Positions 1-64,000 of a stretch of 64,000 nucleotides of DNA are shown here, in pieces. Every line of letters begins with the position of its first letter. Position 1 is the first letter of the stretch. The DNA is from Candidatus Nitronauta litoralis (lineage in GTDB: Bacteria; Nitrospinota; Nitrospinia; Nitrospinales; Nitrospinaceae): positions 2,790,001 to 2,854,000 of the forward strand of contig CP048685.1 in NCBI GenBank assembly GCA_015698285.1, written 5' to 3'. The translations under genes and the position numbers were made by a program. The notes under the pieces are model-generated. The model was not told where the DNA came from, did not search any database, and saw only the letters and a program-made list of their open reading frames with translations.

Positions 1-1659
1 GTGCCACCTGATTGCCGTGCCGAGTTGACTTTGCAGGGCGACGTACTTATCGACATTACTCTCATTGGAAAAAAACAGACTGGTGAAGAATACGACCCCG
101 TTCGTCTAGCTGTTTTTGGCAACAGGTTTATGTCGATAGCCGAGCAGATGGGGCATGTACTAAAGCGAACTGCGTTGTCGACCAATATAAAAGAGCGCCA
201 GGATTTTTCATGCGCCCTGTTCTCACCTGAAGGTGACCTGATTGCCAATGCCCCTCATCAACCTGTTCATTTGGGTTCGATGGGAGAAGCGGTAAAAGCG
301 CAAATAAGGTTGCAAGGTCAGGACTGTCAGGAAGGGGATGTTTGGATAAGTAATCATCCCGTTACCGGAGGAACCCATCTCCCGGATATCACGGTGATCA
401 CTCCAGTTATTGAAAAGGGGAGACCTGTGTTTTTTGTTGCCAGCCGAGGCCACCACGCCGATATCGGAGGAATAGCACCGGGTTCAATGCCCGCCTCTGC
501 AACCCGCCTGGTGGAGGAAGGGGCCGCTATCAAATCTTTTAAACTGGTTGATCGCGGAAACTTTCAGACTGAGGGGATCACCCGCTTATTGACCGAATCG
601 AATTCCAGGGACATCGATGGAAATTCAATTCCCGGATCCCGTGCTCTTGCAGATAATCTTTCCGATTTAAAAGCCCAGATAGCAGCGAACCGGAGGGGTT
701 GTGAATTGTTGAACGAGTTGATCGAATCCCAGTCGCTGAAGACAGTCCACGCGTACATGCAATATATCCGGAACAGCGCGGCACAGGCCGTCACTGAATG
801 CATTGCGAAGCTTTCAGGCGGATCGAAAAAAATCCTGACGGCAGGCGACCATATGGATGACGATACAGAGCTTTGTCTTCAATTGGAGTTAAATCCCAAC
901 GGAAAGGCGTTGTTCGATTTTTCCGGGACCGGTTCAGAGGTTAAAGGGAATCTGAATGCGCCACGTGCTGTCACCTATTCTGCGGTACTTTATTGTCTGC
1001 GTTGCCTGGTAGGGGGAGAAATTCCTCTTAATCAGGGATGCCTCGATCCAATCGACTTTGAAATTCCACCGGGTTCTATCCTGTTTCCTTCTGAAAATGC
1101 TGCAGTGGCAGCGGGGAATGTGCTCACATCTCAGCGGGTAGTCGATCTGGTTTTCAAAGCTTTGGGGACAGTTGCCGCTTCCCAGGGGTGTATGAATAAC
1201 CTTACTTTTGGCAATGACCGTTTTGCCTATTATGAAACGATTGGGGGTGGGGCAGGGGCCGGTCCTGATTTTAGCGGTGCTTCAGGTGTTCACACTCACA
1301 TGACGAATACCCGAATTACCGACCCGGAAGTTTTGGAGTTGCGGTACCCGGTATTGTTGCGTGAATTTTCAATCCGAAGAAATTCAGGCGGCAAAGGGAA
1401 ATTCTCCGGTGGCGATGGGCTTATCAGGGAGATTGAATTTTTGGAGAAGATGCATGTGGCTATCCTGTCTGAACGAAGAGTGTATGCGCCTTACGGACTT
1501 CATGGAGCTGCTAGCGGGGAAACAGGAAAAAACTATTTGATCCGGAAGGATGGGGTCCAACAAAACCTCGGAAGCAAAGTTGAGTTTGAAGTTCAACCCA
1601 ATGAACGGGTCAGAATTCTTACGCCCGGTGGCGGCGGATTCGGGCCTGGTGATGGATGA
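1..1659 (+). CDS. 5-oxoprolinase / hydantoinase B-type protein (5' end cut by window)
   Basis: This is the HyuB half of the hydantoinase/5-oxoprolinase family, which opens 5-membered cyclic amides such as 5-oxoproline or hydantoins in an ATP-dependent reaction. The family block that normally opens this domain, a [20 protein letters not shown]-type stretch, starts near residue 31, followed by [13 protein letters not shown] and the Gly-rich [10 protein letters not shown] end. About 30 residues precede the block, ending in an ITLIGKK-like stretch, as expected if this is the C-terminal part of a fused oxoprolinase of about 1200 residues whose front lies left of the window. The GTG at base 1 is therefore probably not a true start. 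A stand-alone HyuB subunit is the alternative. Confidence 0.85.
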
Positions 1660-1681
1660 GGCAACCCGGTTAGTCTGAAAA

Positions 1682-1936
1682 TTATGTGTCGATGGATGTT
1701 TTAGCGATACGGTTGACAAAATTGGTGATGGTTTTCATGCCAATGACGGCAATGATTTCATGTGGCTGTTTCTTGTCAACGCCAGATGACTCCAATTCCC
1801 CCAATTCTTTTGCTGAAAGAAATCCTCTTTTATCCAGAATTCCCTTAGTGGTACGAACTAATGCGTGGTCCCGACCCGATGGAGGATTAATATTGTTCAC
1901 AATGCCATGAATGGTTTCTGTTCCGACGCCGCTCAT
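1682..1936 (-). pseudogene. C-terminal remnant of a carboxymuconolactone decarboxylase/AhpD-like protein
   Basis: The 84-residue reading frame resembles the C-terminal half of carboxymuconolactone decarboxylase-like proteins: a KRGFLSAKELGELESSGVD-type helix pair, then HEIIAVIGMKTITNFVNRIA, the EIxAxIxxxTxxNxxNxxA pattern of that family. The N-terminal half with the redox CxxC/His motif is missing. The same frame continues about 14 plausible codons upstream of the first ATG and then meets a TAA near base 1980, with no Shine-Dalgarno sequence at the ATG. I read it as a decayed fragment. A short real gene with a non-standard start cannot be excluded. It converges on the oxoprolinase gene. Confidence 0.45.
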
Positions 1937-1996
1937 TTTTGTTACAGTTTTCTGGATATTTTTGCCTGGACCTGTTTAGAAAACCCATAAATATCT

Positions 1997-2025
1997 TTGG
2001 TATTCCCATGTGTGTTTGCTACTAT
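1997..2025 (+). promoter_or_regulatory. candidate sigma-70 promoter for the secreted paralog pair
   Basis: TTGGTA (1997-2002) and TACTAT (2020-2025) lie 17 bases apart, each matching four of six consensus positions. They sit about 45 bases upstream of the first secreted paralog. This is pattern matching only. Confidence 0.3.
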
Positions 2026-2070
2026 CGCACTTGATTTTAGCCTCTTTACAGTCAATCAAAGGAAATCATA

Positions 2071-2670
2071 TTGAGACTTAAAGGAAACTGTAATTGTCGG
2101 CGATTACTATCAGTTTTACTTATTTTCCTCGTGTTGTCGATTTTGTCTGTTTTCTTGTCTCCCGCACATTCGGAATGGGATGGGGATATTGATGACATCG
2201 CCCAGCAATTGGATCGTGATTTTAAGTTTGGTGGGAAGGAAGGTGTGAAGGCCGAAAATCTCCAGCAGGCGATCACGCAACTGAAGGAGGATTTTCAAAT
2301 TGCGATAAGTACTGGAAACCTGTCAGGAATGTATTCATTCCCAGTTCCATTTGGACCATTTGCGGGAAACCTTATATTTTTCGACTACCAGGTAGCCCAA
2401 TCTGGAGATTTTACTGCAACCGGATCCGTTCCGGGCATCAGCACCTTTTCTTTTACCCTTAGCGGAAAAATTACGGGAAATACATCAACCTTTAAAATTA
2501 CCCGGACTCAGATTGTCGGCCCACCCACTAATTTTACTCCCTGCACTGAATCGGTATTAGTGACAGGCACGATAGTCGGCTCGGGTGAGCAAGGAACCAC
2601 GCATTCATTCACCCGTCCACCTCTGTGCAACGAACCGCAGGGGCCATCGGTGATCCATACTAAAAAGTGA
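2071..2670 (+). CDS. secreted protein of unknown function, paralog 1
   Basis: A 199-residue protein with an N-terminal hydrophobic signal segment (about residues 11-33, ending near SPAHS), so it is probably exported. The mature start carries an EWDGDIDDIAQQLDRDFKFG stretch that is nearly repeated in the next gene, then a short helical part and a Gly/Thr/Ser-rich, probably beta-structured second half. Two cysteines in TPCTES and PPLCNE contexts are conserved in the paralog and could form a disulfide. The start is TTG, chosen because AAAGGA sits 7 bases upstream and no ATG fits. I do not recognise a family. The two genes are adjacent in the same direction with about 80 bases between them. Confidence 0.7.
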   Translation: MRLKGNCNCRRLLSVLLIFLVLSILSVFLSPAHSEWDGDIDDIAQQLDRDFKFGGKEGVKAENLQQAITQLKEDFQIAISTGNLSGMYSFPVPFGPFAGNLIFFDYQVAQSGDFTATGSVPGISTFSFTLSGKITGNTSTFKITRTQIVGPPTNFTPCTESVLVTGTIVGSGEQGTTHSFTRPPLCNEPQGPSVIHTKK

Positions 2671-2752
2671 ATTTGAATTTTTTCTAATTAGAGGTTTTGG
2701 CGAATAATAAGTTTTCAGAATAATCTTTATCCTTCACTAAGGACAATTGAGT

Positions 2753-3340
2753 ATGCTTCCCACAAAATTCTTCACATTTCAAAAGGCTTTGGCAGGAGTT
2801 CTGGTTGTGTCTACGTTGGTTCTTCTGGTTGTTTGTGTTTCTCCTGTTTATTCGGATTGGAACGGGGACATTGATGACATCACTCAGGAGTTGGACAGTG
2901 ATTTCAAGTTTGGCGGGAAAGAGGATGTTAAAAGTGAAAACCTTAGAAACGCCAATGAACAATTGAGGGAAGATGTTCAAATCCAAAATAATGAAAACAA
3001 CACCCTCGGGCCTTTATCAGGGACTTACACCGTAGGCAATCTTGTTTTCACATATGAGGTTTTTAAGTCTGGGAAATTTGTTGCGAAAGGGACTTCCATT
3101 GGACAACCCACCGTTGCAATCAGTTTTGTTGGGACTATTATCAACAATCATTCTTCTTTTGTTGTGACCCGGACGGAAACGACAGGTCCTCCAACCAATT
3201 TCCCTGAGGCATGCTCGGAGTCGACTTCTGTAACCGGTGTGTTTAATGGGGCAGGGGAGGCGGGAACGACCCATTCATTTTCTCGAGATCCACTATGTAG
3301 CGAAATTGGTATTTTAAATCCTACTCACACAAAACAATAG
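2753..3340 (+). CDS. secreted protein of unknown function, paralog 2
   Basis: A 195-residue exported protein, clearly a tandem duplicate of the gene before it: signal segment, then DWNGDIDDITQELDSDFKFG, a helical linker, a beta-rich C-terminal half with GPPTNF, EACSES, GTTHSFSR and DPLCSE blocks, and an HTK-type end. A TTG at 2747 is in frame, but TAAGGA at about 2737-2743 lies 9 bases before the ATG at 2753, so I prefer the ATG. The conserved cysteine pair suggests one disulfide in the periplasm or outside the cell. The function is unknown. Because the most conserved segment is the acidic mature N-terminus, that part is likely to be functionally constrained. Confidence 0.7.
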   Translation: MLPTKFFTFQKALAGVLVVSTLVLLVVCVSPVYSDWNGDIDDITQELDSDFKFGGKEDVKSENLRNANEQLREDVQIQNNENNTLGPLSGTYTVGNLVFTYEVFKSGKFVAKGTSIGQPTVAISFVGTIINNHSSFVVTRTETTGPPTNFPEACSESTSVTGVFNGAGEAGTTHSFSRDPLCSEIGILNPTHTKQ

Positions 3341-3383
3341 TCTGGAGCCATCGAGAAATTTCTTCAAATTTTTATTATATCTT

Positions 3384-4331
3384 TTAAGGACCTTGCCAGA
3401 CGTTTTGCCCCGCTTGCTTTTTGCATGGCAGGAGGCAGGCCCTCAATTCATTATTTTCCTGTCTTGCCGCCAGAATTCGGCAGCGTCTAAAATCCTTTTC
3501 TGCCCTTTCAGGCCATTGCCCCGATCCATAACGTTTGCGGAGTTCACTTTTGCATTTCTGTTCTGCATTTTTAATCCTCTGGTCCATACCCTTCCTGCAA
3601 TTGATCTGGCATGCTTTGTAATCTGCAGCAATATTGTTTCGGGAGACCGGTTGTTCAAATAAAAACTCTGGTTTCTTTTCAGGGGCATCTGGTTTTTGGA
3701 TTGCAGAAGAAGGTGTGCGCATTTGCCTGGGCTCGGCAGGTGTTGCCTGGTCTTTCGAGATCCCTGCCGAAAAAGAAGGGACTTCAGATTTGGGGGAGTC
3801 TGAGGATATGGGGGGTTCCATCTTTTGTTCCGCCGTGGGTACAGGGTCCGATTTGTAAAAATCCTCAAGTTCTTTTAACGGGTCTTTTTTCTTTGCTCTG
3901 GCAGGAGTGGGATCTGTATCAGTGATTTGAGAAAGATCAGATACGGTGGCCCCACCCGGGATCCGCCACCATGTGCTGGCAACGCATTCGTGCTCGAAGC
4001 CATAAAAATTACGCACGGTTTTCTCGGGAACAAAGTTCATTGAAATCACACCGTTTTTTTTGGTGAACTGGTTTTCAAGAGGCAGGCAGACTCCGGTCTC
4101 GTTAGGGGTATAAGGCCTTTCTTTGGTTACTTGTCCTTTAATTGTCCAGGAACCTTTTTTGCAATGTTTCCACTTACCCTCGACAGGGAAATGGTAGCCA
4201 TCTGGTACCAGGGTGTTCGGTGGGCCATCGGGAAGCAAACACGCGGCCTGGGTAGTCGAGACAAGGGCAAAGGAAAAAAGAACGAAACCTGGAAAATGTT
4301 TAACAGGTATTAAACGAGAAAAAGAAAACAA
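3384..4331 (-). CDS. secreted cysteine-rich protein with twin CX3C motif
   Basis: A 315-residue protein with a signal peptide (about residues 1-29, cut after TTQA). The mature N-terminal domain (31-125) has four cysteines (31, 57, 82, 116) and aromatic residues. A low-complexity Pro/Ser/Lys linker (about 135-225) follows. The C-terminal basic helical region has CX3C at 241-245 and again at 299-303, with single cysteines at 260 and 284 between them. Twin CX3C motifs on two helices are typical of disulfide-locked helical hairpins. I do not recognise a family. It is convergent with the secreted paralog pair and lies alone. Confidence 0.65.
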   Translation of the reverse strand: MFSFSRLIPVKHFPGFVLFSFALVSTTQAACLLPDGPPNTLVPDGYHFPVEGKWKHCKKGSWTIKGQVTKERPYTPNETGVCLPLENQFTKKNGVISMNFVPEKTVRNFYGFEHECVASTWWRIPGGATVSDLSQITDTDPTPARAKKKDPLKELEDFYKSDPVPTAEQKMEPPISSDSPKSEVPSFSAGISKDQATPAEPRQMRTPSSAIQKPDAPEKKPEFLFEQPVSRNNIAADYKACQINCRKGMDQRIKNAEQKCKSELRKRYGSGQWPERAEKDFRRCRILAARQENNELRACLLPCKKQAGQNVWQGP

Positions 4332-4424
4332 ACCAGCCTCCAGCTAAAATCAAATTAAGGAAAAACGGTATCGAACCTTTGATTGTATTATAGACCATCC
4401 CCTTTAAGGAAAAGTGTAAATAAT

Positions 4425-5450
4425 TCAATAATCTGTAGGCATTGCTAGCACCACTTTGCTTTCTAAAAAGGCGGATTCAACAGCATCCTGGGCCTCTTTC
4501 AATGGCCGGACAGAGGTGATGAGGGGCCGCAACTTGTTCTGATGTTCGGATAAAAGTGTCAAAGCCTTGTCAAAGGGGCCACAGCGTGAGCCTTGAATCT
4601 GCACTTCGTCGACCACCAGTTTCGTCATATTGATACCTTTAGCTGGAAGTCCACAAGTGGTTTTAACGCTCACCACACCCCGGGGTCTGACAAGGTTGAT
4701 GGCCAGGTCAATCCCCTCGGGTTTACCCGTTACGTCGACCACCATATCAGCTCCCAGCCCCTCTGTTATCTCCATGACGTTTTCGGATATGTTTTCAGGA
4801 TCGAAAGCTTCGCTCGCTCCGAATTTAAGTGCGCGTTTGCGTTTCGATTGACTCCGAGAACAGGCGATTACCCTGGCCCCTTTAAGCGCCGCAATAAAAA
4901 CGACCAGGATGCCGAGCCGACCAGGGCCCAGCACGACGATGGTTTCATTTCCCTTTATTGGCGTCATCTCAAATGTCTGCAATGCCGCGGCCAGAGGCTC
5001 GGTCAATACCGCAGTCAGCGGGTCAAGGTCCTCCGGTATTTCATGCAATGTTCCTGCAGGGACCCTGACCTGTTCTGCGAAAGCACCATCGCGTTGAATG
5101 ATGCCGGTGACATCACGATTCAGGCAATGACCTGGAATCCCCTTTCGGCAAGCGGTGCAGAGTGAATTTCTTTTGTAGGCCGTGCAGCTGTTGTTTATTT
5201 CTGCGGTTATCCGTCGGTTGTTCCAATGAGCCTCAACCCCTTTGCCAAGCTCCGTGACACGGCCAACAAATTCATGACCGCAAACCAGAGGTAGAGGGGA
5301 GGGGTAGTCGCCCGAAAACAGGGCGAGGTCGGTTCCGCACACCCCGGTATGCTCGACGGAAATAATAACTTCGCCCTCACCCGGTGTCTGTGGTGGGCGA
5401 TCCTCAATTGTCAGAATTTGCGGTGCGGTGAGAACTGCGGCCTGGGGCAT
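4425..5450 (-). CDS. zinc-dependent medium-chain alcohol/polyol dehydrogenase
   Basis: An MDR-superfamily NAD(P)-dependent dehydrogenase of 341 residues, the usual length. Catalytic zinc ligands are visible as C38 (GVCGTD), H59-E60 (CGHEF) and E151 (TEPLA). A structural zinc site is formed by C89, C98, C101 and C109, with wider first spacing than usual. The Rossmann dinucleotide motif GPGRLG is at 175-180. The substrate cannot be told from sequence; the family includes threonine, sorbitol and glutathione-independent alcohol dehydrogenases. The stop lies in a short AT-rich gap and the start is 24 bases from the next minus-strand gene upstream, so the two may be co-transcribed. Confidence 0.85.
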   Translation of the reverse strand: MPQAAVLTAPQILTIEDRPPQTPGEGEVIISVEHTGVCGTDLALFSGDYPSPLPLVCGHEFVGRVTELGKGVEAHWNNRRITAEINNSCTAYKRNSLCTACRKGIPGHCLNRDVTGIIQRDGAFAEQVRVPAGTLHEIPEDLDPLTAVLTEPLAAALQTFEMTPIKGNETIVVLGPGRLGILVVFIAALKGARVIACSRSQSKRKRALKFGASEAFDPENISENVMEITEGLGADMVVDVTGKPEGIDLAINLVRPRGVVSVKTTCGLPAKGINMTKLVVDEVQIQGSRCGPFDKALTLLSEHQNKLRPLITSVRPLKEAQDAVESAFLESKVVLAMPTDY

Positions 5451-5474
5451 AGGAGGATTCTCAAGAAGAGCGTG

Positions 5475-6212
5475 CTACTTTTTTCTTTTTCGGGAGCTTT
5501 TTTTCTTTTTATATTCCAGCAGCCAGTGCTGAATTAAACGAAGCGGTGCTGTGCCGTCAAATTTGCGGCGTTTCAATTTTGGTGTGGCTTCGTATTGCAA
5601 TTTGGCGATGACTGCAGGTGCAACGGCTTCTTCGATCAACCCCCCGCGCTGTGCGTGCTCCAGTTTTTTCGATCCACAGGCATCGCGAAACGCGACCATG
5701 GTACGGCAGTCCAGTGGGCGGTCATCGTGAATGGTGCAGCTTTCGTCCTCGTCCAGAAATGGGCAGGGCTGGTTGATCACCATCTGGTACCAGTCAATTT
5801 TTACCGGGTCGATTCCCGATTCAATTGCTTTTTTTATCCGGTGCAGGCTTTTTTCGGACCGTTCAATCACGTCCATCAGGTCGATGCCTTTTTGCCTGGC
5901 AGCATTGATCATGCCGTCCCATTCCATTTTAGTGATCATGACCCCGGTGTAACAGCAGTGTGCACAGCCTTCTCCGCAGGTGAGGGGCGGCATCTTTTTA
6001 TCGTAAGCAGCATCAATAATTTTCCACAGAGCCTGCAATGGGGGGATGCGTTCAGCCTTGGCCAGGCTTTGCGCATTTTCCAGGAGAAGCTCGTAGGCGT
6101 ATTGTAGTTCACCTTCAGTAAATCGTGCGGTGATGTAATTGCGGAGTTCCTGAGCATCGGTCATGCCCATCAGGTAGACGCCGTTCTGATCTGAAAATGC
6201 TGTTTGGGTCAT
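5475..6212 (-). CDS. YkgJ-family cysteine-cluster (metal-chelating) protein
   Basis: A 245-residue cytoplasmic protein of the YkgJ/Fliw-type 'zinc- or iron-chelating' family. The metal-binding cysteines are C79, C83, C86 and C87 (the GEGCAHCC context) and C150, C159 and C169 (QPCPFL, SCTIH, LDCR), the typical CxxxCxxCC...CPFL...C...RPxxCR layout. The C-terminus is Lys/Arg-rich. The biochemical role of the family is poorly defined. Two further in-frame ATGs occur near residues 15-17, and no Shine-Dalgarno sequence distinguishes them. It sits between the dehydrogenase and a DUF1844 gene on the same strand. Confidence 0.75.
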   Translation of the reverse strand: MTQTAFSDQNGVYLMGMTDAQELRNYITARFTEGELQYAYELLLENAQSLAKAERIPPLQALWKIIDAAYDKKMPPLTCGEGCAHCCYTGVMITKMEWDGMINAARQKGIDLMDVIERSEKSLHRIKKAIESGIDPVKIDWYQMVINQPCPFLDEDESCTIHDDRPLDCRTMVAFRDACGSKKLEHAQRGGLIEEAVAPAVIAKLQYEATPKLKRRKFDGTAPLRLIQHWLLEYKKKKSSRKRKK

Positions 6213-6250
6213 TTTAAATAGGGCTCAAGAGTTTTGCGAAAGTGGAAAAA

Positions 6251-6661
6251 TTACTGCTTGTTCTTCGCTACAAATTTCATTTGCAGTTCGTAAATGAGTT
6301 GGCCGAGCAATTTGTCTTCTTCTGCTGTCAGGTTGCTCTTGGTTTTTTGATGGAGCATGACCAGGATTTCAATGGTCTGCTGCACCGCTGGCAGGTTCTG
6401 TTCTGTCTGACCCGTCGTCGGATCCGGCATATCACCTAAATGATAAAACGCAGATGATGCCAGCGACATAACAAAAGTTGAAAAGTCGATACTGGGCTGC
6501 TGGCCTTCCTGCTGCTCGGCCGCCCTTGCTTCCTGCTGTTGTTGCTTGGCTGTTTCTTTTTCCTGCTCGGTGTCGCCTTCCTGGATTTCATCGTCCGACT
6601 GGTAAGCAGATCGCTTGTCTTTAATTACGAAGCCTGATTCTTCATTTTCTTCATCACTCAT
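6251..6661 (-). CDS. DUF1844 domain protein
   Basis: A 136-residue protein. The first half is acidic and Gln/Glu-rich low complexity (about residues 1-55). The second half carries the DUF1844 signature: IDFSTFVMSLASSAFYHLGD, then a helix with the QTIEIL and LTAEEDKLL blocks. DUF1844 proteins are small, found in many bacteria, and of unknown function. AAGGGGG lies about 9 bases upstream of the start. It probably begins the minus-strand run with the YkgJ-like protein and the dehydrogenase (gaps of 38 and 24 bases). Confidence 0.8.
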   Translation of the reverse strand: MSDEENEESGFVIKDKRSAYQSDDEIQEGDTEQEKETAKQQQQEARAAEQQEGQQPSIDFSTFVMSLASSAFYHLGDMPDPTTGQTEQNLPAVQQTIEILVMLHQKTKSNLTAEEDKLLGQLIYELQMKFVAKNKQ

Positions 6662-6835
6662 GGCCCTGTCCCCCTTGAAAATTTTGCTGAAACCGGCTGC
6701 CCAATTGGGACAGCTTTTCCACCCGAATCTGGTGGTTTCAGGTTAAACTGTGGGAAGGATATCAGGTTCTGCCGAAAGCTGTCAAAATAATGGAAAGGTT
6801 TAGCGGAAATGCCGCTTGTTTGCTGATTTTTTATT

Positions 6836-7702
6836 ATGAAATTCCGTTTCTCAATTTTGATGTTGGTCTCGATCATTTGTTTTCCTGCCTGTTCTACGGA
6901 AAAAATGGCGATTCGTTTTGCCTCCCCTCTGATGCAGGGTCAGGTCGCTTCTATCCATGAGGAGAGTGACCTCAAACTGGCTGACAGCGCAATTCCTGCG
7001 GGGATCAAAATGCTGGAAGGCCTGTTAAAATCCGACCCCGAAAACCCTGAATTGTTGCTGCCCCTGGCCGAAGGGTTGTGTAATTATGCCTTCAGTTTTG
7101 TTGAAGATGAAAATCCGGAGCGTGCCTCCAGGTTGTATTTGAGAGGGCGAACCTATGCAACCCGGGCGATGGCCGCCATGGGCGGACCTTCCGGCCTGAC
7201 TGAATTGACTCAGGAGAAATTCAAGAATGCTCTGGCTTCGGTTCCGGAAAGCGCCATGCCGTCATTGTATTGGACGGGGCGATGCTGGGCGGGTTGGTTG
7301 ATGCTCAATCTGGATGACCTCGAAGCATTGGCAGCAATTTCCAAACTGGAAAGTGCGATGGCGCGCGTTTTGGAATGGGATGCAACGTTTGACTATGCCG
7401 GCCCGCATGTTTTCTTTGGATCCTTTTATGGGTCCCGCACCAAATTGCTTGGTGGTGATCCGGAAAAATCCAAACATCATTTTGACCACGCGATTCAATT
7501 GACGGACGGAAAATTCCTGATGGCCCATTTTTTATACGCTAAATTGTATGCAGTCCGGGTTCAGGATCGAAAACTGTTCGAGGAACTGCTGGAAAAAGTA
7601 ATGCAATCGCCACTGGATGAATTGCCAGGGCGGAGACTTGCCAATGAAGTGGCACGTGAAAAAGCCAGAGTCTTACTAGAGGATGCAGATGTCTATTTTT
7701 AA
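6836..7702 (+). CDS. TRAP transporter TatT-type periplasmic lipoprotein
   Basis: A 288-residue TatT-family protein, a TPR-like helical periplasmic component that accompanies some TRAP transporters. The N-terminus is a lipoprotein signal with C19 in an FPACST context. The body has repeated helices, including ERASRLYLRGRTYATRAM and PESAMPSLYWTGRCWAGW, the conserved TatT stretch. It overlaps the next gene, a DctP-type binding protein, by about 14 bases, which is the arrangement expected for a T-P pair. No membrane DctQ or DctM subunit is seen nearby. No convincing Shine-Dalgarno sequence precedes the ATG. Confidence 0.8.
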   Translation: MKFRFSILMLVSIICFPACSTEKMAIRFASPLMQGQVASIHEESDLKLADSAIPAGIKMLEGLLKSDPENPELLLPLAEGLCNYAFSFVEDENPERASRLYLRGRTYATRAMAAMGGPSGLTELTQEKFKNALASVPESAMPSLYWTGRCWAGWLMLNLDDLEALAAISKLESAMARVLEWDATFDYAGPHVFFGSFYGSRTKLLGGDPEKSKHHFDHAIQLTDGKFLMAHFLYAKLYAVRVQDRKLFEELLEKVMQSPLDELPGRRLANEVAREKARVLLEDADVYF

Positions 7703-8756
7703 CTCGTCAACCAGATTTAAAAAGTTTCTTTCCAACCGCATGGTGTGTGTTTTGTGCGGAATACTGGCAACCCTCTTGATGGCTCTGGTGATGTCAGCCA
7801 TGCCGGTAAGCGATGCCTGGGCAGGGAAGAAGACCGTTATCAAGTTCGCAACACTGGCACCTGAAGGTTCTTCCTGGATGAAACAGATGCGGCGGCTTGA
7901 GAAAGAGGTTAAAAAGGCGACCAATGGCCAGGTGCGTTTCAAGTTTTATCCGGGTGGAGTGTCTGGAGATGAGAAAGATGTCATCCGTAAAATGCGAATC
8001 GGGCAGGTGCATGCGGCTGGGTTCACCGGGGTGGGGCTCGGTGAGATTTTGCCGGAGGTGCGAGTCCTCGATTTACCCTTCCTGTTAAATGATAACAAAG
8101 AGATGAACCACGTATACGATCGCATGACAGATCATTTCACTGCAGCCTTTGAAAAAAAGGGTTATGTCCTTCTGGGGTGGGTACCGGTGGGATGGATCCA
8201 TTTTTTTTCCAAACAGGATGTGGGGACTCTTGAGGCTTTGCGGAAGACCAAAGCCTGGATGTGGGACGGTGACCCCCTGGTGCAGGCGGCTTACAAGGAG
8301 TTGGGGATCAGCCCGCACCCCCTGTCTGTGACCGATGTCATGATGGCGTTGCAAACGGGAATGGTTGAGACGGTGTATGCCTCACCGGTTGGAACGTTGG
8401 CCCTGCAGTGGTTTACAAAAGTGAACTATATGTCGCAGATTCGTATGGGGCATGCCAGTGGCGCTGTTCTGATTTCTAAAAGACAGTTTAAAAAAATTCC
8501 GGATAAATACAAAGGGGCTGTAAAGGATATCAGTAAACGGTATCTAGCCGATCTGGTGAAAACTATTAACTCGGAAAATGAAAAAGCCATTGAGGTGATG
8601 CAGAAAAATGGAATGAAGCTGACGGCAGCGCCTGGCCAGGAAGAACTGGACCGTCTGCATGCCATCGGCGAGAAAATCCAAAAACGACTCACCGGAAAAT
8701 TATTTGATCAGAAGCTGTTGGACAAGGTGCAGGGCCATTTAAATGAAATCCGCTAA
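7689..8756 (+). CDS. TRAP transporter substrate-binding protein (DctP family)
   Basis: A periplasmic solute-binding protein of about 355 residues. A long signal peptide (hydrophobic stretch about 18-38 ending near DAWA) is followed by TVIKFATLAPEGSSWMKQM and GQVRFKFYPGGVSGDEKDV, typical of the DctP fold. Two ATGs compete (7683 and 7689). AGAGG directly abuts the first but is 6 bases before the second, so I chose 7689. The stop is only 4 bases from the convergent acyl-AMP ligase stop. The ligand is unknown; relatives bind organic acids. The permease partners must be encoded elsewhere if the system works. Confidence 0.85.
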   Translation: MSIFNSSTRFKKFLSNRMVCVLCGILATLLMALVMSAMPVSDAWAGKKTVIKFATLAPEGSSWMKQMRRLEKEVKKATNGQVRFKFYPGGVSGDEKDVIRKMRIGQVHAAGFTGVGLGEILPEVRVLDLPFLLNDNKEMNHVYDRMTDHFTAAFEKKGYVLLGWVPVGWIHFFSKQDVGTLEALRKTKAWMWDGDPLVQAAYKELGISPHPLSVTDVMMALQTGMVETVYASPVGTLALQWFTKVNYMSQIRMGHASGAVLISKRQFKKIPDKYKGAVKDISKRYLADLVKTINSENEKAIEVMQKNGMKLTAAPGQEELDRLHAIGEKIQKRLTGKLFDQKLLDKVQGHLNEIR

Positions 8757-8760
8757 CCCC

Positions 8761-10404
8761 TCAGCATTCCTTTACATGTTCTTCGGCCCAATTAGCAAGG
8801 GCTTCGCGGGATATCTTGGCGTTGTGCCGGATGTCGACCGGAAATGCCTTGTGGAACAGGACATCCTGAATATTTCTTGTGTGGTCGTATTCCGCCCCAA
8901 TTTCCAATAGTTCACTCACCAGAGTTAATCGTTTTTCAAGGTCTTCGGCAAGAGAAGGATCGTGCAGTTCGGCAATGATCACCGGCTTCCTGATGGTTTC
9001 CGAGCCGATTCCCACCAGAGCAGACCGTTTGACTGCCGGATGCCGGTTGAATATGGCTTCGCAGGCAATGGTGTACAAGGTTCCATGCTCTGTTATGACG
9101 CGCTGATTTTTTCGTCCCAGGAACCAGATTCGTCCTTCATCATCGAGATAGCCAATATCTCCCATTCGGTGCAAAATCCTTCCATCAAGACGAATCTTTG
9201 CGTGGTCGGTTTGTGACTTTAAATCAAAATATTCGTGAGTGACCCAGGGGGCATCGACTACTATTTCACCTGTTTCACCCTGTGGTAGTTCCAGACTATC
9301 GTTCCAGTCGGCTACCGGACCATCCTGCACCTCCATGATTTTTACCGTCAGTCCAGGCACCGGTTTTCCGACACAAGTGCCAAATCCCCTGGTTGTCTTT
9401 TCCCAGGTTTCTTTGAGTATGGTGCGGTGCTCAATGTTGCATACCGGAAGGGTTTCCGTAGCGCCGTAGGGTGTGTAGACCATTGCGTCCTCTTCTAAAA
9501 CACCTTCAAACCGCTCCAGGACCGTGCCTGGCACAGGAGCCCCGGCAATGAGTATCCTCTTGAGGTGCGGCAGTTTTACTTTATGGTTCTGACAATAGCG
9601 GGTCACGGTGTCCCAAAGTGCCGGTGACCCGAAACTGTTGACTACTTTAAATTGCTCAATCGCCTTGATGATGTTCGGCGGATGAACTTCCGCCGGTCGG
9701 GTCGGGTCCATATCCGGGATCACACAGGTCATCCCGAGCGCCACTCCAAACAGGGCGAACAGGGGGAAAGTGGGTAAGTCGACTTCACCCGGTTCAATCT
9801 GGTAGAGCGAGCGCAGCACTTGAGTCTGATGAAAAAACATGGAATGGGTGTAGACCACGCCTTTGGATGGGCCGGTACTGCCGCTGGTGAAAAGAATAGC
9901 GGCGGGATCATCCGGGTGTTTTTCTTCGGTAGAAAAATCTTTTCTACCCGACTTCCTGACCTTGCCTAAGGTGGGCCCACCCCAAAGCCAACGGGTGCCC
10001 ACGGTCACACGGTTTTTTACACTTTTAAATTCCCGGCGGTAAACCAGTCCTGCGGCGTGGGCCAGGGGAATTCCGAGGAGACCTTCCGGGCGAACATTCT
10101 CGATGCATTGCAGCACATTTTTTTTTCCCAGGCCTGGGTCTATCAGCACAGGTATTGCCCCGATTCGAAACAGGGCAAACGTCAAGGAAAGAAAATCAAT
10201 TCCAGGAGGCACCATCAGCAAGACACGATGCCCTTTTAGAAACCCGTATCGCACCAATCCGCCGGCTAAACGATTGGCATCTTCGTTAAGTTCCCGAAAA
10301 GTCAGAGTGGTGGTGTTGCCTTCGCGTGGAAAATGAATCGCCGGTTGGTCCGGCTGGGATTTAGCCAGGTCATCCAGTAAAGATGCGATATTTTGGGAAC
10401 TCAT
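8761..10404 (-). CDS. oleC: OleC-like acyl-AMP ligase (beta-lactone synthetase / fatty acid-CoA ligase family)
   Basis: An ANL-superfamily adenylate-forming enzyme of 547 residues. The phosphate-binding loop ILFTSGSTGPSKGVVYTH, an YGATET motif and a GDIGYLDDEGRIWFLGRK hinge block are all present. The VLIDPGLGKKN and PLAHAAGLVYRR stretches match what I know of OleC, the enzyme that closes beta-hydroxy acids to beta-lactones in long-chain olefin synthesis; related proteins are annotated simply as fatty acid-CoA ligases. OleA, OleB and OleD are not in this window, so the pathway role is uncertain and the symbol is provisional. It is convergent with the TRAP genes and follows the Hda-like gene on the minus strand with a 44-base gap. 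Confidence 0.7.
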   Translation of the reverse strand: MSSQNIASLLDDLAKSQPDQPAIHFPREGNTTTLTFRELNEDANRLAGGLVRYGFLKGHRVLLMVPPGIDFLSLTFALFRIGAIPVLIDPGLGKKNVLQCIENVRPEGLLGIPLAHAAGLVYRREFKSVKNRVTVGTRWLWGGPTLGKVRKSGRKDFSTEEKHPDDPAAILFTSGSTGPSKGVVYTHSMFFHQTQVLRSLYQIEPGEVDLPTFPLFALFGVALGMTCVIPDMDPTRPAEVHPPNIIKAIEQFKVVNSFGSPALWDTVTRYCQNHKVKLPHLKRILIAGAPVPGTVLERFEGVLEEDAMVYTPYGATETLPVCNIEHRTILKETWEKTTRGFGTCVGKPVPGLTVKIMEVQDGPVADWNDSLELPQGETGEIVVDAPWVTHEYFDLKSQTDHAKIRLDGRILHRMGDIGYLDDEGRIWFLGRKNQRVITEHGTLYTIACEAIFNRHPAVKRSALVGIGSETIRKPVIIAELHDPSLAEDLEKRLTLVSELLEIGAEYDHTRNIQDVLFHKAFPVDIRHNAKISREALANWAEEHVKEC

Positions 10405-10448
10405 GAAAGTAGTCTCGGAAACAATTTAATTTGTTGGAAGTTTGCTGG

Positions 10449-11207
10449 TTAAAAATCGAGAACAGATTTTATGAGGGGTAAGGATACCTTCTTTTTTTGC
10501 CTGAGGGACTCTATATTAATTTTTTCAATGGCATTTTTGAGTGACGGGTAGTCCCGGGGTAAACGTTGAACCAGAAAATGGAGCACCCGTTCAGTAAGTT
10601 CGAGGCCGCGGTCCCTACCCAGCTTGGCTAATACCGAAGCCTGTGATTTTTCATCCAGAGGTCCGATTTCAGCTGTCAGTCCCCATTGGAAGCGGGACGT
10701 GAGATAGGACTCGGTTTCCTGAAATTGCCCCGGAGCAACTTGACTGGTGAGTACAAGGCGATCTCCATTTTCCCGAATGGTATTGTATACCTGATAAAGA
10801 ATCTCCTGGGCCTGGGGAGCTCCTGCCAAAGTATCCACATCATCCATCAGCAGCAGTTGATGGCGGGACACCTCGCTGGCCCATTCCAAACCTTGTTCGG
10901 GTGCAGCCGAATTCAATTTTTCAACCCATTCCTTGCAGGAAATATAAAGGGTGTCCTGGCCGTTGTTCGAAGCCTCATTCCCCATTGCCATCAGCAGATG
11001 GGTTTTCCCGGCCCCTCGTCTTCCGAAAATGAAAAGGGATTGAAAGGGAGCCTCGGGGTTGTCAATCAGGTCTCTGGCTGCTGAAAGGGCAAATGAAGAT
11101 GGGGGAGTTTCAATAAAACTTTCGAAACTATAAACAGCCTGGGCGGGAAATCTGAAAAGGAACTGGGAACTTTCAGGTTTTCCGGGTGTTGAAGATGAAC
11201 CCGCCAT
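10449..11207 (-). CDS. DnaA-domain ATPase, Hda/DnaA-homolog
   Basis: A protein of about 252 residues with the DnaA-type AAA+ core. An FRFPAQAVYSFESFIE-like entry region leads to Walker A FGRRGAGKTHLL, Walker B LLLMDDVDTL and a sensor region LTSQVAP. The C-terminal DnaA box-binding helix-turn-helix is absent, as in Hda. Hda-like proteins help switch off DnaA after initiation by stimulating ATP hydrolysis; whether this one does so is inference. An upstream reading extends to 11276, but that part overlaps the lipoprotein gene. The ATG at 11207 begins 2 bases after that gene's stop, so I take it as the start. Confidence 0.75.
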   Translation of the reverse strand: MAGSSSTPGKPESSQFLFRFPAQAVYSFESFIETPPSSFALSAARDLIDNPEAPFQSLFIFGRRGAGKTHLLMAMGNEASNNGQDTLYISCKEWVEKLNSAAPEQGLEWASEVSRHQLLLMDDVDTLAGAPQAQEILYQVYNTIRENGDRLVLTSQVAPGQFQETESYLTSRFQWGLTAEIGPLDEKSQASVLAKLGRDRGLELTERVLHFLVQRLPRDYPSLKNAIEKINIESLRQKKKVSLPLIKSVLDF

Positions 11208-11209
11208 GG

Positions 11210-11650
11210 TTATTTGGGGCCGACGTTGATCTCGACATGCGTTTTGCTGAACGAGGGTTCTACTATGATGGTGCACATTTGGCCTTCCTGCTCATAAACC
11301 ATCACCGTGATTTTTTGCTCCATGATGCTGACGGAAGACCAGCCTTTGGCGACCATTTCATTCCGGTAATACTCAATGACTTCGTCTTCACCGTTCCAGC
11401 CAGTCAGGTGAAGTTTTCCGACCTTAACCGCGCCGCTGCCCGATTCATAAATAAAAGATTTGCTGCGATCCAGGTCGAACCCCGGAGGAATGGGGACATT
11501 CCCAAACCTGGTGGTGAGTTCAGCTGGACTTTGAACACCTTCTTCACCCGGTGGTGGCTGGACAGGTTCCATAAGTGCACAGGCGCTGACACCTAGTACC
11601 AAAAAGCTGATGAGAATAATCCTGGATATTTTCGAGGTGATAGTTTTCAT
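11210..11650 (-). CDS. predicted lipoprotein of unknown function
   Basis: A 146-residue protein with an N-terminal lipoprotein signal. The hydrophobic segment ends in LGVSAC, with the lipidated cysteine at about residue 24. A Pro-rich tether follows, then a compact domain (RFGNVPIPPGFDLDRSKSF, YRNEMVAKGW, FSKTHVEINV). The 'PIPPGF...YYRxxMxxxGW' pattern occurs in small envelope lipoproteins of delta-type bacteria whose function is not known to me. It overlaps the start of the minus-strand gene upstream by 4 bases (DUF2065) and is followed after 2 bases by the Hda-like gene, so the three form a tight operon. Confidence 0.7.
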   Translation of the reverse strand: MKTITSKISRIILISFLVLGVSACALMEPVQPPPGEEGVQSPAELTTRFGNVPIPPGFDLDRSKSFIYESGSGAVKVGKLHLTGWNGEDEVIEYYRNEMVAKGWSSVSIMEQKITVMVYEQEGQMCTIIVEPSFSKTHVEINVGPK

Positions 11651-11847
11651 GAGGGGACCGTTAAAGATTTGCCCACATAAACCAGGCCCAGTCCGAGGAG
11701 CATCACGACAAGGCCAATGGTTCTGAGGGTAGAATTGGGAATTTCAGGGAGTTTACTGACCCACTCCTTGTATTGGGTGGGAAAGCAGAAAAAGGGAATA
11801 CCTTCTAATATCATCATTAAACCGGCTGCAGAGAGAAAGAAAGCCAT
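11647..11847 (-). CDS. DUF2065 small membrane protein
   Basis: A 66-residue protein with two transmembrane helices (about residues 3-21 and 43-60) and the DUF2065 pattern GLMMILEGIPFFCFP...LRTIGLVVMLLGLGLVY. Members are small inner-membrane proteins of unknown function, often encoded near envelope or HflKC genes. It is the first gene of a three-gene minus-strand run (DUF2065, lipoprotein, Hda-like), with a 4-base overlap to the next gene that suggests translational coupling. Confidence 0.75.
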   Translation of the reverse strand: MAFFLSAAGLMMILEGIPFFCFPTQYKEWVSKLPEIPNSTLRTIGLVVMLLGLGLVYVGKSLTVPS

Positions 11848-12365
11848 GAATTACGATTCCATTTGGAGGGCTCAGCCCTATAGCGAATGAATAGGGGGAG
11901 GAGCAGAAACAGGTTTAGCGAATGGGACTGATGAGCAGCGCTCGCCCAAAATCAGAGAGGGGAGCCTGATTCGATTATCTGCAATCCGCTTTCGGTAGTC
12001 AATAGAGGAAAAGCAGCTTAGTGTGCTTGAGATTGCTGCGAGCCGTCTTTGCAACAGGTTGGGACCCCGAATATCCCCTGAAAATTGAGTGGAAAACGGA
12101 GTTGTCAATTCTGAAAATGCCATTATATAATGAGTTAATGGACGTTTACCTTTAAAGCGTTTTGTCCGCTGGAGGCCAACAGCTTTAAAAGAGTTGGAGC
12201 CTCACGGTTAAGTCGTTTTTTCATGTGTTCCAGGCCAGCGTTCTGTTTTCCAAGTCTCTTGACAGGGTTTATGGGACACTCTGATTTTTCGAGGTGTTTT
12301 GCGATCCTTTTGTTAACTATCAGGCTCCCTTACCTTTAATCTGCTTCCGAAAGAAAGGTTTATTC
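11848..12365. other. gene-poor divergent intergenic region
   Basis: About 500 bases between the divergent DUF2065 and HtrA genes. I see no convincing gene; an 81-codon minus-strand frame at 11878-12123 has random-looking composition and no ribosome site. The stretch holds an imperfect hairpin at 12171-12203, also seen near 40.2 kb, and a TTGACA at 12259-12264 followed 17 bases later by a weak TGATTT, a possible htrA promoter. Confidence 0.5.
12171..12203. repeat. imperfect hairpin, copy A of a possible dispersed intergenic repeat
   Basis: The stretch opens with GGAGGC and contains CCAAC and GTTGG arms around a TTTAAAAG centre. A similar arrangement lies at 40195-40227. Two copies are too few to prove a family. 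Confidence 0.35.
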
Positions 12366-13859
12366 ATGACAGGCCTCAAAAGAAAATGGTGTGGCTCACT
12401 CCTTCTGGCAACCTTACTGTGTTTTCCTGTAAGCCAGGGCTCCGGGTTTTTGTCCGGGGTTTTATTAAAGGAAGCCTCGGCCCTGACCGCCGATAATATG
12501 GCATTGGGCAGTAATATATTTGTTGAAATTGCAAAGAAGCAGAACCCCGCTGTGGTCAATATCAGTATCAAGGGAAAAAGCCCGGAACCCTCGTTACGTG
12601 GCCCCGCACCGCAGCGCCCGAATCCCAAAGGTCCACGTGGCCAGGATCCTTTTCGTGATTTCTACGATCGGTTTTTTGGTGAACGTGAGAATAACCGGCC
12701 AAAGCGGGGAATGGGTTCAGGGTTCATCATTGATGAAAAGGGGCACATCCTCACCAACTACCATGTTGTGGATGGTGCCGATGAAATCACTGTATCGGTG
12801 ACCACGGGTGATGAAGAAAAAGAAATGACGGCAACCTTGATCGGACATGATTCAAAAACCGATATTGCACTCATCAAAATTGTCCCCAAAAAAGGCGAAC
12901 CTCAAAAATTTCACCATTTGAGTTTTGGTAATTCAGATAAGCTGGAAGTTGGTGAGTGGGTGATGGCGATCGGAAACCCTTTTGGACTCAGTCATACCGT
13001 TACCGTCGGTGTGGTCAGTGCCAAGGATCGGACGATCGGGGCCGGACCTTACGATGAATACATCCAGACGGATGCCTCTATTAATCCCGGAAACAGCGGC
13101 GGACCTCTCATTAACATCAAGGGCGAAGTCATAGGGATAAACACTGCGATTATTTCCGGCAATACCGGTGGTAATGTGGGAATCGGCTTTGCCATCCCGA
13201 TCAATGTTGCCAAAGGTATCCTGAAAGACTTGCGGGAAAAAGGCACCGTCACACGTGGTTGGCTCGGTGTCATGATTCAAAAGATCACTCCCGAACTGGC
13301 TGATTCTTTCAAACTGAATGATGACAATGGTGCTCTGGTGGGTGATGTGATCCCTGAAGGCCCTGCGGATAAATCAGGCATCAAGCGTGGCGACGTCATT
13401 GTCCGGTTTAACAACCAGGTGGTTAAGGAAATGGAAGAATTGCCAAAAATTGTTGCCAACACGACTCCAGGTAAAGCTGTTCCTGTAGAAGTGATTCGCG
13501 ATGGAAAAGCAGAAACGATTCAGGTGACTATTGCGGTTCTTAAAGATAACCAGACCAAGGTCGCGTCTCTTCCCCGGGACCGGCTGGGTATGGAAGTGCA
13601 AGACATCACACCGGAACTGGCGCAGTCTTTGAAACTGGATACGACTGAAGGTGTTCTTGTTTCCAATGTGGATCAGGGAAAATCTGCAGGTGAAGCGGGG
13701 ATTCGTCGCGGCGATGTCATTACCGAGATCAATCGCAAGCCGGTTAACAATGTTGGTGATTACCGGAGCCAGACCTCAAGTCTCAAAGAGGATGACACCG
13801 CTTTGATGCTGGTCCGGCGTGGAGGATCTACCATATACATTGCGGTTAAAATTCAGTAA
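12366..13859 (+). CDS. HtrA/DegP-type periplasmic serine protease (two PDZ domains)
   Basis: A 497-residue protease and chaperone for misfolded periplasmic proteins. A signal peptide (about 1-26) is followed by a trypsin-like domain with catalytic H133 (TNYHVVDG), D166 (SKTDIALI) and S244 (NPGNSGGPL). Two PDZ domains follow (about 285-375 and 395-495), as in DegP/DegQ. A reading from 12294 would add 24 residues; the ATG at 12366 is preferred because AAAGG lies 8 bases ahead and the signal peptide begins there. A second protease of the same family follows after 69 bases with a strong hairpin between them. Confidence 0.92.
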   Translation: MTGLKRKWCGSLLLATLLCFPVSQGSGFLSGVLLKEASALTADNMALGSNIFVEIAKKQNPAVVNISIKGKSPEPSLRGPAPQRPNPKGPRGQDPFRDFYDRFFGERENNRPKRGMGSGFIIDEKGHILTNYHVVDGADEITVSVTTGDEEKEMTATLIGHDSKTDIALIKIVPKKGEPQKFHHLSFGNSDKLEVGEWVMAIGNPFGLSHTVTVGVVSAKDRTIGAGPYDEYIQTDASINPGNSGGPLINIKGEVIGINTAIISGNTGGNVGIGFAIPINVAKGILKDLREKGTVTRGWLGVMIQKITPELADSFKLNDDNGALVGDVIPEGPADKSGIKRGDVIVRFNNQVVKEMEELPKIVANTTPGKAVPVEVIRDGKAETIQVTIAVLKDNQTKVASLPRDRLGMEVQDITPELAQSLKLDTTEGVLVSNVDQGKSAGEAGIRRGDVITEINRKPVNNVGDYRSQTSSLKEDDTALMLVRRGGSTIYIAVKIQ

Positions 13860-13885
13860 TTTCCCCAACCTGTTTTTGAAATCAA

Positions 13886-13909
13886 CCCGGCGGGCTATGG
13901 CCCGCCGGG
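13886..13909 (+). terminator. 10-bp perfect GC hairpin between two htrA genes
   Basis: CCCGGCGGGC and GCCCGCCGGG pair perfectly around a TATG loop. The following bases (ATTTCCTTCG) are only partly T-rich, so this may be a weak or attenuating terminator, or an mRNA-stabilising hairpin that tunes the second protease relative to the first. Confidence 0.55.
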
Positions 13910-13928
13910 ATTTCCTTCGTATATATAA

Positions 13929-17323
<3,395 letters not shown>

Positions 17324-17397
17324 TGGATTTTATATCATGGTTTGGAGCGATGCCAGTTAACCGCAGCTGACACGGGAAGGCCGGTTCAACTTTCAAC

Positions 17398-18834
17398 TTA
17401 TGAGCTTTTGGTTCTGTGTGGTGGCCTGCTCGACTTTTTTTTTCCAGAGGAAGAATTGCGGGAACGGCCTCTGCCCTGGGATCCCCGGGGTTTTCCTGAA
17501 GAGCTTGAGTTTCCCGACCGACGGTTACGGTCATCCCGGGATCCGTTGAATTTTTTGCGTGGTGGGGCTTTTGGGGTGCCTTCTTTTTCTTCAATGAACA
17601 TTTCTTCTTCTGGCCATTCCACCGGTATCTGTTTTTCCAGCGCCTCTTCAATTCGTTCAAGGTTCAGAGCATAGTCCTCACATGCGAGACTGATGGCATC
17701 TCCCTTTGCGCCAGCCCGAGCGGTGCGTCCAATCCTGTGAATATAATCTTCCGAATCCTGAGGCAGATCGTAGTTGATAACATGAGTTACCCCATCAATA
17801 TGTAGACCACGTGAAGCGACATCAGTCGCGATCATGATGGGCAACTCGCCAGTGGTGAATTTGTCCAGCATAGAGATACGTTTGCGTTGCGGCAGGTCGC
17901 CACTGATGACACCTGAGGGATAACCATTGTAATTAAGCTTAAGCTCAAGTTTCTCAGCTTCCCATTTGGTGTTGGTGAAAATCAGGATTTTTTCTCCACC
18001 CTCCTTCTTTAAAATGCCCAGTAGGAGGCGAAACTTTTCATGGCTACCCACGTGGTACAGCCATTGCTTGACCTGGTCGACCACTTTCTTTTCAGGATTG
18101 ATTTTGATCGGAACCGGATCATTCATGTGTTCGTAACACAATTCCATGACTCGGAAATTGAGGGTTGCCGAATACAGCATCGACAGTCGTTGGTCAAATT
18201 TAGTGGTGTTTCTCAGGATGTAGCGGATATCGGAAATGAATCCCATGTCGAACATGCGGTCGGCTTCATCTATGACCAGCACTTCAATCGATTTAAGGCT
18301 GAATAGTTTTTGTTTGTAAAAATCGATCAGTCTTCCCGGTGTGACAATAAGCAGGTCGATACCGCCCTGAATCTGGCGTTTTTGTTTTTCGTAATCCATG
18401 CCACCGAAAATACAGACCACCTTGAGTCCACAATATTTCCCCAGCATCGTGGCATCAATTTCAATTTGCCTGGCCAGCTCGCGTGTGGGGGCAATCACCA
18501 TTGCCCGGGGTGCAATCCAGCCTCGGTCCTTTTCCTCTGATCGTGGTTTTTTCAGAAGGTGGGCAAAAATGGCGATTAGAAATGCTGCAGTTTTCCCTGT
18601 ACCAGTTTGGGCCTGGCCCGCAACATCCTTTCCCTCAAGGGTCAGGGGAAGGGTCTGCGCCTGAATGGGGGTGCATTCGGTAAACCCCGCTTCCTGGATT
18701 CCCTGCATCAACAGGTCGGGTAGGGGAAGTGACTCGAACTTTAATGATTCCAAGTGGAACTCCAGATTAACAGGCAGGAACAGTAAACGACTATTTGCTG
18801 CGGAAGGGTGAATAAAGTACAATCTTAACACCAT
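17398..18834 (-). CDS. DEAD-box RNA helicase (RhlB/RhlE-like)
   Basis: A 478-residue ATP-dependent RNA helicase. A Q motif region (GFTECTPIQAQTLP) precedes motif I AQTGTGKT, motif II DEAD (VIDEADRMFDMGF), motif III SAT (LYSATL), and motifs V-VI ATDVASRGLHIDG and HRIGRTARAG. After the two RecA domains comes an Arg/Ser/Gly-rich basic tail (about 420-478), typical of helicases that bind RNA non-specifically, for example in cold adaptation or mRNA decay. The start at 18834 adds about 20 unusual residues before the conserved part, so a later non-ATG start is possible. It is convergent with ligA. Confidence 0.9.
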   Translation of the reverse strand: MVLRLYFIHPSAANSRLLFLPVNLEFHLESLKFESLPLPDLLMQGIQEAGFTECTPIQAQTLPLTLEGKDVAGQAQTGTGKTAAFLIAIFAHLLKKPRSEEKDRGWIAPRAMVIAPTRELARQIEIDATMLGKYCGLKVVCIFGGMDYEKQKRQIQGGIDLLIVTPGRLIDFYKQKLFSLKSIEVLVIDEADRMFDMGFISDIRYILRNTTKFDQRLSMLYSATLNFRVMELCYEHMNDPVPIKINPEKKVVDQVKQWLYHVGSHEKFRLLLGILKKEGGEKILIFTNTKWEAEKLELKLNYNGYPSGVISGDLPQRKRISMLDKFTTGELPIMIATDVASRGLHIDGVTHVINYDLPQDSEDYIHRIGRTARAGAKGDAISLACEDYALNLERIEEALEKQIPVEWPEEEMFIEEKEGTPKAPPRKKFNGSRDDRNRRSGNSSSSGKPRGSQGRGRSRNSSSGKKKSSRPPHRTKSS

Positions 18835-19300
18835 AACGGGCTAAAGGCACCTTTAAAAATAGGGTTTAAAGTCCGTTATCCTATATAGCCGTCACCCATC
18901 TGTGTTGTGAATGCATTGAGTTCTTCTTGTTAATACTCAATATTTCGCCCCTTTTCCTTAGGCGGAGGGTTTATACTACACAGGGTTCGGTATAGGCTCC
19001 AATCGTTTTCCCAAAACGTTCAAAACAGTGAAAAAGTTATGGGCAAGCACCTGTAATGTCCTGAATCCTGTGCCATTTCTCTTGACACGATACCTGCCCA
19101 AGTGGTTCAATGTCCGCCTGTTTAAAACCTGTTTCTAGCCTAACGTGTTCTTTATTTCCCAACCGAATTCAGCCTGTTTTCTTGAAACAATTGACCATGG
19201 TTTTGAGGCCGTCGTGAATTGGTCGAGGCAAACTCGCAAGGTTGGTGAATGGAAAAGGTCGATTAAGGTGATGCGTCTTTCGGGAAAGGTTTAAAATTCT
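18835..19300. other. long divergent intergenic region upstream of sdhA and the helicase
   Basis: About 466 bases with no supportable gene. It must hold the promoters of the helicase (minus strand) and of the succinate dehydrogenase operon (plus strand). I found a good candidate only for the helicase. A TTGACA near 19083 has no matching -10 at the right spacing. The region has no obvious tRNA or riboswitch fold that I could recognise. Confidence 0.5.
18882..18911 (-). promoter_or_regulatory. candidate sigma-70 promoter of the DEAD-box helicase
   Basis: On the minus strand TTCACA (18906-18911, five of six matches) and TATATA (18882-18887, four of six) are separated by 18 bases. They lie about 50 bases upstream of the helicase start. 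Confidence 0.4.
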
Positions 19301-21010
19301 GTGATTAAGCACGATGTTTTAATAGTTGGAGCCGGTCTTGCTGGGATGAGGGCGGCTATCGAGTGTTGTGATGGCCTGAGTGTCGGGCTTCTCACCAAAG
19401 TCTATCCCTCGCGTTCCCATTCTGGTGCTGCCCAGGGTGGAATTGCGGCTTCACTGGGTAACTCGGAAGAGGACTCCTGGGAAGAGCATATGTTCGATAC
19501 GATCAAGGGTGGCGATTACCTGAATGACCAGGACGCAGTTGAAGAATACGTTAAGGCGGCCCCCCGGATTATTTACGAACTCGAACATTTCGGCTGCGTA
19601 TTTTCGAGAATGGCCGATGGCCGAATAGCCCAACGCTCTTTTGGCGGACATTCCAAACCACGGGCCTGTTTCTCCGCTGACCGCACAGGGCATGCCATCC
19701 TGCACGCCTTGCATGAACAGCTCATGAAGCGCGGTAAGGAAGTCAAGATCTACAATGAATGGTACCTCCATTCTCTGGTGGTGCAGGAAGACCAGTGCCA
19801 CGGGGTTGTTGTCAGCAACGTAAAGACAGGGGAAGTTGAAATTATCCAGGCCAAATCTGTGATCTTTGCCACTGGCGGATACGGACGGGTGTTTAAAATA
19901 ACCACCAATGCTTATGCCAGTACAGCCGATGGAGCAATCGCAGCTTTTAATGCCGGTGTCCCGTTAGAGGATCCCGAATTTGTCCAGTTTCATCCCTCAG
20001 GGTTGTATCGTCAGGGAATTTTATTCTCCGAGGCGGCTCGGGGTGAAGGGGGTTATCTCCTGAATGGCAAGGAAGAGCGCTTCATGGAAGCTTACGCTCC
20101 GGCACGGATGGAACTTGCGCCTCGCGATATCGTTGCCCGAGCGGAACAAAGTGAAATCGATGCCGGCCGCGGTTGGAATGGTGAAGGGTGTATCGCTCTC
20201 GACCTGCGGCATCTCGGTGAGGCCCGAATCATGGAGCGGCTGCCTCAGATCCGTCAATTGGGAATCGATTTCATTGGGGTGGATTGCATCAAGGATCCTT
20301 TGCCCATTCAACCCTCGGCTCATTATTCAATGGGTGGAATTCCAACTAATATGTTCGGGCAGGTGGTATTGGATAAAAACAAAACACCGCTTCGAGGGTT
20401 CTTTGCGGCAGGCGAATGTGCCTGTGTCTCGGTCCATGGCGCCAATCGCCTCGGAACCAATTCCCTTCTGGATGCTACTGTGTTTGGAGAGCGTACAGGG
20501 AAGTCAGCCGCTGAACACGCCCGTTCCGTCGGGTTTGGTCAGATCAATGAAGGGCGGGAAAAAGCCGGAGTGCTTAAGCAGATTGAAGAGATCTTTCAAC
20601 GATCCGGGACTGAAAGCTATAATGACATCCGGAATGAAATGAAGGACACCATGATGGAACAATGCGGGGTGTTCCGTGATGCAGACAGATTGAAAGAATG
20701 TCTTGAGAAGCTCAAAAGCCTGCAGATGAGATTTAAAAACGGCAAGGTGACTGACAAGGGCAAAATTTTTAATACGGAGCTTTTTGAAATTATCGAATTG
20801 GGCAATATGCTCAAGATGGCGGAAATTATTACCTTCGGTGCACTCAATCGTGAGGAGAGCCGGGGAGGCCATTTCCGCACTGATTTTCCAAAACGAAACG
20901 ATGAAAAGTTTTTGCACCATTCAATGATTGGAAAAGATGGCGATGAGTTGAAGCTGGAGAAGAAACCGGTTGTTATTACAAAATACCCACCGAAAGAGAG
21001 GACCTATTGA
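19301..21010 (+). CDS. sdhA: succinate dehydrogenase / fumarate reductase flavoprotein subunit
   Basis: A 569-residue catalytic subunit interconverting succinate and fumarate. The FAD-binding motif [11 protein letters not shown] is at about 10-19. H40 in [11 protein letters not shown] is the residue that carries covalently bound FAD in the family. The active-site blocks [18 protein letters not shown] and HYSMGG are intact. The start is GTG, with GGGAAAGG somewhat far upstream. SdhB follows with a 1-base TGATG overlap. In a reductive-TCA organism the complex could run as fumarate reductase; sequence alone does not tell direction. Confidence 0.93.
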
Positions 21011-21954
21011 TGACGACCTTTCGCATCAAACGGTTCAACCCGGATAAACAGGCTGATCCCTACTGGGAGGAAATCGACTACGATATCCCGGATGGTGCAA
21101 CACTTCTGGACTGTCTGAATGATATCAAGTGGACCAAAGACGGTACCCTCAGTTACCGCATGTCCTGCCGCAGTGCTATCTGTGGTTCCTGTGGAATGAA
21201 AGCCAACGGACATGCGTTGCTTGCTTGTCAGCGCCAGGCTGAACATCTTTTGAAAGAAGGAAGCGATACCATCACCATTGAACCGATGGGCAACATGCCT
21301 GTGGTCAAGGATCTGGTGGTGGATATGGAACCGTTCTGGGACAAGGTCAACCAGGTTAAACCTTATCTTGAAGAAGAGGGGGACCGGCCTGAAAAGGAAC
21401 GCAGACAAAGCCCGGCGGAGTTCAAACTTATCGACGATGCGTCGACCTGCATCATGTGTGGGTGTTGCTACTCGGATTGTAATACGCTGGAGGTGGATAA
21501 AAATTTCCTGGGACCGGCGGCGTTGGCCAAGGCACAGCGGTTTGTGCAGGATTCCCGTGACCAGAAGACAAATGAACGTATAAAAGAGCTTAGCGAGCCG
21601 GGTGGTATCTGGGATTGTACCCACTGTGCGGAATGTGTCGAACGCTGTCCCAAACCGGCGAGACCGATGGACCGCATTAAGGAAATGATGGGAGTGGCGC
21701 TTGAAGAAGGGGTCACCAACAACACCGGAGCACGCCACGCCTTGTCTTTTGTTAAATCCATTAAGCATAGCGGCAGGCTCAATGAAAACACCCTGCCGGT
21801 GGAATCAATGGGGTACTTTAATATTAAAGGGCTCATGGAGCTGGTGCCGGTTGGTTTGCGTATGCTTCTGAAGGGTAAAATCCCTCCAATCATTCATAAA
21901 AATATCGACGATGTAGAAGACGTCCGACGAATATTCCGGGAGTTGGGAGAATGA
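21010..21954 (+). CDS. sdhB: succinate dehydrogenase / fumarate reductase iron-sulfur subunit
   Basis: A 314-residue iron-sulfur protein passing electrons from SdhA. The [2Fe-2S] cysteines are in [11 protein letters not shown] and LLAC. Two ferredoxin-type clusters follow in [11 protein letters not shown] and [14 protein letters not shown]. It is longer than the usual 230-260 residues because of a C-terminal extension of about 80 residues, as seen in SdhB proteins that pair with CCG-domain anchors. The ATG at 21010 shares its A with the sdhA stop, with GAGAGGA ahead; a TTG one codon earlier is also in frame. The gene overlaps the next one by 4 bases. Confidence 0.93.
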
Positions 21955-22853
21955 AGTTTGCTTTGTTTACAGGTTGTGTCGCAAAAGGTGCTACCCGAGA
22001 ACTCATGATGTCCACTATCAAGGTGGCAGAAGGACTCGGTATTGAGTTTGTCGAAATGAAAAGCGCGGCCTGTTGTGGTGCCGGTGTTGTTCAGGAAAAA
22101 AACCCTCTATTGACCGATGCCATCAACGCCCGTAGCTTTGCTATTGCAGAAGAGCAGAACCTCGATCTCATCACTATTTGCTCAACCTGTCAGGGCAATC
22201 TTAAAAAGTCAGAGCAAAAAATTGAATGTAACGAAGAATATAAAGATAAGGTCAATCATGTTCTTCAGGATGGTGGGCATCAGTTTGAGGGTGGCCGCAT
22301 CCAGATCCAGCATTTTGCAAATGTGCTGTTGACCGATGAAGCTAAAAAACGGTTGAAAGAAAAAGTAGTGCGACCCCTAACCGGCCTCAAAACAGCCGCA
22401 TTTTATGGTTGCTATATTTTGCGTCCCTCGGAACTTTCCCCTTTTGATGAACCGGATGACCCCAGTGAACTGGAAGAGATATTTGAAATCTGTGGAGCCA
22501 CTCCCGTTGACTATGAAAGTCGCACCAAGTGTTGCGGGTTCCCAATTATTATGATGAACAAAAAGGCATCGCTTGATATGGCGGGAAACGCGTTGGCAGA
22601 TGCAGTTGATTCCGGCGCCGATGTGGTGGTGACCGGTTGCCCGCTTTGTCATCTCAATCTGGATTCCTACCAGCCGGAGGCAGAAGCATTACGCAAACGA
22701 GACGCCAATATTCCAATTCTGCATTTACCCCAACTTGTCGGGCTTGCTTTAGGTTATTCTCCACGTGAATTGGGAATGGACTCTCATATTGTTAATCCCT
22801 CGGTTCTGGAAAAAATTCTCGGTCCCGCCCCCGCTCGATCCTCTCACCATTAG
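21951..22853 (+). CDS. CCG-domain third subunit of succinate dehydrogenase (type E anchor / HdrB-like)
   Basis: A 300-residue protein with two CCG domains like heterodisulfide reductase HdrB and the SdhE-type anchor of non-classical (type E) succinate:quinone reductases. The first repeat has FTGCVAKG, then SAACCGAG, then ICSTCQGN. The second has FYGCYILRP, then TKCCGFP, then TGCPLCHLN. No transmembrane helices are apparent, so attachment to the membrane would be peripheral. The 4-base overlap with sdhB makes it a genuine part of the operon, and no classical heme-b SdhC/D is present nearby. I leave the symbol empty because 'sdhE' also names the flavinylation factor. Confidence 0.85.
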
Positions 22854-23166
22854 TTTTTAAGAATTTCCGAAGAAAAACAGATTTAAACGCTTAAAGGCAT
22901 CAATAGCCTAAAAGGGCTTATATATTCTTAATGCGGCTTTGGCTGTCTGCCTTGTGTTTTTGGAAAAATCCCCTCACAATTTCCACTATAAAAGATCACA
23001 TTTACCTCTAATATTAATTTTTTTTAATCTGTGTGTTTTCAATGTTTTTCATTGGAAATTGGCCCTGTTTTCAAGGGGTTAACATAAAAAAAACTCGACA
23101 AGTCCTTTTCACCCTTCCTATAATCCCCAAGTTCAAAACTTAGGGAAACCCTTTGAGGAGAGGCTC
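22854..23166. other. AT-rich intergenic region with collagen-like gene promoter
   Basis: The 313 bases hold no gene. The left part has only weak inverted repeats, such as one around 22890-22910, that might end the sdh operon. The right end carries the promoter and ribosome-binding site of the collagen-like gene. Confidence 0.5.
23095..23124 (+). promoter_or_regulatory. strong sigma-70 promoter of the collagen-like gene
   Basis: TCGACA (23095-23100, five of six matches) and a perfect TATAAT (23119-23124) are 18 bases apart. Transcription would begin near 23131. GAGGAGA lies just ahead of the ATG at 23167, so the gene looks well expressed. Confidence 0.65.
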
Positions 23167-25425
23167 ATGTTTAAAAGAATAATTTCCACAATATTTGTGT
23201 TGATGCTGCTGGCGACCTCAGGTCCCGCATTCGCCACCGGTGGAGGCTGGGGCGGAGGTGGTTGGAATGGCGGCGGTCACGGTAGTGGCGGCTGGGGAGG
23301 CGGTGGTCAGGGTGGTGGCTGGGGAGGCGGCAGTCACGGCGATGACGACGATGATGGGCATGGCGGTGGTGGAGGCCACGGCGATGACGACGATGATGGA
23401 CATGGCGGTGGTGGAGGCCACGGCGATGATGATGACGATGGTCACGGCGGCGGAGGCGGTGGCGGTGGCGGAGGCGGCGGTGGTTGTACCCCGCAAGGAA
23501 GTAACGGAAATGGTCACGGCGGTGGCGGTGGCAGTGGCGGCGGTGGCGGCCATGGCGGTGGTCATGGGTGTCATCAAGGACCCCCTGGCCCTCAAGGCCC
23601 TCCAGGTCCTCCAGGCCCGGCGGGCCCAGCGGGCCCTCCAGGTCCTGAAGGTCCACAAGGTCCCCAGGGTAACACTGGTCCCGCAGGCCCCCAAGGTCCG
23701 CAAGGTGATACCGGTCCCGCAGGTCCCCAAGGTCCGCAGGGTCCGGCAGGTGCTGATGGTGCCGATGGCGCTACCGGTCCGGCAGGTCCACAAGGTCCGC
23801 AAGGTGACACTGGTCCAGCAGGTCCACAAGGTCCGGCAGGTGCTGATGGTGCCGATGGCGCTACCGGTCCGGCAGGCCCACAAGGTCCGCAAGGTGACAC
23901 TGGTCCAGCAGGTCCACAAGGTCCGGCAGGTGCTGATGGTGCCGATGGCGCTACTGGTCCAGCAGGCCCAATAGGTCCCGCAGGTCCACAGGGTCCAGCA
24001 GGTGCTGATGGTGCCGATGGCGCTACCGGTCCGGCAGGTCCACAAGGTCCACAGGGTCCGGCAGGTGCTGATGGTGCCGATGGTGCTACCGGTCCGGCAG
24101 GTCCACAAGGTCCACAGGGTCCGGCAGGTGCTGATGGTGCCGATGGCGCTACTGGTCCGGCAGGCCCCCAAGGTCCGCAAGGTGACACTGGTCCAGCAGG
24201 TCCACAGGGTCCGGCAGGTGCTGATGGTGCCGATGGCGCTACTGGTCCAGCAGGCCCAATAGGTCCCGCAGGTCCACAGGGTCCAGCAGGCCCAATAGGT
24301 CCCGCAGGTCCACAGGGTCCAGCAGGTGCTGATGGTGCCGATGGCGCTACCGGTCCGGCAGGTCCACAAGGTCCTCAAGGTGACGCTGGTCCAGCAGGTC
24401 CAATAGGTCCAGCAGGTCCACAGGGTCCGGCAGGTGCTGATGGTGCCGATGGTGCTACCGGTCCGGCAGGTCCACAAGGTCCACAGGGTGACGCTGGTCC
24501 AGCAGGTCCAATAGGTCCCGCAGGTCCACAGGGTCCAGCAGGTGCTGATGGTGCCGATGGCGCTACCGGTCCGGCAGGTCCACAAGGTCCTCAAGGTGAC
24601 GCTGGTCCAGCAGGTCCAATAGGTCCCGCAGGTCCAATAGGTCCCGCAGGTCCACAGGGTCCGGCAGGTGCTGATGGTGCTGATGGTGCCGATGGCGCTA
24701 CCGGTCCGGCAGGTCCACAAGGTCCTCAAGGTGACGCTGGTCCAGCAGGTCCAATAGGTCCAGCAGGTCCACAGGGTCCAGCAGGTGCTGATGGTGCTGA
24801 TGGTGCTGATGGTGCTACTGGTCCGGCAGGTCCACAAGGTCCACAGGGTCCTGAGGGTCAGGAAGGTGAACCTGGTCCTGAAGGTCCGGTAGGTCCGGTA
24901 GGTCCAGTTGGTCCTGCAGGCCCGGCAGGTCCGGAAGGTCCTCCTGGTCCTGGTCTTGACGGTATTCGCTGGACCAACATTCCTCCAACTGATTTCACTT
25001 CCGCTAATTTTGATGCAGTGCTCATCACGAGCCTGGCCAGCGCTTTTAGTGGTGAAGATGGAGGAGTGGAAGCTATTCTTGGACCGTTCAACATCCCGCA
25101 TGGAGCTGTGATCAAAAGCTTCAAAGTGGATGTAACAAACACTACTCAAACCAGTGAGGTAATGGTTTACCGTTTGTGGCGGTTTGAGTTGGGAAGCGCA
25201 ACACCTGCGACACCGCTGGCTGAAATTTCCAGCAATGCGACCGGAACTTTGAGTATTGCGGTTCCAGCAGGCGCGCCTGTGAACAATGAACGGTATGCCT
25301 ATCAGGTTGAGGTCTTCCACCCGTCATCTGTTGCAGTTCCAGATGGTTCTATTCCGGTAGAAGATTTCGAGTTGCATCTGGCAGCAATAGCTTATGAATT
25401 TCCTCCACCGGCACCTCAGCCTTAG
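23167..25425 (+). CDS. secreted collagen-like Gly-X-Y repeat protein
   Basis: A 752-residue secreted protein. A signal peptide (about 1-23) leads into a Gly-rich, Trp-containing segment (about 25-55), three copies of a 14-residue [14 protein letters not shown]-type repeat (about 57-98), a poly-Gly/His stretch with two isolated cysteines, then an unbroken collagen-like tract from about residue 138 to 598, roughly 150 Gly-X-Y triplets dominated by GPAGPQG and [11 protein letters not shown] non-repetitive C-terminal domain of about 150 residues ([11 protein letters not shown] onward) is probably beta-rich and may be the trimerising head. It has no LPXTG or membrane anchor. It is probably a surface or matrix fibre; the Asp-rich repeats may bind calcium. 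It is monocistronic between its own promoter and terminator. Confidence 0.9.
23335..23460 (+). repeat. three 42-bp tandem repeats encoding Asp/Gly/His-rich motif
   Basis: Units begin at 23335, 23377 and 23419. Each encodes His-Gly, five aspartates, Gly-His and glycines. The third copy uses different aspartate codons. Confidence 0.85.
23578..24960 (+). repeat. collagen-like coding repeat tract
   Basis: About 1.4 kb of 9-bp-based tandem repeats within the collagen-like gene. About a dozen copies of a larger module contain [10 protein letters not shown] followed by GPAGPQG triplets, in variable combinations with GDTGPAG, GDAGPAG and GPIGPAG units. Copies are nearly identical in DNA, so length change by slippage or recombination is likely. 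Confidence 0.9.
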
Positions 25426-25483
25426 GAGGGATTCATTAAGCCAGCCGGATTGACTTATAATCCGGGTTAAGCAGCAAGTATCG

Positions 25484-25517
25484 AGGCAGGTCCTGGATTT
25501 TCAGGGCCTGCCTTTTT
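25484..25517 (+). terminator. rho-independent terminator of the collagen-like gene
   Basis: GGCAGGTCCTG and CAGGGCCTGCC form an 11-bp stem with one G-U pair, followed by TTTTT at 25513-25517. A smaller 7-bp hairpin (CCGGATT/AATCCGG, 25445-25465) lies just before it. Confidence 0.85.
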
Positions 25518-25606
25518 ACTTTTCGGGACAGTTTGTTTGATAAAAAGAAGAGGGTACCTGATCCTCTATTTGCCCTGCTCATACCTGCCTGCTAGACTCT
25601 TTTTCG

Positions 25607-27178
25607 ATGAACAGTTCTTTAAAAAAAGAATCGCGTCGTTCCTTGTTTTTTTTGTTCACAGGAGTTGTTGCGTTTTTCCTGATACTGGTCATGCCGGTGC
25701 CGGATGGGCTGGAAGCCCCAGCGCGCAACATGATGGCGGTGGCGGCCTTGATGGCCATCTGGTGGCTTGGGGAAGCCGTTCCTATTCCTGTTACTGCTTT
25801 ACTGCCTCTTGTTTTGTATCCCCTCCTTGGGATTCTTCCCAGCAGTAAAGTCGGTCCGTTCTACGGGCACCACCTGATTTTTCTTTACCTGGGTGGATTC
25901 ATGATCGGGCTCGCCATGCAGCGAGCGGGTCTGCATCGACGCTTTGCTTTAAACGTGATTCAGTTTGTAGGAACAGAATTAAAACGCCTGGTTCTCGGGT
26001 TCATGGTGGCCTGTGCTTTTCTTTCAATGTGGGTGTCCAATACAGCAACAACTTTATTATTACTGCCTGTGGCGATGGCTGTCGTTCGACAAGTCGCTTC
26101 GTGTGCGGTCATTGAAGGCAAGAATGATGAAGAAGCACAGGGTATGGTTATTTCCGGTTTTGGGCTGGTTTTGATGCTGGGGCTGGGTTATTCGGCCAGT
26201 ATTGGTGGAGTCGGCACCTTGATCGGAACACCTCCCAATATTATTTTTGCAGGGTTCTGGAAACTTCAATTTCCAGGTCGTGAGGAGATTTCTTTTCTCT
26301 CCTGGATGCTGGTTGCGCTTCCTCTTGTCGTTTTGTTTCTGCCTTTAGTCTGGTGGATACTTTGCCGGTTTGTATCACCTATTCCTCTCGACCAGGTGGA
26401 GTCCTCAGATCAGGCTGAACAAATTATTCAGAGGGAAGTTAATTCCCTGGGGACTATGAGTCGGGCGGAGTCATTTGTTGCCGGCGTGTTTGCAACGACA
26501 TCATTTCTCTGGATTTTCAGAAAGCCCATCAGCCTCGGGTCCTTTTCGCTGCCCGGGTGGTCTGGATTATTGCCCTGGCCGGATTTTCCGCACGATGCAA
26601 CGGTGGCAGTGGGTATGGGGCTTCTTCTAATGATTGTGCCGCTCAAACTTTTTGACCGCACTGAAAAGAGTTCCGGGGATTTAAATCAGAAACTTAATGT
26701 GGCACTGGACTGGGATACTTTTTGCAAAGGGGTGCCGTGGGGGATACTGCTTTTATTTGGGGGAGGTTTTGCTTTAGCGGGTGGTTTTCGTGCAACGGGA
26801 CTTGATGTCTGGATAGGCAATCATCTTGCCGGTGTGCAGCACTGGCCCTTGTGGATGGTTGTGTTGGGGCTTTGCCTGGGGCTCACGTTTTTAACGGAAA
26901 TGACATCCAATACAGCAACGGCAACGATGATATTGCCAGTGATTGCTTCTGCTGCTGAAGCTGCCGGGATCGAGCCTTTGATACTACTCGTCCCGGCAAC
27001 GCTATCCGTTTCCTGTGCTTTTATGATGCCAGTGGCCACACCCCCCAACGCGATTGTATTCAGCAGTGGCTGGGTGACGATCCCTCAAATGGCGAAGGCT
27101 GGAGTGATTCTCAATCTGGTGGGCGCAGTGCTCATTACCTTCATCACGCTTCTGTTGGTTCCGATGATCCTGTTCTAG
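25607..27178 (+). CDS. DASS/SLC13-family sodium-coupled anion (dicarboxylate or sulfate) transporter
   Basis: A 523-residue inner-membrane protein with about 11-13 hydrophobic segments. The two Ser-Asn-Thr signature loops that bind sodium and substrate are visible as WVSNTATTLLLLP (about residue 145) and EMTSNTATATMILP (about 430). Other family blocks are IWWLGEAVPIPVTALLP, SIGGVGTLIGTPPN and MPVATPPNAIVFSSG. The substrate is probably C4-dicarboxylate, citrate or sulfate; motif reading alone cannot decide. It lies alone, and its 3' end overlaps the convergent DUF3800 gene by 35 bases. Confidence 0.88.
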   Translation: MNSSLKKESRRSLFFLFTGVVAFFLILVMPVPDGLEAPARNMMAVAALMAIWWLGEAVPIPVTALLPLVLYPLLGILPSSKVGPFYGHHLIFLYLGGFMIGLAMQRAGLHRRFALNVIQFVGTELKRLVLGFMVACAFLSMWVSNTATTLLLLPVAMAVVRQVASCAVIEGKNDEEAQGMVISGFGLVLMLGLGYSASIGGVGTLIGTPPNIIFAGFWKLQFPGREEISFLSWMLVALPLVVLFLPLVWWILCRFVSPIPLDQVESSDQAEQIIQREVNSLGTMSRAESFVAGVFATTSFLWIFRKPISLGSFSLPGWSGLLPWPDFPHDATVAVGMGLLLMIVPLKLFDRTEKSSGDLNQKLNVALDWDTFCKGVPWGILLLFGGGFALAGGFRATGLDVWIGNHLAGVQHWPLWMVVLGLCLGLTFLTEMTSNTATATMILPVIASAAEAAGIEPLILLVPATLSVSCAFMMPVATPPNAIVFSSGWVTIPQMAKAGVILNLVGAVLITFITLLLVPMILF

Positions 27179-27962
27179 CACGCGGCGCGCTTGCTCCCGG
27201 TCGGAATGTTTCCTGATGCGGTTGCGTTGGAGCACGACGCGCACGGGTCAGACAGGAAGGACAGTAACAGTTTTCTGCTCCACGGGTCAGGTGTACCAGG
27301 CCATGGATCACGCCGCCTTCTTCGTCAAAATTATAAATGAGCTGGTCAAGCAACATCGTGTTGGCACGCTGGTACCGGCGGTAAATGGCGTAGGAAACAA
27401 GATGAGCAAGATCGAGCAGGCGTGTGCCGTTTGAGTCTGCAAAAGCAGGAGCGTCTGCAAAGTTTTTAACCTGACCAAAACGTGTGTTCTGGTTCCTGTA
27501 CTCTGTGATGAATGGTGCGAGTGTTTGTTCGTATTTCGAACGCTCAAAAATGATGAGACCACGCTGGGTGTTTTCCTGAGCGTGCAGCCTTTTAAGGAAC
27601 AGGTCGAACCGGTTGCAGATTTCTTCAAAAGCACGGGCAACAGGATCTGGCGCGAAATCTTTGTCGACGGCAACACCAAATAAAACCAGATCCGGTTGAG
27701 ATGTGATTTCACAAAGGTCGGCAAGTACTGCGAGTCTTTGGTCCGTTGGCATTGAATGCCAGGGATCATATTTATGCGAGTTGATCGCCTGGGCGCGCAA
27801 GCTTATTTTGTAGTCCGGGCCAAACAGGTTCTCCGTTAAATCATCTACCGCTTCGTTAACCCAGTAAACTTTTCTTTCGAACAGGGCAACACCACCGAGT
27901 ACGAAATAATCATCATTATTATCGAGGGGGTTTCCTGACTGATCTACATAGAGCAAATACAT
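27144..27962 (-). CDS. DUF3800 domain protein
   Basis: A 272-residue protein with the N-terminal DUF3800 pattern: MYLLYVDQSG, where most members have YxDESG, then YFVLGGVALFE, and the later blocks RGLIIFERSKYE and ADSNGTRLLDLAHLVSYAIYRRYQ. The fold resembles RNase H-like nucleases, and members are common in accessory and defence regions, but function is not established. Here the first acidic residue is kept and the next Glu is Gln. The C-terminal tail (CYCPSCLTRARRAPT onward) is basic with a CxxC pair, and its last codons lie over the transporter gene. Confidence 0.7.
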   Translation of the reverse strand: MYLLYVDQSGNPLDNNDDYFVLGGVALFERKVYWVNEAVDDLTENLFGPDYKISLRAQAINSHKYDPWHSMPTDQRLAVLADLCEITSQPDLVLFGVAVDKDFAPDPVARAFEEICNRFDLFLKRLHAQENTQRGLIIFERSKYEQTLAPFITEYRNQNTRFGQVKNFADAPAFADSNGTRLLDLAHLVSYAIYRRYQRANTMLLDQLIYNFDEEGGVIHGLVHLTRGAENCYCPSCLTRARRAPTQPHQETFRPGASAPRARTGSSEPTEA

Positions 27963-27994
27963 TTGAAAATACCTCTTGAAATGAACAAAAAAAA

Positions 27995-28010
27995 TAGCCG
28001 GGCGAGGCTA
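27995..28010 (-). terminator. weak candidate terminator downstream of gcvPB
   Basis: On the minus strand TAGCC and GGCTA pair around a 6-base loop, followed by a run of eight T (27987-27994). The stem is only 5 bp, so this is tentative. It would separate gcvPB from the DUF3800 gene. Confidence 0.3.
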
Positions 28011-28113
28011 ATGCCTCAATAGACCACGGAGAACGTAGCCTTACCCAGCCGAGTTAAGTATAGCACCATCGCAGGGTCCTTGCTATTTATAATCAACTCG
28101 AGAATCTAAATTT

Positions 28114-29607
28114 TCAAGAATTTGTCCAACGCAATTTTGGTTTTCGTGCAGCGGTGGCTTCATCAGGCCGAGATATTTTGGACATGACAGGTCGGTTTGC
28201 GAAATCATCTGGTTCGGAACGGGCTAATCCTGCTATCGATTTCATGGCGTCAATGAAATGATCCAGTGTTTCTTTGGATTCAGATTCGGTGGGCTCGATC
28301 ATCAGCGCGCCCTTGACGATTAATGGAAAATAGATGGTGGGTGGGTGGAACCCAAAATCGATCAGTGTCTTTGCAATATCGGTTGTTTTTACGTCATTTT
28401 TTAGTTGTTCACGATCATTGAATACTACTTCGTGCAGACTTGGCCCGGGAAAAGGAAGGTGGTAATGCTCTTTCAGTGAGGCCTTGATGTAGTTCGCATT
28501 GAGTACGGCCATTTCACTGATTCGTCTAATTCCATCAGGTCCAAGTGATCTTATATACGTGTAGGCTCGAACGAGCATCCCGAAGTTCCCGAAAAAATTC
28601 TTTACTTTGCCGATGCTTTGCGGGCGATCTCGATTTATTTTGAATCGTCCTTCGGATTTTTCAATGACTGGTGTAGGTAAAAAAGGTTCGAAAATATTTT
28701 TTGTGCCCACCGGGCCTGCACCCGGCCCACCGCCCCCATGTGGAGTGGAAAAAGTTTTGTGCAAATTGAAATGGAGGAGATCAATGTCCATATCCCCGAT
28801 TCGTGCAACTCCCATCAATGCGTTCAGGTTGGCTCCATCACAATAAACAAGTCCGCCTCGGCTATGGACAATTTCAGTTATTTGCATGATGTCCTTTTCA
28901 AACATTCCGAGTGTGTTGGGGTTGGTCAGCATGATGGCTGCGGTGTCTTCGTCCATCAACCGGTCAATTTGTGAAGGATCGATTAACCCTTGTTCGTTGG
29001 ACGGGATCTGCACAACGTGATATCCGCAGAGAGCGGAACTTGCCGGGTTGGTTCCATGGGCGGAGTCCGGCATGAGAATTTTTTTTCGCGGATTCCCTTT
29101 TGAAGACAGATAGGCATGGATCAACAAAATGCCAGTCATCTCGCCCTGAGCGCCTGCTGCAGGTTGCAACGTGACATGGTCCATGCCACTTATTTCTTTT
29201 AGATACTCCTGCAACTCAAACATGAGCTTCAGGCTGCCCTGGGAACAGGCTTCCGGCGTATGTGGATGGTGATCGGAGAAACCAGACAGGCGTGCCATGT
29301 CTTCATTGAGCTTCGGGTTGTACTTCATGGTACAGGAACCCAAGGGATAAAAATTTCCATCGACACTGAAGTTCCATTGTGACAACCGGGTGAAATGGCG
29401 GACTACATCCAGCTCAGACAACTCGGGCATGCCCTCAATCTCGTCGCGTATTTCTTCTGGTGGCAGTAATTGGCTTATATTGCTTTCTGCTGAGGGAAAT
29501 TGACTTAAAGAGTAACCTTTTCTCCCTGATGATCCGATTTCAAAAAGTAAGGGCTCCTCAATGACAATTCCTTGAGAGGCCGAAGGTGTATGGAGATCTT
29601 TAGACAC
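28114..29607 (-). CDS. gcvPB: glycine dehydrogenase (decarboxylating) subunit 2
   Basis: A 497-residue PLP-dependent beta-type half of the P protein of the glycine cleavage system, which decarboxylates glycine and passes the aminomethyl group to GcvH. PLP lysine K284 sits in NLHKTFSTPHGGGGPGAGP. Other family blocks are YPLGSCTMKYNP, PAAGAQGE and DSAHGTNPASSA. The P protein is split in this type, so an alpha half (GcvPA) must exist, but it, GcvT and GcvH are not next to this gene. The gene 23 bases upstream on the same strand is a Trm112-like protein. Confidence 0.95.
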   Translation of the reverse strand: MSKDLHTPSASQGIVIEEPLLFEIGSSGRKGYSLSQFPSAESNISQLLPPEEIRDEIEGMPELSELDVVRHFTRLSQWNFSVDGNFYPLGSCTMKYNPKLNEDMARLSGFSDHHPHTPEACSQGSLKLMFELQEYLKEISGMDHVTLQPAAGAQGEMTGILLIHAYLSSKGNPRKKILMPDSAHGTNPASSALCGYHVVQIPSNEQGLIDPSQIDRLMDEDTAAIMLTNPNTLGMFEKDIMQITEIVHSRGGLVYCDGANLNALMGVARIGDMDIDLLHFNLHKTFSTPHGGGGPGAGPVGTKNIFEPFLPTPVIEKSEGRFKINRDRPQSIGKVKNFFGNFGMLVRAYTYIRSLGPDGIRRISEMAVLNANYIKASLKEHYHLPFPGPSLHEVVFNDREQLKNDVKTTDIAKTLIDFGFHPPTIYFPLIVKGALMIEPTESESKETLDHFIDAMKSIAGLARSEPDDFANRPVMSKISRPDEATAARKPKLRWTNS

Positions 29608-29630
29608 AGTGTGATTCCTTCAATTTAAAT

Positions 29631-29822
29631 TTATTCGTTTGAAGATGAGGGGGTGTAAGGTGCGGCTTCATGAACCAGCAAGATGGGGATATCGTCTTTC
29701 ACAATAGGGTAGACCAGGCGACACGCTTCACAGATCAAGCCGTCTTTTTTTTCAGTCGCGATAAGCCCGCCCTTGCATTGAGGGCAGAGAAGGATTTCGA
29801 TCATTTCGTTATCAAGTGCCAT
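29631..29822 (-). CDS. Trm112-family zinc-binding small protein
   Basis: A 63-residue protein with two zinc-type cysteine pairs, CPQC near residue 15 and CEAC near 31, and the YPIVKDDIPILL end typical of the UPF0434/Trm112 family. In eukaryotes and archaea Trm112 activates methyltransferases; bacterial members are small and poorly characterised. An in-frame reading from 29906 would overlap the heptosyltransferase gene deeply. AAGGAG 6 bases before the ATG at 29822 settles the start. It overlaps the end of the heptosyltransferase gene by 11 bases, so the two are probably co-translated. Confidence 0.85.
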   Translation of the reverse strand: MALDNEMIEILLCPQCKGGLIATEKKDGLICEACRLVYPIVKDDIPILLVHEAAPYTPSSSNE

Positions 29823-30915
29823 AAATGTCTCCTTCTGTGAGCCCTGATGTTGAAGCGCCTGCCGCAAGCTGCAGTCTCCGGCGTACCGCCGTGAGCATGT
29901 CTTCAACCTCGACGGCTTTCATGCATTCCATTTCTGTGGGGCAGGTCCGCTTGAAACAGAAGCTGCACTCCTGGGGTTTGACCAGAACTTCATGGATAGG
30001 CCCATACGGGCCATTTCTTGCCGGGTCGGTCGGGCCATAAATTGAAACGGTCGGGATATTCAATGCAACGCAAAGATGGAGCGGGCCGGTATCACCACAA
30101 ATGAACAACCGCAGTTTCTGATACAACGCCAGCGCATGTTGCAATGAAGCAGTTTCCGGAGCAAGGGCAAAAGGTTCTTTCATTAACTTTCCAATGCCTT
30201 CGGCCCGATCGCGGTCCTGCGGTCCCCAGGTCAAAAGAATAGGGGCGTCAAATTCACGATGGATGTGATCGGCAAGAGCGGCGAATCGTTCAAGAGGCCA
30301 GGCTTTGGTTGGGTAGCCTACCCCGGCATGCAGGGCAACCGGCTTTGTTGTCTCGCCTTTTAATGTGGGCGCCAACTGCTGTTCGATGTAAAGGCTGGCT
30401 TCTTTGCAGGTTGTTACTCTGAAGCGCGGTTCTTCCCGAAAAACTCCCAAAGGTTCCAGTAGTGCCATATTTTTATCAATGATATGCGGGATGTGTCCAG
30501 TCCCGGGGGCTTTGATATTAGTGGCCCAGGCGCTCAGTGGTTCCCGGCAATCATTTTTTTGAAAACCAAGACGTTTCGCCACCCCGGAAAAGCCGGTGAT
30601 GAGCGAGCTTTTTATCAGGCCCTGCAAGTCGATAACCAGATCGAATTCTGTTTCGCGGATGGACTTTATCAATCCCCAGGCTTCCATAAAGCTTGAGGGG
30701 GTCCAGTGCCGTCGCCATTTCTGGGTCTGCACTTCGATGATTTCATCGAGGTCGGGATGGTTTTCCAGAAAGTCGCTGAACTTGGATTCTACAGCCCAGG
30801 CAATATGCGCCTTTGGGTAGTTTTTTCTGAGAGAGCAAAGGACTGGAAGACTGTGTGCAATATCTCCAAGCGAACTCAACTTTACGATGAGGATTTTTTC
30901 AAAGGTTGGGTGCAT
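29812..30915 (-). CDS. waaC: LPS heptosyltransferase (glycosyltransferase family 9)
   Basis: A 367-residue GT9 enzyme, probably heptosyltransferase I, which adds heptose to the Kdo core of lipopolysaccharide on the cytoplasmic side of the inner membrane. The family pattern ILIVKLSSLGDIAHSLPVL opens the protein, and donor-site blocks HAGVGYPTKAWPLERFAAL and FICGDTGPLHLCVALNIP follow; ADP-heptose contacts lie in the latter. WaaC versus WaaF or another GT9 member is judged from overall likeness. It overlaps the PAP2 gene upstream by 34 bases and the Trm112-like gene downstream by 11, forming a compact envelope operon. Confidence 0.82.
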   Translation of the reverse strand: MHPTFEKILIVKLSSLGDIAHSLPVLCSLRKNYPKAHIAWAVESKFSDFLENHPDLDEIIEVQTQKWRRHWTPSSFMEAWGLIKSIRETEFDLVIDLQGLIKSSLITGFSGVAKRLGFQKNDCREPLSAWATNIKAPGTGHIPHIIDKNMALLEPLGVFREEPRFRVTTCKEASLYIEQQLAPTLKGETTKPVALHAGVGYPTKAWPLERFAALADHIHREFDAPILLTWGPQDRDRAEGIGKLMKEPFALAPETASLQHALALYQKLRLFICGDTGPLHLCVALNIPTVSIYGPTDPARNGPYGPIHEVLVKPQECSFCFKRTCPTEMECMKAVEVEDMLTAVRRRLQLAAGASTSGLTEGDIYGT

Positions 30916-31469
30916 GTTCCTGACTGGAGAGAAGGCCAGAAAAAGGGTGAGATTTTCTGGTAGAAAAGAAATCCAAAATATCCCATAACTATACCACAGG
31001 TCGCTCCTCCTAGAATGTCCGTCGGGTAATGAACTCCGAGGTAAACTCTGGAGATTGAGACCATCCCCGCAAGAGTAAACGTTAACGGCGCGATGTTGCG
31101 ATTCAACAAGGCAATCAACGTGGCCAGAGTAAAGCTATTGCTGGCGTGATTTGAAGGGAAGGAAAAACTGGTGGAACAGTTGTAAATGGCGTGAGGCAAT
31201 TCAATTGCCTGACAAGGCCGGATGCGTTGGAACATTTCTTTCAGAAGCGAGTGACAGATAAAATCGTTCAGGCAAACAGCCAGACCAATGGCAATGAGAA
31301 TAGGCCAGGCTTTTTTTCCCTTCACAACAAACAGACCGGTTACGGACATTGCGGCCGGAATCACCCAGGATCTTGTTTCTGTAACAAAGATCATAAAAGC
31401 GTCCAGCATTCGGCTTTGCAAATGATGGTCTATCCAGTAGAATATCGAAACTTCCCAACCTTGAATAAT
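30882..31469 (-). CDS. PAP2-family membrane phosphatase, probably with AUU start
   Basis: An inner-membrane lipid phosphatase-like protein. The three catalytic motifs are present: KEMFQRIRP, FPSNHAS (Asn where PSGH has Gly) and SRVYLGVHYPTD. Possible substrates are undecaprenyl pyrophosphate or phosphatidylglycerophosphate. The first conventional start is a TTG at 31421, but conserved PAP2 N-terminal sequence (FYWIDHHLQ) lies upstream of it in the same open frame. No ATG, GTG or TTG exists between that part and the TAA at 31485-31487. GGAGGG (31475-31480) sits 5 and 8 bases before two ATT codons at 31469 and 31466, so I propose an AUU start giving about 195 residues. The alternative is a short TTG-started form. 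Confidence 0.7.
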   Translation of the reverse strand: MIQGWEVSIFYWIDHHLQSRMLDAFMIFVTETRSWVIPAAMSVTGLFVVKGKKAWPILIAIGLAVCLNDFICHSLLKEMFQRIRPCQAIELPHAIYNCSTSFSFPSNHASNSFTLATLIALLNRNIAPLTFTLAGMVSISRVYLGVHYPTDILGGATCGIVMGYFGFLFYQKISPFFWPSLQSGTCTQPLKKSSS

Positions 31470-31565
31470 GAATTCCCTCCGGATTTAGACAGTGAACTTG
31501 CAAACTGAATTTTATGGCGACGCTGTTAGGGAGTCAAACAGTTTTGTCCACTCCAGTCTTTCCCG

Positions 31566-32243
31566 ATGAGTCGAACCAACCCAAAGGCCATAATCATTTT
31601 TGCGCGTAATCCTGTTCCCGGAGAGGTGAAAACCCGGTTACAATCTAAATGGGATGCTGATACGGTTTGCAGGATTTATGAAGCCTTTCTGGAAGATGCC
31701 CGCTTGCAGTTAATGGAACTCGAAAATGTAGATTGCTTCGTTTCCATTCATTCCAGTCAGGGGGCGGATTATTTTGACCGTTTCAAATCCTGCGGATTTA
31801 ATGTTGTCGAGCAGGAAGGCGTTGATCTTGGGCAGCGGATGCACCAAGCCTTTGCGAAACGTTTTAGTGAAGGCTACGAGAACGTGGTCATCATAGGGTC
31901 AGACAGTCCAACCCTGCCCATCGAATACCTTCGGACGGCATTGGAATCCAGGTCAGACCTTGTTCTGGGGCCCAGTACAGACGGCGGCTATTATTTGATT
32001 GGCATGTCCGGTAACGTGACAGATGTATTTGAAGGGGTAGACTGGGGCACTGATCGGGTCTTGTTTTCCACCTTGGAAAAGGTGAAAGAATGCGGAGCTT
32101 CTTTAACTCTTTTGCCTCCCTGGTATGACGTAGACACTCCGCAAGATTTGCTCTTTCTGGAAACGCATCTTGGTTTGATGGAACACGCTGGGCTTAAAGG
32201 CGGGAAAACTACCAAGAGTGTTATTGAAAAACTTAACCTGTAA
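31566..32243 (+). CDS. DUF2064 / TIGR04282-type glycosyltransferase-like protein
   Basis: A 225-residue nucleotidyl/glycosyltransferase-like protein. Its start, AIIIFARNPVPGEVKTRL, is the family signature, followed by IGSDSPTLP and GPSTDGGYYLIGM, the GT-A-like metal and nucleotide-binding blocks. Relatives are annotated as arsenosugar-biosynthesis glycosyltransferases, but many occur outside arsenic gene sets; nothing here points to arsenic. It is divergent from the PAP2 gene and is followed after 11 bases by hisD, so the two probably share a transcript. Confidence 0.8.
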   Translation: MSRTNPKAIIIFARNPVPGEVKTRLQSKWDADTVCRIYEAFLEDARLQLMELENVDCFVSIHSSQGADYFDRFKSCGFNVVEQEGVDLGQRMHQAFAKRFSEGYENVVIIGSDSPTLPIEYLRTALESRSDLVLGPSTDGGYYLIGMSGNVTDVFEGVDWGTDRVLFSTLEKVKECGASLTLLPPWYDVDTPQDLLFLETHLGLMEHAGLKGGKTTKSVIEKLNL

Positions 32244-32254
32244 TAAAACACAAG

Positions 32255-33550
32255 ATGAAAATACTGAAATACTCTGATCCTGATTTTAATGAAACCATAG
32301 AACAACTGGTGAATCGTTGCGAAGTCGATTTTGGTGTACAAGACAAAGTGGTTCGCGAAATCATCACCGCAGTCCAGCATGAAGGCGACGCGGCTCTCCT
32401 TCGTTATACCAACCAGTTTGATCGGGCATCCTTTGCAATAGATGAGCTTGAAGTCGAGCGGGAAGAAGTCGAACAGGCCTATAAGCTGGTAAAGCCTGAA
32501 GAGTTGGATGCTCTTAAGCTGGCAGCCAATCGAGTGAGGGAATTCCACGAAAAGCAGAAACAGGATTCCTGGGACTATCAGGACGGGGAGACGGGGTTGG
32601 GGCAAATGATACGGCCTCTGGCTGTAGCGGGGCTTTATGTGCCTGGTGGAAAGGCCGCCTATCCCTCTTCCGTATTAATGAACGCGATTCCAGCCCGGGT
32701 TGCAGGGGTGGGGACTCTGGTTATGTGTTCCCCTACGCCAGATGGGCAATCCAGCCCACATTCGCTTGTAGCGGCGGATCTGGCTGGGGTAGACCGAATA
32801 TTTAAAATAGGAGGCGCCCAGGCCGTTGCGGCAATGGCTTTTGGGACCCGGACAGTGCCGCAGGTTGATAAGATTGTAGGGCCTGGAAACATTTATGTGG
32901 CACTTGCCAAGCGGATGGTGTTTGGGAGAGTCGACATCGATATGATTGCCGGGCCCAGCGAAATCCTGGTTTTGGCTGATGAAAGTGCCCGTCCTGGCTT
33001 TGTCGCGGCGGATCTGCTGTCCCAGGCGGAACATGATGAGGAGGCTGTCCCCTTGCTGGTCACGACTTGTGAAGAATTGGCCCATGCTGTTTTGAAGGAG
33101 CTGGAGGTTCAAAAGAAGCAATTGAAACGCAAGGATATCGTTGAACAGTCGTTGGCTACTAAATGTATACTCCTTGTGACGGAATCCCTTGATCAGGCAG
33201 TGGATATTGCTAACCGGATTGCAGCAGAGCACCTGGAGCTTGCCGTGAAAGACCCAAGGGGGTTGTTGCCCAGAATTCATAATGCGGGCGCTATTTTTTT
33301 GGGCCATTTCACCCCCGAGGCGATTGGGGACTATCTTGCCGGTCCTAATCACGTGCTCCCAACCAGCGGTACGGCGAGATTTTCGTCACCACTGGGAGTT
33401 TACGACTTCGTCAAGAAAACAAGTTTGATTGAGTGTACTGAAAAGTCCCTTTCAGATTTGGGGGCTGCCTGTCAGATCCTGGCGAATATGGAAAAGCTGG
33501 ATGCCCATGCCCGTGCTGTATCGCTACGCCTTGAGGGTGAAAAATCCTGA
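32255..33550 (+). CDS. hisD: histidinol dehydrogenase
   Basis: A 431-residue zinc- and NAD-dependent enzyme for the last two steps of histidine synthesis (histidinol to histidine). Family blocks are GLYVPGGKAAYPSSVLMN, KIGGAQAVAAMAFGT, DKIVGPGNIYVALAKR, GPSEILVLAD, RIAAEHLEL with the catalytic Glu-His pair, and GPNHVLPTSGTARF. All appear intact. No other his gene is in the window, so histidine genes are scattered in this genome. It probably ends the two-gene unit with the DUF2064 gene. Confidence 0.96.
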   Translation: MKILKYSDPDFNETIEQLVNRCEVDFGVQDKVVREIITAVQHEGDAALLRYTNQFDRASFAIDELEVEREEVEQAYKLVKPEELDALKLAANRVREFHEKQKQDSWDYQDGETGLGQMIRPLAVAGLYVPGGKAAYPSSVLMNAIPARVAGVGTLVMCSPTPDGQSSPHSLVAADLAGVDRIFKIGGAQAVAAMAFGTRTVPQVDKIVGPGNIYVALAKRMVFGRVDIDMIAGPSEILVLADESARPGFVAADLLSQAEHDEEAVPLLVTTCEELAHAVLKELEVQKKQLKRKDIVEQSLATKCILLVTESLDQAVDIANRIAAEHLELAVKDPRGLLPRIHNAGAIFLGHFTPEAIGDYLAGPNHVLPTSGTARFSSPLGVYDFVKKTSLIECTEKSLSDLGAACQILANMEKLDAHARAVSLRLEGEKS

Positions 33551-33871
33551 AAAGACGTTTTAAAGCCATGGTTTGGAAAATTTCTTGACATGATTCAGGA
33601 GGCATGATAAATATCGGCGGATTGGGCTTGTAAGGCCTGAGTGAGGGGTAACCCCTTGCGTTTAAAAAGACTTGTGAAATCAACTCGTTAGCGGCTATGT
33701 GGCCTGTTTTTCTGGGGGGTACGCAGAAGGGTGGGCTATGGTTGTGCTCCCTGCGGGGTGGTTTTGAGTAAGTATAAATTGCCTTTATTTGAGTGGGTGT
33801 TTGCAAAATTTTGAATAAAAACTGTTCAAACACTAGGATTTTAAAGATCTTACCTTTAAGGAGGTCAGACA
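33551..33871. other. leader region of the respiratory module
   Basis: The 321 bases contain no gene that I can support. There is a candidate promoter near 33585 and an optimal ribosome-binding site (AAGGAGG, about 33856-33863) before the bd-like gene. If that promoter is used, the mRNA has a leader of about 250 bases. Confidence 0.5.
33585..33611 (+). promoter_or_regulatory. candidate sigma-70 promoter of the bd-like/cytochrome c operon
   Basis: A perfect TTGACA (33585-33590) is followed at 15-17 bases by GATAAA/TAAATA. The -10 element is weak and the spacing ambiguous. Confidence 0.3.
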
Positions 33872-35857
33872 ATGGTTAGTACGAAAATGAACAAACTCCG
33901 GGCGCTGCCTTTCGCTATGTTTTTGGCCCTGGCTGCATTTGCAGTCAATGGTCTGATGGCGGATGTTGCGAGTGCCAAGGAGGTCTTTGCAGAACAGGCT
34001 TTCGCTGAGCAGGCGTTCGCGAAGGAGGTTCTGGCAGAGGAGGGGGCTGAGGGCGAAGGAGAAGGCGAGCCGGCTATCGAATGGAGCCAGGACGTTTTCT
34101 ATAAGGACTGGGAGGGTAATCCTCTGAAAGGTCCGGTCAGCGGTGCCCCAGCTCCGGATTTGGGTCCGAATGATTACAATAATTACGATTTCGCGCCGAG
34201 CCGGATTCTGCTGTGGATTGCCAATCAGCAGCATCTCTACTTTGGTAGTTTCGTGCTGGCGGTTCCGATCTTCTGTATGTTGATCGAGTTTATCGGAATC
34301 CGGACTCGTGAAAGTGACCCCGTGCTGTCTGAAAAGTATGATCGGTTGGCGCAGGATCTAATGAAGGTTTCTCTGACGGCATACTCCTGGACTGCGATCC
34401 TGGGTGGTGTGTTGCTGTTTACCTTTATTACTCTGTTCCCCGGGTTCTTCAAGTATATGGCCGGAATCTTCCGTCCTGTAATGCACGTTTATGCTCTCAT
34501 GTTCCTGGCTGAAAGTGGTGTTCTTTATGTTTACTACTATGGCTGGGAAAAAATGAAGCATGACCCGTTCCTGAAGTGGATTCATTGTTCGCTGTCGGTT
34601 CTCTTGAACCTGATTGGTACCGTTCTGATGTATCTGGCGAATTCCTGGGCGACCTTTATGCAGGCGCCGGGTGGAATCGATGAGCAGGGTCGTTTTCTGG
34701 GTAACATCTGGCATGTTATTCACTCCACCCTCTGGAACCCGGTAGGGGTGCATCGCATCCTGGGTAATATCGTGTTTGGTGGTGGTATTGTTGGTGCCTA
34801 TGCGGCTTACCATTATCTGACCGCAAAAACACCGGAAGAAAAAGCGCATTACGACTGGGTTTGTTATATCGCGATGTTTATCGCGATTTTTGGTTTGATT
34901 CCTCTTCCGTTTGCTGGTTACTGGCTGATGAAAGAGGTGTACGCGTTCCGTCAGCAAATGGGTATTACCCTGATGGGTGGAATCATGGCCTGGCTCTTCA
35001 TTATCCAGGCGGTTATGATCGGGTTGCTCTTCTTCGGGGCGAATTCGTATCTGCATAACTCGATGGCGAGGGTGCGCGGTTCGCACCGTTACATGAAGTA
35101 TTGTAAGTATATGGTTCTTGTCCTGATCGTATGTTTTACGGCCTGGATGACGCCTCATACTATCGTAATGACCCCTGCTGAATTGAAAGAGATGGGGGGT
35201 GCTCAGCATCCTGTTGTTGGTCACTTTGGGGTTATGTCGGCCAAAAATACGGCTGTTAATCTCATGATCACAACCACGATCTTCTGCTTTCTGTTGTATC
35301 AACGGGCAAACAAGAAAATCACGGTCAAGTGGGCTACCATTGGTAACTGCTGGCTTGGTGCGATTTTCGTGGGTGCTGCCTGTAACATTGTTTATCTCGG
35401 GGTTTATGGTTACTTTCTGCCGGCTAACCAACGTGTTGGTTTGTCAGTACCGCAGGTGACTACTACCCTTACCACCCTGTTCGCTGGTACAGCGATCAAT
35501 ATCTCTATGTTTAAAGACTCTGAGTCTTATGGTGATATTGAATGGGGAACTCAATCCCGTGTTGCGACATACGCCATCTTTTTGCTGGCGATTTCCTTCA
35601 CCTGGTTGATGGGTCTCATGGGGTATATCCGTTCTGCCGTCCGTCTTTTCTGGCATGTTACTGAAGTGTTGCGCGACAACTCGCCAGATGCTTACACCCT
35701 GACCATTGGTGAGGCGGGCAAGATTTTGACCTTTAATGCCCTGTTTGTTTGGGTGCAGTTTGTAATCGTCTTCTGGGTCGGTAGTCTGACCGGTAAGAAG
35801 AAAGTTGAGAGCGCGGCTCCTCAAGGAGTTCCTGTGCCAGCTCAGCAGCAGCAGTAA
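33872..35857 (+). CDS. cytochrome bd-like oxidase subunit I homolog
   Basis: A 661-residue membrane protein of the CydA-like superfamily with about 13-14 hydrophobic segments. An N-terminal signal-like segment (about 12-35) and a short tandem repeat of EQAFA units (about 39-55) precede an acidic loop, then the core. H121 (NQQHLYFGSF) and H294 (VHRILGN) correspond in position to heme ligands of CydA, and ANSWATFMQAPGG (257-268) matches the CydA ANGWMQNPVG region. The CydA GRQPW motif is absent; extra histidines occur at 205, 281, 284, 314 and 429. Similar bd-like proteins are known from nitrite oxidisers. A terminal oxidase or quinone-linked role is inference. It heads an operon with three cytochromes c. 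Confidence 0.8.
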   Translation: MVSTKMNKLRALPFAMFLALAAFAVNGLMADVASAKEVFAEQAFAEQAFAKEVLAEEGAEGEGEGEPAIEWSQDVFYKDWEGNPLKGPVSGAPAPDLGPNDYNNYDFAPSRILLWIANQQHLYFGSFVLAVPIFCMLIEFIGIRTRESDPVLSEKYDRLAQDLMKVSLTAYSWTAILGGVLLFTFITLFPGFFKYMAGIFRPVMHVYALMFLAESGVLYVYYYGWEKMKHDPFLKWIHCSLSVLLNLIGTVLMYLANSWATFMQAPGGIDEQGRFLGNIWHVIHSTLWNPVGVHRILGNIVFGGGIVGAYAAYHYLTAKTPEEKAHYDWVCYIAMFIAIFGLIPLPFAGYWLMKEVYAFRQQMGITLMGGIMAWLFIIQAVMIGLLFFGANSYLHNSMARVRGSHRYMKYCKYMVLVLIVCFTAWMTPHTIVMTPAELKEMGGAQHPVVGHFGVMSAKNTAVNLMITTTIFCFLLYQRANKKITVKWATIGNCWLGAIFVGAACNIVYLGVYGYFLPANQRVGLSVPQVTTTLTTLFAGTAINISMFKDSESYGDIEWGTQSRVATYAIFLLAISFTWLMGLMGYIRSAVRLFWHVTEVLRDNSPDAYTLTIGEAGKILTFNALFVWVQFVIVFWVGSLTGKKKVESAAPQGVPVPAQQQQ

Positions 35858-35904
35858 GGACTAACTGATCCATTAGCATTTTGGCTTAAGAGAGGAGATT
35901 AGGA

Positions 35905-37260
35905 ATGCTTCCAGAGCAACAGGATATCTTGTGGACATTTGTGACTATTATGTTCACATTGTTCTCGGTTTACGTTTTTATTAACGTAATCCAAAACTGC
36001 CGGGCTCGCCCGGGGGTGAACGCTCAGAAATGGGGTATCATTTTTGGTGCCTTTATTCTTCTGAGTTTGTATCAAACTAATCACATGTTCGACCTGAATC
36101 AGCAGGAGCAATTGGGTTACATCAGGTGGCAGGTTTTGACGGTGTTTTTTCTCCTGCTGGCTTGGGGGCTGTTCTTCAAGGGAAATGATGTTGAGGATCA
36201 GTCACCTCCGATTGTCAGGGCGGCATTTTTCTATTCAACCATTTCTATCCTTTTGGCTGGTTATACCAACTGGCTTCCGCAGCAGCGTTCAGACCCCCCT
36301 CCCAAGGGGGGTGCTGTGATCACCGGGGATATCACAATGGAAGACTTTGTCGATATGGGGCGCGTTATTGTTTTTAGTGCGAAACAGGTCGCTGGTCAGA
36401 AATCAATTGGTAAGGGGCAGTGTCCCTTGTGCCATACATTTGATCCAGGTGATAACATCGGTCGTTGTCCCAACTTGTTCGGTGTTGAGGAGCGTAGTCA
36501 TACTCGGATTAAAGAGGACCGTTATTTAAATAGTCCTATTGCGGTCGGAGTTAAAGATGGTGGTTCCGGGATAGTTAAAGGTAAGGCTGAAGAGGTTCCT
36601 GAGGAATACAGACGAGGTGGATCCCCGGACTTTAATGGGGAAGATTATCTTCGTGAATCCCTGATGTGTCCTTCATGTTACGTGGTTGAAGGGTATGGTA
36701 AAGAGGGTGATACGATCAGTCCTATGCCTCTGATCCATAAGCCGCCGATCAGTCTGAGTCCGGTTGAATTGAATGCGGTAATTGCCTGGTTGCAGTCGAA
36801 AGACACCCCGGGTGAATTTGCCAAGGTAACGGTTCCTCTACCCTCTGGTGATGACGCTGCCGCAGAAGAAGCTCCGGCGGATGATGGCGGAGAAGCTCCG
36901 TTGTTTGTGACGGGTGATGAAACTCCCGAGGAGATAATCAATATCCTTGGTTGTCCGCTGTGCCACACCATTCCTGGAGTTGAGGGTGCGGTTGGGGCGC
37001 TGGGTCCGAAGCTGCATGAAAAAACTAACGCTCCAAGTCGCATGAAAGACGCGCGCTATGAAGGTACTGCAAAAACTACCAAGGAATATGTTCAGGAATC
37101 TATCCTCAATCCAAGTGTGTACATTGTTATGAACGAGGAAGAGGGTGAGCCTTATCCTGATGGTGTTATGCCGCAGGACTTTGGTAGTAAACTGTCTGTA
37201 AATGCGTTAAATAAACTAGTTGATTTCATTAGTAATACTGAAGCAGGCTCCGAAGGTTAA
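35905..37260 (+). CDS. membrane-anchored diheme cytochrome c
   Basis: A 451-residue protein with four hydrophobic segments (about 12-30, 43-58, 76-91, 105-122) and a long extracytoplasmic part. Two heme c sites are seen: CPLCH at 173-177 and CPLCH at 350-354. Likely Met ligands lie in SPMP (M273) and GVMPQ (M422). The two heme domains are related to each other, with YLRES/YVQES and NPSVY-type segments. In the first domain this segment has become CPSC (255-258), two extra cysteines with no following His. An acidic Ala/Glu/Asp linker (about 315-340) joins the domains. Its role is presumably electron transfer to or from the bd-like subunit 47 bases upstream. Confidence 0.85.
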   Translation: MLPEQQDILWTFVTIMFTLFSVYVFINVIQNCRARPGVNAQKWGIIFGAFILLSLYQTNHMFDLNQQEQLGYIRWQVLTVFFLLLAWGLFFKGNDVEDQSPPIVRAAFFYSTISILLAGYTNWLPQQRSDPPPKGGAVITGDITMEDFVDMGRVIVFSAKQVAGQKSIGKGQCPLCHTFDPGDNIGRCPNLFGVEERSHTRIKEDRYLNSPIAVGVKDGGSGIVKGKAEEVPEEYRRGGSPDFNGEDYLRESLMCPSCYVVEGYGKEGDTISPMPLIHKPPISLSPVELNAVIAWLQSKDTPGEFAKVTVPLPSGDDAAAEEAPADDGGEAPLFVTGDETPEEIINILGCPLCHTIPGVEGAVGALGPKLHEKTNAPSRMKDARYEGTAKTTKEYVQESILNPSVYIVMNEEEGEPYPDGVMPQDFGSKLSVNALNKLVDFISNTEAGSEG

Positions 37261-37274
37261 AGGAGAAGGACAAA

Positions 37275-38288
37275 ATGAACAAAACCTTTTTAAGTCTTAT
37301 TGTTACATTAGGTGTGGCGCTTGCCTTGCATTTTGGGGTAAAGCCGATGTTCCTTCCCAAGGAGCCCACCATGATTTTCAATCGGTACGCCTTCTTTATA
37401 GTTCTGGTGCTATCGATAATTGCAGTGAACCTGATTCTCAGGCTTTCTCCCGTGATGACTATGAAAGCGGCGTATGTCTGGGGACTGGGTTTTTACTTTT
37501 ATGATCAAATTCTGTACCCACACGTTCCGTGGACCCTGTTCATCACTTACATGATGCTGTGGACCATTGGTACCTTCCTTTATATTTCGCAGGATTCCAA
37601 AACATTTGCGGAATTCAGGGAACCAATTGTGAAAACGATTACAGGTGAATTTAAAATTGCCCGTTATATCGTGTTTGCTGCGCTCCCGGTGCTGGTTGGT
37701 ATGGGTACCTACAAGTTTATTTATCCCACATATCCAGAGCCGGTGGAGTTGCGTACTGTGCATCCTGCGCCTCCAGCTACGACCAAGGTTCATGGAAAGA
37801 CATACACTCTGGAAGGATTGCAAAATCCTTATCGGGTGGATGAGCAGGATAACTACTATGAGGGTGGAACTCACCTTCCGGTAGAGGGTAAGTTTCCCTT
37901 CCTCGATGCAGAATCTGTCGAGTACATGAAGTATGTAACTGAGGGTGGAACTGTCTTCTTCCAAAATTGTCATTATTGTCATGGTGACCAGTTGAATGGT
38001 CTGGGTATGTTCTCCCACGTATTCAACCCGACTCCGGCAAACTTTGTCGATCCGGGAACCATCGCCATGCTTCGTGAATCGTTCCTCTTCTGGAGGGTGT
38101 CCAAAGGTGGGCCTGGTTTACCGAATGAGTCCACCCCCTGGTCTTCAGCAATGCCCCCATGGGAAGAACATTTAACAACGGAACAAATCTGGAAGGTCGT
38201 CCTGTTTGAATACTGGTACACAGGCTGGCATCCGCGAACCTTCGATGAAGAGTCATCTTCTGGTGGAGAAGGTGGCGGCGGCCATTAA
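37275..38288 (+). CDS. membrane-anchored monoheme cytochrome c
   Basis: A 337-residue protein. Four hydrophobic segments (about 5-22, 38-56, 68-104 as one or two, and 131-150) anchor it, followed by an extracytoplasmic domain with one heme c site, CHYCH at 232-236, and a probable Met ligand M293 in SAMPPW. The C-terminus is Gly/His-rich. The transmembrane part is not one I recognise from standard cytochrome families. It lies 14 bases after the diheme cytochrome, with GGAGAAGG ahead of the ATG, and 51 bases before the next cytochrome, so it is part of the same operon. Confidence 0.85.
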   Translation: MNKTFLSLIVTLGVALALHFGVKPMFLPKEPTMIFNRYAFFIVLVLSIIAVNLILRLSPVMTMKAAYVWGLGFYFYDQILYPHVPWTLFITYMMLWTIGTFLYISQDSKTFAEFREPIVKTITGEFKIARYIVFAALPVLVGMGTYKFIYPTYPEPVELRTVHPAPPATTKVHGKTYTLEGLQNPYRVDEQDNYYEGGTHLPVEGKFPFLDAESVEYMKYVTEGGTVFFQNCHYCHGDQLNGLGMFSHVFNPTPANFVDPGTIAMLRESFLFWRVSKGGPGLPNESTPWSSAMPPWEEHLTTEQIWKVVLFEYWYTGWHPRTFDEESSSGGEGGGGH

Positions 38289-38339
38289 CCTTAACTTTAA
38301 CTCTGTTACCAATTTAAATAGGGATCTAAAGAGGCAATC

Positions 38340-40073
38340 ATGACAATTAACAAAAAATCAATCAAACCTGTTCTCGGTTTTCTTGGAATGGCAATGATGC
38401 TGGTGCTTCCTTCGGTAGCACTGGCAGGAGTGCCGGAGCCAATTCAGGAAGACAAGCTTGAACACGGTAAAAAGGTTTATTTTAAAAGGTGTGTCTGGTG
38501 CCATGGAGTAGAGGGCGGAGGAGACGGTCCATCTGCGGACCGGTTGTTCACCCGTCCACGTAACTTTATCCAGGGTACATTTAAAATCCGTTGGACTGAC
38601 TCCGGTCAGCTGCCTCGGGATGAAGATCTGGAAAGAACAGTGAAAAATGGACTTCCCGGATCTGCTATGCCAGCTTGGGGTGAGGTTCTCTCCGATGCTG
38701 ACGTCAAGGCAGTTGTTCAGTTTGTCAAGTCACTGGTTCAGGATCGCGACTTCAAGGATGAAGATGAAGATATGGAAGTCATGGACTGGGGTGGGCAGAA
38801 AAATGGGGAAAACCCGTGGGGAGTAACTGGCCCTTATTTTACCGGGGTTCCTGAAGAAGCTATTTCTGCTGGTGCGGAACTGTTTAAGAAAAACAAGTGT
38901 TTTGAGTGTCACGGTGGTGAAGGCCGCGGTGATGGTAACCCCACTATGAAAGATGACTGGGGATTTCCGATTGTTGCCGCTGACTGGACTCAGTGCTGGA
39001 ATTTCCGGGGAAGCCGTCGGAATGCCTTTGATCCTTTTAACGTTGTCAGGACGATCTCAACCGGAATCAACGGTACTCCGATGCCGAACTTCCGGGAAAA
39101 AATCACTCCTGAAGAACGCTGGCAACTCGCTGCATTTGTGAATTCGCTTTGTCCCAGGAAGAATATTGACCCGTTGGTAAACAAGCCGGTCACTGACTTC
39201 CTGATTAAATCAAAGTACACGGTAGGTCCTGTAGCTCCGAATATGGATGATCCCATGTGGCAAGCTCCTGAGCATGATGATCGTCTTCCAGGCTACGAAC
39301 GATCTGAAGAATACGTCAATAACGGTGGTGACCAGTTTTGGCATTACATCGCGATGGGCGGTCAGATCACTCGTGGTGAGCGTAATTTTGACCCCAAAGT
39401 TGATAACCTTTGGGTAATGTCACGCTGGTCTGATGAAGAGCAGGCTGTGTACTATCTGGTTGAATATCACGACCGCTTCCTTTCAACTGATCCTGAGTTT
39501 CCTGACGGTGTTGCCATGCAATGGCCTGGTCAGTTGGAAGATCTGTTTGGAGCGGAAAAACCCTACTTCATCTATGGTGATTCCAAGAAGCCTGTAGACA
39601 TTTGGAAAGCCAACTTCATGGCCAAGGATTACAATCCTACCAATGCTCCCAATCCCGCTGGTTACGATCTTGACATCAGTGTGAAGGAACTTGTAGGCCA
39701 TGGATTTGATGCGGTTGAGCCCAAGGAAACACCGGGCGGGGTTGAAATTGTTCAATCCAAGTTTCATCAAGGACGTGTCAAAATTATGTTCAAGCGTTCT
39801 TTGTCCACTGAAAACCCGAACAAAACTGATGTTCAGTTTCCGATAGCAAATTATGTACCGGTTTCTTTCATGCAGTGGTCTGGTTTTGACAAAGAGCATG
39901 ATGAGCATATGGCCATCTCCACCTGGGTTTACACCATTCTGGAGCCGGCATTGCCAGCATCTTTGAACTACATGCCACCTATCATGGCAATTGCCTTCTT
40001 TGGTTTTCAGCTCTGGCTTGTTCGCATGACCAAGCGAACCAGAGATATGGTTAAAGATGGCACCTGGAAGTAA
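38340..40073 (+). CDS. diheme cytochrome c fused to a DMSO-reductase gamma-subunit-like heme domain
   Basis: A 577-residue exported protein. A signal segment (about 10-29) precedes heme c domain 1 (CVWCH 51-55, Met ligand M110 in SAMPAW) and heme c domain 2 (CFECH 187-191, M248 in TPMPNF). Residues of about 290-540 look like the ethylbenzene-dehydrogenase gamma-subunit type heme-b-binding domain (DOMON-like; VDNLWVMSRWSDEEQAVYYL and IMFKRSL blocks), also found in NxrC-type subunits. A single C-terminal helix (about 547-565) anchors it. The combination would form an electron wire across the periplasmic face. It is the last gene of the operon, followed by a terminator. Confidence 0.8.
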   Translation: MTINKKSIKPVLGFLGMAMMLVLPSVALAGVPEPIQEDKLEHGKKVYFKRCVWCHGVEGGGDGPSADRLFTRPRNFIQGTFKIRWTDSGQLPRDEDLERTVKNGLPGSAMPAWGEVLSDADVKAVVQFVKSLVQDRDFKDEDEDMEVMDWGGQKNGENPWGVTGPYFTGVPEEAISAGAELFKKNKCFECHGGEGRGDGNPTMKDDWGFPIVAADWTQCWNFRGSRRNAFDPFNVVRTISTGINGTPMPNFREKITPEERWQLAAFVNSLCPRKNIDPLVNKPVTDFLIKSKYTVGPVAPNMDDPMWQAPEHDDRLPGYERSEEYVNNGGDQFWHYIAMGGQITRGERNFDPKVDNLWVMSRWSDEEQAVYYLVEYHDRFLSTDPEFPDGVAMQWPGQLEDLFGAEKPYFIYGDSKKPVDIWKANFMAKDYNPTNAPNPAGYDLDISVKELVGHGFDAVEPKETPGGVEIVQSKFHQGRVKIMFKRSLSTENPNKTDVQFPIANYVPVSFMQWSGFDKEHDEHMAISTWVYTILEPALPASLNYMPPIMAIAFFGFQLWLVRMTKRTRDMVKDGTWK

Positions 40074-40105
40074 AATGAAATGACCTTAAAGGTCATAGCA
40101 TATAG

Positions 40106-40137
40106 AAAGGCCCACCTGAAAAGGTGGGCCTTTTTTT
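40106..40137 (+). terminator. rho-independent terminator of the respiratory operon
   Basis: A perfect 12-bp stem AAAGGCCCACCT/AGGTGGGCCTTT with a GAAA loop is followed by a T run to 40137. A 6-bp inverted repeat (TGACCT/AGGTCA) lies just upstream at 40081-40095. Confidence 0.92.
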
Positions 40138-40194
40138 ATTTTTATTTAACTGCCAAAGTCACGCAAGGTTTTGGGTTTTAGCAGTGAAGCAAAG

Positions 40195-40227
40195 GGAGGC
40201 CCTCCAACTTTTAAAAGGGTTGGCGCT
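40195..40227. repeat. imperfect hairpin, copy B of a possible dispersed intergenic repeat
   Basis: It opens with GGAGGC, then has CCAAC-TTTTAAAA-GGGTTGG. It lies between two converging terminators and resembles the stretch at 12171-12203. Confidence 0.35.
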
Positions 40228-40256
40228 ATTCCTGAATATTGGGAGCCGGAGTGGAC

Positions 40257-40289
40257 AAAAAAAAGCCCGCCCTGATTGGGCAGGCTTTT
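40257..40289 (-). terminator. rho-independent terminator downstream of rpoZ
   Basis: On the minus strand AAAAGCCTGCCC pairs with GGGCGGGCTTTT (one mismatch) around a short loop and is followed by T residues. It faces the respiratory-operon terminator. Confidence 0.8.
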
Positions 40290-40340
40290 AATTATTTTAA
40301 AGGGTAGGAACGTCCCTGACTTATGTTGGCATTTTAAACC

Positions 40341-40562
40341 TTAATTGCTGATTTGTTCCAAATCCATATTCCCCTCATATATTTCCCGGAGGGCCAACTG
40401 GTAATACCGTTTAGGAGAATCTATTTCAATATCGTCACCTTCAATGACAGGCTGGGCACCCTTTTCCAATTGGTGAATCCTCTGGGATACCAGAATACAA
40501 AGGAGGTAACGGCTTTTGACGACGTCCAGTGCTTTCTTTTCCAGTTCAAGAATTTCCTGCAT
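40341..40562 (-). CDS. rpoZ: RNA polymerase omega subunit
   Basis: A 73-residue omega subunit that helps fold and hold the beta-prime subunit. The MQEILELEKKALDVVKSRYL start, ILVSQRIHQLEKGAQP and the KRYYQLALREI end fit the family. An in-frame TTG at 40580 is possible, but AAGGAAG 3 bases ahead of the ATG at 40562 argues for the latter. It is followed on its strand by a terminator and preceded by the threonine aldolase gene, 59 bases beyond the next gene's stop. Confidence 0.88.
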   Translation of the reverse strand: MQEILELEKKALDVVKSRYLLCILVSQRIHQLEKGAQPVIEGDDIEIDSPKRYYQLALREIYEGNMDLEQISN

Positions 40563-40638
40563 GAGCTTCCTTTTTTGCAAATTGTTAAAGAATGATTCTA
40601 GCCTTGTTTTTCCTGTACGTCAATAAACCAGGTGAATG

Positions 40639-41682
40639 TTATTTGTTCGTTTTTAGCACCCTTTGCATAACATCCAGGGCCCTTGAAATCAATTCGGGGG
40701 TTATTTGGCGATGAGTCACAGCACGAAAGACGAAGGGTTCGATTTCAAGGATCAGGATACCGTTCTCTTTCAAAAGCCCCACAAACTTACCAGGACTGAT
40801 ACCTGTGTTCTCCATTTTAAAGAAAATAATGTTTGTTTTTACCTCATCCGTATTGATGGCCAGGCCCTTTATTGCCGCAATTCCTTCAGCCAGGGTTTTG
40901 GCATTCTGGTGGTCTTCGCCTAAACGATGAACCTGTTCTTTTAAAGAAATCAGCCCGGCTGCTGCAAGATGACCGGCCTGGCGCATGCCTCCCCCCGCCA
41001 TTTTCCTGAGCTTTCTTGAACAGTCGATGAAATCGTGGTTCCCAGCCATAAGTGAACCCACAGGAGCCGACAATCCTTTGGACAAACAAACCACTACAGA
41101 ATCTACATGGCAGGTGAGGTCCTTAACATCAATACCCAGCGCAACAGCAGCGTTGAATAACCGAGCCCCATCCAGATGAACATTTAATGCGGTTTGTTCA
41201 GCCAGTAGTTTGGCCTCCCTCATGTAATCTCCGGAAAGAGGTGAACCGTTACAATAATTATGGGTGTTTTCGAGGCAGAGAAGCCGGGTTGGAGGGTAGT
41301 GCAAGTCAGGCGCACGGACAGATTGCCGAATTAAGTCCAGAGGCAAAGTTCCGTCCGACTCATTGGGCAGAGTCCGTGGGTGAACACCGCCGAATGCCGC
41401 AACACCGCCGACTTCGTTTAGAAAAATATGACTGCGGTCACCTAAAAGGATTTCATCTCCACGTCCGCAGTGAGCGAGTACGCTGATCAGATTTCCCATG
41501 GTCCCACTGGGAACAAACAGCGCCGCTTCCTTTCCCAGCATATCTGCTGCCAGGTCCTGCAACTCGTGAACGGTTGGGTCCTCATCAAGTACATCATCCC
41601 CAACATTAGCTTTGGCCATAGCTTCGCGCATGGCATCTGTGGGTTGGGTAACGGTGTCGCTTCTCAGGTCAATCGATGGCAT
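40639..41682 (-). CDS. ltaE: low-specificity L-threonine aldolase
   Basis: A 347-residue PLP enzyme splitting L-threonine or allo-threonine into glycine and acetaldehyde. The MPSIDLRSDTVTQPTDAMREAM-type start is the family signature. PLP lysine K202 is in CLSKGLSAPVGS, and HLDGARLFNA carries the cofactor-contact Asp and Arg. All key residues appear intact. It overlaps the small membrane protein gene upstream by 14 bases. Glycine made here could feed the glycine cleavage system; that link is inference only. Confidence 0.92.
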   Translation of the reverse strand: MPSIDLRSDTVTQPTDAMREAMAKANVGDDVLDEDPTVHELQDLAADMLGKEAALFVPSGTMGNLISVLAHCGRGDEILLGDRSHIFLNEVGGVAAFGGVHPRTLPNESDGTLPLDLIRQSVRAPDLHYPPTRLLCLENTHNYCNGSPLSGDYMREAKLLAEQTALNVHLDGARLFNAAVALGIDVKDLTCHVDSVVVCLSKGLSAPVGSLMAGNHDFIDCSRKLRKMAGGGMRQAGHLAAAGLISLKEQVHRLGEDHQNAKTLAEGIAAIKGLAINTDEVKTNIIFFKMENTGISPGKFVGLLKENGILILEIEPFVFRAVTHRQITPELISRALDVMQRVLKTNK

Positions 41683-42004
41683 CAGGTTTTCTCCTGTTCT
41701 GTGATTCCGCCCGATTCTTCATAATGCGGTAGTAAACCAGAGAGATAAAAAAAACAGGAACGGCAAATCCCCCAAGTAAAATATTGCGAGCCCAGGTAAC
41801 CGAAAATGACATTCCTGTCATTAGCCTGTATTCCCAGGTGAACGCCATGGAAAGCACTGCGATCAAAATTAAAATGTAGCCCATTCTTTTCGATTTCCTT
41901 GGACCCGGAAACACGATAGATCGGGCGATGACGTTCAGGCTAAGAAACAGTATTCCGTTTAAAAACATCAAGGTGACAATTTGTTTCTGATCCGGGCTCA
42001 GCAT
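41669..42004 (-). CDS. small membrane protein of unknown function
   Basis: A 111-residue protein with about three hydrophobic segments (about 10-29, 41-58, 73-92) and a basic cytoplasmic-type tail (KNRAESQNRRKPDAID). I do not recognise a family. The 14-base overlap with ltaE means translation of the two is linked. Its leader contains a nested inverted repeat (42063-42108). Confidence 0.6.
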   Translation of the reverse strand: MLSPDQKQIVTLMFLNGILFLSLNVIARSIVFPGPRKSKRMGYILILIAVLSMAFTWEYRLMTGMSFSVTWARNILLGGFAVPVFFISLVYYRIMKNRAESQNRRKPDAID

Positions 42005-42062
42005 GAAAGGGCTACCGTTTTTGGTTTATTGAAGCAAAAAATTCGTGGATTGGAGAACAGTT

Positions 42063-42108
42063 AGGATACCTGCTTCAAACAGGAACTTTTAATGTTCCAT
42101 TGTATCCT
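42063..42108. other. nested inverted repeat in a 5' leader
   Basis: An outer 7-bp stem AGGATAC/GTATCCT (42063-42069 with 42102-42108) encloses an inner 5-bp stem GGAAC/GTTCC (42082-42086 with 42094-42098). It lies about 60-105 bases upstream of the small membrane protein start on the minus strand and could be a leader RNA structure or a protein-binding site. Confidence 0.35.
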
Positions 42109-42142
42109 TCTGGATGGAGGGAATAAAGCTGTGCCGTCCAAC

Positions 42143-42176
42143 AAAAAAATCCCGGGAGAAAAATCTCCCGGGATTT
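42143..42176 (-). terminator. rho-independent terminator downstream of the porin gene
   Basis: A perfect 12-bp stem AAATCCCGGGAG/CTCCCGGGATTT with a 6-base loop. Read on the minus strand it is followed by seven T residues. Confidence 0.9.
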
Positions 42177-42200
42177 GATCGGTATTTTAACTGTTTCTGA

Positions 42201-43373
42201 CTAAAAATGGACCAGTGCGTTGACCGCGACCGTGTCCTGACTATCCTCCGGTACTCTTTCATCATCGAAAGTCAGGAGGTTAGATTCATCATGTCGGTAT
42301 TCCAGACGAATCACCATGTTCTGGTGGACCCTGAACTCCGGGGTAACGGTGAGTGCCCAAAGCTCCTGACCTGCCACCGCAGTTGCGAATCCATCCTGGT
42401 CATTCAAGTGTTCGCCACGCAGATTCATGGAGAACCAGTCGTTGAAATCATAGCGGGCATACCCGACAAAACTCCACCATTGGGAATCTCCCGCTAAAGG
42501 AGCAATCGAGGTTCCTTCTTCGTCACCATAAACAAAGTTAAGGGTAAACAGTAAATCATCCAACGGGCGAATATTGGTGATCAACTCAACAATGTTCCGC
42601 CATGAATTTTCTGCTACCGTTTCTTCACCACCCACGTAGTTCACAACAAAGTCGACCCAGTCGATGGGAGCGTAGGCCAGTTGCAGGCCAAAGGACTTGG
42701 TGTCGTTATTATCCGAAACACCGCCACCACCCCAACCGTTGAAAACCGCACCCATGACAGAAAACTTGTCATTGATATCGTAGGAGGCGCGCAGACCTGT
42801 GTGAGTAAACGGGATGGCGAGGCCGAACGTGAAGGCGCGTGACCAGTTCTGATTCCAGCCATCGTAACCATCGAAAACCTCAACACCTACATGAGTAATG
42901 AACTTACCGAAATCAAGTTTAAGTCCGTTTCCAACAGGAGCGTTCCAGGTTACAAAGCCCTGCTGGACATCAAAATCGTCGTCAACAGGGGCAGAGGGTG
43001 CACTGGTGCTGGGTTGGGCGGCAGTTGCAGAGCTTCCCGGGCGCTGGGCGACTTCCGGCAGACTGAAGCCAAACGACAGGTCAAAACGAAATCCAATGTC
43101 ATTTTTATCATTGGCATCTTTAAGAAATACCAACTCGCCGGCATCGAACTTGAAACTGTTATCGTCTACATCAAAGATGCGTAAACAAGTGGGCCCGGTA
43201 CCACAGCTGGTTTCGGTTACGGATGAATTGAAATTAAACGTATAGGAAGAAGATGCGAATCCGTGAATTTCAATATCTTCCAATACTTTAAATTTGTTCG
43301 CAGCCTGGGCCTGGCTGGTTATTCCCAGAACTCCGAGCAACAGGACAGCAATAACTTTTAAATGAAATTTCAT
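42201..43373 (-). CDS. outer-membrane porin, BBP2/OmpL-like
   Basis: A 390-residue beta-barrel protein. A signal peptide (about 1-24, ending TSQAQA) is followed by IEIHGFASSSYTFNFN, the opening strand pattern of the putative beta-barrel porin-2 family, then alternating amphipathic strands (GLQLAYAPIDWVDFVVNYV, WWSFVGYARYDFNDWFSMNL). It ends in ALVHF, the terminal Phe recognised by the BAM complex. An in-frame start six codons upstream exists, but GGGGGAGG 3 bases before the ATG at 43373 decides. It has its own promoter and terminator, so it is monocistronic and probably abundant. The substrate is unknown. Confidence 0.82.
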   Translation of the reverse strand: MKFHLKVIAVLLLGVLGITSQAQAANKFKVLEDIEIHGFASSSYTFNFNSSVTETSCGTGPTCLRIFDVDDNSFKFDAGELVFLKDANDKNDIGFRFDLSFGFSLPEVAQRPGSSATAAQPSTSAPSAPVDDDFDVQQGFVTWNAPVGNGLKLDFGKFITHVGVEVFDGYDGWNQNWSRAFTFGLAIPFTHTGLRASYDINDKFSVMGAVFNGWGGGGVSDNNDTKSFGLQLAYAPIDWVDFVVNYVGGEETVAENSWRNIVELITNIRPLDDLLFTLNFVYGDEEGTSIAPLAGDSQWWSFVGYARYDFNDWFSMNLRGEHLNDQDGFATAVAGQELWALTVTPEFRVHQNMVIRLEYRHDESNLLTFDDERVPEDSQDTVAVNALVHF

Positions 43374-43458
43374 GGTCCTCCCCCACGACAAGATGCTTAT
43401 TTCTCTCCCGCCGTCCGGTGGACGAGGGGAAAGCCTCCTTAACTATTTGGATTTTTTA

Positions 43459-43487
43459 AGTTTAAGGCCGACTAAAGGGCTTGTCAA
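43459..43487 (-). promoter_or_regulatory. sigma-70 promoter of the porin gene
   Basis: On the minus strand a perfect TTGACA (43482-43487) and TAAACT (43459-43464, four of six) are 17 bases apart. Transcription would start about 80 bases before the porin ATG. Confidence 0.55.
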
Positions 43488-43595
43488 TAAGTGGTTGATG
43501 TTAAGTTATTGAATTTATGGGCTTTTATGTTAAGTGGTTGAATTGTTTGTAGTTAAAAGTCCATGTTTTGTTAAGCTTTTGTTTCTGGTTTTTTA

Positions 43596-44882
43596 CTAAA
43601 CCATGTTGTAGCCGGCTTCCCCATGTTGGGTGGTGTCGAGCCCCATTTCCTCCTCCTCTTCATCGACGCGAAAACCAATGGTTTTCTCAAGGGCAAAAAC
43701 CAAGCCATAAGTAACGATGAAAGAATAGGACCCCGCAGCGGCTATCCCAATGATCTGTATGAAGACCTGATTCAGGTTTCCATCCAGAAGACCGGTGGTT
43801 GAACCCACGGTGACAAACAGGCCGGTTGCCAAAGCACCCCAAGCCCCGCCGACTCCGTGGATTCCGAATACATCGAGAGAATCGTCGTAGCCCAGTTTCA
43901 TTTTCAAAATGACTGCGTAGTAGCACACCATTCCTGCTATAAGCCCGATAACAATAGACCACTGAGGGGTCACGAATCCTGCTGCGGGGGTGATGGCGAC
44001 CAGTCCTGCAACAATTCCTGATGCAGCTCCCAGGGCACTTGCCTTGCCAGACTTAATGTATTCCATGAACAACCAGCCAAGCATCCCTGCTGCGGTGGCA
44101 ACCTGGGTATTGGCAAATGCCAGAGCTGCATTCTGGTCTGCTGCCAGGGCACTTCCTGCATTAAAGCCGAACCATCCGAACCAGAGGAGCCCTGCTCCCA
44201 ATAATACGAAGGGGAGGTTGTGGGGGATCATCATCGGTCCTGGATAACCCCGCCTTTTCTTTAAAACCAGAGCGGCGGCAAGCCCGGCGGTTCCCGAGGA
44301 GATGTGAACTACGGTCCCTCCGGCAAAATCCAGAGCGCCCAATTCACCGAGCCAGCCACCGCCCCATACCCAATGACAGATGGGGTCGTACACAAGGGTC
44401 GACCATAGAAAAATGAAAATGACATAGGCCTTAAAGCTTATTCTTTCGGCAAGCCCGCCACTGATGAGGGCTGCGGTAATGATTGCAAACATGAGTTGGA
44501 ACATACTGAACAAGTAATCAGGTATGGACCCATTGAGGGTGTTTTCTGTGATCCCGGCAAAAAATGCTTTATCCAGACCACCGATAAATTTACCGATATC
44601 CTCCCCAAAACATAGAGAGTAACCGATCAATATCCACTGGATGGTGATTACTCCAAGAGGAACGAAACTGTGCATAAGGGTACTCAGCACATTTTTACGC
44701 CTTACCATTCCTCCATAGAAAAGAGCGAGGCCTGGCAGCATCAGCATGACCATAGCAGAGGAAATCAGAATCCAGGCGGTATCTGCCCCACTGATTTGGG
44801 CTTCTTCCTGAGCGACCGCGCTGGGGGCGGCGATGCAAAATAGTAAAGTAAAGATTCCCAGACGAACAAATATCGGCAGCAT
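43596..44882 (-). CDS. amt: ammonium transporter (Amt family)
   Basis: A 428-residue inner-membrane channel for ammonium. An N-terminal cleavable signal (about 1-24, IAAPSAVAQ) precedes 11 hydrophobic segments, a layout seen in many Amt proteins. Pore histidines are in GGTVVHISSGTAGL and DVFGIHGVGGAWG; ADTAWILISSAMVMLMLPGLALFYGG opens the core. An upstream in-frame reading adds 14 residues; GGGAGA ahead of the ATG at 44882 supports the shorter one. No PII (glnK) gene adjoins it, although Amt-GlnK pairs are common. It is followed on its strand by the porin, with a 200-base gap holding the porin promoter. Confidence 0.93.
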   Translation of the reverse strand: MLPIFVRLGIFTLLFCIAAPSAVAQEEAQISGADTAWILISSAMVMLMLPGLALFYGGMVRRKNVLSTLMHSFVPLGVITIQWILIGYSLCFGEDIGKFIGGLDKAFFAGITENTLNGSIPDYLFSMFQLMFAIITAALISGGLAERISFKAYVIFIFLWSTLVYDPICHWVWGGGWLGELGALDFAGGTVVHISSGTAGLAAALVLKKRRGYPGPMMIPHNLPFVLLGAGLLWFGWFGFNAGSALAADQNAALAFANTQVATAAGMLGWLFMEYIKSGKASALGAASGIVAGLVAITPAAGFVTPQWSIVIGLIAGMVCYYAVILKMKLGYDDSLDVFGIHGVGGAWGALATGLFVTVGSTTGLLDGNLNQVFIQIIGIAAAGSYSFIVTYGLVFALEKTIGFRVDEEEEEMGLDTTQHGEAGYNMV

Positions 44883-45458
44883 GGATTGTCTCCCTCTTCC
44901 TTTTAGTTGACCAGAGTTACCCAATACCTTAGGTGCTGGACAATTGTTAACTTCGATAGATTGATTTCAATTCCTATACCAATTAGGGGAAAATGTGGAT
45001 ATGAGGTGTTAAATTTATTTAAACCCTTGCACTTAAAGGGCTTGCTTATTTGGCGCAATCCAGGCTTACGATATTGGAAAAGTTTTTAACCCCAAGTGTG
45101 CTACCAAAGCATGCAGGAGAACTTTTGAAATGCTTAATTTTTAACCAGAAAAAGTAATGAGTTCTGACCCTGCATAATCGGCGATAAGCTTCAGGTCCGT
45201 CATAATATTGACAATCTTTAAATATATTTGAAAAAATGAATGTATTAAAAATGGAATAGAAGCCAGCTAAATTATTATTAAATAAGGACTTAAATGATAG
45301 TTTTTGTTCCAGCCAAAATTGGCATCATCTTTGCTCTTAGTTGAGAGGAAGAAAACATTTAAGGTTTTGAAATAAAAGGCCGTTCTGATGATATAGCTGA
45401 AAAAGGCCTGAAAACAATATTTTCCTAATAGTAAACTGTCGTCATCAGGGGAACGGGA
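44883..45458. other. AT-rich divergent intergenic region between amt and fliL
   Basis: About 575 bases with no supportable gene. It contains the candidate sigma-54 promoter for the flagellar operon. I did not find a convincing promoter for amt on the minus strand, although one must lie here. Confidence 0.5.
45319..45335 (+). promoter_or_regulatory. candidate sigma-54 promoter of the flagellar operon
   Basis: TTGGCATCATCTTTGCT has the GG at -24 and GC at -12 separated by exactly 10 bases, matching the TGGCAC-N5-TTGC pattern. Transcription would start near 45346, about 110 bases before fliL. Class II flagellar operons are commonly sigma-54 dependent, which supports the call. Confidence 0.5.
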
Positions 45459-46028
45459 ATGGCTGAAGAGCAGGACATATTAGCTGAACTGGAAGCAGGA
45501 GAGGCCGAGGGGGGTAAGGGAAAGTTCCCTTTAAAAATGGTCATTATTCTTGTTCTGGTTTTGGCACTGGGTGGCGGCGGGTACTTTGCTTATATGAATT
45601 TTTTCCAGCAGGCTGAAGAAGAAACTTCGGCTGAGACTCCTGGAGACGGGTCGGCAGCGGTAGGTCAGGGGGAAACCTCGGGACAGGGTACAGCTACTGG
45701 TTCTGCTGCAAAACAACAGGAACCGGTTGGAGTGATGGTTCCCCTTGAGCCGTTTATTGTCAATCTCGCAGGGAGTCAGGGGAAGCGGTTTCTAAAAGTC
45801 ACAATGACTCTGGAGTTGAATGATCCTGGTACCCGACCCGAATATAATGATAATACGGAAAAAATCGTTGATTCTATCCTCGTTTTACTTAGCAGCAAGA
45901 CATTTGAAGAGGTGTATTCGGTACAGGGTAAGTTCAAATTGAAGGACGAAATCACAACACGGGTGAATCGCTTTTTGTTGGTGGGACACGTAAAAGACAT
46001 CTACTTTACTGAATTTGTGATCCAGTAA
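45459..46028 (+). CDS. fliL: flagellar basal body-associated protein FliL
   Basis: A 189-residue single-pass inner-membrane protein surrounding the motor stator. An acidic cytoplasmic start is followed by a helix (about 27-46), a low-complexity Gly/Thr/Ser/Gln linker (about 50-88) and a periplasmic domain with VPLEPFIVNLAG, RFLKVTMTLEL and VYFTEFVIQ-type blocks. Length and order fit the family. It is first in the operon and followed by fliM after 46 bases. Confidence 0.88.
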   Translation: MAEEQDILAELEAGEAEGGKGKFPLKMVIILVLVLALGGGGYFAYMNFFQQAEEETSAETPGDGSAAVGQGETSGQGTATGSAAKQQEPVGVMVPLEPFIVNLAGSQGKRFLKVTMTLELNDPGTRPEYNDNTEKIVDSILVLLSSKTFEEVYSVQGKFKLKDEITTRVNRFLLVGHVKDIYFTEFVIQ

Positions 46029-46074
46029 AGACAGGATTATACTAAACCTTTAAGAGGACTTTGATAGGGATAAG

Positions 46075-47055
46075 ATGAGTCAGGTACTGTCACAGGGAGA
46101 AGTCGACGCACTGTTGCGCGGAGTGAGCGACGGGGATGTTCCGGTTGAAACGGATGAACCGGAGGAGATCAGTGGTGTTGTCCCGTACGATCTCACAAGC
46201 CAGGAAAAAATTATCCGTGGCCGCCTGCCCACTCTGGATATTATCAACCAGATGTTCTCGCGTCTGTTCCGGAACTCCTTTTCCGGTTTGATGAGGAAGT
46301 CTGCAGATGTCAGCACGGTGTCCACCGACTCCCTAAAATTCGGTGAGTTTTTAAGATCGCTTCCCGTTCCCTCCAGTCTTCATGTGTTTCGCATGGAACC
46401 GTTGCGCGGATTTGGTCTCATGGTGGTGGAAAGTAAACTGGTGTTCGCACTGGTGGATAACTTTTTTGGGGGCACCGGCACCTCGGAAGTGAAAATTGTG
46501 GGTCGGGACTTTTCGGCTATTGAAATCCGAATGACTCGAAACGTGATTCTGACCGCTCTTGAGGATTGGGAAAAAGCCTGGAAGCCCGTTCACTCGGTGA
46601 CAACGACTTATGTTCGCTCAGAGGTAAATCCCCAGTTTGCCGCCATTGTTCCCCCCACAGATGTGGTTCTGGTCGTCGTGTTTGATATTGAAATGGAAAA
46701 TTCTTCTGGAACTCTCACGGTGTGCATCCCCTACGCGGCTGTTGAGCCGATCATGCCCAAGCTTAAGGCCAATTTCCAGAGTGAACAGATGGAAGCGGAT
46801 CAGGTCTGGATCAATCGCCTTCGGGGAGAATTGATGCAGACCCAGATTGAAATGGTTGCTGAGCTGGGCAGCACAGAAATAACACCGGATGTGTTGATGG
46901 GATTAAAAGTAGGGGACACGGTAATGCTAGGCAATGATGTTTCGGATCCTTTATCGGTCAAGATCCAGCAGATACCCAAGTTCAAAGGTTTCCCCGGTGT
47001 GTCGCGTGGACAAAAAGCACTGAAAATCACTCAAGTACTCGAAAGGCAAAGGTAG
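46075..47055 (+). CDS. fliM: flagellar motor switch protein FliM
   Basis: A 326-residue C-ring protein that sets rotation direction. The N-terminal LSQGEVDALLRGV peptide (about 5-17) is the binding site for phosphorylated CheY. The middle domain holds SLKFGEFLRSLPVPSSLHVF and the GGTG stretch, and the C-terminal SpoA-like domain interacts with FliN. An intact CheY peptide implies chemotactic control, although che genes are not in the window. It is separated from fliN by 3 bases. Confidence 0.96.
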   Translation: MSQVLSQGEVDALLRGVSDGDVPVETDEPEEISGVVPYDLTSQEKIIRGRLPTLDIINQMFSRLFRNSFSGLMRKSADVSTVSTDSLKFGEFLRSLPVPSSLHVFRMEPLRGFGLMVVESKLVFALVDNFFGGTGTSEVKIVGRDFSAIEIRMTRNVILTALEDWEKAWKPVHSVTTTYVRSEVNPQFAAIVPPTDVVLVVVFDIEMENSSGTLTVCIPYAAVEPIMPKLKANFQSEQMEADQVWINRLRGELMQTQIEMVAELGSTEITPDVLMGLKVGDTVMLGNDVSDPLSVKIQQIPKFKGFPGVSRGQKALKITQVLERQR

Positions 47056-47058
47056 GTT

Positions 47059-47442
47059 ATGGCTGAAATGGACGACGACCTGGATTCTTTACAGGATATT
47101 GACGACGTAGATGCAACGGATACGGTCGGGGAGGAAGAGATTCCGCCTGTTCAGCCAACCTCGGGATCCGATCAGGGACAGGTGCAAAACCTTGACCTTA
47201 TCCTGGACATTCCTTTAACAGTGACCGTTGAACTGGGTCGCTCCAGAATGCTCATCAACGATCTGCTGCAGCTTGGGCAGGGATCCGTGATTGAACTCAC
47301 CAAGCTGGTGGGTGAACCCCTTGAGGTTCTAGTGAACCATAAACTTGTGGCAAGAGGTGAAGTAGTAGTCGTCAATGAAAAGTTTGGTGTGCGTCTGACC
47401 GATATTGTGTCTCCAATGGAACGCGTCCAGTCTCTAACATGA
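47059..47442 (+). CDS. fliN: flagellar motor switch protein FliN
   Basis: A 127-residue C-ring protein that also docks export substrates. An acidic N-terminal third is followed by the SpoA domain: LDIPLTVTVELGRSRMLINDLL, GSVIELTKLVGEPLEVLVNHKLVARGEVVVV and FGVRLTDIV. The ATG is 3 bases after the fliM stop, so translation is probably coupled. A gap of 265 bases then precedes fliO; I see no gene in it. Confidence 0.95.
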   Translation: MAEMDDDLDSLQDIDDVDATDTVGEEEIPPVQPTSGSDQGQVQNLDLILDIPLTVTVELGRSRMLINDLLQLGQGSVIELTKLVGEPLEVLVNHKLVARGEVVVVNEKFGVRLTDIVSPMERVQSLT

Positions 47443-47707
47443 TTCTGAGTAGTTGCGAAACTTTGCACCTCATACCATCCCCATGTGATTTTTATTAAAA
47501 TCCGGATTTGTCAAAAACTCCTCTGTAAGAAAACTGCCAAATAAAAAAAGCCAATAAAGCAATATCCCTCCATTTTTAAAGCGGTTTCTCCCTAAAAAAT
47601 AAATTCAGTCAACTTCGGTATGGCGTTTGCACTTCCCTGAGTTGAAGGAGCGTTGGTTGATTTTTTGACGCTCAAAGAATGACCCGACTCTGGAAAGACT
47701 GAACGCC

Positions 47708-49000
47708 ATGAAACATTGGATACCGCTATTCTTCATTATATTAGGCATTATGGTCCAACCGAGTGCCAGCCCGGCACGGGATATCCCATTAACCGAATAC
47801 AACGCCCTGCATCATGTAGATGTTTCGCGCGAAGGGAATGAACTTCTGCTTCGGTTTGATTTTAAAAATCCGATTCGTCAAAAGTTGGTTCCACAATATT
47901 TCAAACGGTCCGTGCAGTTGGATTTTTCTCTTACTTATGTGGATCCACCCAAGCGCCATTACGCGATTGAAGAGGGTCCTGTGACGCAGGTGTATGTGTC
48001 TCAATTCGATTCTCGTTTGATGCGGGTCCGTTTCATTCTTGCTGAAGAAAACGGGCTCAGTAAACACCACTTCAATTTTCAAAAATCAGGAAGAAGTCTA
48101 CAGGTTCGAATCAAGAATCCAGGTTCAGCATATGACGAAGAACTGGATCGGTTAATCAAGCGAGCAGTGGGTGCCTCTGCATTTAAACCTGTGCAGAAGG
48201 AAAAACCGGAACCGCAGCGAGCAGAAACAGTTCTTAAGGAACCGATAGTGAAAAAAATAAAAAGAGTAGGAGAAAAGGCAGCTCAGAAACCAGAGCCTTT
48301 GAGCTCCAGTAATGTAGAAGCTATTGGGGAATTTGAGGAAACAAAAATACCTGCCATGAAAAAATCCACTCCAATAAAACTTAAAGATCAATCTGGTGAG
48401 CCATTACTCCTGGCTGGAAGTGAAAAACCGGAAACGGAAGATTCTCTTTGGGAATCGGGTTTCAAAATGCTGACGACATTAGCTTTTGTGGTCGGTCTCA
48501 TGTTTCTCTTGTTTTATATATTTAAAAAGCTGGTGGCCAAACAAGGTATGTTTGGAACGGCAGATAAACCAATACGCGTTTTGTCTACTGGTTTCCTTGG
48601 GCCTAAGAAAAGCATCGCGATGGTGGAGGTTGCAGGAAGGGTCCTAATCCTTGGAGTGGCAAACGAACAGATAACTCTGTTGTCTTCGTTAGAGGATGAG
48701 GATGAGGTTGCACGCCTGGTCAATAACGACACAAAGGGACAAAATGATCAACTGCCTCCTATTAAAAAGCAATCTCAAGCCAGGAATAGCCAGCCCAAAA
48801 AGAAAATAGTTAGAGACGAAAAGCCGGATATTTATACCAGTAGGAAAAAAGCATCCCCATCCGATTCCAAAGCTCCGGCAGAAGCATTCTCAAAATACGT
48901 TAAACAGTTTTCCAAGTCTGGAGAGGGAAACAACCAGGCGGTCAATGACCTGAAACGAATGATTCGGCAACGTTCCGGGAAAGTAGAAGTGGGCGTATGA
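47708..49000 (+). CDS. fliO: FliO-like flagellar export protein with N-terminal AMIN-like domain
   Basis: A 430-residue protein, far longer than ordinary FliO of 100-150 residues. A signal peptide (about 1-23) is followed by a periplasmic beta-rich region of about 110 residues that looks AMIN-like (LLLRFDFKNP, SVQLDF, VTQVYVSQFDSRLMRVRFIL). A Lys/Pro/Glu-rich linker (about 155-245) leads to one transmembrane helix (about 258-276), the FliO cytoplasmic domain (IRVLSTGFLGPKKSIAMVEVAGRVLILGV, about 288-325) and a basic tail. FliO is an assembly factor for the FliP-FliR export gate. Position directly before fliP, with a 4-base overlap, supports the call. Confidence 0.82.
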   Translation: MKHWIPLFFIILGIMVQPSASPARDIPLTEYNALHHVDVSREGNELLLRFDFKNPIRQKLVPQYFKRSVQLDFSLTYVDPPKRHYAIEEGPVTQVYVSQFDSRLMRVRFILAEENGLSKHHFNFQKSGRSLQVRIKNPGSAYDEELDRLIKRAVGASAFKPVQKEKPEPQRAETVLKEPIVKKIKRVGEKAAQKPEPLSSSNVEAIGEFEETKIPAMKKSTPIKLKDQSGEPLLLAGSEKPETEDSLWESGFKMLTTLAFVVGLMFLLFYIFKKLVAKQGMFGTADKPIRVLSTGFLGPKKSIAMVEVAGRVLILGVANEQITLLSSLEDEDEVARLVNNDTKGQNDQLPPIKKQSQARNSQPKKKIVRDEKPDIYTSRKKASPSDSKAPAEAFSKYVKQFSKSGEGNNQAVNDLKRMIRQRSGKVEVGV

Positions 49001-49752
49001 AGCTGACTCGATTCATCATATTCCTGACGATGGTCGGAGCGACACTCGCCGGTTCAATAGTGGAGGCGCAGGCACTGACTGTCCCGACACTGCAAGTCGG
49101 GATGGAAGATGCAGATTCTCCAGAGCAAGTGTCCAGTGCTCTGCAGGTTCTATTCCTGCTCACCATTTTGACTCTGGCGCCGTCCATTCTGGTAATGATG
49201 ACATCATTCTCACGTTTTGTGATCGTCCTTTCTTTTTTACGCCAGGCCATGGGGACCCAGCAGACTCCTCCCACGCAGGTATTAATCGGGCTGGCTTTGT
49301 TTCTGACGATTTTTGTCATGAATCCGATTTTTACCGAAGTGAATCAAAAGGCTTTGCAGCCTTACTTGAATGAAGAGATTTCCCAGACCGAGGCTTTTGA
49401 CATTGCCCAGGAACCCATCAAAAGCTTTATGTTGAGGCAGACGCGGGAAAAAGATCTGGCTCTGTTTCTCCGAGTGGCAGGACAGGAAGCGCCAGCAACT
49501 CTTGAAGAAGTCGGGTTGCATGTGATCGTACCGGCTTTTGTGATAAGTGAGCTCAAGACTGCGTTCCAAATCGGATTTTTAATTTACATACCATTTTTGA
49601 TTCTGGATATGGTGGTAGCCAGTATCCTGCTTTCCATGGGTATGATGATGCTGCCTCCTGTTCTGATTTCACTGCCCTTTAAACTCATGCTGTTTGTCAT
49701 GGTCGATGGCTGGCACCTCACCGTCGGTTCCCTGGTCAAAAGCATCACCTGA
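48997..49752 (+). CDS. fliP: flagellar export gate protein FliP
   Basis: A 251-residue inner-membrane protein, five copies of which form the export gate. A cleavable signal (about 1-24) and four membrane segments are seen. Family blocks are LFLLTILTLAPSILVMMTSFSRFVIVLSFLRQAMGTQQTPP, FVISELKTAFQIGFLIYIPFLILDMVVASIL and SLPFKLMLFVMVDGW, each quoted in part. The start overlaps the fliO stop as ATGA. fliQ follows after 8 bases. Confidence 0.96.
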   Translation: MKLTRFIIFLTMVGATLAGSIVEAQALTVPTLQVGMEDADSPEQVSSALQVLFLLTILTLAPSILVMMTSFSRFVIVLSFLRQAMGTQQTPPTQVLIGLALFLTIFVMNPIFTEVNQKALQPYLNEEISQTEAFDIAQEPIKSFMLRQTREKDLALFLRVAGQEAPATLEEVGLHVIVPAFVISELKTAFQIGFLIYIPFLILDMVVASILLSMGMMMLPPVLISLPFKLMLFVMVDGWHLTVGSLVKSIT

Positions 49753-49760
49753 GTGAACAC

Positions 49761-50030
49761 ATGACTGAACAATTCATTATCGACTTTTCCCTTGAGGCTA
49801 TAAAGACCACACTTCTATTGTCGGCGCCCATGCTGGGTTTCGGATTGGTAACGGGTTTGCTGGTATCCATCTTTCAGGCTGTTACTTCCATCCAGGAACT
49901 GACCCTCACTTTTATCCCTAAAATTCTAGCCGTGTTTTTTGCATTGATCCTGTTTTTCCCCTGGTTGATGAGATTAATGTTGAACTTCACCGCCCGTATT
50001 CTGACTGACTTTCCGACGTACATTGGGTGA
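49761..50030 (+). CDS. fliQ: flagellar export gate protein FliQ
   Basis: An 89-residue two-helix membrane protein of the export gate. The pattern TLLLSAPMLGFGLVTGLLVS, FQAVTSIQELTLTFIPKI and the second helix match the family, as does the length. It lies between fliP and fliR, whose start overlaps its stop. Confidence 0.95.
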   Translation: MTEQFIIDFSLEAIKTTLLLSAPMLGFGLVTGLLVSIFQAVTSIQELTLTFIPKILAVFFALILFFPWLMRLMLNFTARILTDFPTYIG

Positions 50031-50806
50031 TGGAACTGCTCAATATCAACTACGCTGATTTTGAGTCGTTTCTGTTCGTCTTGTTTCGTGTGGCTGCTTT
50101 TATTTTATTCGCCCCTATATTGGGGAGCCGTCAGTTTCCTGTCCTTGTAAAAATAGGTTTTATCCTCCTTTTAAGTCTGACTGTCTATCCAATGGTGAAG
50201 CCCATGCTGCCCGAGGCGCCCAAGGGCATGTTTGAGCTCACCATGTATTTGACCATCGAGCTTTTGATCGGGCTTGCAATCGCATTTGCATCCCGCCTGA
50301 TTTTTACAGCCGTTCAGATTGGTGGGACGATGGTGGATTTTCAAATGGGTTTCGGCGTGGTCAACGTAATTGATCCTCAAACTGAGACACAGGTTTCAAT
50401 CACCGCGCAGTTCCAAAATATATTTGCAATTCTGATTTACCTGTCGGTGAACGCTCACCACACCACGATTCTGGCTGTTGTTGAAAGTTTTCAATTGATC
50501 AATATTCAGGCATTTCATTTTGGAGGAACTGCAATGAATATTGTCGTTAAACTTTTTATCGATACCTTTATTGTCGGAATAAAAATTGCCTCTCCAATAA
50601 TGGCCATTTTATTTTTTATCAGCGTGGGTTTGGGATTGGTCGCCAGGACTGTCCCGCAGATGAACGTTTTTATCGTAGGGTTTCCCCTTCAAATCGGAGC
50701 AGGATTGTTAATGATTGGATTTTCCATGTCGTTTTTCGGAATGATCATTCAAAACGAGTTATCGCACCTGCCAGTGGAGTTGACTGCATTGCTCAGGTCT
50801 TTCTAG
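50030..50806 (+). CDS. fliR: flagellar export gate protein FliR
   Basis: A 258-residue, six-helix membrane protein of the export gate. The RVAAFILFAPILGSRQFP start, the LLIGLAIAFASRLIFTAVQIGG block and DPQTETQVSITAQFQNIFA fit the family. The start could be the ATG at 50030 or a GTG at 50027 that overlaps fliQ by 4 bases; both give the same protein apart from one residue. FlhB follows after 28 bases. Confidence 0.94.
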   Translation: MELLNINYADFESFLFVLFRVAAFILFAPILGSRQFPVLVKIGFILLLSLTVYPMVKPMLPEAPKGMFELTMYLTIELLIGLAIAFASRLIFTAVQIGGTMVDFQMGFGVVNVIDPQTETQVSITAQFQNIFAILIYLSVNAHHTTILAVVESFQLINIQAFHFGGTAMNIVVKLFIDTFIVGIKIASPIMAILFFISVGLGLVARTVPQMNVFIVGFPLQIGAGLLMIGFSMSFFGMIIQNELSHLPVELTALLRSF

Positions 50807-50834
50807 GGTCTATTGCCACTGAAAGGAAAATCGA

Positions 50835-51917
50835 ATGGAAGAAGACAAAGACCAGAAAACAGAGGAGCCGACATCGAAGCGTCTTACCGACGCAGAAGAT
50901 AAAGGTAACTTTGCCCACAGTCGGGAAATGACATCCGCTTTTATTCTGATGATGGCAACCTTATCCTTCATCATGGCGGGATCATTCAGCACAAAACATA
51001 TGATGGGAACCTGGCACAACATGATCAGTCAGGTTCATACCATTCAGCTTACCGTAAATGAAATGCAGGGCCTTCTGGGATGGACTGCAAAAAATATAAT
51101 GATTATTTTAAGCCCGGTGTTGTTGTCGATCATGCTTGGTGGGGTGGTCGCGAATCTTTTTCAAACGGGCGGCTTTAAAGTATCAGCGCATCCGCTGACA
51201 CCAAAGTTTAACAAGCTGAACCCTCTTACCGGCGTTAAAAGGCTGTTCTCCAAAAATTCTGTGATGGAGCTGTTTAAATCTATCTTCAAGATTGCCGTAA
51301 TCTCCTGGATAGCCTTCATTACCATCAAAGGGCACTTTGCTGAAATTCCTCCTATGATGGGTTTAAGTGTGGGGCAGATCCTGGCTTTTCTTGGCAGAGT
51401 CATGATCGAAATCATGATCAAAGTTTTATTGATGATTATCCTGATTGCGCTCATCGACTTCGCGTTCCAGAAGTTTACCTATACAGAAAACCTGCGGATG
51501 ACTAAGCAGCAGGTAAAAGACGAGCGCAAAGATACAGAGGGAAATCCACAGATCAAGCAAAGAATTCGTACCGTTCAGCTTGAGATGATGCGTAAACGCA
51601 TGATGGCTGCGGTTCCAGAAGCTGATGTCGTCGTCACCAACCCGACTCACTTTTCCATTGCGATCAAATACGACCGGAACAAGCACGAAGCCCCTGTGGT
51701 TGTGGCGAAAGGGCAGGGGGATATTGCACTTAAAATCCGGGAAATTGCAAAAGAAAATGATGTCCCGCTGGTGGAGGATAAACCGTTGGCACGTTTACTC
51801 TATAAATCTGTTGAAATCGGACAAATAATCCCAACGCATCTTTATCGAGCCGTGGCAGAAATACTGGCCTATGTTTATAAACTGAAGGGCATTGCAGGGC
51901 AGGAAATCAAACCGTGA
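50835..51917 (+). CDS. flhB: flagellar export apparatus protein FlhB
   Basis: A 360-residue protein that switches export from hook to filament proteins. The EDKDQKTEEPTSKRLTDAE start, four membrane helices and a cytoplasmic domain with the self-cleavage site NPTH (about 268-271, VVTNPTHFSIA) are intact. Cleavage between Asn and Pro is known for the family. A gap of 262 bases separates it from flhA and holds no gene that I can support. Confidence 0.96.
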   Translation: MEEDKDQKTEEPTSKRLTDAEDKGNFAHSREMTSAFILMMATLSFIMAGSFSTKHMMGTWHNMISQVHTIQLTVNEMQGLLGWTAKNIMIILSPVLLSIMLGGVVANLFQTGGFKVSAHPLTPKFNKLNPLTGVKRLFSKNSVMELFKSIFKIAVISWIAFITIKGHFAEIPPMMGLSVGQILAFLGRVMIEIMIKVLLMIILIALIDFAFQKFTYTENLRMTKQQVKDERKDTEGNPQIKQRIRTVQLEMMRKRMMAAVPEADVVVTNPTHFSIAIKYDRNKHEAPVVVAKGQGDIALKIREIAKENDVPLVEDKPLARLLYKSVEIGQIIPTHLYRAVAEILAYVYKLKGIAGQEIKP

Positions 51918-52179
51918 TCTTTGGAAAAAATGGACAAAGGTGAGCCTGGAACCCATGAAGAATAGTTGGCCCTATCCATTTGATAATTAATGGGATGGTA
52001 TAGGGATTGCAGTTTAGCTTGGGAATACACAACAAGTAAGTTGAACCGATGGCCAGTTGGAAATCGAATCTCTGGAAACCTTTTGTTCAAAAGCAGTTTC
52101 AGTGTTTTTTTTCTCGTAATGAAGACGTGGTCCGGTGTCAAAATTTTGGTGAATTTGGGAATCATATAAAGGTTAAAGC

Positions 52180-54246
52180 ATGAGAGTGGTCGGAAAATTT
52201 CAGGAAATTGCAATTGGCGCTGGCCTCATCATGGTTCTGGTGGTGATGGTTATCCCGATTCCTCCGTTTCTGCTCGACCTTCTATTATCATTCAGCCTTA
52301 CGTTTGCACTGATTATTCTGCTGGTGTCGATTTTCATGCTGGCGCCTCTGGAGTTTTCAGTTTTCCCATCGCTTTTGCTGATGATCACCCTGCTTCGGCT
52401 GTCTTTGAACGTTGCTTCCACCCGAATTATCCTCCTCCATGGGAATGAAGGTTCACAGGCAGCCGGGCAGGTAATCCAGTCTTTCGGTTCGTTTGTTGTT
52501 GGCGGCAACTTCATTGTCGGCGCCATCATTTTCCTCATTCTGGTTCTGATCAATTTTATCGTTATCACCAAGGGTTCAGTGAGGACTTCTGAAGTAGCTG
52601 CCCGGTTTACTCTCGATGCAATCCCAGGAAAACAGATGAGTATTGATGCGGATCTTAACGCAGGGCTTATTTCTGAAGAGGACGCACGCAACCGGCGGCG
52701 GTCACTTGAGCGTGAAGCTGATTTTTATGGATCCATGGATGGTGCAATCCGGTTCGTACGTGGTGATGCCATCGCGGGGATTCTGATCACGTTGATCAAC
52801 GTCATTGGTGGGTTTGCTATCGGTGTATTGCAGAATGACATGGGGGCGGCCGAAGCGGCAAAAGTCTATACCCTGCTCACCATCGGTGACGGTCTGGTCA
52901 CTCAACTTCCGGCTTTGATAATCTCGACCGCCGCAGGCATCGTGGTCACCCGGGCCACGTCCGAAAAAAATCTTCCCAATGAATTGATTGACCAATTGAT
53001 GAACCACCCGGCAGCTTTCAGTATTGCCTCCGGGGTTTTATTCCTGTTCGGTTTGGTTCCGGGCCTTCCTCATATCCCGTTTTTCATCCTGGCTGGTGCT
53101 GCAGGATTCCTTAGTTTCAGACAGATCAAAGGTAAGCAACTGCGTGAATTGATTGAAATGAGAAAAATGGAAGAGGAAGCCAAGGCTCCTATACCAGAAA
53201 AAGTGGAGTCCATTCTTCCGTTGGATATCATGGAGCTGGAGGTCGGTTACGAATTAATTCCTCTGGTCGATTCCGAACGAAATGGAGAACTGCTTGATCG
53301 TATTAAATCGGTGCGTCGGCAGTTTGCTCTGGAGATGGGTTTCATTGTGCCTCCCCTGCATATTCGCGATAACCTCCAGTTGAAGTCGAGTGAATACGCC
53401 ATCCTTATTAAAGGGGTGGAAGTGGCACGTGGGTCGATTATGATGGGTCGGTTCATGGCGATGAGTTCCGGCGGAACCGAGAAAAATATCGATGGTATTC
53501 AAACCCAGGAGCCGACGTTTGGATTGCCCGCACTTTGGGTTACCGCAGCTACCAAGCAGGAGGCCCAGATGGCGGGTTATACCGTGGTGGACCCGGCAAC
53601 GGTCATCACCACTCATATCAAGGAAACCATTAAGCGTAATGCGGAAGATTTACTGGGACGGCAGGAAACCCAGGCCCTCATTGACAAATTTAAAGAGACC
53701 AACCCAAAAGTTGTAGAAGAGCTGATTCCAAACGTGATGCCTCTAGGTAAAGTGCAGAAAGTTTTACAGAACCTTCTGCGTGAGCAGATTTCTGTTCGTG
53801 ACCTGCGCACGATTCTCGAAACACTGGCGGATTACGGTGGCAAAGTCGAGGATCATGACATCCTGACTGAATACGTCCGTCAGGCCCTGGCCCGACCCAT
53901 CACGAAACAGTATGTGTCAAAAGACGGGTCTATTTCTGTGCTGACCCTGGACAGGGAAGTGGAAGTGCTAATTGAAGGTGCAGTTCAAAAGTCTGATGTC
54001 AGCTCTTACCTGGCCCTTGAGCCAACTGTGGCTGAAAAAATTCTCATGAAAATCAAGGAAGGTGTGGAAGCGATCACACCTCTGGTTGAAACATCTCCAA
54101 TTTTACTGGCATCGCCGATTGTTCGTTTATATCTCAGAAAATTGACTGAGAGGTTTATGCCCGATCTCGTCATCCTGTCTCACAACGAAATCATGCCGTC
54201 GGTGCCGATAAAAACACTAAGAGTGGTGACCCTGAATGCTGGTTAA
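52180..54246 (+). CDS. flhA: flagellar export apparatus protein FlhA
   Basis: A 688-residue export-gate protein. About eight membrane helices occupy the first 310 residues, including PFLLDLLLSFSLTFALIILL, and the FHIPEP-type cytoplasmic loop DAIPGKQMSIDADLNAGLI carries the conserved charged residues. A linker and four-subdomain cytoplasmic part that docks chaperone-substrate complexes follow, ending in RVVTLNAG. The next gene, flhF, begins 11 bases before its stop. Confidence 0.97.
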   Translation: MRVVGKFQEIAIGAGLIMVLVVMVIPIPPFLLDLLLSFSLTFALIILLVSIFMLAPLEFSVFPSLLLMITLLRLSLNVASTRIILLHGNEGSQAAGQVIQSFGSFVVGGNFIVGAIIFLILVLINFIVITKGSVRTSEVAARFTLDAIPGKQMSIDADLNAGLISEEDARNRRRSLEREADFYGSMDGAIRFVRGDAIAGILITLINVIGGFAIGVLQNDMGAAEAAKVYTLLTIGDGLVTQLPALIISTAAGIVVTRATSEKNLPNELIDQLMNHPAAFSIASGVLFLFGLVPGLPHIPFFILAGAAGFLSFRQIKGKQLRELIEMRKMEEEAKAPIPEKVESILPLDIMELEVGYELIPLVDSERNGELLDRIKSVRRQFALEMGFIVPPLHIRDNLQLKSSEYAILIKGVEVARGSIMMGRFMAMSSGGTEKNIDGIQTQEPTFGLPALWVTAATKQEAQMAGYTVVDPATVITTHIKETIKRNAEDLLGRQETQALIDKFKETNPKVVEELIPNVMPLGKVQKVLQNLLREQISVRDLRTILETLADYGGKVEDHDILTEYVRQALARPITKQYVSKDGSISVLTLDREVEVLIEGAVQKSDVSSYLALEPTVAEKILMKIKEGVEAITPLVETSPILLASPIVRLYLRKLTERFMPDLVILSHNEIMPSVPIKTLRVVTLNAG

Positions 54247-55342
54247 AAAATTTCTCGCAGACAACTATGCAGAAGCTCTGGAAAGGGTAAAACAGGAGTT
54301 GGGTGAAGATGCTCTCATCCTATCCACCCGTTCAATTAAATTTCATCCCGAAGAAGAAGCCGGTGAAGTTTCCTCCTGTGTCGAAATCACGGCGGCTCTT
54401 GAACGTGAACCTGTGAAAGAACCCGAAAAAACCAGCAAACCTCTGGTGCAGGATCCGGATGGATCTTCCTTGAATATTCAGAGTAATGGTTGGGATCAGA
54501 TTCAACCCCTGATTCAATCACTGATGACGAAAACGGATCGAGCCCGATCCGCCGGACTTAAACCAGGGCAGATGGATTTGTTTGGGCACCTCATCCGCCA
54601 GGGGGTGAATGAAGAGTATGCGGTTCGGTTATTTACTCTGCTCAACTCGAAACGAGGGCAGTCCGGAATTTTGGAAGATGAATCAGAGAAGACCACATTG
54701 GGACGTTTGATGAGGGGAATGCTGAAGTGTCCCGGGCCATTAGAACTGGAAAAAGGAAAACCCAAAATCGTGGCTTTGGTAGGCCCAACGGGTTCTGGAA
54801 AAACCACAACAGTGGCCAAACTCGCTGCCCATTTTGCACTGGCCCAGAATAAAAAAGTAGCCATAGTATCTCTCGATACATTCCGGGTAGGGGCGGTCGA
54901 ACAACTGCAGGCTTATGGGGAGTTGATGGATGTGCCGGTGGAATCCGCCCAGGGGCGCCTCGATTTTAGAAAGACTGTCCAGAAACACAGCGACAAAGAG
55001 CTCATTCTGGTGGATACAACGGGTAAAAGTCATCGTGATACCGAATATGCTTTGGAACTTGCAGCTATTTTTCATTCTGCCGAGGGTGATGTGGAAACAC
55101 ATCTTGTAACCAATGTGACGGCCCAGGATGAGGTGATCAATTACACAGTCTCCCAGTTTTCAATTTTAAAGCCCGATCGAGTTCTGTTCACCAAAATTGA
55201 CGAAGGGGTTACTTTTGGGCATCTGTTTAATTTTGCCGTGAGGCACCGGCTTCCTTTTTCCTATTTTACAGCGGGGCAACGGGTACCGGAGGACATAGAG
55301 ACAGCTTCAAAAGGACGGGTAATTCGTTTGATTTTTGATTAA
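54236..55342 (+). CDS. flhF: flagellar SRP-like GTPase FlhF
   Basis: A 368-residue signal-recognition-particle-type GTPase that sets the site, often polar, of flagellar assembly. The N-terminal basic/acidic B domain is followed by the N and G domains with VALVGPTGSGKTTTVAKLA (G1), DTFRVGAVEQL, ILVDTTGKSHRD (G3) and LFTKIDEGVTFGHLFN (G4 and beyond). All nucleotide-binding motifs look intact. The presence of FlhF with FlhG suggests a polar flagellum, which is inference from well-studied bacteria. Confidence 0.95.
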   Translation: MLVKKFLADNYAEALERVKQELGEDALILSTRSIKFHPEEEAGEVSSCVEITAALEREPVKEPEKTSKPLVQDPDGSSLNIQSNGWDQIQPLIQSLMTKTDRARSAGLKPGQMDLFGHLIRQGVNEEYAVRLFTLLNSKRGQSGILEDESEKTTLGRLMRGMLKCPGPLELEKGKPKIVALVGPTGSGKTTTVAKLAAHFALAQNKKVAIVSLDTFRVGAVEQLQAYGELMDVPVESAQGRLDFRKTVQKHSDKELILVDTTGKSHRDTEYALELAAIFHSAEGDVETHLVTNVTAQDEVINYTVSQFSILKPDRVLFTKIDEGVTFGHLFNFAVRHRLPFSYFTAGQRVPEDIETASKGRVIRLIFD

Positions 55343-55368
55343 TTTACCTTTAAAGTGGAAGAGTTAAA

Positions 55369-56259
55369 GTGGCGAAATCTATAGCTTTATCACAGAATAA
55401 TGGCCGTCAGGCCAGTACTTTGAGGCGGGTGATGTCCCTTCAAAACAACCCTGGATCTCCTAAAGTTATTGCGGTCAGCAGTGGCAAAGGGGGTGTGGGT
55501 AAAACGAATCTCGTGGCCAACCTGGCTTATGCTCTTTCCAAAAAGGGAAAGAAGGTGCTGGTGTTTGATGCCGATGTCGGTTTGAATAACATCGATATTC
55601 TGTTGGGGTTGGCTCCTGAGTATCGCATTGGTGATGTTCTGTCGGGCAAACGTGAATTGGAAGAGGTATTGGTTGAGGGCCCCGAAGGGATTCAGGTGTT
55701 GCCAGCGAGTAACGGCTGGCAGGAACTGACTTCACTCGATAATGCACAGAAGATGATGCTGATGGAGGAGCTCGACCGGTTGAGTGTCGATTTCGATTTT
55801 CTCCTTTTTGATACAGGAGCAGGTATTTCCTCTAACGTGACTTATTTTTGCAGCGCGGCACACGAAACGCTGCTGGTGGCCACAACCGAACCGACGTCCC
55901 ATACCGATGTGTATGCATTAATGAAGGTGTTGTATCAAAAACACCAGCAAAAACATTTCCGGTTGGTGGTCAACTCGGTTAAATCAGAAAAAGAGGCCCT
56001 GGATGTTTACCGTCTGCTCTCTGCCGTGGCAGACCGGTATCTCACGCATGTTACCTTGGAGTATTTTGGTTACGTTGTTCAAGACCCAAATGTGCCAAAA
56101 GCTGTGAGAAGGCAACAGGCGTTTCTTGAGCTTTACCCTTACGCTAAGGCGAGCCTTTGTATCAATGACCTGAGTGACAAGATTATTGAAGAACAATCCA
56201 TAATTCCTGAAAATGGTGATCGGGTATTTATGTGGAAATCGGTGTTTCAAACGCAATGA
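55369..56259 (+). CDS. flhG: flagellar number regulator FlhG/FleN (MinD-like ATPase)
   Basis: A 296-residue MinD-like ATPase that limits flagellar number by activating FlhF's GTPase. The deviant Walker A motif SSGKGGVGKTN is at about 39-50. RQASTLR near residues 13-19 resembles the DQAxxLR activator helix. The LLFDTGAGIS block and a C-terminal amphipathic helix region follow. The start is GTG with GGAAGAG ahead. It is followed by a small membrane protein gene overlapping by 4 bases. Confidence 0.94.
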   Translation: MAKSIALSQNNGRQASTLRRVMSLQNNPGSPKVIAVSSGKGGVGKTNLVANLAYALSKKGKKVLVFDADVGLNNIDILLGLAPEYRIGDVLSGKRELEEVLVEGPEGIQVLPASNGWQELTSLDNAQKMMLMEELDRLSVDFDFLLFDTGAGISSNVTYFCSAAHETLLVATTEPTSHTDVYALMKVLYQKHQQKHFRLVVNSVKSEKEALDVYRLLSAVADRYLTHVTLEYFGYVVQDPNVPKAVRRQQAFLELYPYAKASLCINDLSDKIIEEQSIIPENGDRVFMWKSVFQTQ

Positions 56260-56507
56260 CAAACGAACAGTTGACTAAAATCTCCGTTTGTTTTGGTACG
56301 TTGGCATTTACCATTATGACGCTTGGAAGTTGGGCGATGGGAGCTCGCGTTCTGGTGGCTCTGATTCGGGGGATTGAAGCTTTGGCTTTGTTTGGTTTGC
56401 TGGCGTTTTGCGTGGGAAAAATATTGCAAAGGAATGTGGATTTTTCATCTGCAAATACGACTGAAGAAGATGAGGCCAAAGGGGCCCATCTGGATGAAAC
56501 GGCTTAG
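56256..56507 (+). CDS. small two-helix membrane protein in flagellar operon
   Basis: An 83-residue protein with two hydrophobic segments (about 9-27 and 33-55) and an acidic C-terminal tail. I recognise no family. An in-frame ATG at 56232 is possible, but the one at 56256 overlaps the flhG stop as ATGA, which is typical of coupled genes, so I prefer it. Its position between flhG and fliA suggests a flagellar or regulatory role, but this is only context. Confidence 0.6.
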   Translation: MTNEQLTKISVCFGTLAFTIMTLGSWAMGARVLVALIRGIEALALFGLLAFCVGKILQRNVDFSSANTTEEDEAKGAHLDETA

Positions 56508-56521
56508 AGGCTTAGGTTCCT

Positions 56522-57283
56522 ATGGCGCAAAAATCGGGTGCAACTCAGGAGATCGAAATCTCGAAAGGTAATACTGACGAGATTGTTCGTGAGTATGCGC
56601 CAATGATTAAATATGTTGCGAACCGGATCGCATTGCGTCTACCCCCGCATATTGAAGTGGATGACCTTATCAGTGTTGGTGTGCTGGGGCTGATTGATGC
56701 TATTGAAAAATACGATCCCAGCCGTGGCGCGAAATTTAAAACTTATGCTGAGTTTCGTGTTCGAGGGTCGATTCTCGATGAGTTAAGATCTCTCGACTGG
56801 GTCCCTCGTTCTGTCAGGCAAAAAGCATCGGAAGTCGATCAGGCGTCACGGAGATTGCAGGGGCAACTGGGGCGTCCGCCGGAAGACGAAGAGCTTGCTG
56901 AAGAGCTGGGTGTAAGTCTGGATGATTTTTTTACCACGCTCAACGATACACGCAGTATGCCAATGCTAAGCCTCGACGATCTGGGAATTGCGAAAGACTC
57001 CGGGGAGCAGCAGAGCCTTCTGGATTGTCTGGCGGGAAAAAGCGATGCTGATCCCCACATGCAGCTTCGTCTTACTGAGCTTAAGCAAATCATTGCCAAA
57101 GCTATCGATACACTCCCCGAAAAAGAGCGCCTCATGATTTCGCTTTATTATTATGAGGAACTGACTATGAAAGAAATCGGGGAAGTTTTGAGCATAACAG
57201 AATCCCGCGTGTCGCAGATCCACTCCAAGGCGGTATTCCGCCTGCGCACCAAATTGCGCGTCCTCATTGCAGAAGAAGGCTGA
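56522..57283 (+). CDS. fliA: flagellar sigma factor FliA (sigma-28)
   Basis: A 253-residue sigma-70-family factor for late flagellar genes. Region 2 is visible as YAPMIKYVANRIALRLPPHI, DDLISVGVLGLIDAIEKYDP and FKTYAEFRVRGSILDELRSLDWVPRS. Region 3 follows, then region 4 with the helix-turn-helix LTMKEIGEVLSITESRVSQIHSKA. It closes the fliL-to-fliA operon. The gene for its anti-sigma factor FlgM is not in the window. Confidence 0.94.
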   Translation: MAQKSGATQEIEISKGNTDEIVREYAPMIKYVANRIALRLPPHIEVDDLISVGVLGLIDAIEKYDPSRGAKFKTYAEFRVRGSILDELRSLDWVPRSVRQKASEVDQASRRLQGQLGRPPEDEELAEELGVSLDDFFTTLNDTRSMPMLSLDDLGIAKDSGEQQSLLDCLAGKSDADPHMQLRLTELKQIIAKAIDTLPEKERLMISLYYYEELTMKEIGEVLSITESRVSQIHSKAVFRLRTKLRVLIAEEG

Positions 57284-57349
57284 GCGCATTTAGTCTTCGT
57301 TATCCCAACCTAAAAAGAATCTCCGGTATTTCCGAATAACCATCTCAGG

Positions 57350-58270
57350 TCAATAAACCGACCCCCTGGGTTCACCCTCCGGACGTGATTTCCATCTTCG
57401 ATGAATCCACATCCATGGCTCTGGCTGTTGCCGAATAACCCACTCCAGATGCTGCAGGCAGCTTTGGGTCCAGGCCACCACATCGTTGTCCTTGTCACCT
57501 GTTTTCTTTAACCGCAACTCCGGACCGTATACGATTCGGTATTTACCTTTGCCTGTAGGAAAGCAAAACATGGGGAGGATTGGAGTTCCATGTTTATAGC
57601 TCAGCAGAGGTAAGGCGCGAGCTGTAGAGGCGGGTTTGCTGAAGAAATCAACAAAAGTGCCCCAGTCTCCGGCATTTTGATCCATCATCACCGCAAGGCA
57701 TTCATTGTTTTTCAGGGCTCGAACCAGTTTGATTGGGTTCTCATCGCGATAAAGGATTCGATTCCCTGAAATGGTTCGCAACCGCAATACAAACTTTTCC
57801 AGCCATGGATTATCCAGTTTCCGCGCTATGGATACCAGATTCCCAATTCCTCGAAGACCGTGATAAACGCCCATGATTTCCCAATTTCCATAGTGGGCTG
57901 TTAAAAAGAGGACTCCCTTTCCCCGGTCCACACATTCCTGAACAACGTCGAGCCCTTCCGGCTCTCCTTCTATCAATTGTTTGGTGCGATATTCCGGATC
58001 GTGACTCATCCAAAGGAACTGGATTAATGAGACACAATGCTGGATCAGGCATTGCTTGAATATTTTATTTTTTTCAAAGGGAGTTTTTTCTTTGCCAAAA
58101 GCAATGTCAAGGTTGATGCGTGCTATTTTTTTTCGTTTCCCTGCCAGACGGTAAAGAAGCAGGCCGAGATATTTTCCAAAACTATAGACAGTATCTGCGG
58201 AGAACGGTTTGACCAGAAAACGAGCCAGCAGGAAGACGCCATATTCAAAAAGGTAACGTAACGGTTTCAA
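57350..58270 (-). CDS. lpxL: lipid A biosynthesis acyltransferase (LpxL/HtrB-like)
   Basis: A 306-residue inner-membrane acyltransferase that adds a secondary acyl chain to lipid A, or acts on a related lipid. The catalytic H-X4-E motif is seen as LTAHYGNWE, and NLVSIARKLDNP, LMDQNAG and TPILPMFCFPTGKGKYRIVYGPE are family blocks. An N-terminal hydrophobic segment gives membrane attachment. Which acyltransferase it is, LpxL or LpxM, or a phospholipid acyltransferase, cannot be told. It is convergent with fliA. Confidence 0.85.
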   Translation of the reverse strand: MKPLRYLFEYGVFLLARFLVKPFSADTVYSFGKYLGLLLYRLAGKRKKIARINLDIAFGKEKTPFEKNKIFKQCLIQHCVSLIQFLWMSHDPEYRTKQLIEGEPEGLDVVQECVDRGKGVLFLTAHYGNWEIMGVYHGLRGIGNLVSIARKLDNPWLEKFVLRLRTISGNRILYRDENPIKLVRALKNNECLAVMMDQNAGDWGTFVDFFSKPASTARALPLLSYKHGTPILPMFCFPTGKGKYRIVYGPELRLKKTGDKDNDVVAWTQSCLQHLEWVIRQQPEPWMWIHRRWKSRPEGEPRGSVY

Positions 58271-58337
58271 GAGTTCCTTAATGATGAGATGTGAATCGTG
58301 ATGTGTCGCCTTTGTCTTGATATTCGGGAAAGTTCAA

Positions 58338-58715
58338 TCAACTTTCGGCAATGGCGTGTGCGACCGCATAGATGCGGTCGTGGGAAATTGAAATGTGGAT
58401 GTGTTTAATATTTTTCGAATCCGCCAAATCTTTACTTTTTCCGGTCAGTTTTAATTCAGGTTTGCCACTTTCAAGGCTAAGAACTTCCATGTCTTTCCAT
58501 CGAATGCCTTCGGCCATGCCCGTGCCAAGGGATTTCATTACCGCTTCTTTCGCAGCAAACCGGCCTGCAAAATGAGGGAAAGGGTTTGAGCGTGCCCGGC
58601 AATAAGCTATTTCATCGGCAGTGAAGATGCGTTCTTCAAATTTACCTGAAAAACGACCAATAGAACTTTTGATCCGTTTGATTTCGATGATGTCCAGGCC
58701 GGTTCCAAAAATCAT
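58338..58715 (-). CDS. acpS: holo-acyl-carrier-protein synthase
   Basis: A 125-residue enzyme that attaches phosphopantetheine to ACP. IFGTGLDIIEIKRI carries the conserved Mg-binding Asp, and HFAGRFAAKEAVMKSLGTG the conserved Glu/Lys. Length fits. It lies upstream of the LpxL-like gene on the minus strand with a 67-base gap, so the two may be co-transcribed. Confidence 0.93.
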   Translation of the reverse strand: MIFGTGLDIIEIKRIKSSIGRFSGKFEERIFTADEIAYCRARSNPFPHFAGRFAAKEAVMKSLGTGMAEGIRWKDMEVLSLESGKPELKLTGKSKDLADSKNIKHIHISISHDRIYAVAHAIAES

Positions 58716-58898
58716 GACTAATTAATTAAAGATTCCTGAATAAGGTTATTACTTTTCATTCAACGTAAAGGCAGGAAGCCCTTGAACGATTTGGGAAAAA
58801 ATTACTCTCAACATGACAATAAAACAAATGATGACCTGCAGAAAATATTATAGGACAGTTGGAACGGCTTGATAAGGGTAAATGATACCAAAGTTGGG

Positions 58899-59537
58899 TC
58901 AAGCCACTATGGATTGTATTGAGGCAGGTGAAATGGCTCCCTCTCTGATAATCCGGAGAGGTGAGGCATCAGCATCAACTACTGTTGATGGGGCAGTAGC
59001 CGTGGACGGTCCACCGTCAATAATGAATTCCAGTTGATCGGCCAGGGTTTTTGGAATCTCCTCAACTTTCGAAGGATTGTTGCCTTCAGATAAGTTTGCA
59101 CTTGTAGCGGTGAGGGGGTGGCCAATTTTTTCAAGCAATTTTCGGGTGAGTTTTGAGCCAGGAAGCCTCACCCCAATTTTATATGTGCCTGCTGTTAGGG
59201 CATCGGGAAGGCTGTCACGCGCTGAAAACAAAACAGTGAGAGGGCCGGGCCAGAAGTTTTTAATCAGGTTCCTGGCTTGTTCGCTGATATTTGAGGTGAA
59301 AAGATCCAGTTGGTATTCATCATGGATCAGGACAAGGATGGGGTTCGTTGGAGGACGTCGCTTCAGATGAAAGAGTTTTTCCACTGCCTCGGAATTAAAT
59401 GGATCAGCGCCGAGTCCGTAAAAGGTGTCGGTGGGAAACCCAATAACGCCCCCCTGAGACAAGGATTTTTTTATAGCATCCAGAGAAGGTTGGCAGGCTT
59501 CAAAGCTTTGGTAATCGAGTGCCGGAACGACAGGCAT
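58899..59537 (-). CDS. tsaC: threonylcarbamoyl-AMP synthase (TsaC/Sua5/YrdC)
   Basis: A 212-residue YrdC-domain protein making threonylcarbamoyl-AMP for the t6A modification of ANN-decoding tRNAs. The GGVIGFPTDTFYGLGADPFN, KRRPPTNPILVLI, FWPGPLTVLF, VGVRLPGS-type and PLTATSANLSEG blocks match the family, and the length is that of the short form without a Sua5 C-terminal domain. The downstream stretch to AcpS (183 bases) holds no gene that I can support. Confidence 0.92.
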   Translation of the reverse strand: MPVVPALDYQSFEACQPSLDAIKKSLSQGGVIGFPTDTFYGLGADPFNSEAVEKLFHLKRRPPTNPILVLIHDEYQLDLFTSNISEQARNLIKNFWPGPLTVLFSARDSLPDALTAGTYKIGVRLPGSKLTRKLLEKIGHPLTATSANLSEGNNPSKVEEIPKTLADQLEFIIDGGPSTATAPSTVVDADASPLRIIREGAISPASIQSIVA

Positions 59538-59618
59538 TTATTTATCCTGAAGGTTATTAGTCGAAGGAATGATTGGTGAATTCCTCGAGTTATAACAAGA
59601 ACTTTTGATCAGTTCAAG

Positions 59619-62600
59619 TTAAGCGTTGAGAGCGGAGGCGGTCTCGACAACCACTCGAAACCCGATGAAAGATGTGCGATAGGTAGATAGGAATGCCAGA
59701 CGACGCCAGCGGGCAACCTGTTGAAATTGAGTGAGATGCCCACCACCTCTTGCGAGTTTGTAATCCAGGTCGGGTGATCGGCCTGCCGGGGGAGGGCCAT
59801 CCAGAACCCATTCATAAACATTTCCAAACAGATCCAACGCACCTCCGGTTCTGGTGTGCTCAGGAAAATTATCCACCGCTGTGGTTGAGCCGATCCGGGA
59901 TTCTGCCAGATTGCAGTGTTGTAATCCTTCCTCAAAACCCCAGGGAACATCCTTTTCATTCTCGCCAAAATTACTGGCAAGGTACTCCCACTCAGTTTCG
60001 GTTGGCAGGCGCACGATAAATCCGAGTTGTTCACTTTTCCATTGGCAAAAAGCATGGGCATCATTCCAGGTCACCAGAGTGACAGGATGATTGTACTTAT
60101 CTTTGATGGAGTCTGTTTGACCATCCGGGCTCCACCAGGAAGCATTGTTCATTGTCTCCAGTGTGGGGGTGGAGGAGGAGACCCTGTTAGGATTGCCATT
60201 GTCTGGGAGTCCGGAAAAATAAACAATGCCTCCATGCCCCGTTTCGGCTTCTGTCTGGTACCCGGTATTAAGAACAAAACGCATAAATTCAACATTGGTG
60301 ATCGGGTAGCGGCTCACCTGCAATTGATGTTCGATGCGTGTTCTTTTTTCAGGGAGTGCATCCCTTTTATTACCTGCGCCCATCAAAAATTCACCGGGTT
60401 CGATGGATACCCACTGATTCCAGCGTATACACCATTCATCCAGAAATCGGGGTTGAACTTCGGGGGTTCTATCGCCGCGCATCCTGGAAAGTCGGTGAAG
60501 CAGGTGATCCCATTCATCAAGAGCCCGATCTTCGGAAAATCCTTCGTCATTTGAAATTGTGGGCTCAGCAGCTTGAGCAGATTCGAGTTGAATACCCCCA
60601 AGAGCCTGTTCTCGAAGATAGGTGTCGGATAATTCTTCCAGTGCCTGCCCAATTTCCTGCAATCGCATATGGTGACGATTCATGTTTTCGAGAAAAGTTT
60701 TCAAGTTTGTGCGCTCACTTTTATGCAGATCCTCCCGGGATTCTCGAAGTTGAAGGTTTTGATCGTGATAATGCTCTACCTGGGTTTTTAAGTTTTCTTC
60801 AAGAGTTTCTATAAGTTTCTGGTGTTGCCTGATTCTTTGTTTCAGCGTTTGTCCCATTGAAGCCTGGGTGGACTGGGCGGATTCAGCCTCTTCTTCAAGA
60901 TGATTTTTAATCCTGGTTGCATCTGTTTTGATACTTTCCATCTGTTTTTGAAAGTTTTCAAAATCGTCTTTTTGCAGAGTCATCCTATGCTCAAAGGTGG
61001 TTTTCATTTCAGCCAAAAATTCGCGAGCTTCCGTCTGTAACGTATCCTGCTCCAGTTTGGAAGAAAGTAAATTTTCCAGTTCGGTCTGAATCATTTCCTC
61101 CTGCTTTACCCATTCATTTCGTGCATGGCGATTGGCCTCCTGGTATTCCTTGAATAACTCCTGAAGGTCCAGTTCTCTTTGCCGGAGACTGGCTTCTCTT
61201 TCACTGAGCCGTTCTTCTTTTTCTATTTGATTCACCTCAAGGGATAGGCGGAGATCTTCGTAATCTTCATGAAGCCGGGCCAGTTCCTGTGTTTCCCTCT
61301 CGATCACGCCTTCCTCTCTCAAGTTCAATTGCTTAATGCTTCCCTGTAGGGTTTCCCTTTCTTTTTGAACTTGAGCAAACAACTCCTTTCGTTCCTTATC
61401 AAGTCCTAATTGCCGGTACTCCAGAAGTTCTTCCTCTTGCCTTTTTTTGACCTCAAAATTTTTGACCATGCTGTTCAGGCTTCGAAGCAATTTTTCCTGT
61501 TCCTGAACAAGGCTTTCAAACTCTGCCCTTGTGTAAAGGGTTCCTTCGTCAGAGATGGCGGAATCCAGCCATTTCGTTTTCTCTTTGTTCAATAAAGTCG
61601 AAAGCCTTGTTATGTGATCCAGCCCTTTCTTAAGGGCTCCTTCTTTTTGTTCGAGTTCTTTTTGGCGTTTTTTCAGGAATTCTTCTGTGCGACTTTGAAT
61701 TTCCCCACTAAGAGCCTGTTTTTTGATCATGATTTGCTGGCGTTCTTCCTCCAGTTTTATACTCCTTTCGGCTCCTTCATTGGCTTGAAGCTGAAAGTGG
61801 AGCAACTGACGCTTGAAATCCTGTTGCAACTCCTGAAGGTTCTTCCTGAAGTCCTGTTCCTGCTGCTTGCGTCGCACAGACTCTGACTGATTGATTTCAA
61901 TTAACCTCTGGTCCCAGGCTTGAATCCGTTCAAGGTGAGCTTCAGCTGTTTTTTTAAGGTAAAGTTCTCTTTGGCGAACTCTTTTACGCTCCCTTTTTTT
62001 TAGTTGAATAAATTCGATTTCCTGTTTCTTTAGTTTTTTAATCAGGAAAGCAAACTCCTTCTGATTAGTCTCCAGAGTGCTGAATTGTGCTTCGAGCACT
62101 TGATCTAACTGTGTCCTTTCATCAATATCTTCTTTAAGTTTATTTTCCTGGTTGCTCTGGCTGGCCATTTGTTGGTTTTGCAATTGGGCCAATTCCTTTT
62201 TCAGGCGATAAATTTCTTCTTCGTATTTGGATTGCTGGAGATCAAAAGAGTTCTTTAAATCTTCCAGTTGTTCTTTATGAGATTTTCGAAAAGTGAATGC
62301 ATTGGTTTCAATTTCGGATTGTTGTGCAATTAGAGAATCTTCTTTTTCTTTTAATGCCTCCAGGCGTTTTTCCTCTTCTTGACTTTGCTCGTTCAACAAT
62401 TGAACTTTGGTCTGGATTTCTTCATGCAATGTTTCCGGCAGGCGGAAAGCGAGTTCGGACGGTTTAAACTTGTGCCTCTTTAACTGGATGAAAGAAAACC
62501 CATCCCCCACCAGAATTCCAGCCGGGTTTGAGTTTTTATCAAACATTTCCAGAAGATTTTTATTGAGTACTTCCCGAGTGGCTTCAATTTTAACAGCCAT

Positions 62601-62804
62601 TGAAGCAACAGGCTGGGAGAGTTGTTCTTTATAAAATTCTTTGATGATTTTTTGGGTGGAAAATCCCTGGGGTGATTTCAGGTCCTGAGTTGTGGGAGTA
62701 AGATGTCTTAAAACCTTAAGCAGGCGGTGACCTTCAGGATCATGTAATGGATATCGATCGACCAGGTGGTCAATGGTCTGAAGGCTGAACAGTGAATTAG
62801 ACAT
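59619..62804 (-). CDS. large coiled-coil protein with C-terminal SUMF1/formylglycine-generating-enzyme-like domain
   Basis: A 1061-residue protein with three parts. An N-terminal domain of about 130 residues that I do not recognise ends near FSFIQLKRHKFKPSE. A very long charged coiled coil follows (about 135-745), rich in Glu, Lys, Gln and Leu. The C-terminus (about 795-1061) is an SUMF1/FGE-like domain with WNQWVSIEPGEFLMGAG, SRYPITNVEFMRF, PVTLVTWNDAHAFCQW, RLPTETEWEYLA and FGNVYEWV. The region where FGE keeps its catalytic cysteines (RGGGHLTQFQ...RTSFIGFR) has none, so it is unlikely to generate formylglycine. No signal peptide or membrane helix is seen. TTG precedes the chosen ATG by one codon. 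It stands between tsaC and the MFS gene. Confidence 0.8.
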   Translation of the reverse strand: MSNSLFSLQTIDHLVDRYPLHDPEGHRLLKVLRHLTPTTQDLKSPQGFSTQKIIKEFYKEQLSQPVASMAVKIEATREVLNKNLLEMFDKNSNPAGILVGDGFSFIQLKRHKFKPSELAFRLPETLHEEIQTKVQLLNEQSQEEEKRLEALKEKEDSLIAQQSEIETNAFTFRKSHKEQLEDLKNSFDLQQSKYEEEIYRLKKELAQLQNQQMASQSNQENKLKEDIDERTQLDQVLEAQFSTLETNQKEFAFLIKKLKKQEIEFIQLKKRERKRVRQRELYLKKTAEAHLERIQAWDQRLIEINQSESVRRKQQEQDFRKNLQELQQDFKRQLLHFQLQANEGAERSIKLEEERQQIMIKKQALSGEIQSRTEEFLKKRQKELEQKEGALKKGLDHITRLSTLLNKEKTKWLDSAISDEGTLYTRAEFESLVQEQEKLLRSLNSMVKNFEVKKRQEEELLEYRQLGLDKERKELFAQVQKERETLQGSIKQLNLREEGVIERETQELARLHEDYEDLRLSLEVNQIEKEERLSEREASLRQRELDLQELFKEYQEANRHARNEWVKQEEMIQTELENLLSSKLEQDTLQTEAREFLAEMKTTFEHRMTLQKDDFENFQKQMESIKTDATRIKNHLEEEAESAQSTQASMGQTLKQRIRQHQKLIETLEENLKTQVEHYHDQNLQLRESREDLHKSERTNLKTFLENMNRHHMRLQEIGQALEELSDTYLREQALGGIQLESAQAAEPTISNDEGFSEDRALDEWDHLLHRLSRMRGDRTPEVQPRFLDEWCIRWNQWVSIEPGEFLMGAGNKRDALPEKRTRIEHQLQVSRYPITNVEFMRFVLNTGYQTEAETGHGGIVYFSGLPDNGNPNRVSSSTPTLETMNNASWWSPDGQTDSIKDKYNHPVTLVTWNDAHAFCQWKSEQLGFIVRLPTETEWEYLASNFGENEKDVPWGFEEGLQHCNLAESRIGSTTAVDNFPEHTRTGGALDLFGNVYEWVLDGPPPAGRSPDLDYKLARGGGHLTQFQQVARWRRLAFLSTYRTSFIGFRVVVETASALNA

Positions 62805-62903
62805 CAAATCGGTCTCTGGTTTTAAAGAAGAACCTGAAGTTAATGTGCCGATGCTGATTGAGGAAAATTTAGATCTATTTTATCATAACGGCTTAAAATT
62901 AAA

Positions 62904-64000
62904 TCAGTTAAGAGGTTTGTTGGACCTTCCGTGTTTGATCTCAGGAATCAACATAATTGTAGCCAAAACCATCATTCCGCATGAAAGCAAGCCAATATTT
63001 ACAGGGCCAATCTGATGGACCGCCCAAAATCCGATCATAGGCCCAAAGGTGCCCCGAATCCCGGTCAGGCTTACATGGACCGACATGTACGCCGCGACTT
63101 TTCCAGGAGGAGCAAACTTGGTGACCCAAAGTGCCCAGGCCACGCTTCCCCCTCCAAATGCTATTCCAATCAAGGCGGAACCCAAAGCAATGATGCCAGT
63201 ATCTTTTGTGAAAAAGAACAAGGCAATGCCACAGCCGAATGTCAGATTCAACATCATGCGTAGCAAAATGAAATTGACCCGGTCGAACATGCGGGCGAGA
63301 AATGGGATCGACAGCGCCCGCATTCCGTCAGGAATGATTGTTATGAGCAGGGTCACCAACAGGGCGGACCCCTCTATGCCATACTCCGGGTTTGTGACAT
63401 AGTCCACTCTCAGAGGAAGGACCCAGAGGTTGGCAAACCCCATGATGAACCAGGTGAGGAGGACATACCCAAATAACCGGTCTTCAAAAATATATTTAAA
63501 ATTTCCCAGAGGATTAGAAGAAGCTTGCGATTCGATGGGTTTCGAGGGCATGGAGTAAATGGCCCAGGCTTTACCAAGTCCTGCGATTCCCAGAATGCCC
63601 ATGACCCATCGAAAAGTTTCAATATCCTGGTCCATAAACCTGGAAGCAAGAAATCCAAAGATTACACTGAACCCAACCGTCATGACCATTGGCAGGGAAA
63701 AGTAAGCGCCTCGCTTGTCGTCCGGATAATTATCGTTATAGATCGAAGTGATAAACGGAGTGAGAAGGTGCAGGCAGATAAAACCCAATGCTGTCCAGGT
63801 TGTAAAAGAAGCGAGAGAATTGGAAAAAGATGACAGGAACAGAAACATCCCGCACAGAGCTGCAGGGATGGCTCCACAAAGGGATTTTCTCCAACCCGTG
63901 CGAGCCAGGTAATGCAACCCGAAAACTGACAGGAACATTCCGAGAAAGGGGGCTGCTCCGATAATTGCTTTGATATTATCGCTCGCCTGGAAATAACGTA
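62904..64000 (-). CDS. MFS transporter (5' end cut by window)
   Basis: A major-facilitator protein running off the right edge. The open frame continues upstream of the ATG at 63938 to base 64000 without a stop (IKAIIGAAPFLGMF is coded there), so the start lies outside. About ten hydrophobic segments are visible. GLHYLARTGWRKSLCG is the conserved loop between helices 2 and 3, and the second half contains ALWVTKFAPPGKVAAYMSVH and IRGTFGPMIGFW. The substrate is unknown. It precedes the coiled-coil gene on the same strand with a gap of about 100 bases. Confidence 0.85.
   Translation of the reverse strand, partial: RYFQASDNIKAIIGAAPFLGMFLSVFGLHYLARTGWRKSLCGAIPAALCGMFLFLSSFSNSLASFTTWTALGFICLHLLTPFITSIYNDNYPDDKRGAYFSLPMVMTVGFSVIFGFLASRFMDQDIETFRWVMGILGIAGLGKAWAIYSMPSKPIESQASSNPLGNFKYIFEDRLFGYVLLTWFIMGFANLWVLPLRVDYVTNPEYGIEGSALLVTLLITIIPDGMRALSIPFLARMFDRVNFILLRMMLNLTFGCGIALFFFTKDTGIIALGSALIGIAFGGGSVAWALWVTKFAPPGKVAAYMSVHVSLTGIRGTFGPMIGFWAVHQIGPVNIGLLSCGMMVLATIMLIPEIKHGRSNKPLN

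Follow-up and report, generated by a model that had tools for sequence, protein, structure and literature searches.

The operon examined here belongs to a cluster that has already been described, both in Candidatus (Ca.) Nitronauta litoralis and in N. moscoviensis. In the former, strain EB, its published description has a bd-like oxidase carrying Gln and Phe substitutions, a pair of cytochromes c and a membrane-bound alternative NxrC, and synteny was noted in Nitrospinae, Nitrospirae and anammox bacteria (PMC8026999). In N. moscoviensis, the corresponding bd-like_3 cluster is among the 40 most transcribed genes of that organism (PMC6606698), and anammox bacteria, which are anaerobic, reportedly have a homologous cluster as well (PMC3578206, PMC6606698). 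That such a cluster could be an unusual terminal oxidase or serve in reverse electron transport is a hypothesis already published for the present genome and related ones (PMC8026999, PMC6606698, PMC3578206, PMC10839748); the papers cited here show no activity of the cluster. Ca. Nitronauta litoralis respires O2 with nitrite, and the way electrons go from cytochrome c to O2 in marine nitrite oxidisers devoid of heme-copper oxidase was left as an open question (PMC8026999). The possibility of a new, undescribed complex was therefore rejected. What the present analysis adds is that the N-terminal bd residues are kept, that the heme-b ligands of the DOMON domain are not conserved, that a gene fusion exists in relatives, and that the cluster occurs without NXR or heme-copper oxidase. 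These additions make the choice between oxidase and reverse transport more directly testable.

The window, i.e. the whole stretch of DNA analysed, covers 64,000 nucleotides of the closed genome of Ca. Nitronauta litoralis EB (3,921,641 bp). Positions 33872-40073 contain a respiratory operon of four co-directional ORFs, all on the + strand, with the following features:

33872..35857, + strand: gene 1, cytochrome bd-like membrane protein, most likely of the OR-N CydA-like type, 661 aa, with a signal-like N-terminal stretch (PF01654, AF2/Foldseek, N. moscoviensis match)
34232..34234, + strand: H121 of gene 1, equivalent of E. coli CydA H19, the high-spin active-site heme ligand (MAFFT and profile-profile alignments)
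34751..34753, + strand: H294 of gene 1, equivalent of E. coli CydA H186, a heme b558 ligand (same two alignments)
35204..35209, + strand: Q445-H446, Gln-His where the N. moscoviensis paralogue L153 has His-His (alignment; agrees with the Gln substitution in PMC8026999)
35648..35656, + strand: F593-W594-H595, FWH where paralogues have HWH, H595 being invariant (alignment; agrees with the Phe substitution in PMC8026999)
35905..37260, + strand: gene 2, membrane-anchored diheme cytochrome c, 451 aa (PF00034 barely above cut-off; two CxxCH)
36421..36435, + strand: heme c site 1, CPLCH, gene 2 residues 173-177 (CxxCH invariant, 22-sequence alignment)
36952..36966, + strand: heme c site 2, CPLCH, gene 2 residues 350-354 (CxxCH invariant, 22-sequence alignment)
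37275..38288, + strand: gene 3, membrane-anchored monoheme cytochrome c, 337 aa (PF13442 and PF00034 above cut-off; one CxxCH)
37968..37982, + strand: heme c site 3, CHYCH, gene 3 residues 232-236 (CxxCH invariant, 20-sequence alignment)
38340..40073, + strand: gene 4, alternative NxrC (alt_NxrC), two cytochrome c domains, a DOMON/EbdC-like domain and a C-terminal membrane helix, 577 aa (PF13442, TIGR03477, Foldseek)
38490..38504, + strand: heme c site 4, CVWCH, gene 4 residues 51-55 (invariant, 27-sequence alignment)
38898..38912, + strand: heme c site 5, CFECH, gene 4 residues 187-191 (CxECH invariant, 27-sequence alignment)
39357..39944, + strand: DOMON/EbdC-like beta-sandwich domain of gene 4, about residues 340-535 (fold matches and alignments)
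40104-40135, + strand: intrinsic terminator, 14-pair stem with 7 GC pairs followed by a T tract, 30 nt past the gene 4 stop

An earlier note on this DNA had proposed a four-gene module with a single terminator, in which a CydA-like gene precedes three membrane cytochromes carrying 2, 1 and 2 CxxCH sites, and all of this was borne out: the gaps are 47, 14 and 51 nt, a strong terminator hairpin follows the last gene, and the CxxCH count from gene 1 to gene 4 is 0, 2, 1 and 2, which gives five heme c sites. The operon is flanked by hisD and a gene for a PLP-dependent aldolase; it contains no CydB-like gene, the three c-type cytochromes being in its place. A CPSCY motif is also present in gene 2.

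According to the same note, one operon and one complex would be contradicted if the genes were consistently apart in related organisms. The search for gene order in Nitrospinota and Nitrospirota went against separation: the order 1-2-3-4 with the 0/2/1/2 heme pattern was found in 66 of 80 named loci, including bd-like_3/alt_NxrC_2 of N. moscoviensis. Contig ends truncate 11 of the remaining 14; gene 2 is split in one, and no genes 2-4 lie nearby in the other two. Gene 1 is present in 72 of 77 Nitrospinota genomes, and all four genes were found at nine of the ten order-level loci sampled in that phylum. In two relatives (L051 and L052), gene 1 is fused to a cytochrome c of the gene-2 type, which supports a single complex. 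The conservation of order and heme pattern across two phyla, together with this fusion, indicates that the four genes form one operon and probably encode one complex.

The assignment of gene 1 to the bd family rests on several observations. The Cyt_bd_oxida_I profile (PF01654) matches it at 73.5 bits, over profile positions 2-239 of 418 only; a phmmer search against the PDB gave no match, and a profile search against the same database led to CydA. The ten best Foldseek matches of its AF2 model (pLDDT 74.8) are all CydA chains. As the earlier note had it, GRQPW is missing, and H121 and H294 stand at heme-ligand positions; both are without variation across a 36-sequence alignment. The Q-loop residues are missing too in the alignment with E. 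coli CydA. More generally, the bd-type residues H19, E107, H126 and H186 (E. coli CydA numbering) are all kept. Several extra histidines had been pointed out; H238, H429, H446 and H595 are invariant in a 13-sequence set, and E214 is nearly invariant. The columns of the quinol-site residues K252 and E257 and of the b595 ligand E445 are occupied by G364, G369 and L582 (MAFFT), and because these residues are lost, cytochrome c is the likelier electron donor. In the profile-profile comparison, the match to CydA becomes unreliable over the C-terminal half of gene 1. M455 is paired with the b558 methionine ligand M393 by MAFFT but not by the profile alignment; in view of this disagreement, it is a candidate rather than a proven ligand.

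With the quinol site lost, the N-terminal bd core kept, and a place in a 100/100 clade with bd-like_3/4 of N. moscoviensis, gene 1 is most likely an OR-N-type bd-like protein (for this family, see Murali et al. 2021, as presented in PMC10839748 and PMC12342949), with O2 reduction using cytochrome c as its predicted activity. It is not a heme-copper oxidase: PF01654 is its sole match, with no COX1 domain, and it lacks the complete set of histidines for CuB and a high-spin heme, Q445 and F593 being found where L153 has His.

Gene 4 combines its heme c sites (PF13442, 87.5 bits) with a region similar to the gamma subunit of ethylbenzene dehydrogenase, as had been suggested, and with a membrane helix, the combination that characterizes alt_NxrC. 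This region matches TIGR03477, the heme b subunit of DMSO reductase type II enzymes (E 2.3e-9), and the Foldseek matches of the gene 4 model (7b04, 6h5l_B, 2ivf_C) are NxrC and EbdC folds. Thus, the fold of the proposed DOMON-type heme domain was confirmed. Its heme was not: the axial ligands of heme b in Kuenenia NXR-C are Met155 and Lys305 (PMC8387239), and the corresponding positions are occupied by Tyr412 and His522/Met523 in gene 4 and vary among relatives. Since the Met and Lys ligands of NxrC/EbdC are not conserved, a functional sixth heme is unsupported.

As to the respiratory context, the closed genome contains no match to a COX1 homologue and only one canonical CydA. It also encodes a second bd-like protein, which has lost H429 and H446; its gene is conserved across the phylum and is directly followed here by that of a diheme cytochrome c. 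A full-length heme-copper oxidase was found in only 5 genomes of the order. NXR was not detected in G001, G072 and G073, which have the cluster or as much of it as was sequenced. Likewise, in a co-occurrence check of eight Nitrospirota genomes, five MAGs have the cluster, but neither NxrA nor COX1 nor canonical bd could be detected in them (absences from MAGs may reflect incompleteness, and an aerobic life of these five is assumed). Because these five MAGs lack a detectable NxrA, the cluster appears not to be tied to NXR.

We favour, with moderate confidence, the view that the cluster is a conserved OR-N bd-like/alt_NxrC module, shared by nitrite oxidisers and related bacteria, forming one membrane complex that is fed by cytochrome c and reduces O2. 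In Ca. Nitronauta litoralis, electrons from nitrite would pass through NXR and cytochrome c to the heme c domains of gene 4 on the periplasmic side, then to genes 3 and 2, along five hemes c in all, and would finally reach the bd-like protein, whose H121 and H294 would hold b-type hemes and at which O2 would be reduced. The four proteins most likely form a complex; the path and O2 as acceptor are inferred, and the complex may act jointly with the second bd-like protein. A cytochrome c-fed O2 reductase is preferred to NXR-specific reverse transport because the genome has no heme-copper oxidase and because there are MAGs with the cluster and without NXR. For the step from cytochrome c to O2, the genome offers two candidate modules, of which this operon is one. 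The earlier note's suggestion of a terminal oxidase or a reverse-electron-transport unit was already published and is thus not new; the context favours the oxidase without settling the matter. Several points count against an oxidase, however: neither the b595 ligand E445 nor GRQPW is kept, His-His and HWH have become Gln-His and FWH, the anammox homologue fits a non-oxidase role, and the task of reducing O2 could instead fall to the second bd-like protein, which has a diheme cytochrome c of its own.

Reverse electron flow was indeed preferred for bd-like_3 by the N. moscoviensis authors (PMC6606698). The complex would then run like a reversed alternative complex III, with NXR docked on the DOMON domain and nitrite electrons driven uphill from cytochrome c to quinone by the proton motive force. 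This role, proposed in PMC3578206 and PMC6606698, is in keeping with the NxrC-like fold of gene 4, with the homologous cluster of anammox bacteria and with the Mrp/complex I antiporter-like subunits encoded in related Nitrospinota operons (L051, L052), similar subunits being present in TO_2 of Manganitrophaceae, a cluster proposed to reduce quinone (PMC9040806). We nevertheless regard it as rather unlikely, since the CydA quinol-site residues are missing from gene 1, the cluster is found in genomes without detectable NXR, and, with a non-oxidase role, the oxidation of cytochrome c in the closed genome, devoid of heme-copper oxidase, would be left to the other bd-like protein alone. Still less probable is that the 661-aa protein is non-catalytic, a CydA'-like membrane anchor and electron relay for the second bd-like protein, which would be the actual oxidase together with its diheme cytochrome c. 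A CydAA' pairing was hypothesised for OR-N1/OR-N2 (PMC10839748), the His-His and HWH motifs are lost in the gene 1 clade, and the second bd-like gene, with its cytochrome neighbour, is conserved across the phylum; but the invariance of H121, H238, H294 and H595, the near invariance of E214 and the 81-97% identity of full-length gene 1 across the order mean a strong constraint for a mere anchor, and the paralogue itself lacks H429 and H446. Returning to the cytochrome c-fed oxidase, we may tentatively extend it, with more doubt than confidence, to a bd-derived, heme-copper-free enzyme receiving electrons from five hemes c via a DOMON-fold subunit (its own heme b probably lost), on which most nitrite oxidisers of the Nitrospinota and Nitrospirota would chiefly rely for respiratory O2 reduction and which, in related versions, would drive Mrp/complex I-type ion-pumping subunits.

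Compared with canonical cytochrome bd (CydAB), gene 1 has in common the fold and the N-terminal ligand positions, but has neither the Q-loop residues, E445 and GRQPW nor a CydB-like neighbour, three c-type cytochromes being found instead. With respect to the published description of the same cluster (PMC8026999), which counted a diheme and a triheme cytochrome c, we find 2 and 1 CxxCH, and the Gln and Phe substitutions, set there against heme-copper ligands, are here also mapped on the bd family. MrpD-like subunits, used in the comparison with Manganitrophaceae TO_1/TO_2, are absent from the window, whereas the fusion-bearing Nitrospinota operons have them. TO_1 likewise has a periplasmic subunit resembling cytochrome b alongside its bd-like protein (PMC9040806), and a homologous cluster is present in Ca. 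Troglogloeales (L138). The N. moscoviensis cluster (L102) has the same four genes in the same order with the same heme pattern, its gene 1 being 62% identical; Nitrospira has a second bd-like copy, bd-like_4, close by, whereas the Ca. Nitronauta litoralis genome has no adjacent copy. Finally, members of the OR-N family of the cytochrome bd superfamily are, like gene 1, CydA-like proteins without a quinol site, associated with cytochrome c and conserved in most Nitrospinota.

The four genes code for a bd-like protein (gene 1, 661 amino acids), a diheme (gene 2) and a monoheme (gene 3) cytochrome c, and alt_NxrC (gene 4, 577 amino acids). They lie in the closed, single-contig host genome (3,921,641 bases), with hisD upstream and, on the opposite strand, a PLP-dependent aldolase gene downstream:

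33872-40073, plus strand: genes 1 to 4, with gaps of 47, 14 and 51 nucleotides
40104-40135: strong intrinsic terminator, starting 30 nucleotides past the operon end

Genes 2, 3 and 4 contain two, one and two CxxCH sites, respectively; these numbers, the spacing and the other countable statements of the earlier note were all correct on recount. The motifs thus support a total of five hemes c for the operon. A CPSC-Tyr motif is also found between the two CxxCH sites of gene 2 (36667-36678, residues 255-258); CPxC(Y/F) is conserved across Nitrospinaceae and Nitrospirota, is missing from the three gene 2 sequences of outer Nitrospinota in the alignment, and may be the reason for the triheme cytochrome count in the literature.

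The similarity of gene 1 to the cytochrome bd subunit I family is confined to its N-terminal half (73.5 bits, profile positions 2-239 of 418). Multiple and profile-profile alignments agree in placing H121, E214, H238 and H294 opposite H19, E107, H126 and H186 of E. coli CydA; E99 is replaced by Y207, and M455 stands opposite M393 in the multiple alignment only, not in the profile-profile one. In E. coli CydA, K252 and E257 form the quinol site and E445 is a b595 ligand; the aligned gene 1 is without these three residues and GRQPW. H429, H446 and H595 are invariant across gene-1 orthologues. Q445 and F593 match published substitutions (PMC8026999); both positions are His in L153, a paralogue from N. 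moscoviensis, and in most Nitrospinota sequences of other classes. All ten significant structure matches of the AF2 model (pLDDT 74.8) were CydA chains, which superpose poorly overall (TM 0.5-0.6 by target length). A repetitive AEQAF/AKEV-type stretch after the signal-like N-terminus (33970-34075, about residues 34-66) differs among relatives.

Gene 4 joins a diheme N-terminal part, a C-terminal helix and an ethylbenzene-dehydrogenase-gamma/NxrC-like domain (TIGR03477, E 2.3e-9). The diheme part is a homologue (E 6e-57) of the Kuenenia diheme cytochrome 6h5l_B, which belongs to the Kustc0457/Kustc0458 complex; the C-terminal part is a homologue of EbdC (2ivf_C, E 3e-9) and of NXR subunit C (7b04_C, E 1.8e-15). 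The earlier note had proposed a DOMON-type heme domain. The fold is borne out by the predicted model, which agrees with an NxrC/EbdC-like fold; the heme is not. Met155 and Lys305 are the heme b ligands in Kuenenia NXR-C (PMC8387239); at the corresponding places gene 4 has Tyr412 and, with a register uncertainty of one residue, either His522 or Met523. Among relatives, Tyr, Phe, Met, His or Trp stands in the first of these columns, while the second, read in the His522 register, holds Lys, His, Arg, Thr or Ala, so that, judging from the alignment, the known heme-b ligation is not conserved. The domain presumably has a docking or structural role, or binds heme weakly or through different ligands.

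Gene 1 is present in 72 of 77 Nitrospinota genomes, full-length copies within the host's order being 81-97% identical, and all four genes occur in order at nine of the ten order-level loci. The remaining one, L038 (in G057, a single-contig relative), has gene 1 and a seemingly disrupted gene 2 (8759-10249, matching over the first 174 residues only), genes 3 and 4 being undetected there by BLAST; this state may stem from frameshifts, an assembly error or true decay. The search across Nitrospinota and Nitrospirota suggested by the earlier note found the order kept: genes 1-2-3-4, with exactly 0, 2, 1 and 2 CxxCH, stand at 66 of 80 named loci. Eleven of the other 14 are cut by contig ends (including L094, which also has split frames), L086 has a split gene 2, and at L134 and L142 genes 2-4 are absent nearby. 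In the maximum-likelihood tree gene 1 groups with bd-like_3 and bd-like_4 of N. moscoviensis (100/100), and the host's second bd-like protein with N. moscoviensis L151 in a separate clade, also at 100/100. Two related operons carry a fusion in which the C-terminus of gene 1 bears a cytochrome c domain matching the gene-2 profile (E 7e-20 and 2e-20, respectively), a separate gene 2 not being found in either:

L051, 634-3006: bd-like/gene-2-type cytochrome c fusion
L052, 6709-9258: bd-like/gene-2-type cytochrome c fusion

Together with the operon structure, these fusions argue for one complex formed by the products of genes 1-4.

As to function, we lean slightly towards a cytochrome c-fed oxygen reductase. 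No COX1 homologue was found in the closed host genome, whose bd family comprises a single canonical CydA and two bd-like proteins. Within the order, a full-length heme-copper oxidase is limited to five genomes (G004, G015, G018, G023, G028). Many order genomes also encode proteins of roughly 140-330 amino acids whose match to COX1 is restricted to its first third or its last part and mostly falls under the Pfam cut-off (e.g. G049, contig C12, 8687-9067). Eight tested Nitrospirota genomes carrying the cluster gave no COX1 match; five of them (G078-G082) gave no NxrA match and no canonical bd either, and have two to five bd-like proteins each. NxrA was likewise unmatched in Nitrospinota G001, G072 and G073, which hold the cluster or its sequenced part and belong to outer classes, most of which also have heme-copper oxidases. 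Since the cluster, or its sequenced part, occurs in these three and in G078-G082 without an NxrA match, it is not tied to NXR, which favours cytochrome c oxidation by O2 and speaks against a device specific to nitrite-driven reverse transport; absences from MAGs may reflect incompleteness, and aerobic life is assumed. Service in reverse electron transport is rather unlikely in our opinion. Anammox homologues of the cluster are reported (PMC3578206, PMC6606698), a caveat for the oxidase reading. Another caveat is a candidate second oxidase module:

G000 (host), contig C1, about 3460308-3463750 (L054, 8309-11751), minus strand: second bd-like protein (708 amino acids, extra N-terminal membrane segments), followed by a 425-amino-acid membrane cytochrome c with two CxxCH

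This pair may itself be the true oxidase, or act as a partner; an accessory role of the four-gene cluster beside it seems improbable to us.

The cluster is real, conserved and functionally important, and we infer its mechanism. It is already known: it has been described in Ca. Nitronauta litoralis itself (PMC8026999), its N. moscoviensis counterpart has been named (bd-like_3/alt_NxrC_2, among the top 40 transcribed genes; PMC6606698) and, within the bd superfamily, PMC10839748 and PMC12342949, citing Murali 2021, assign the bd-like proteins to the OR-N family. Both fusion-bearing operons have, between the fusion and gene 3, Mrp/complex I antiporter-like subunits (PF00361, E 1e-41 to 5e-58):

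L051, 3008-4465: one antiporter-like subunit
L052, 3265-6719: two antiporter-like subunits

Through these subunits the two operons, which come from other Nitrospinota classes, are similar to the TO_2 cluster, which PMC9040806 calls unique to Ca. Manganitrophaceae.
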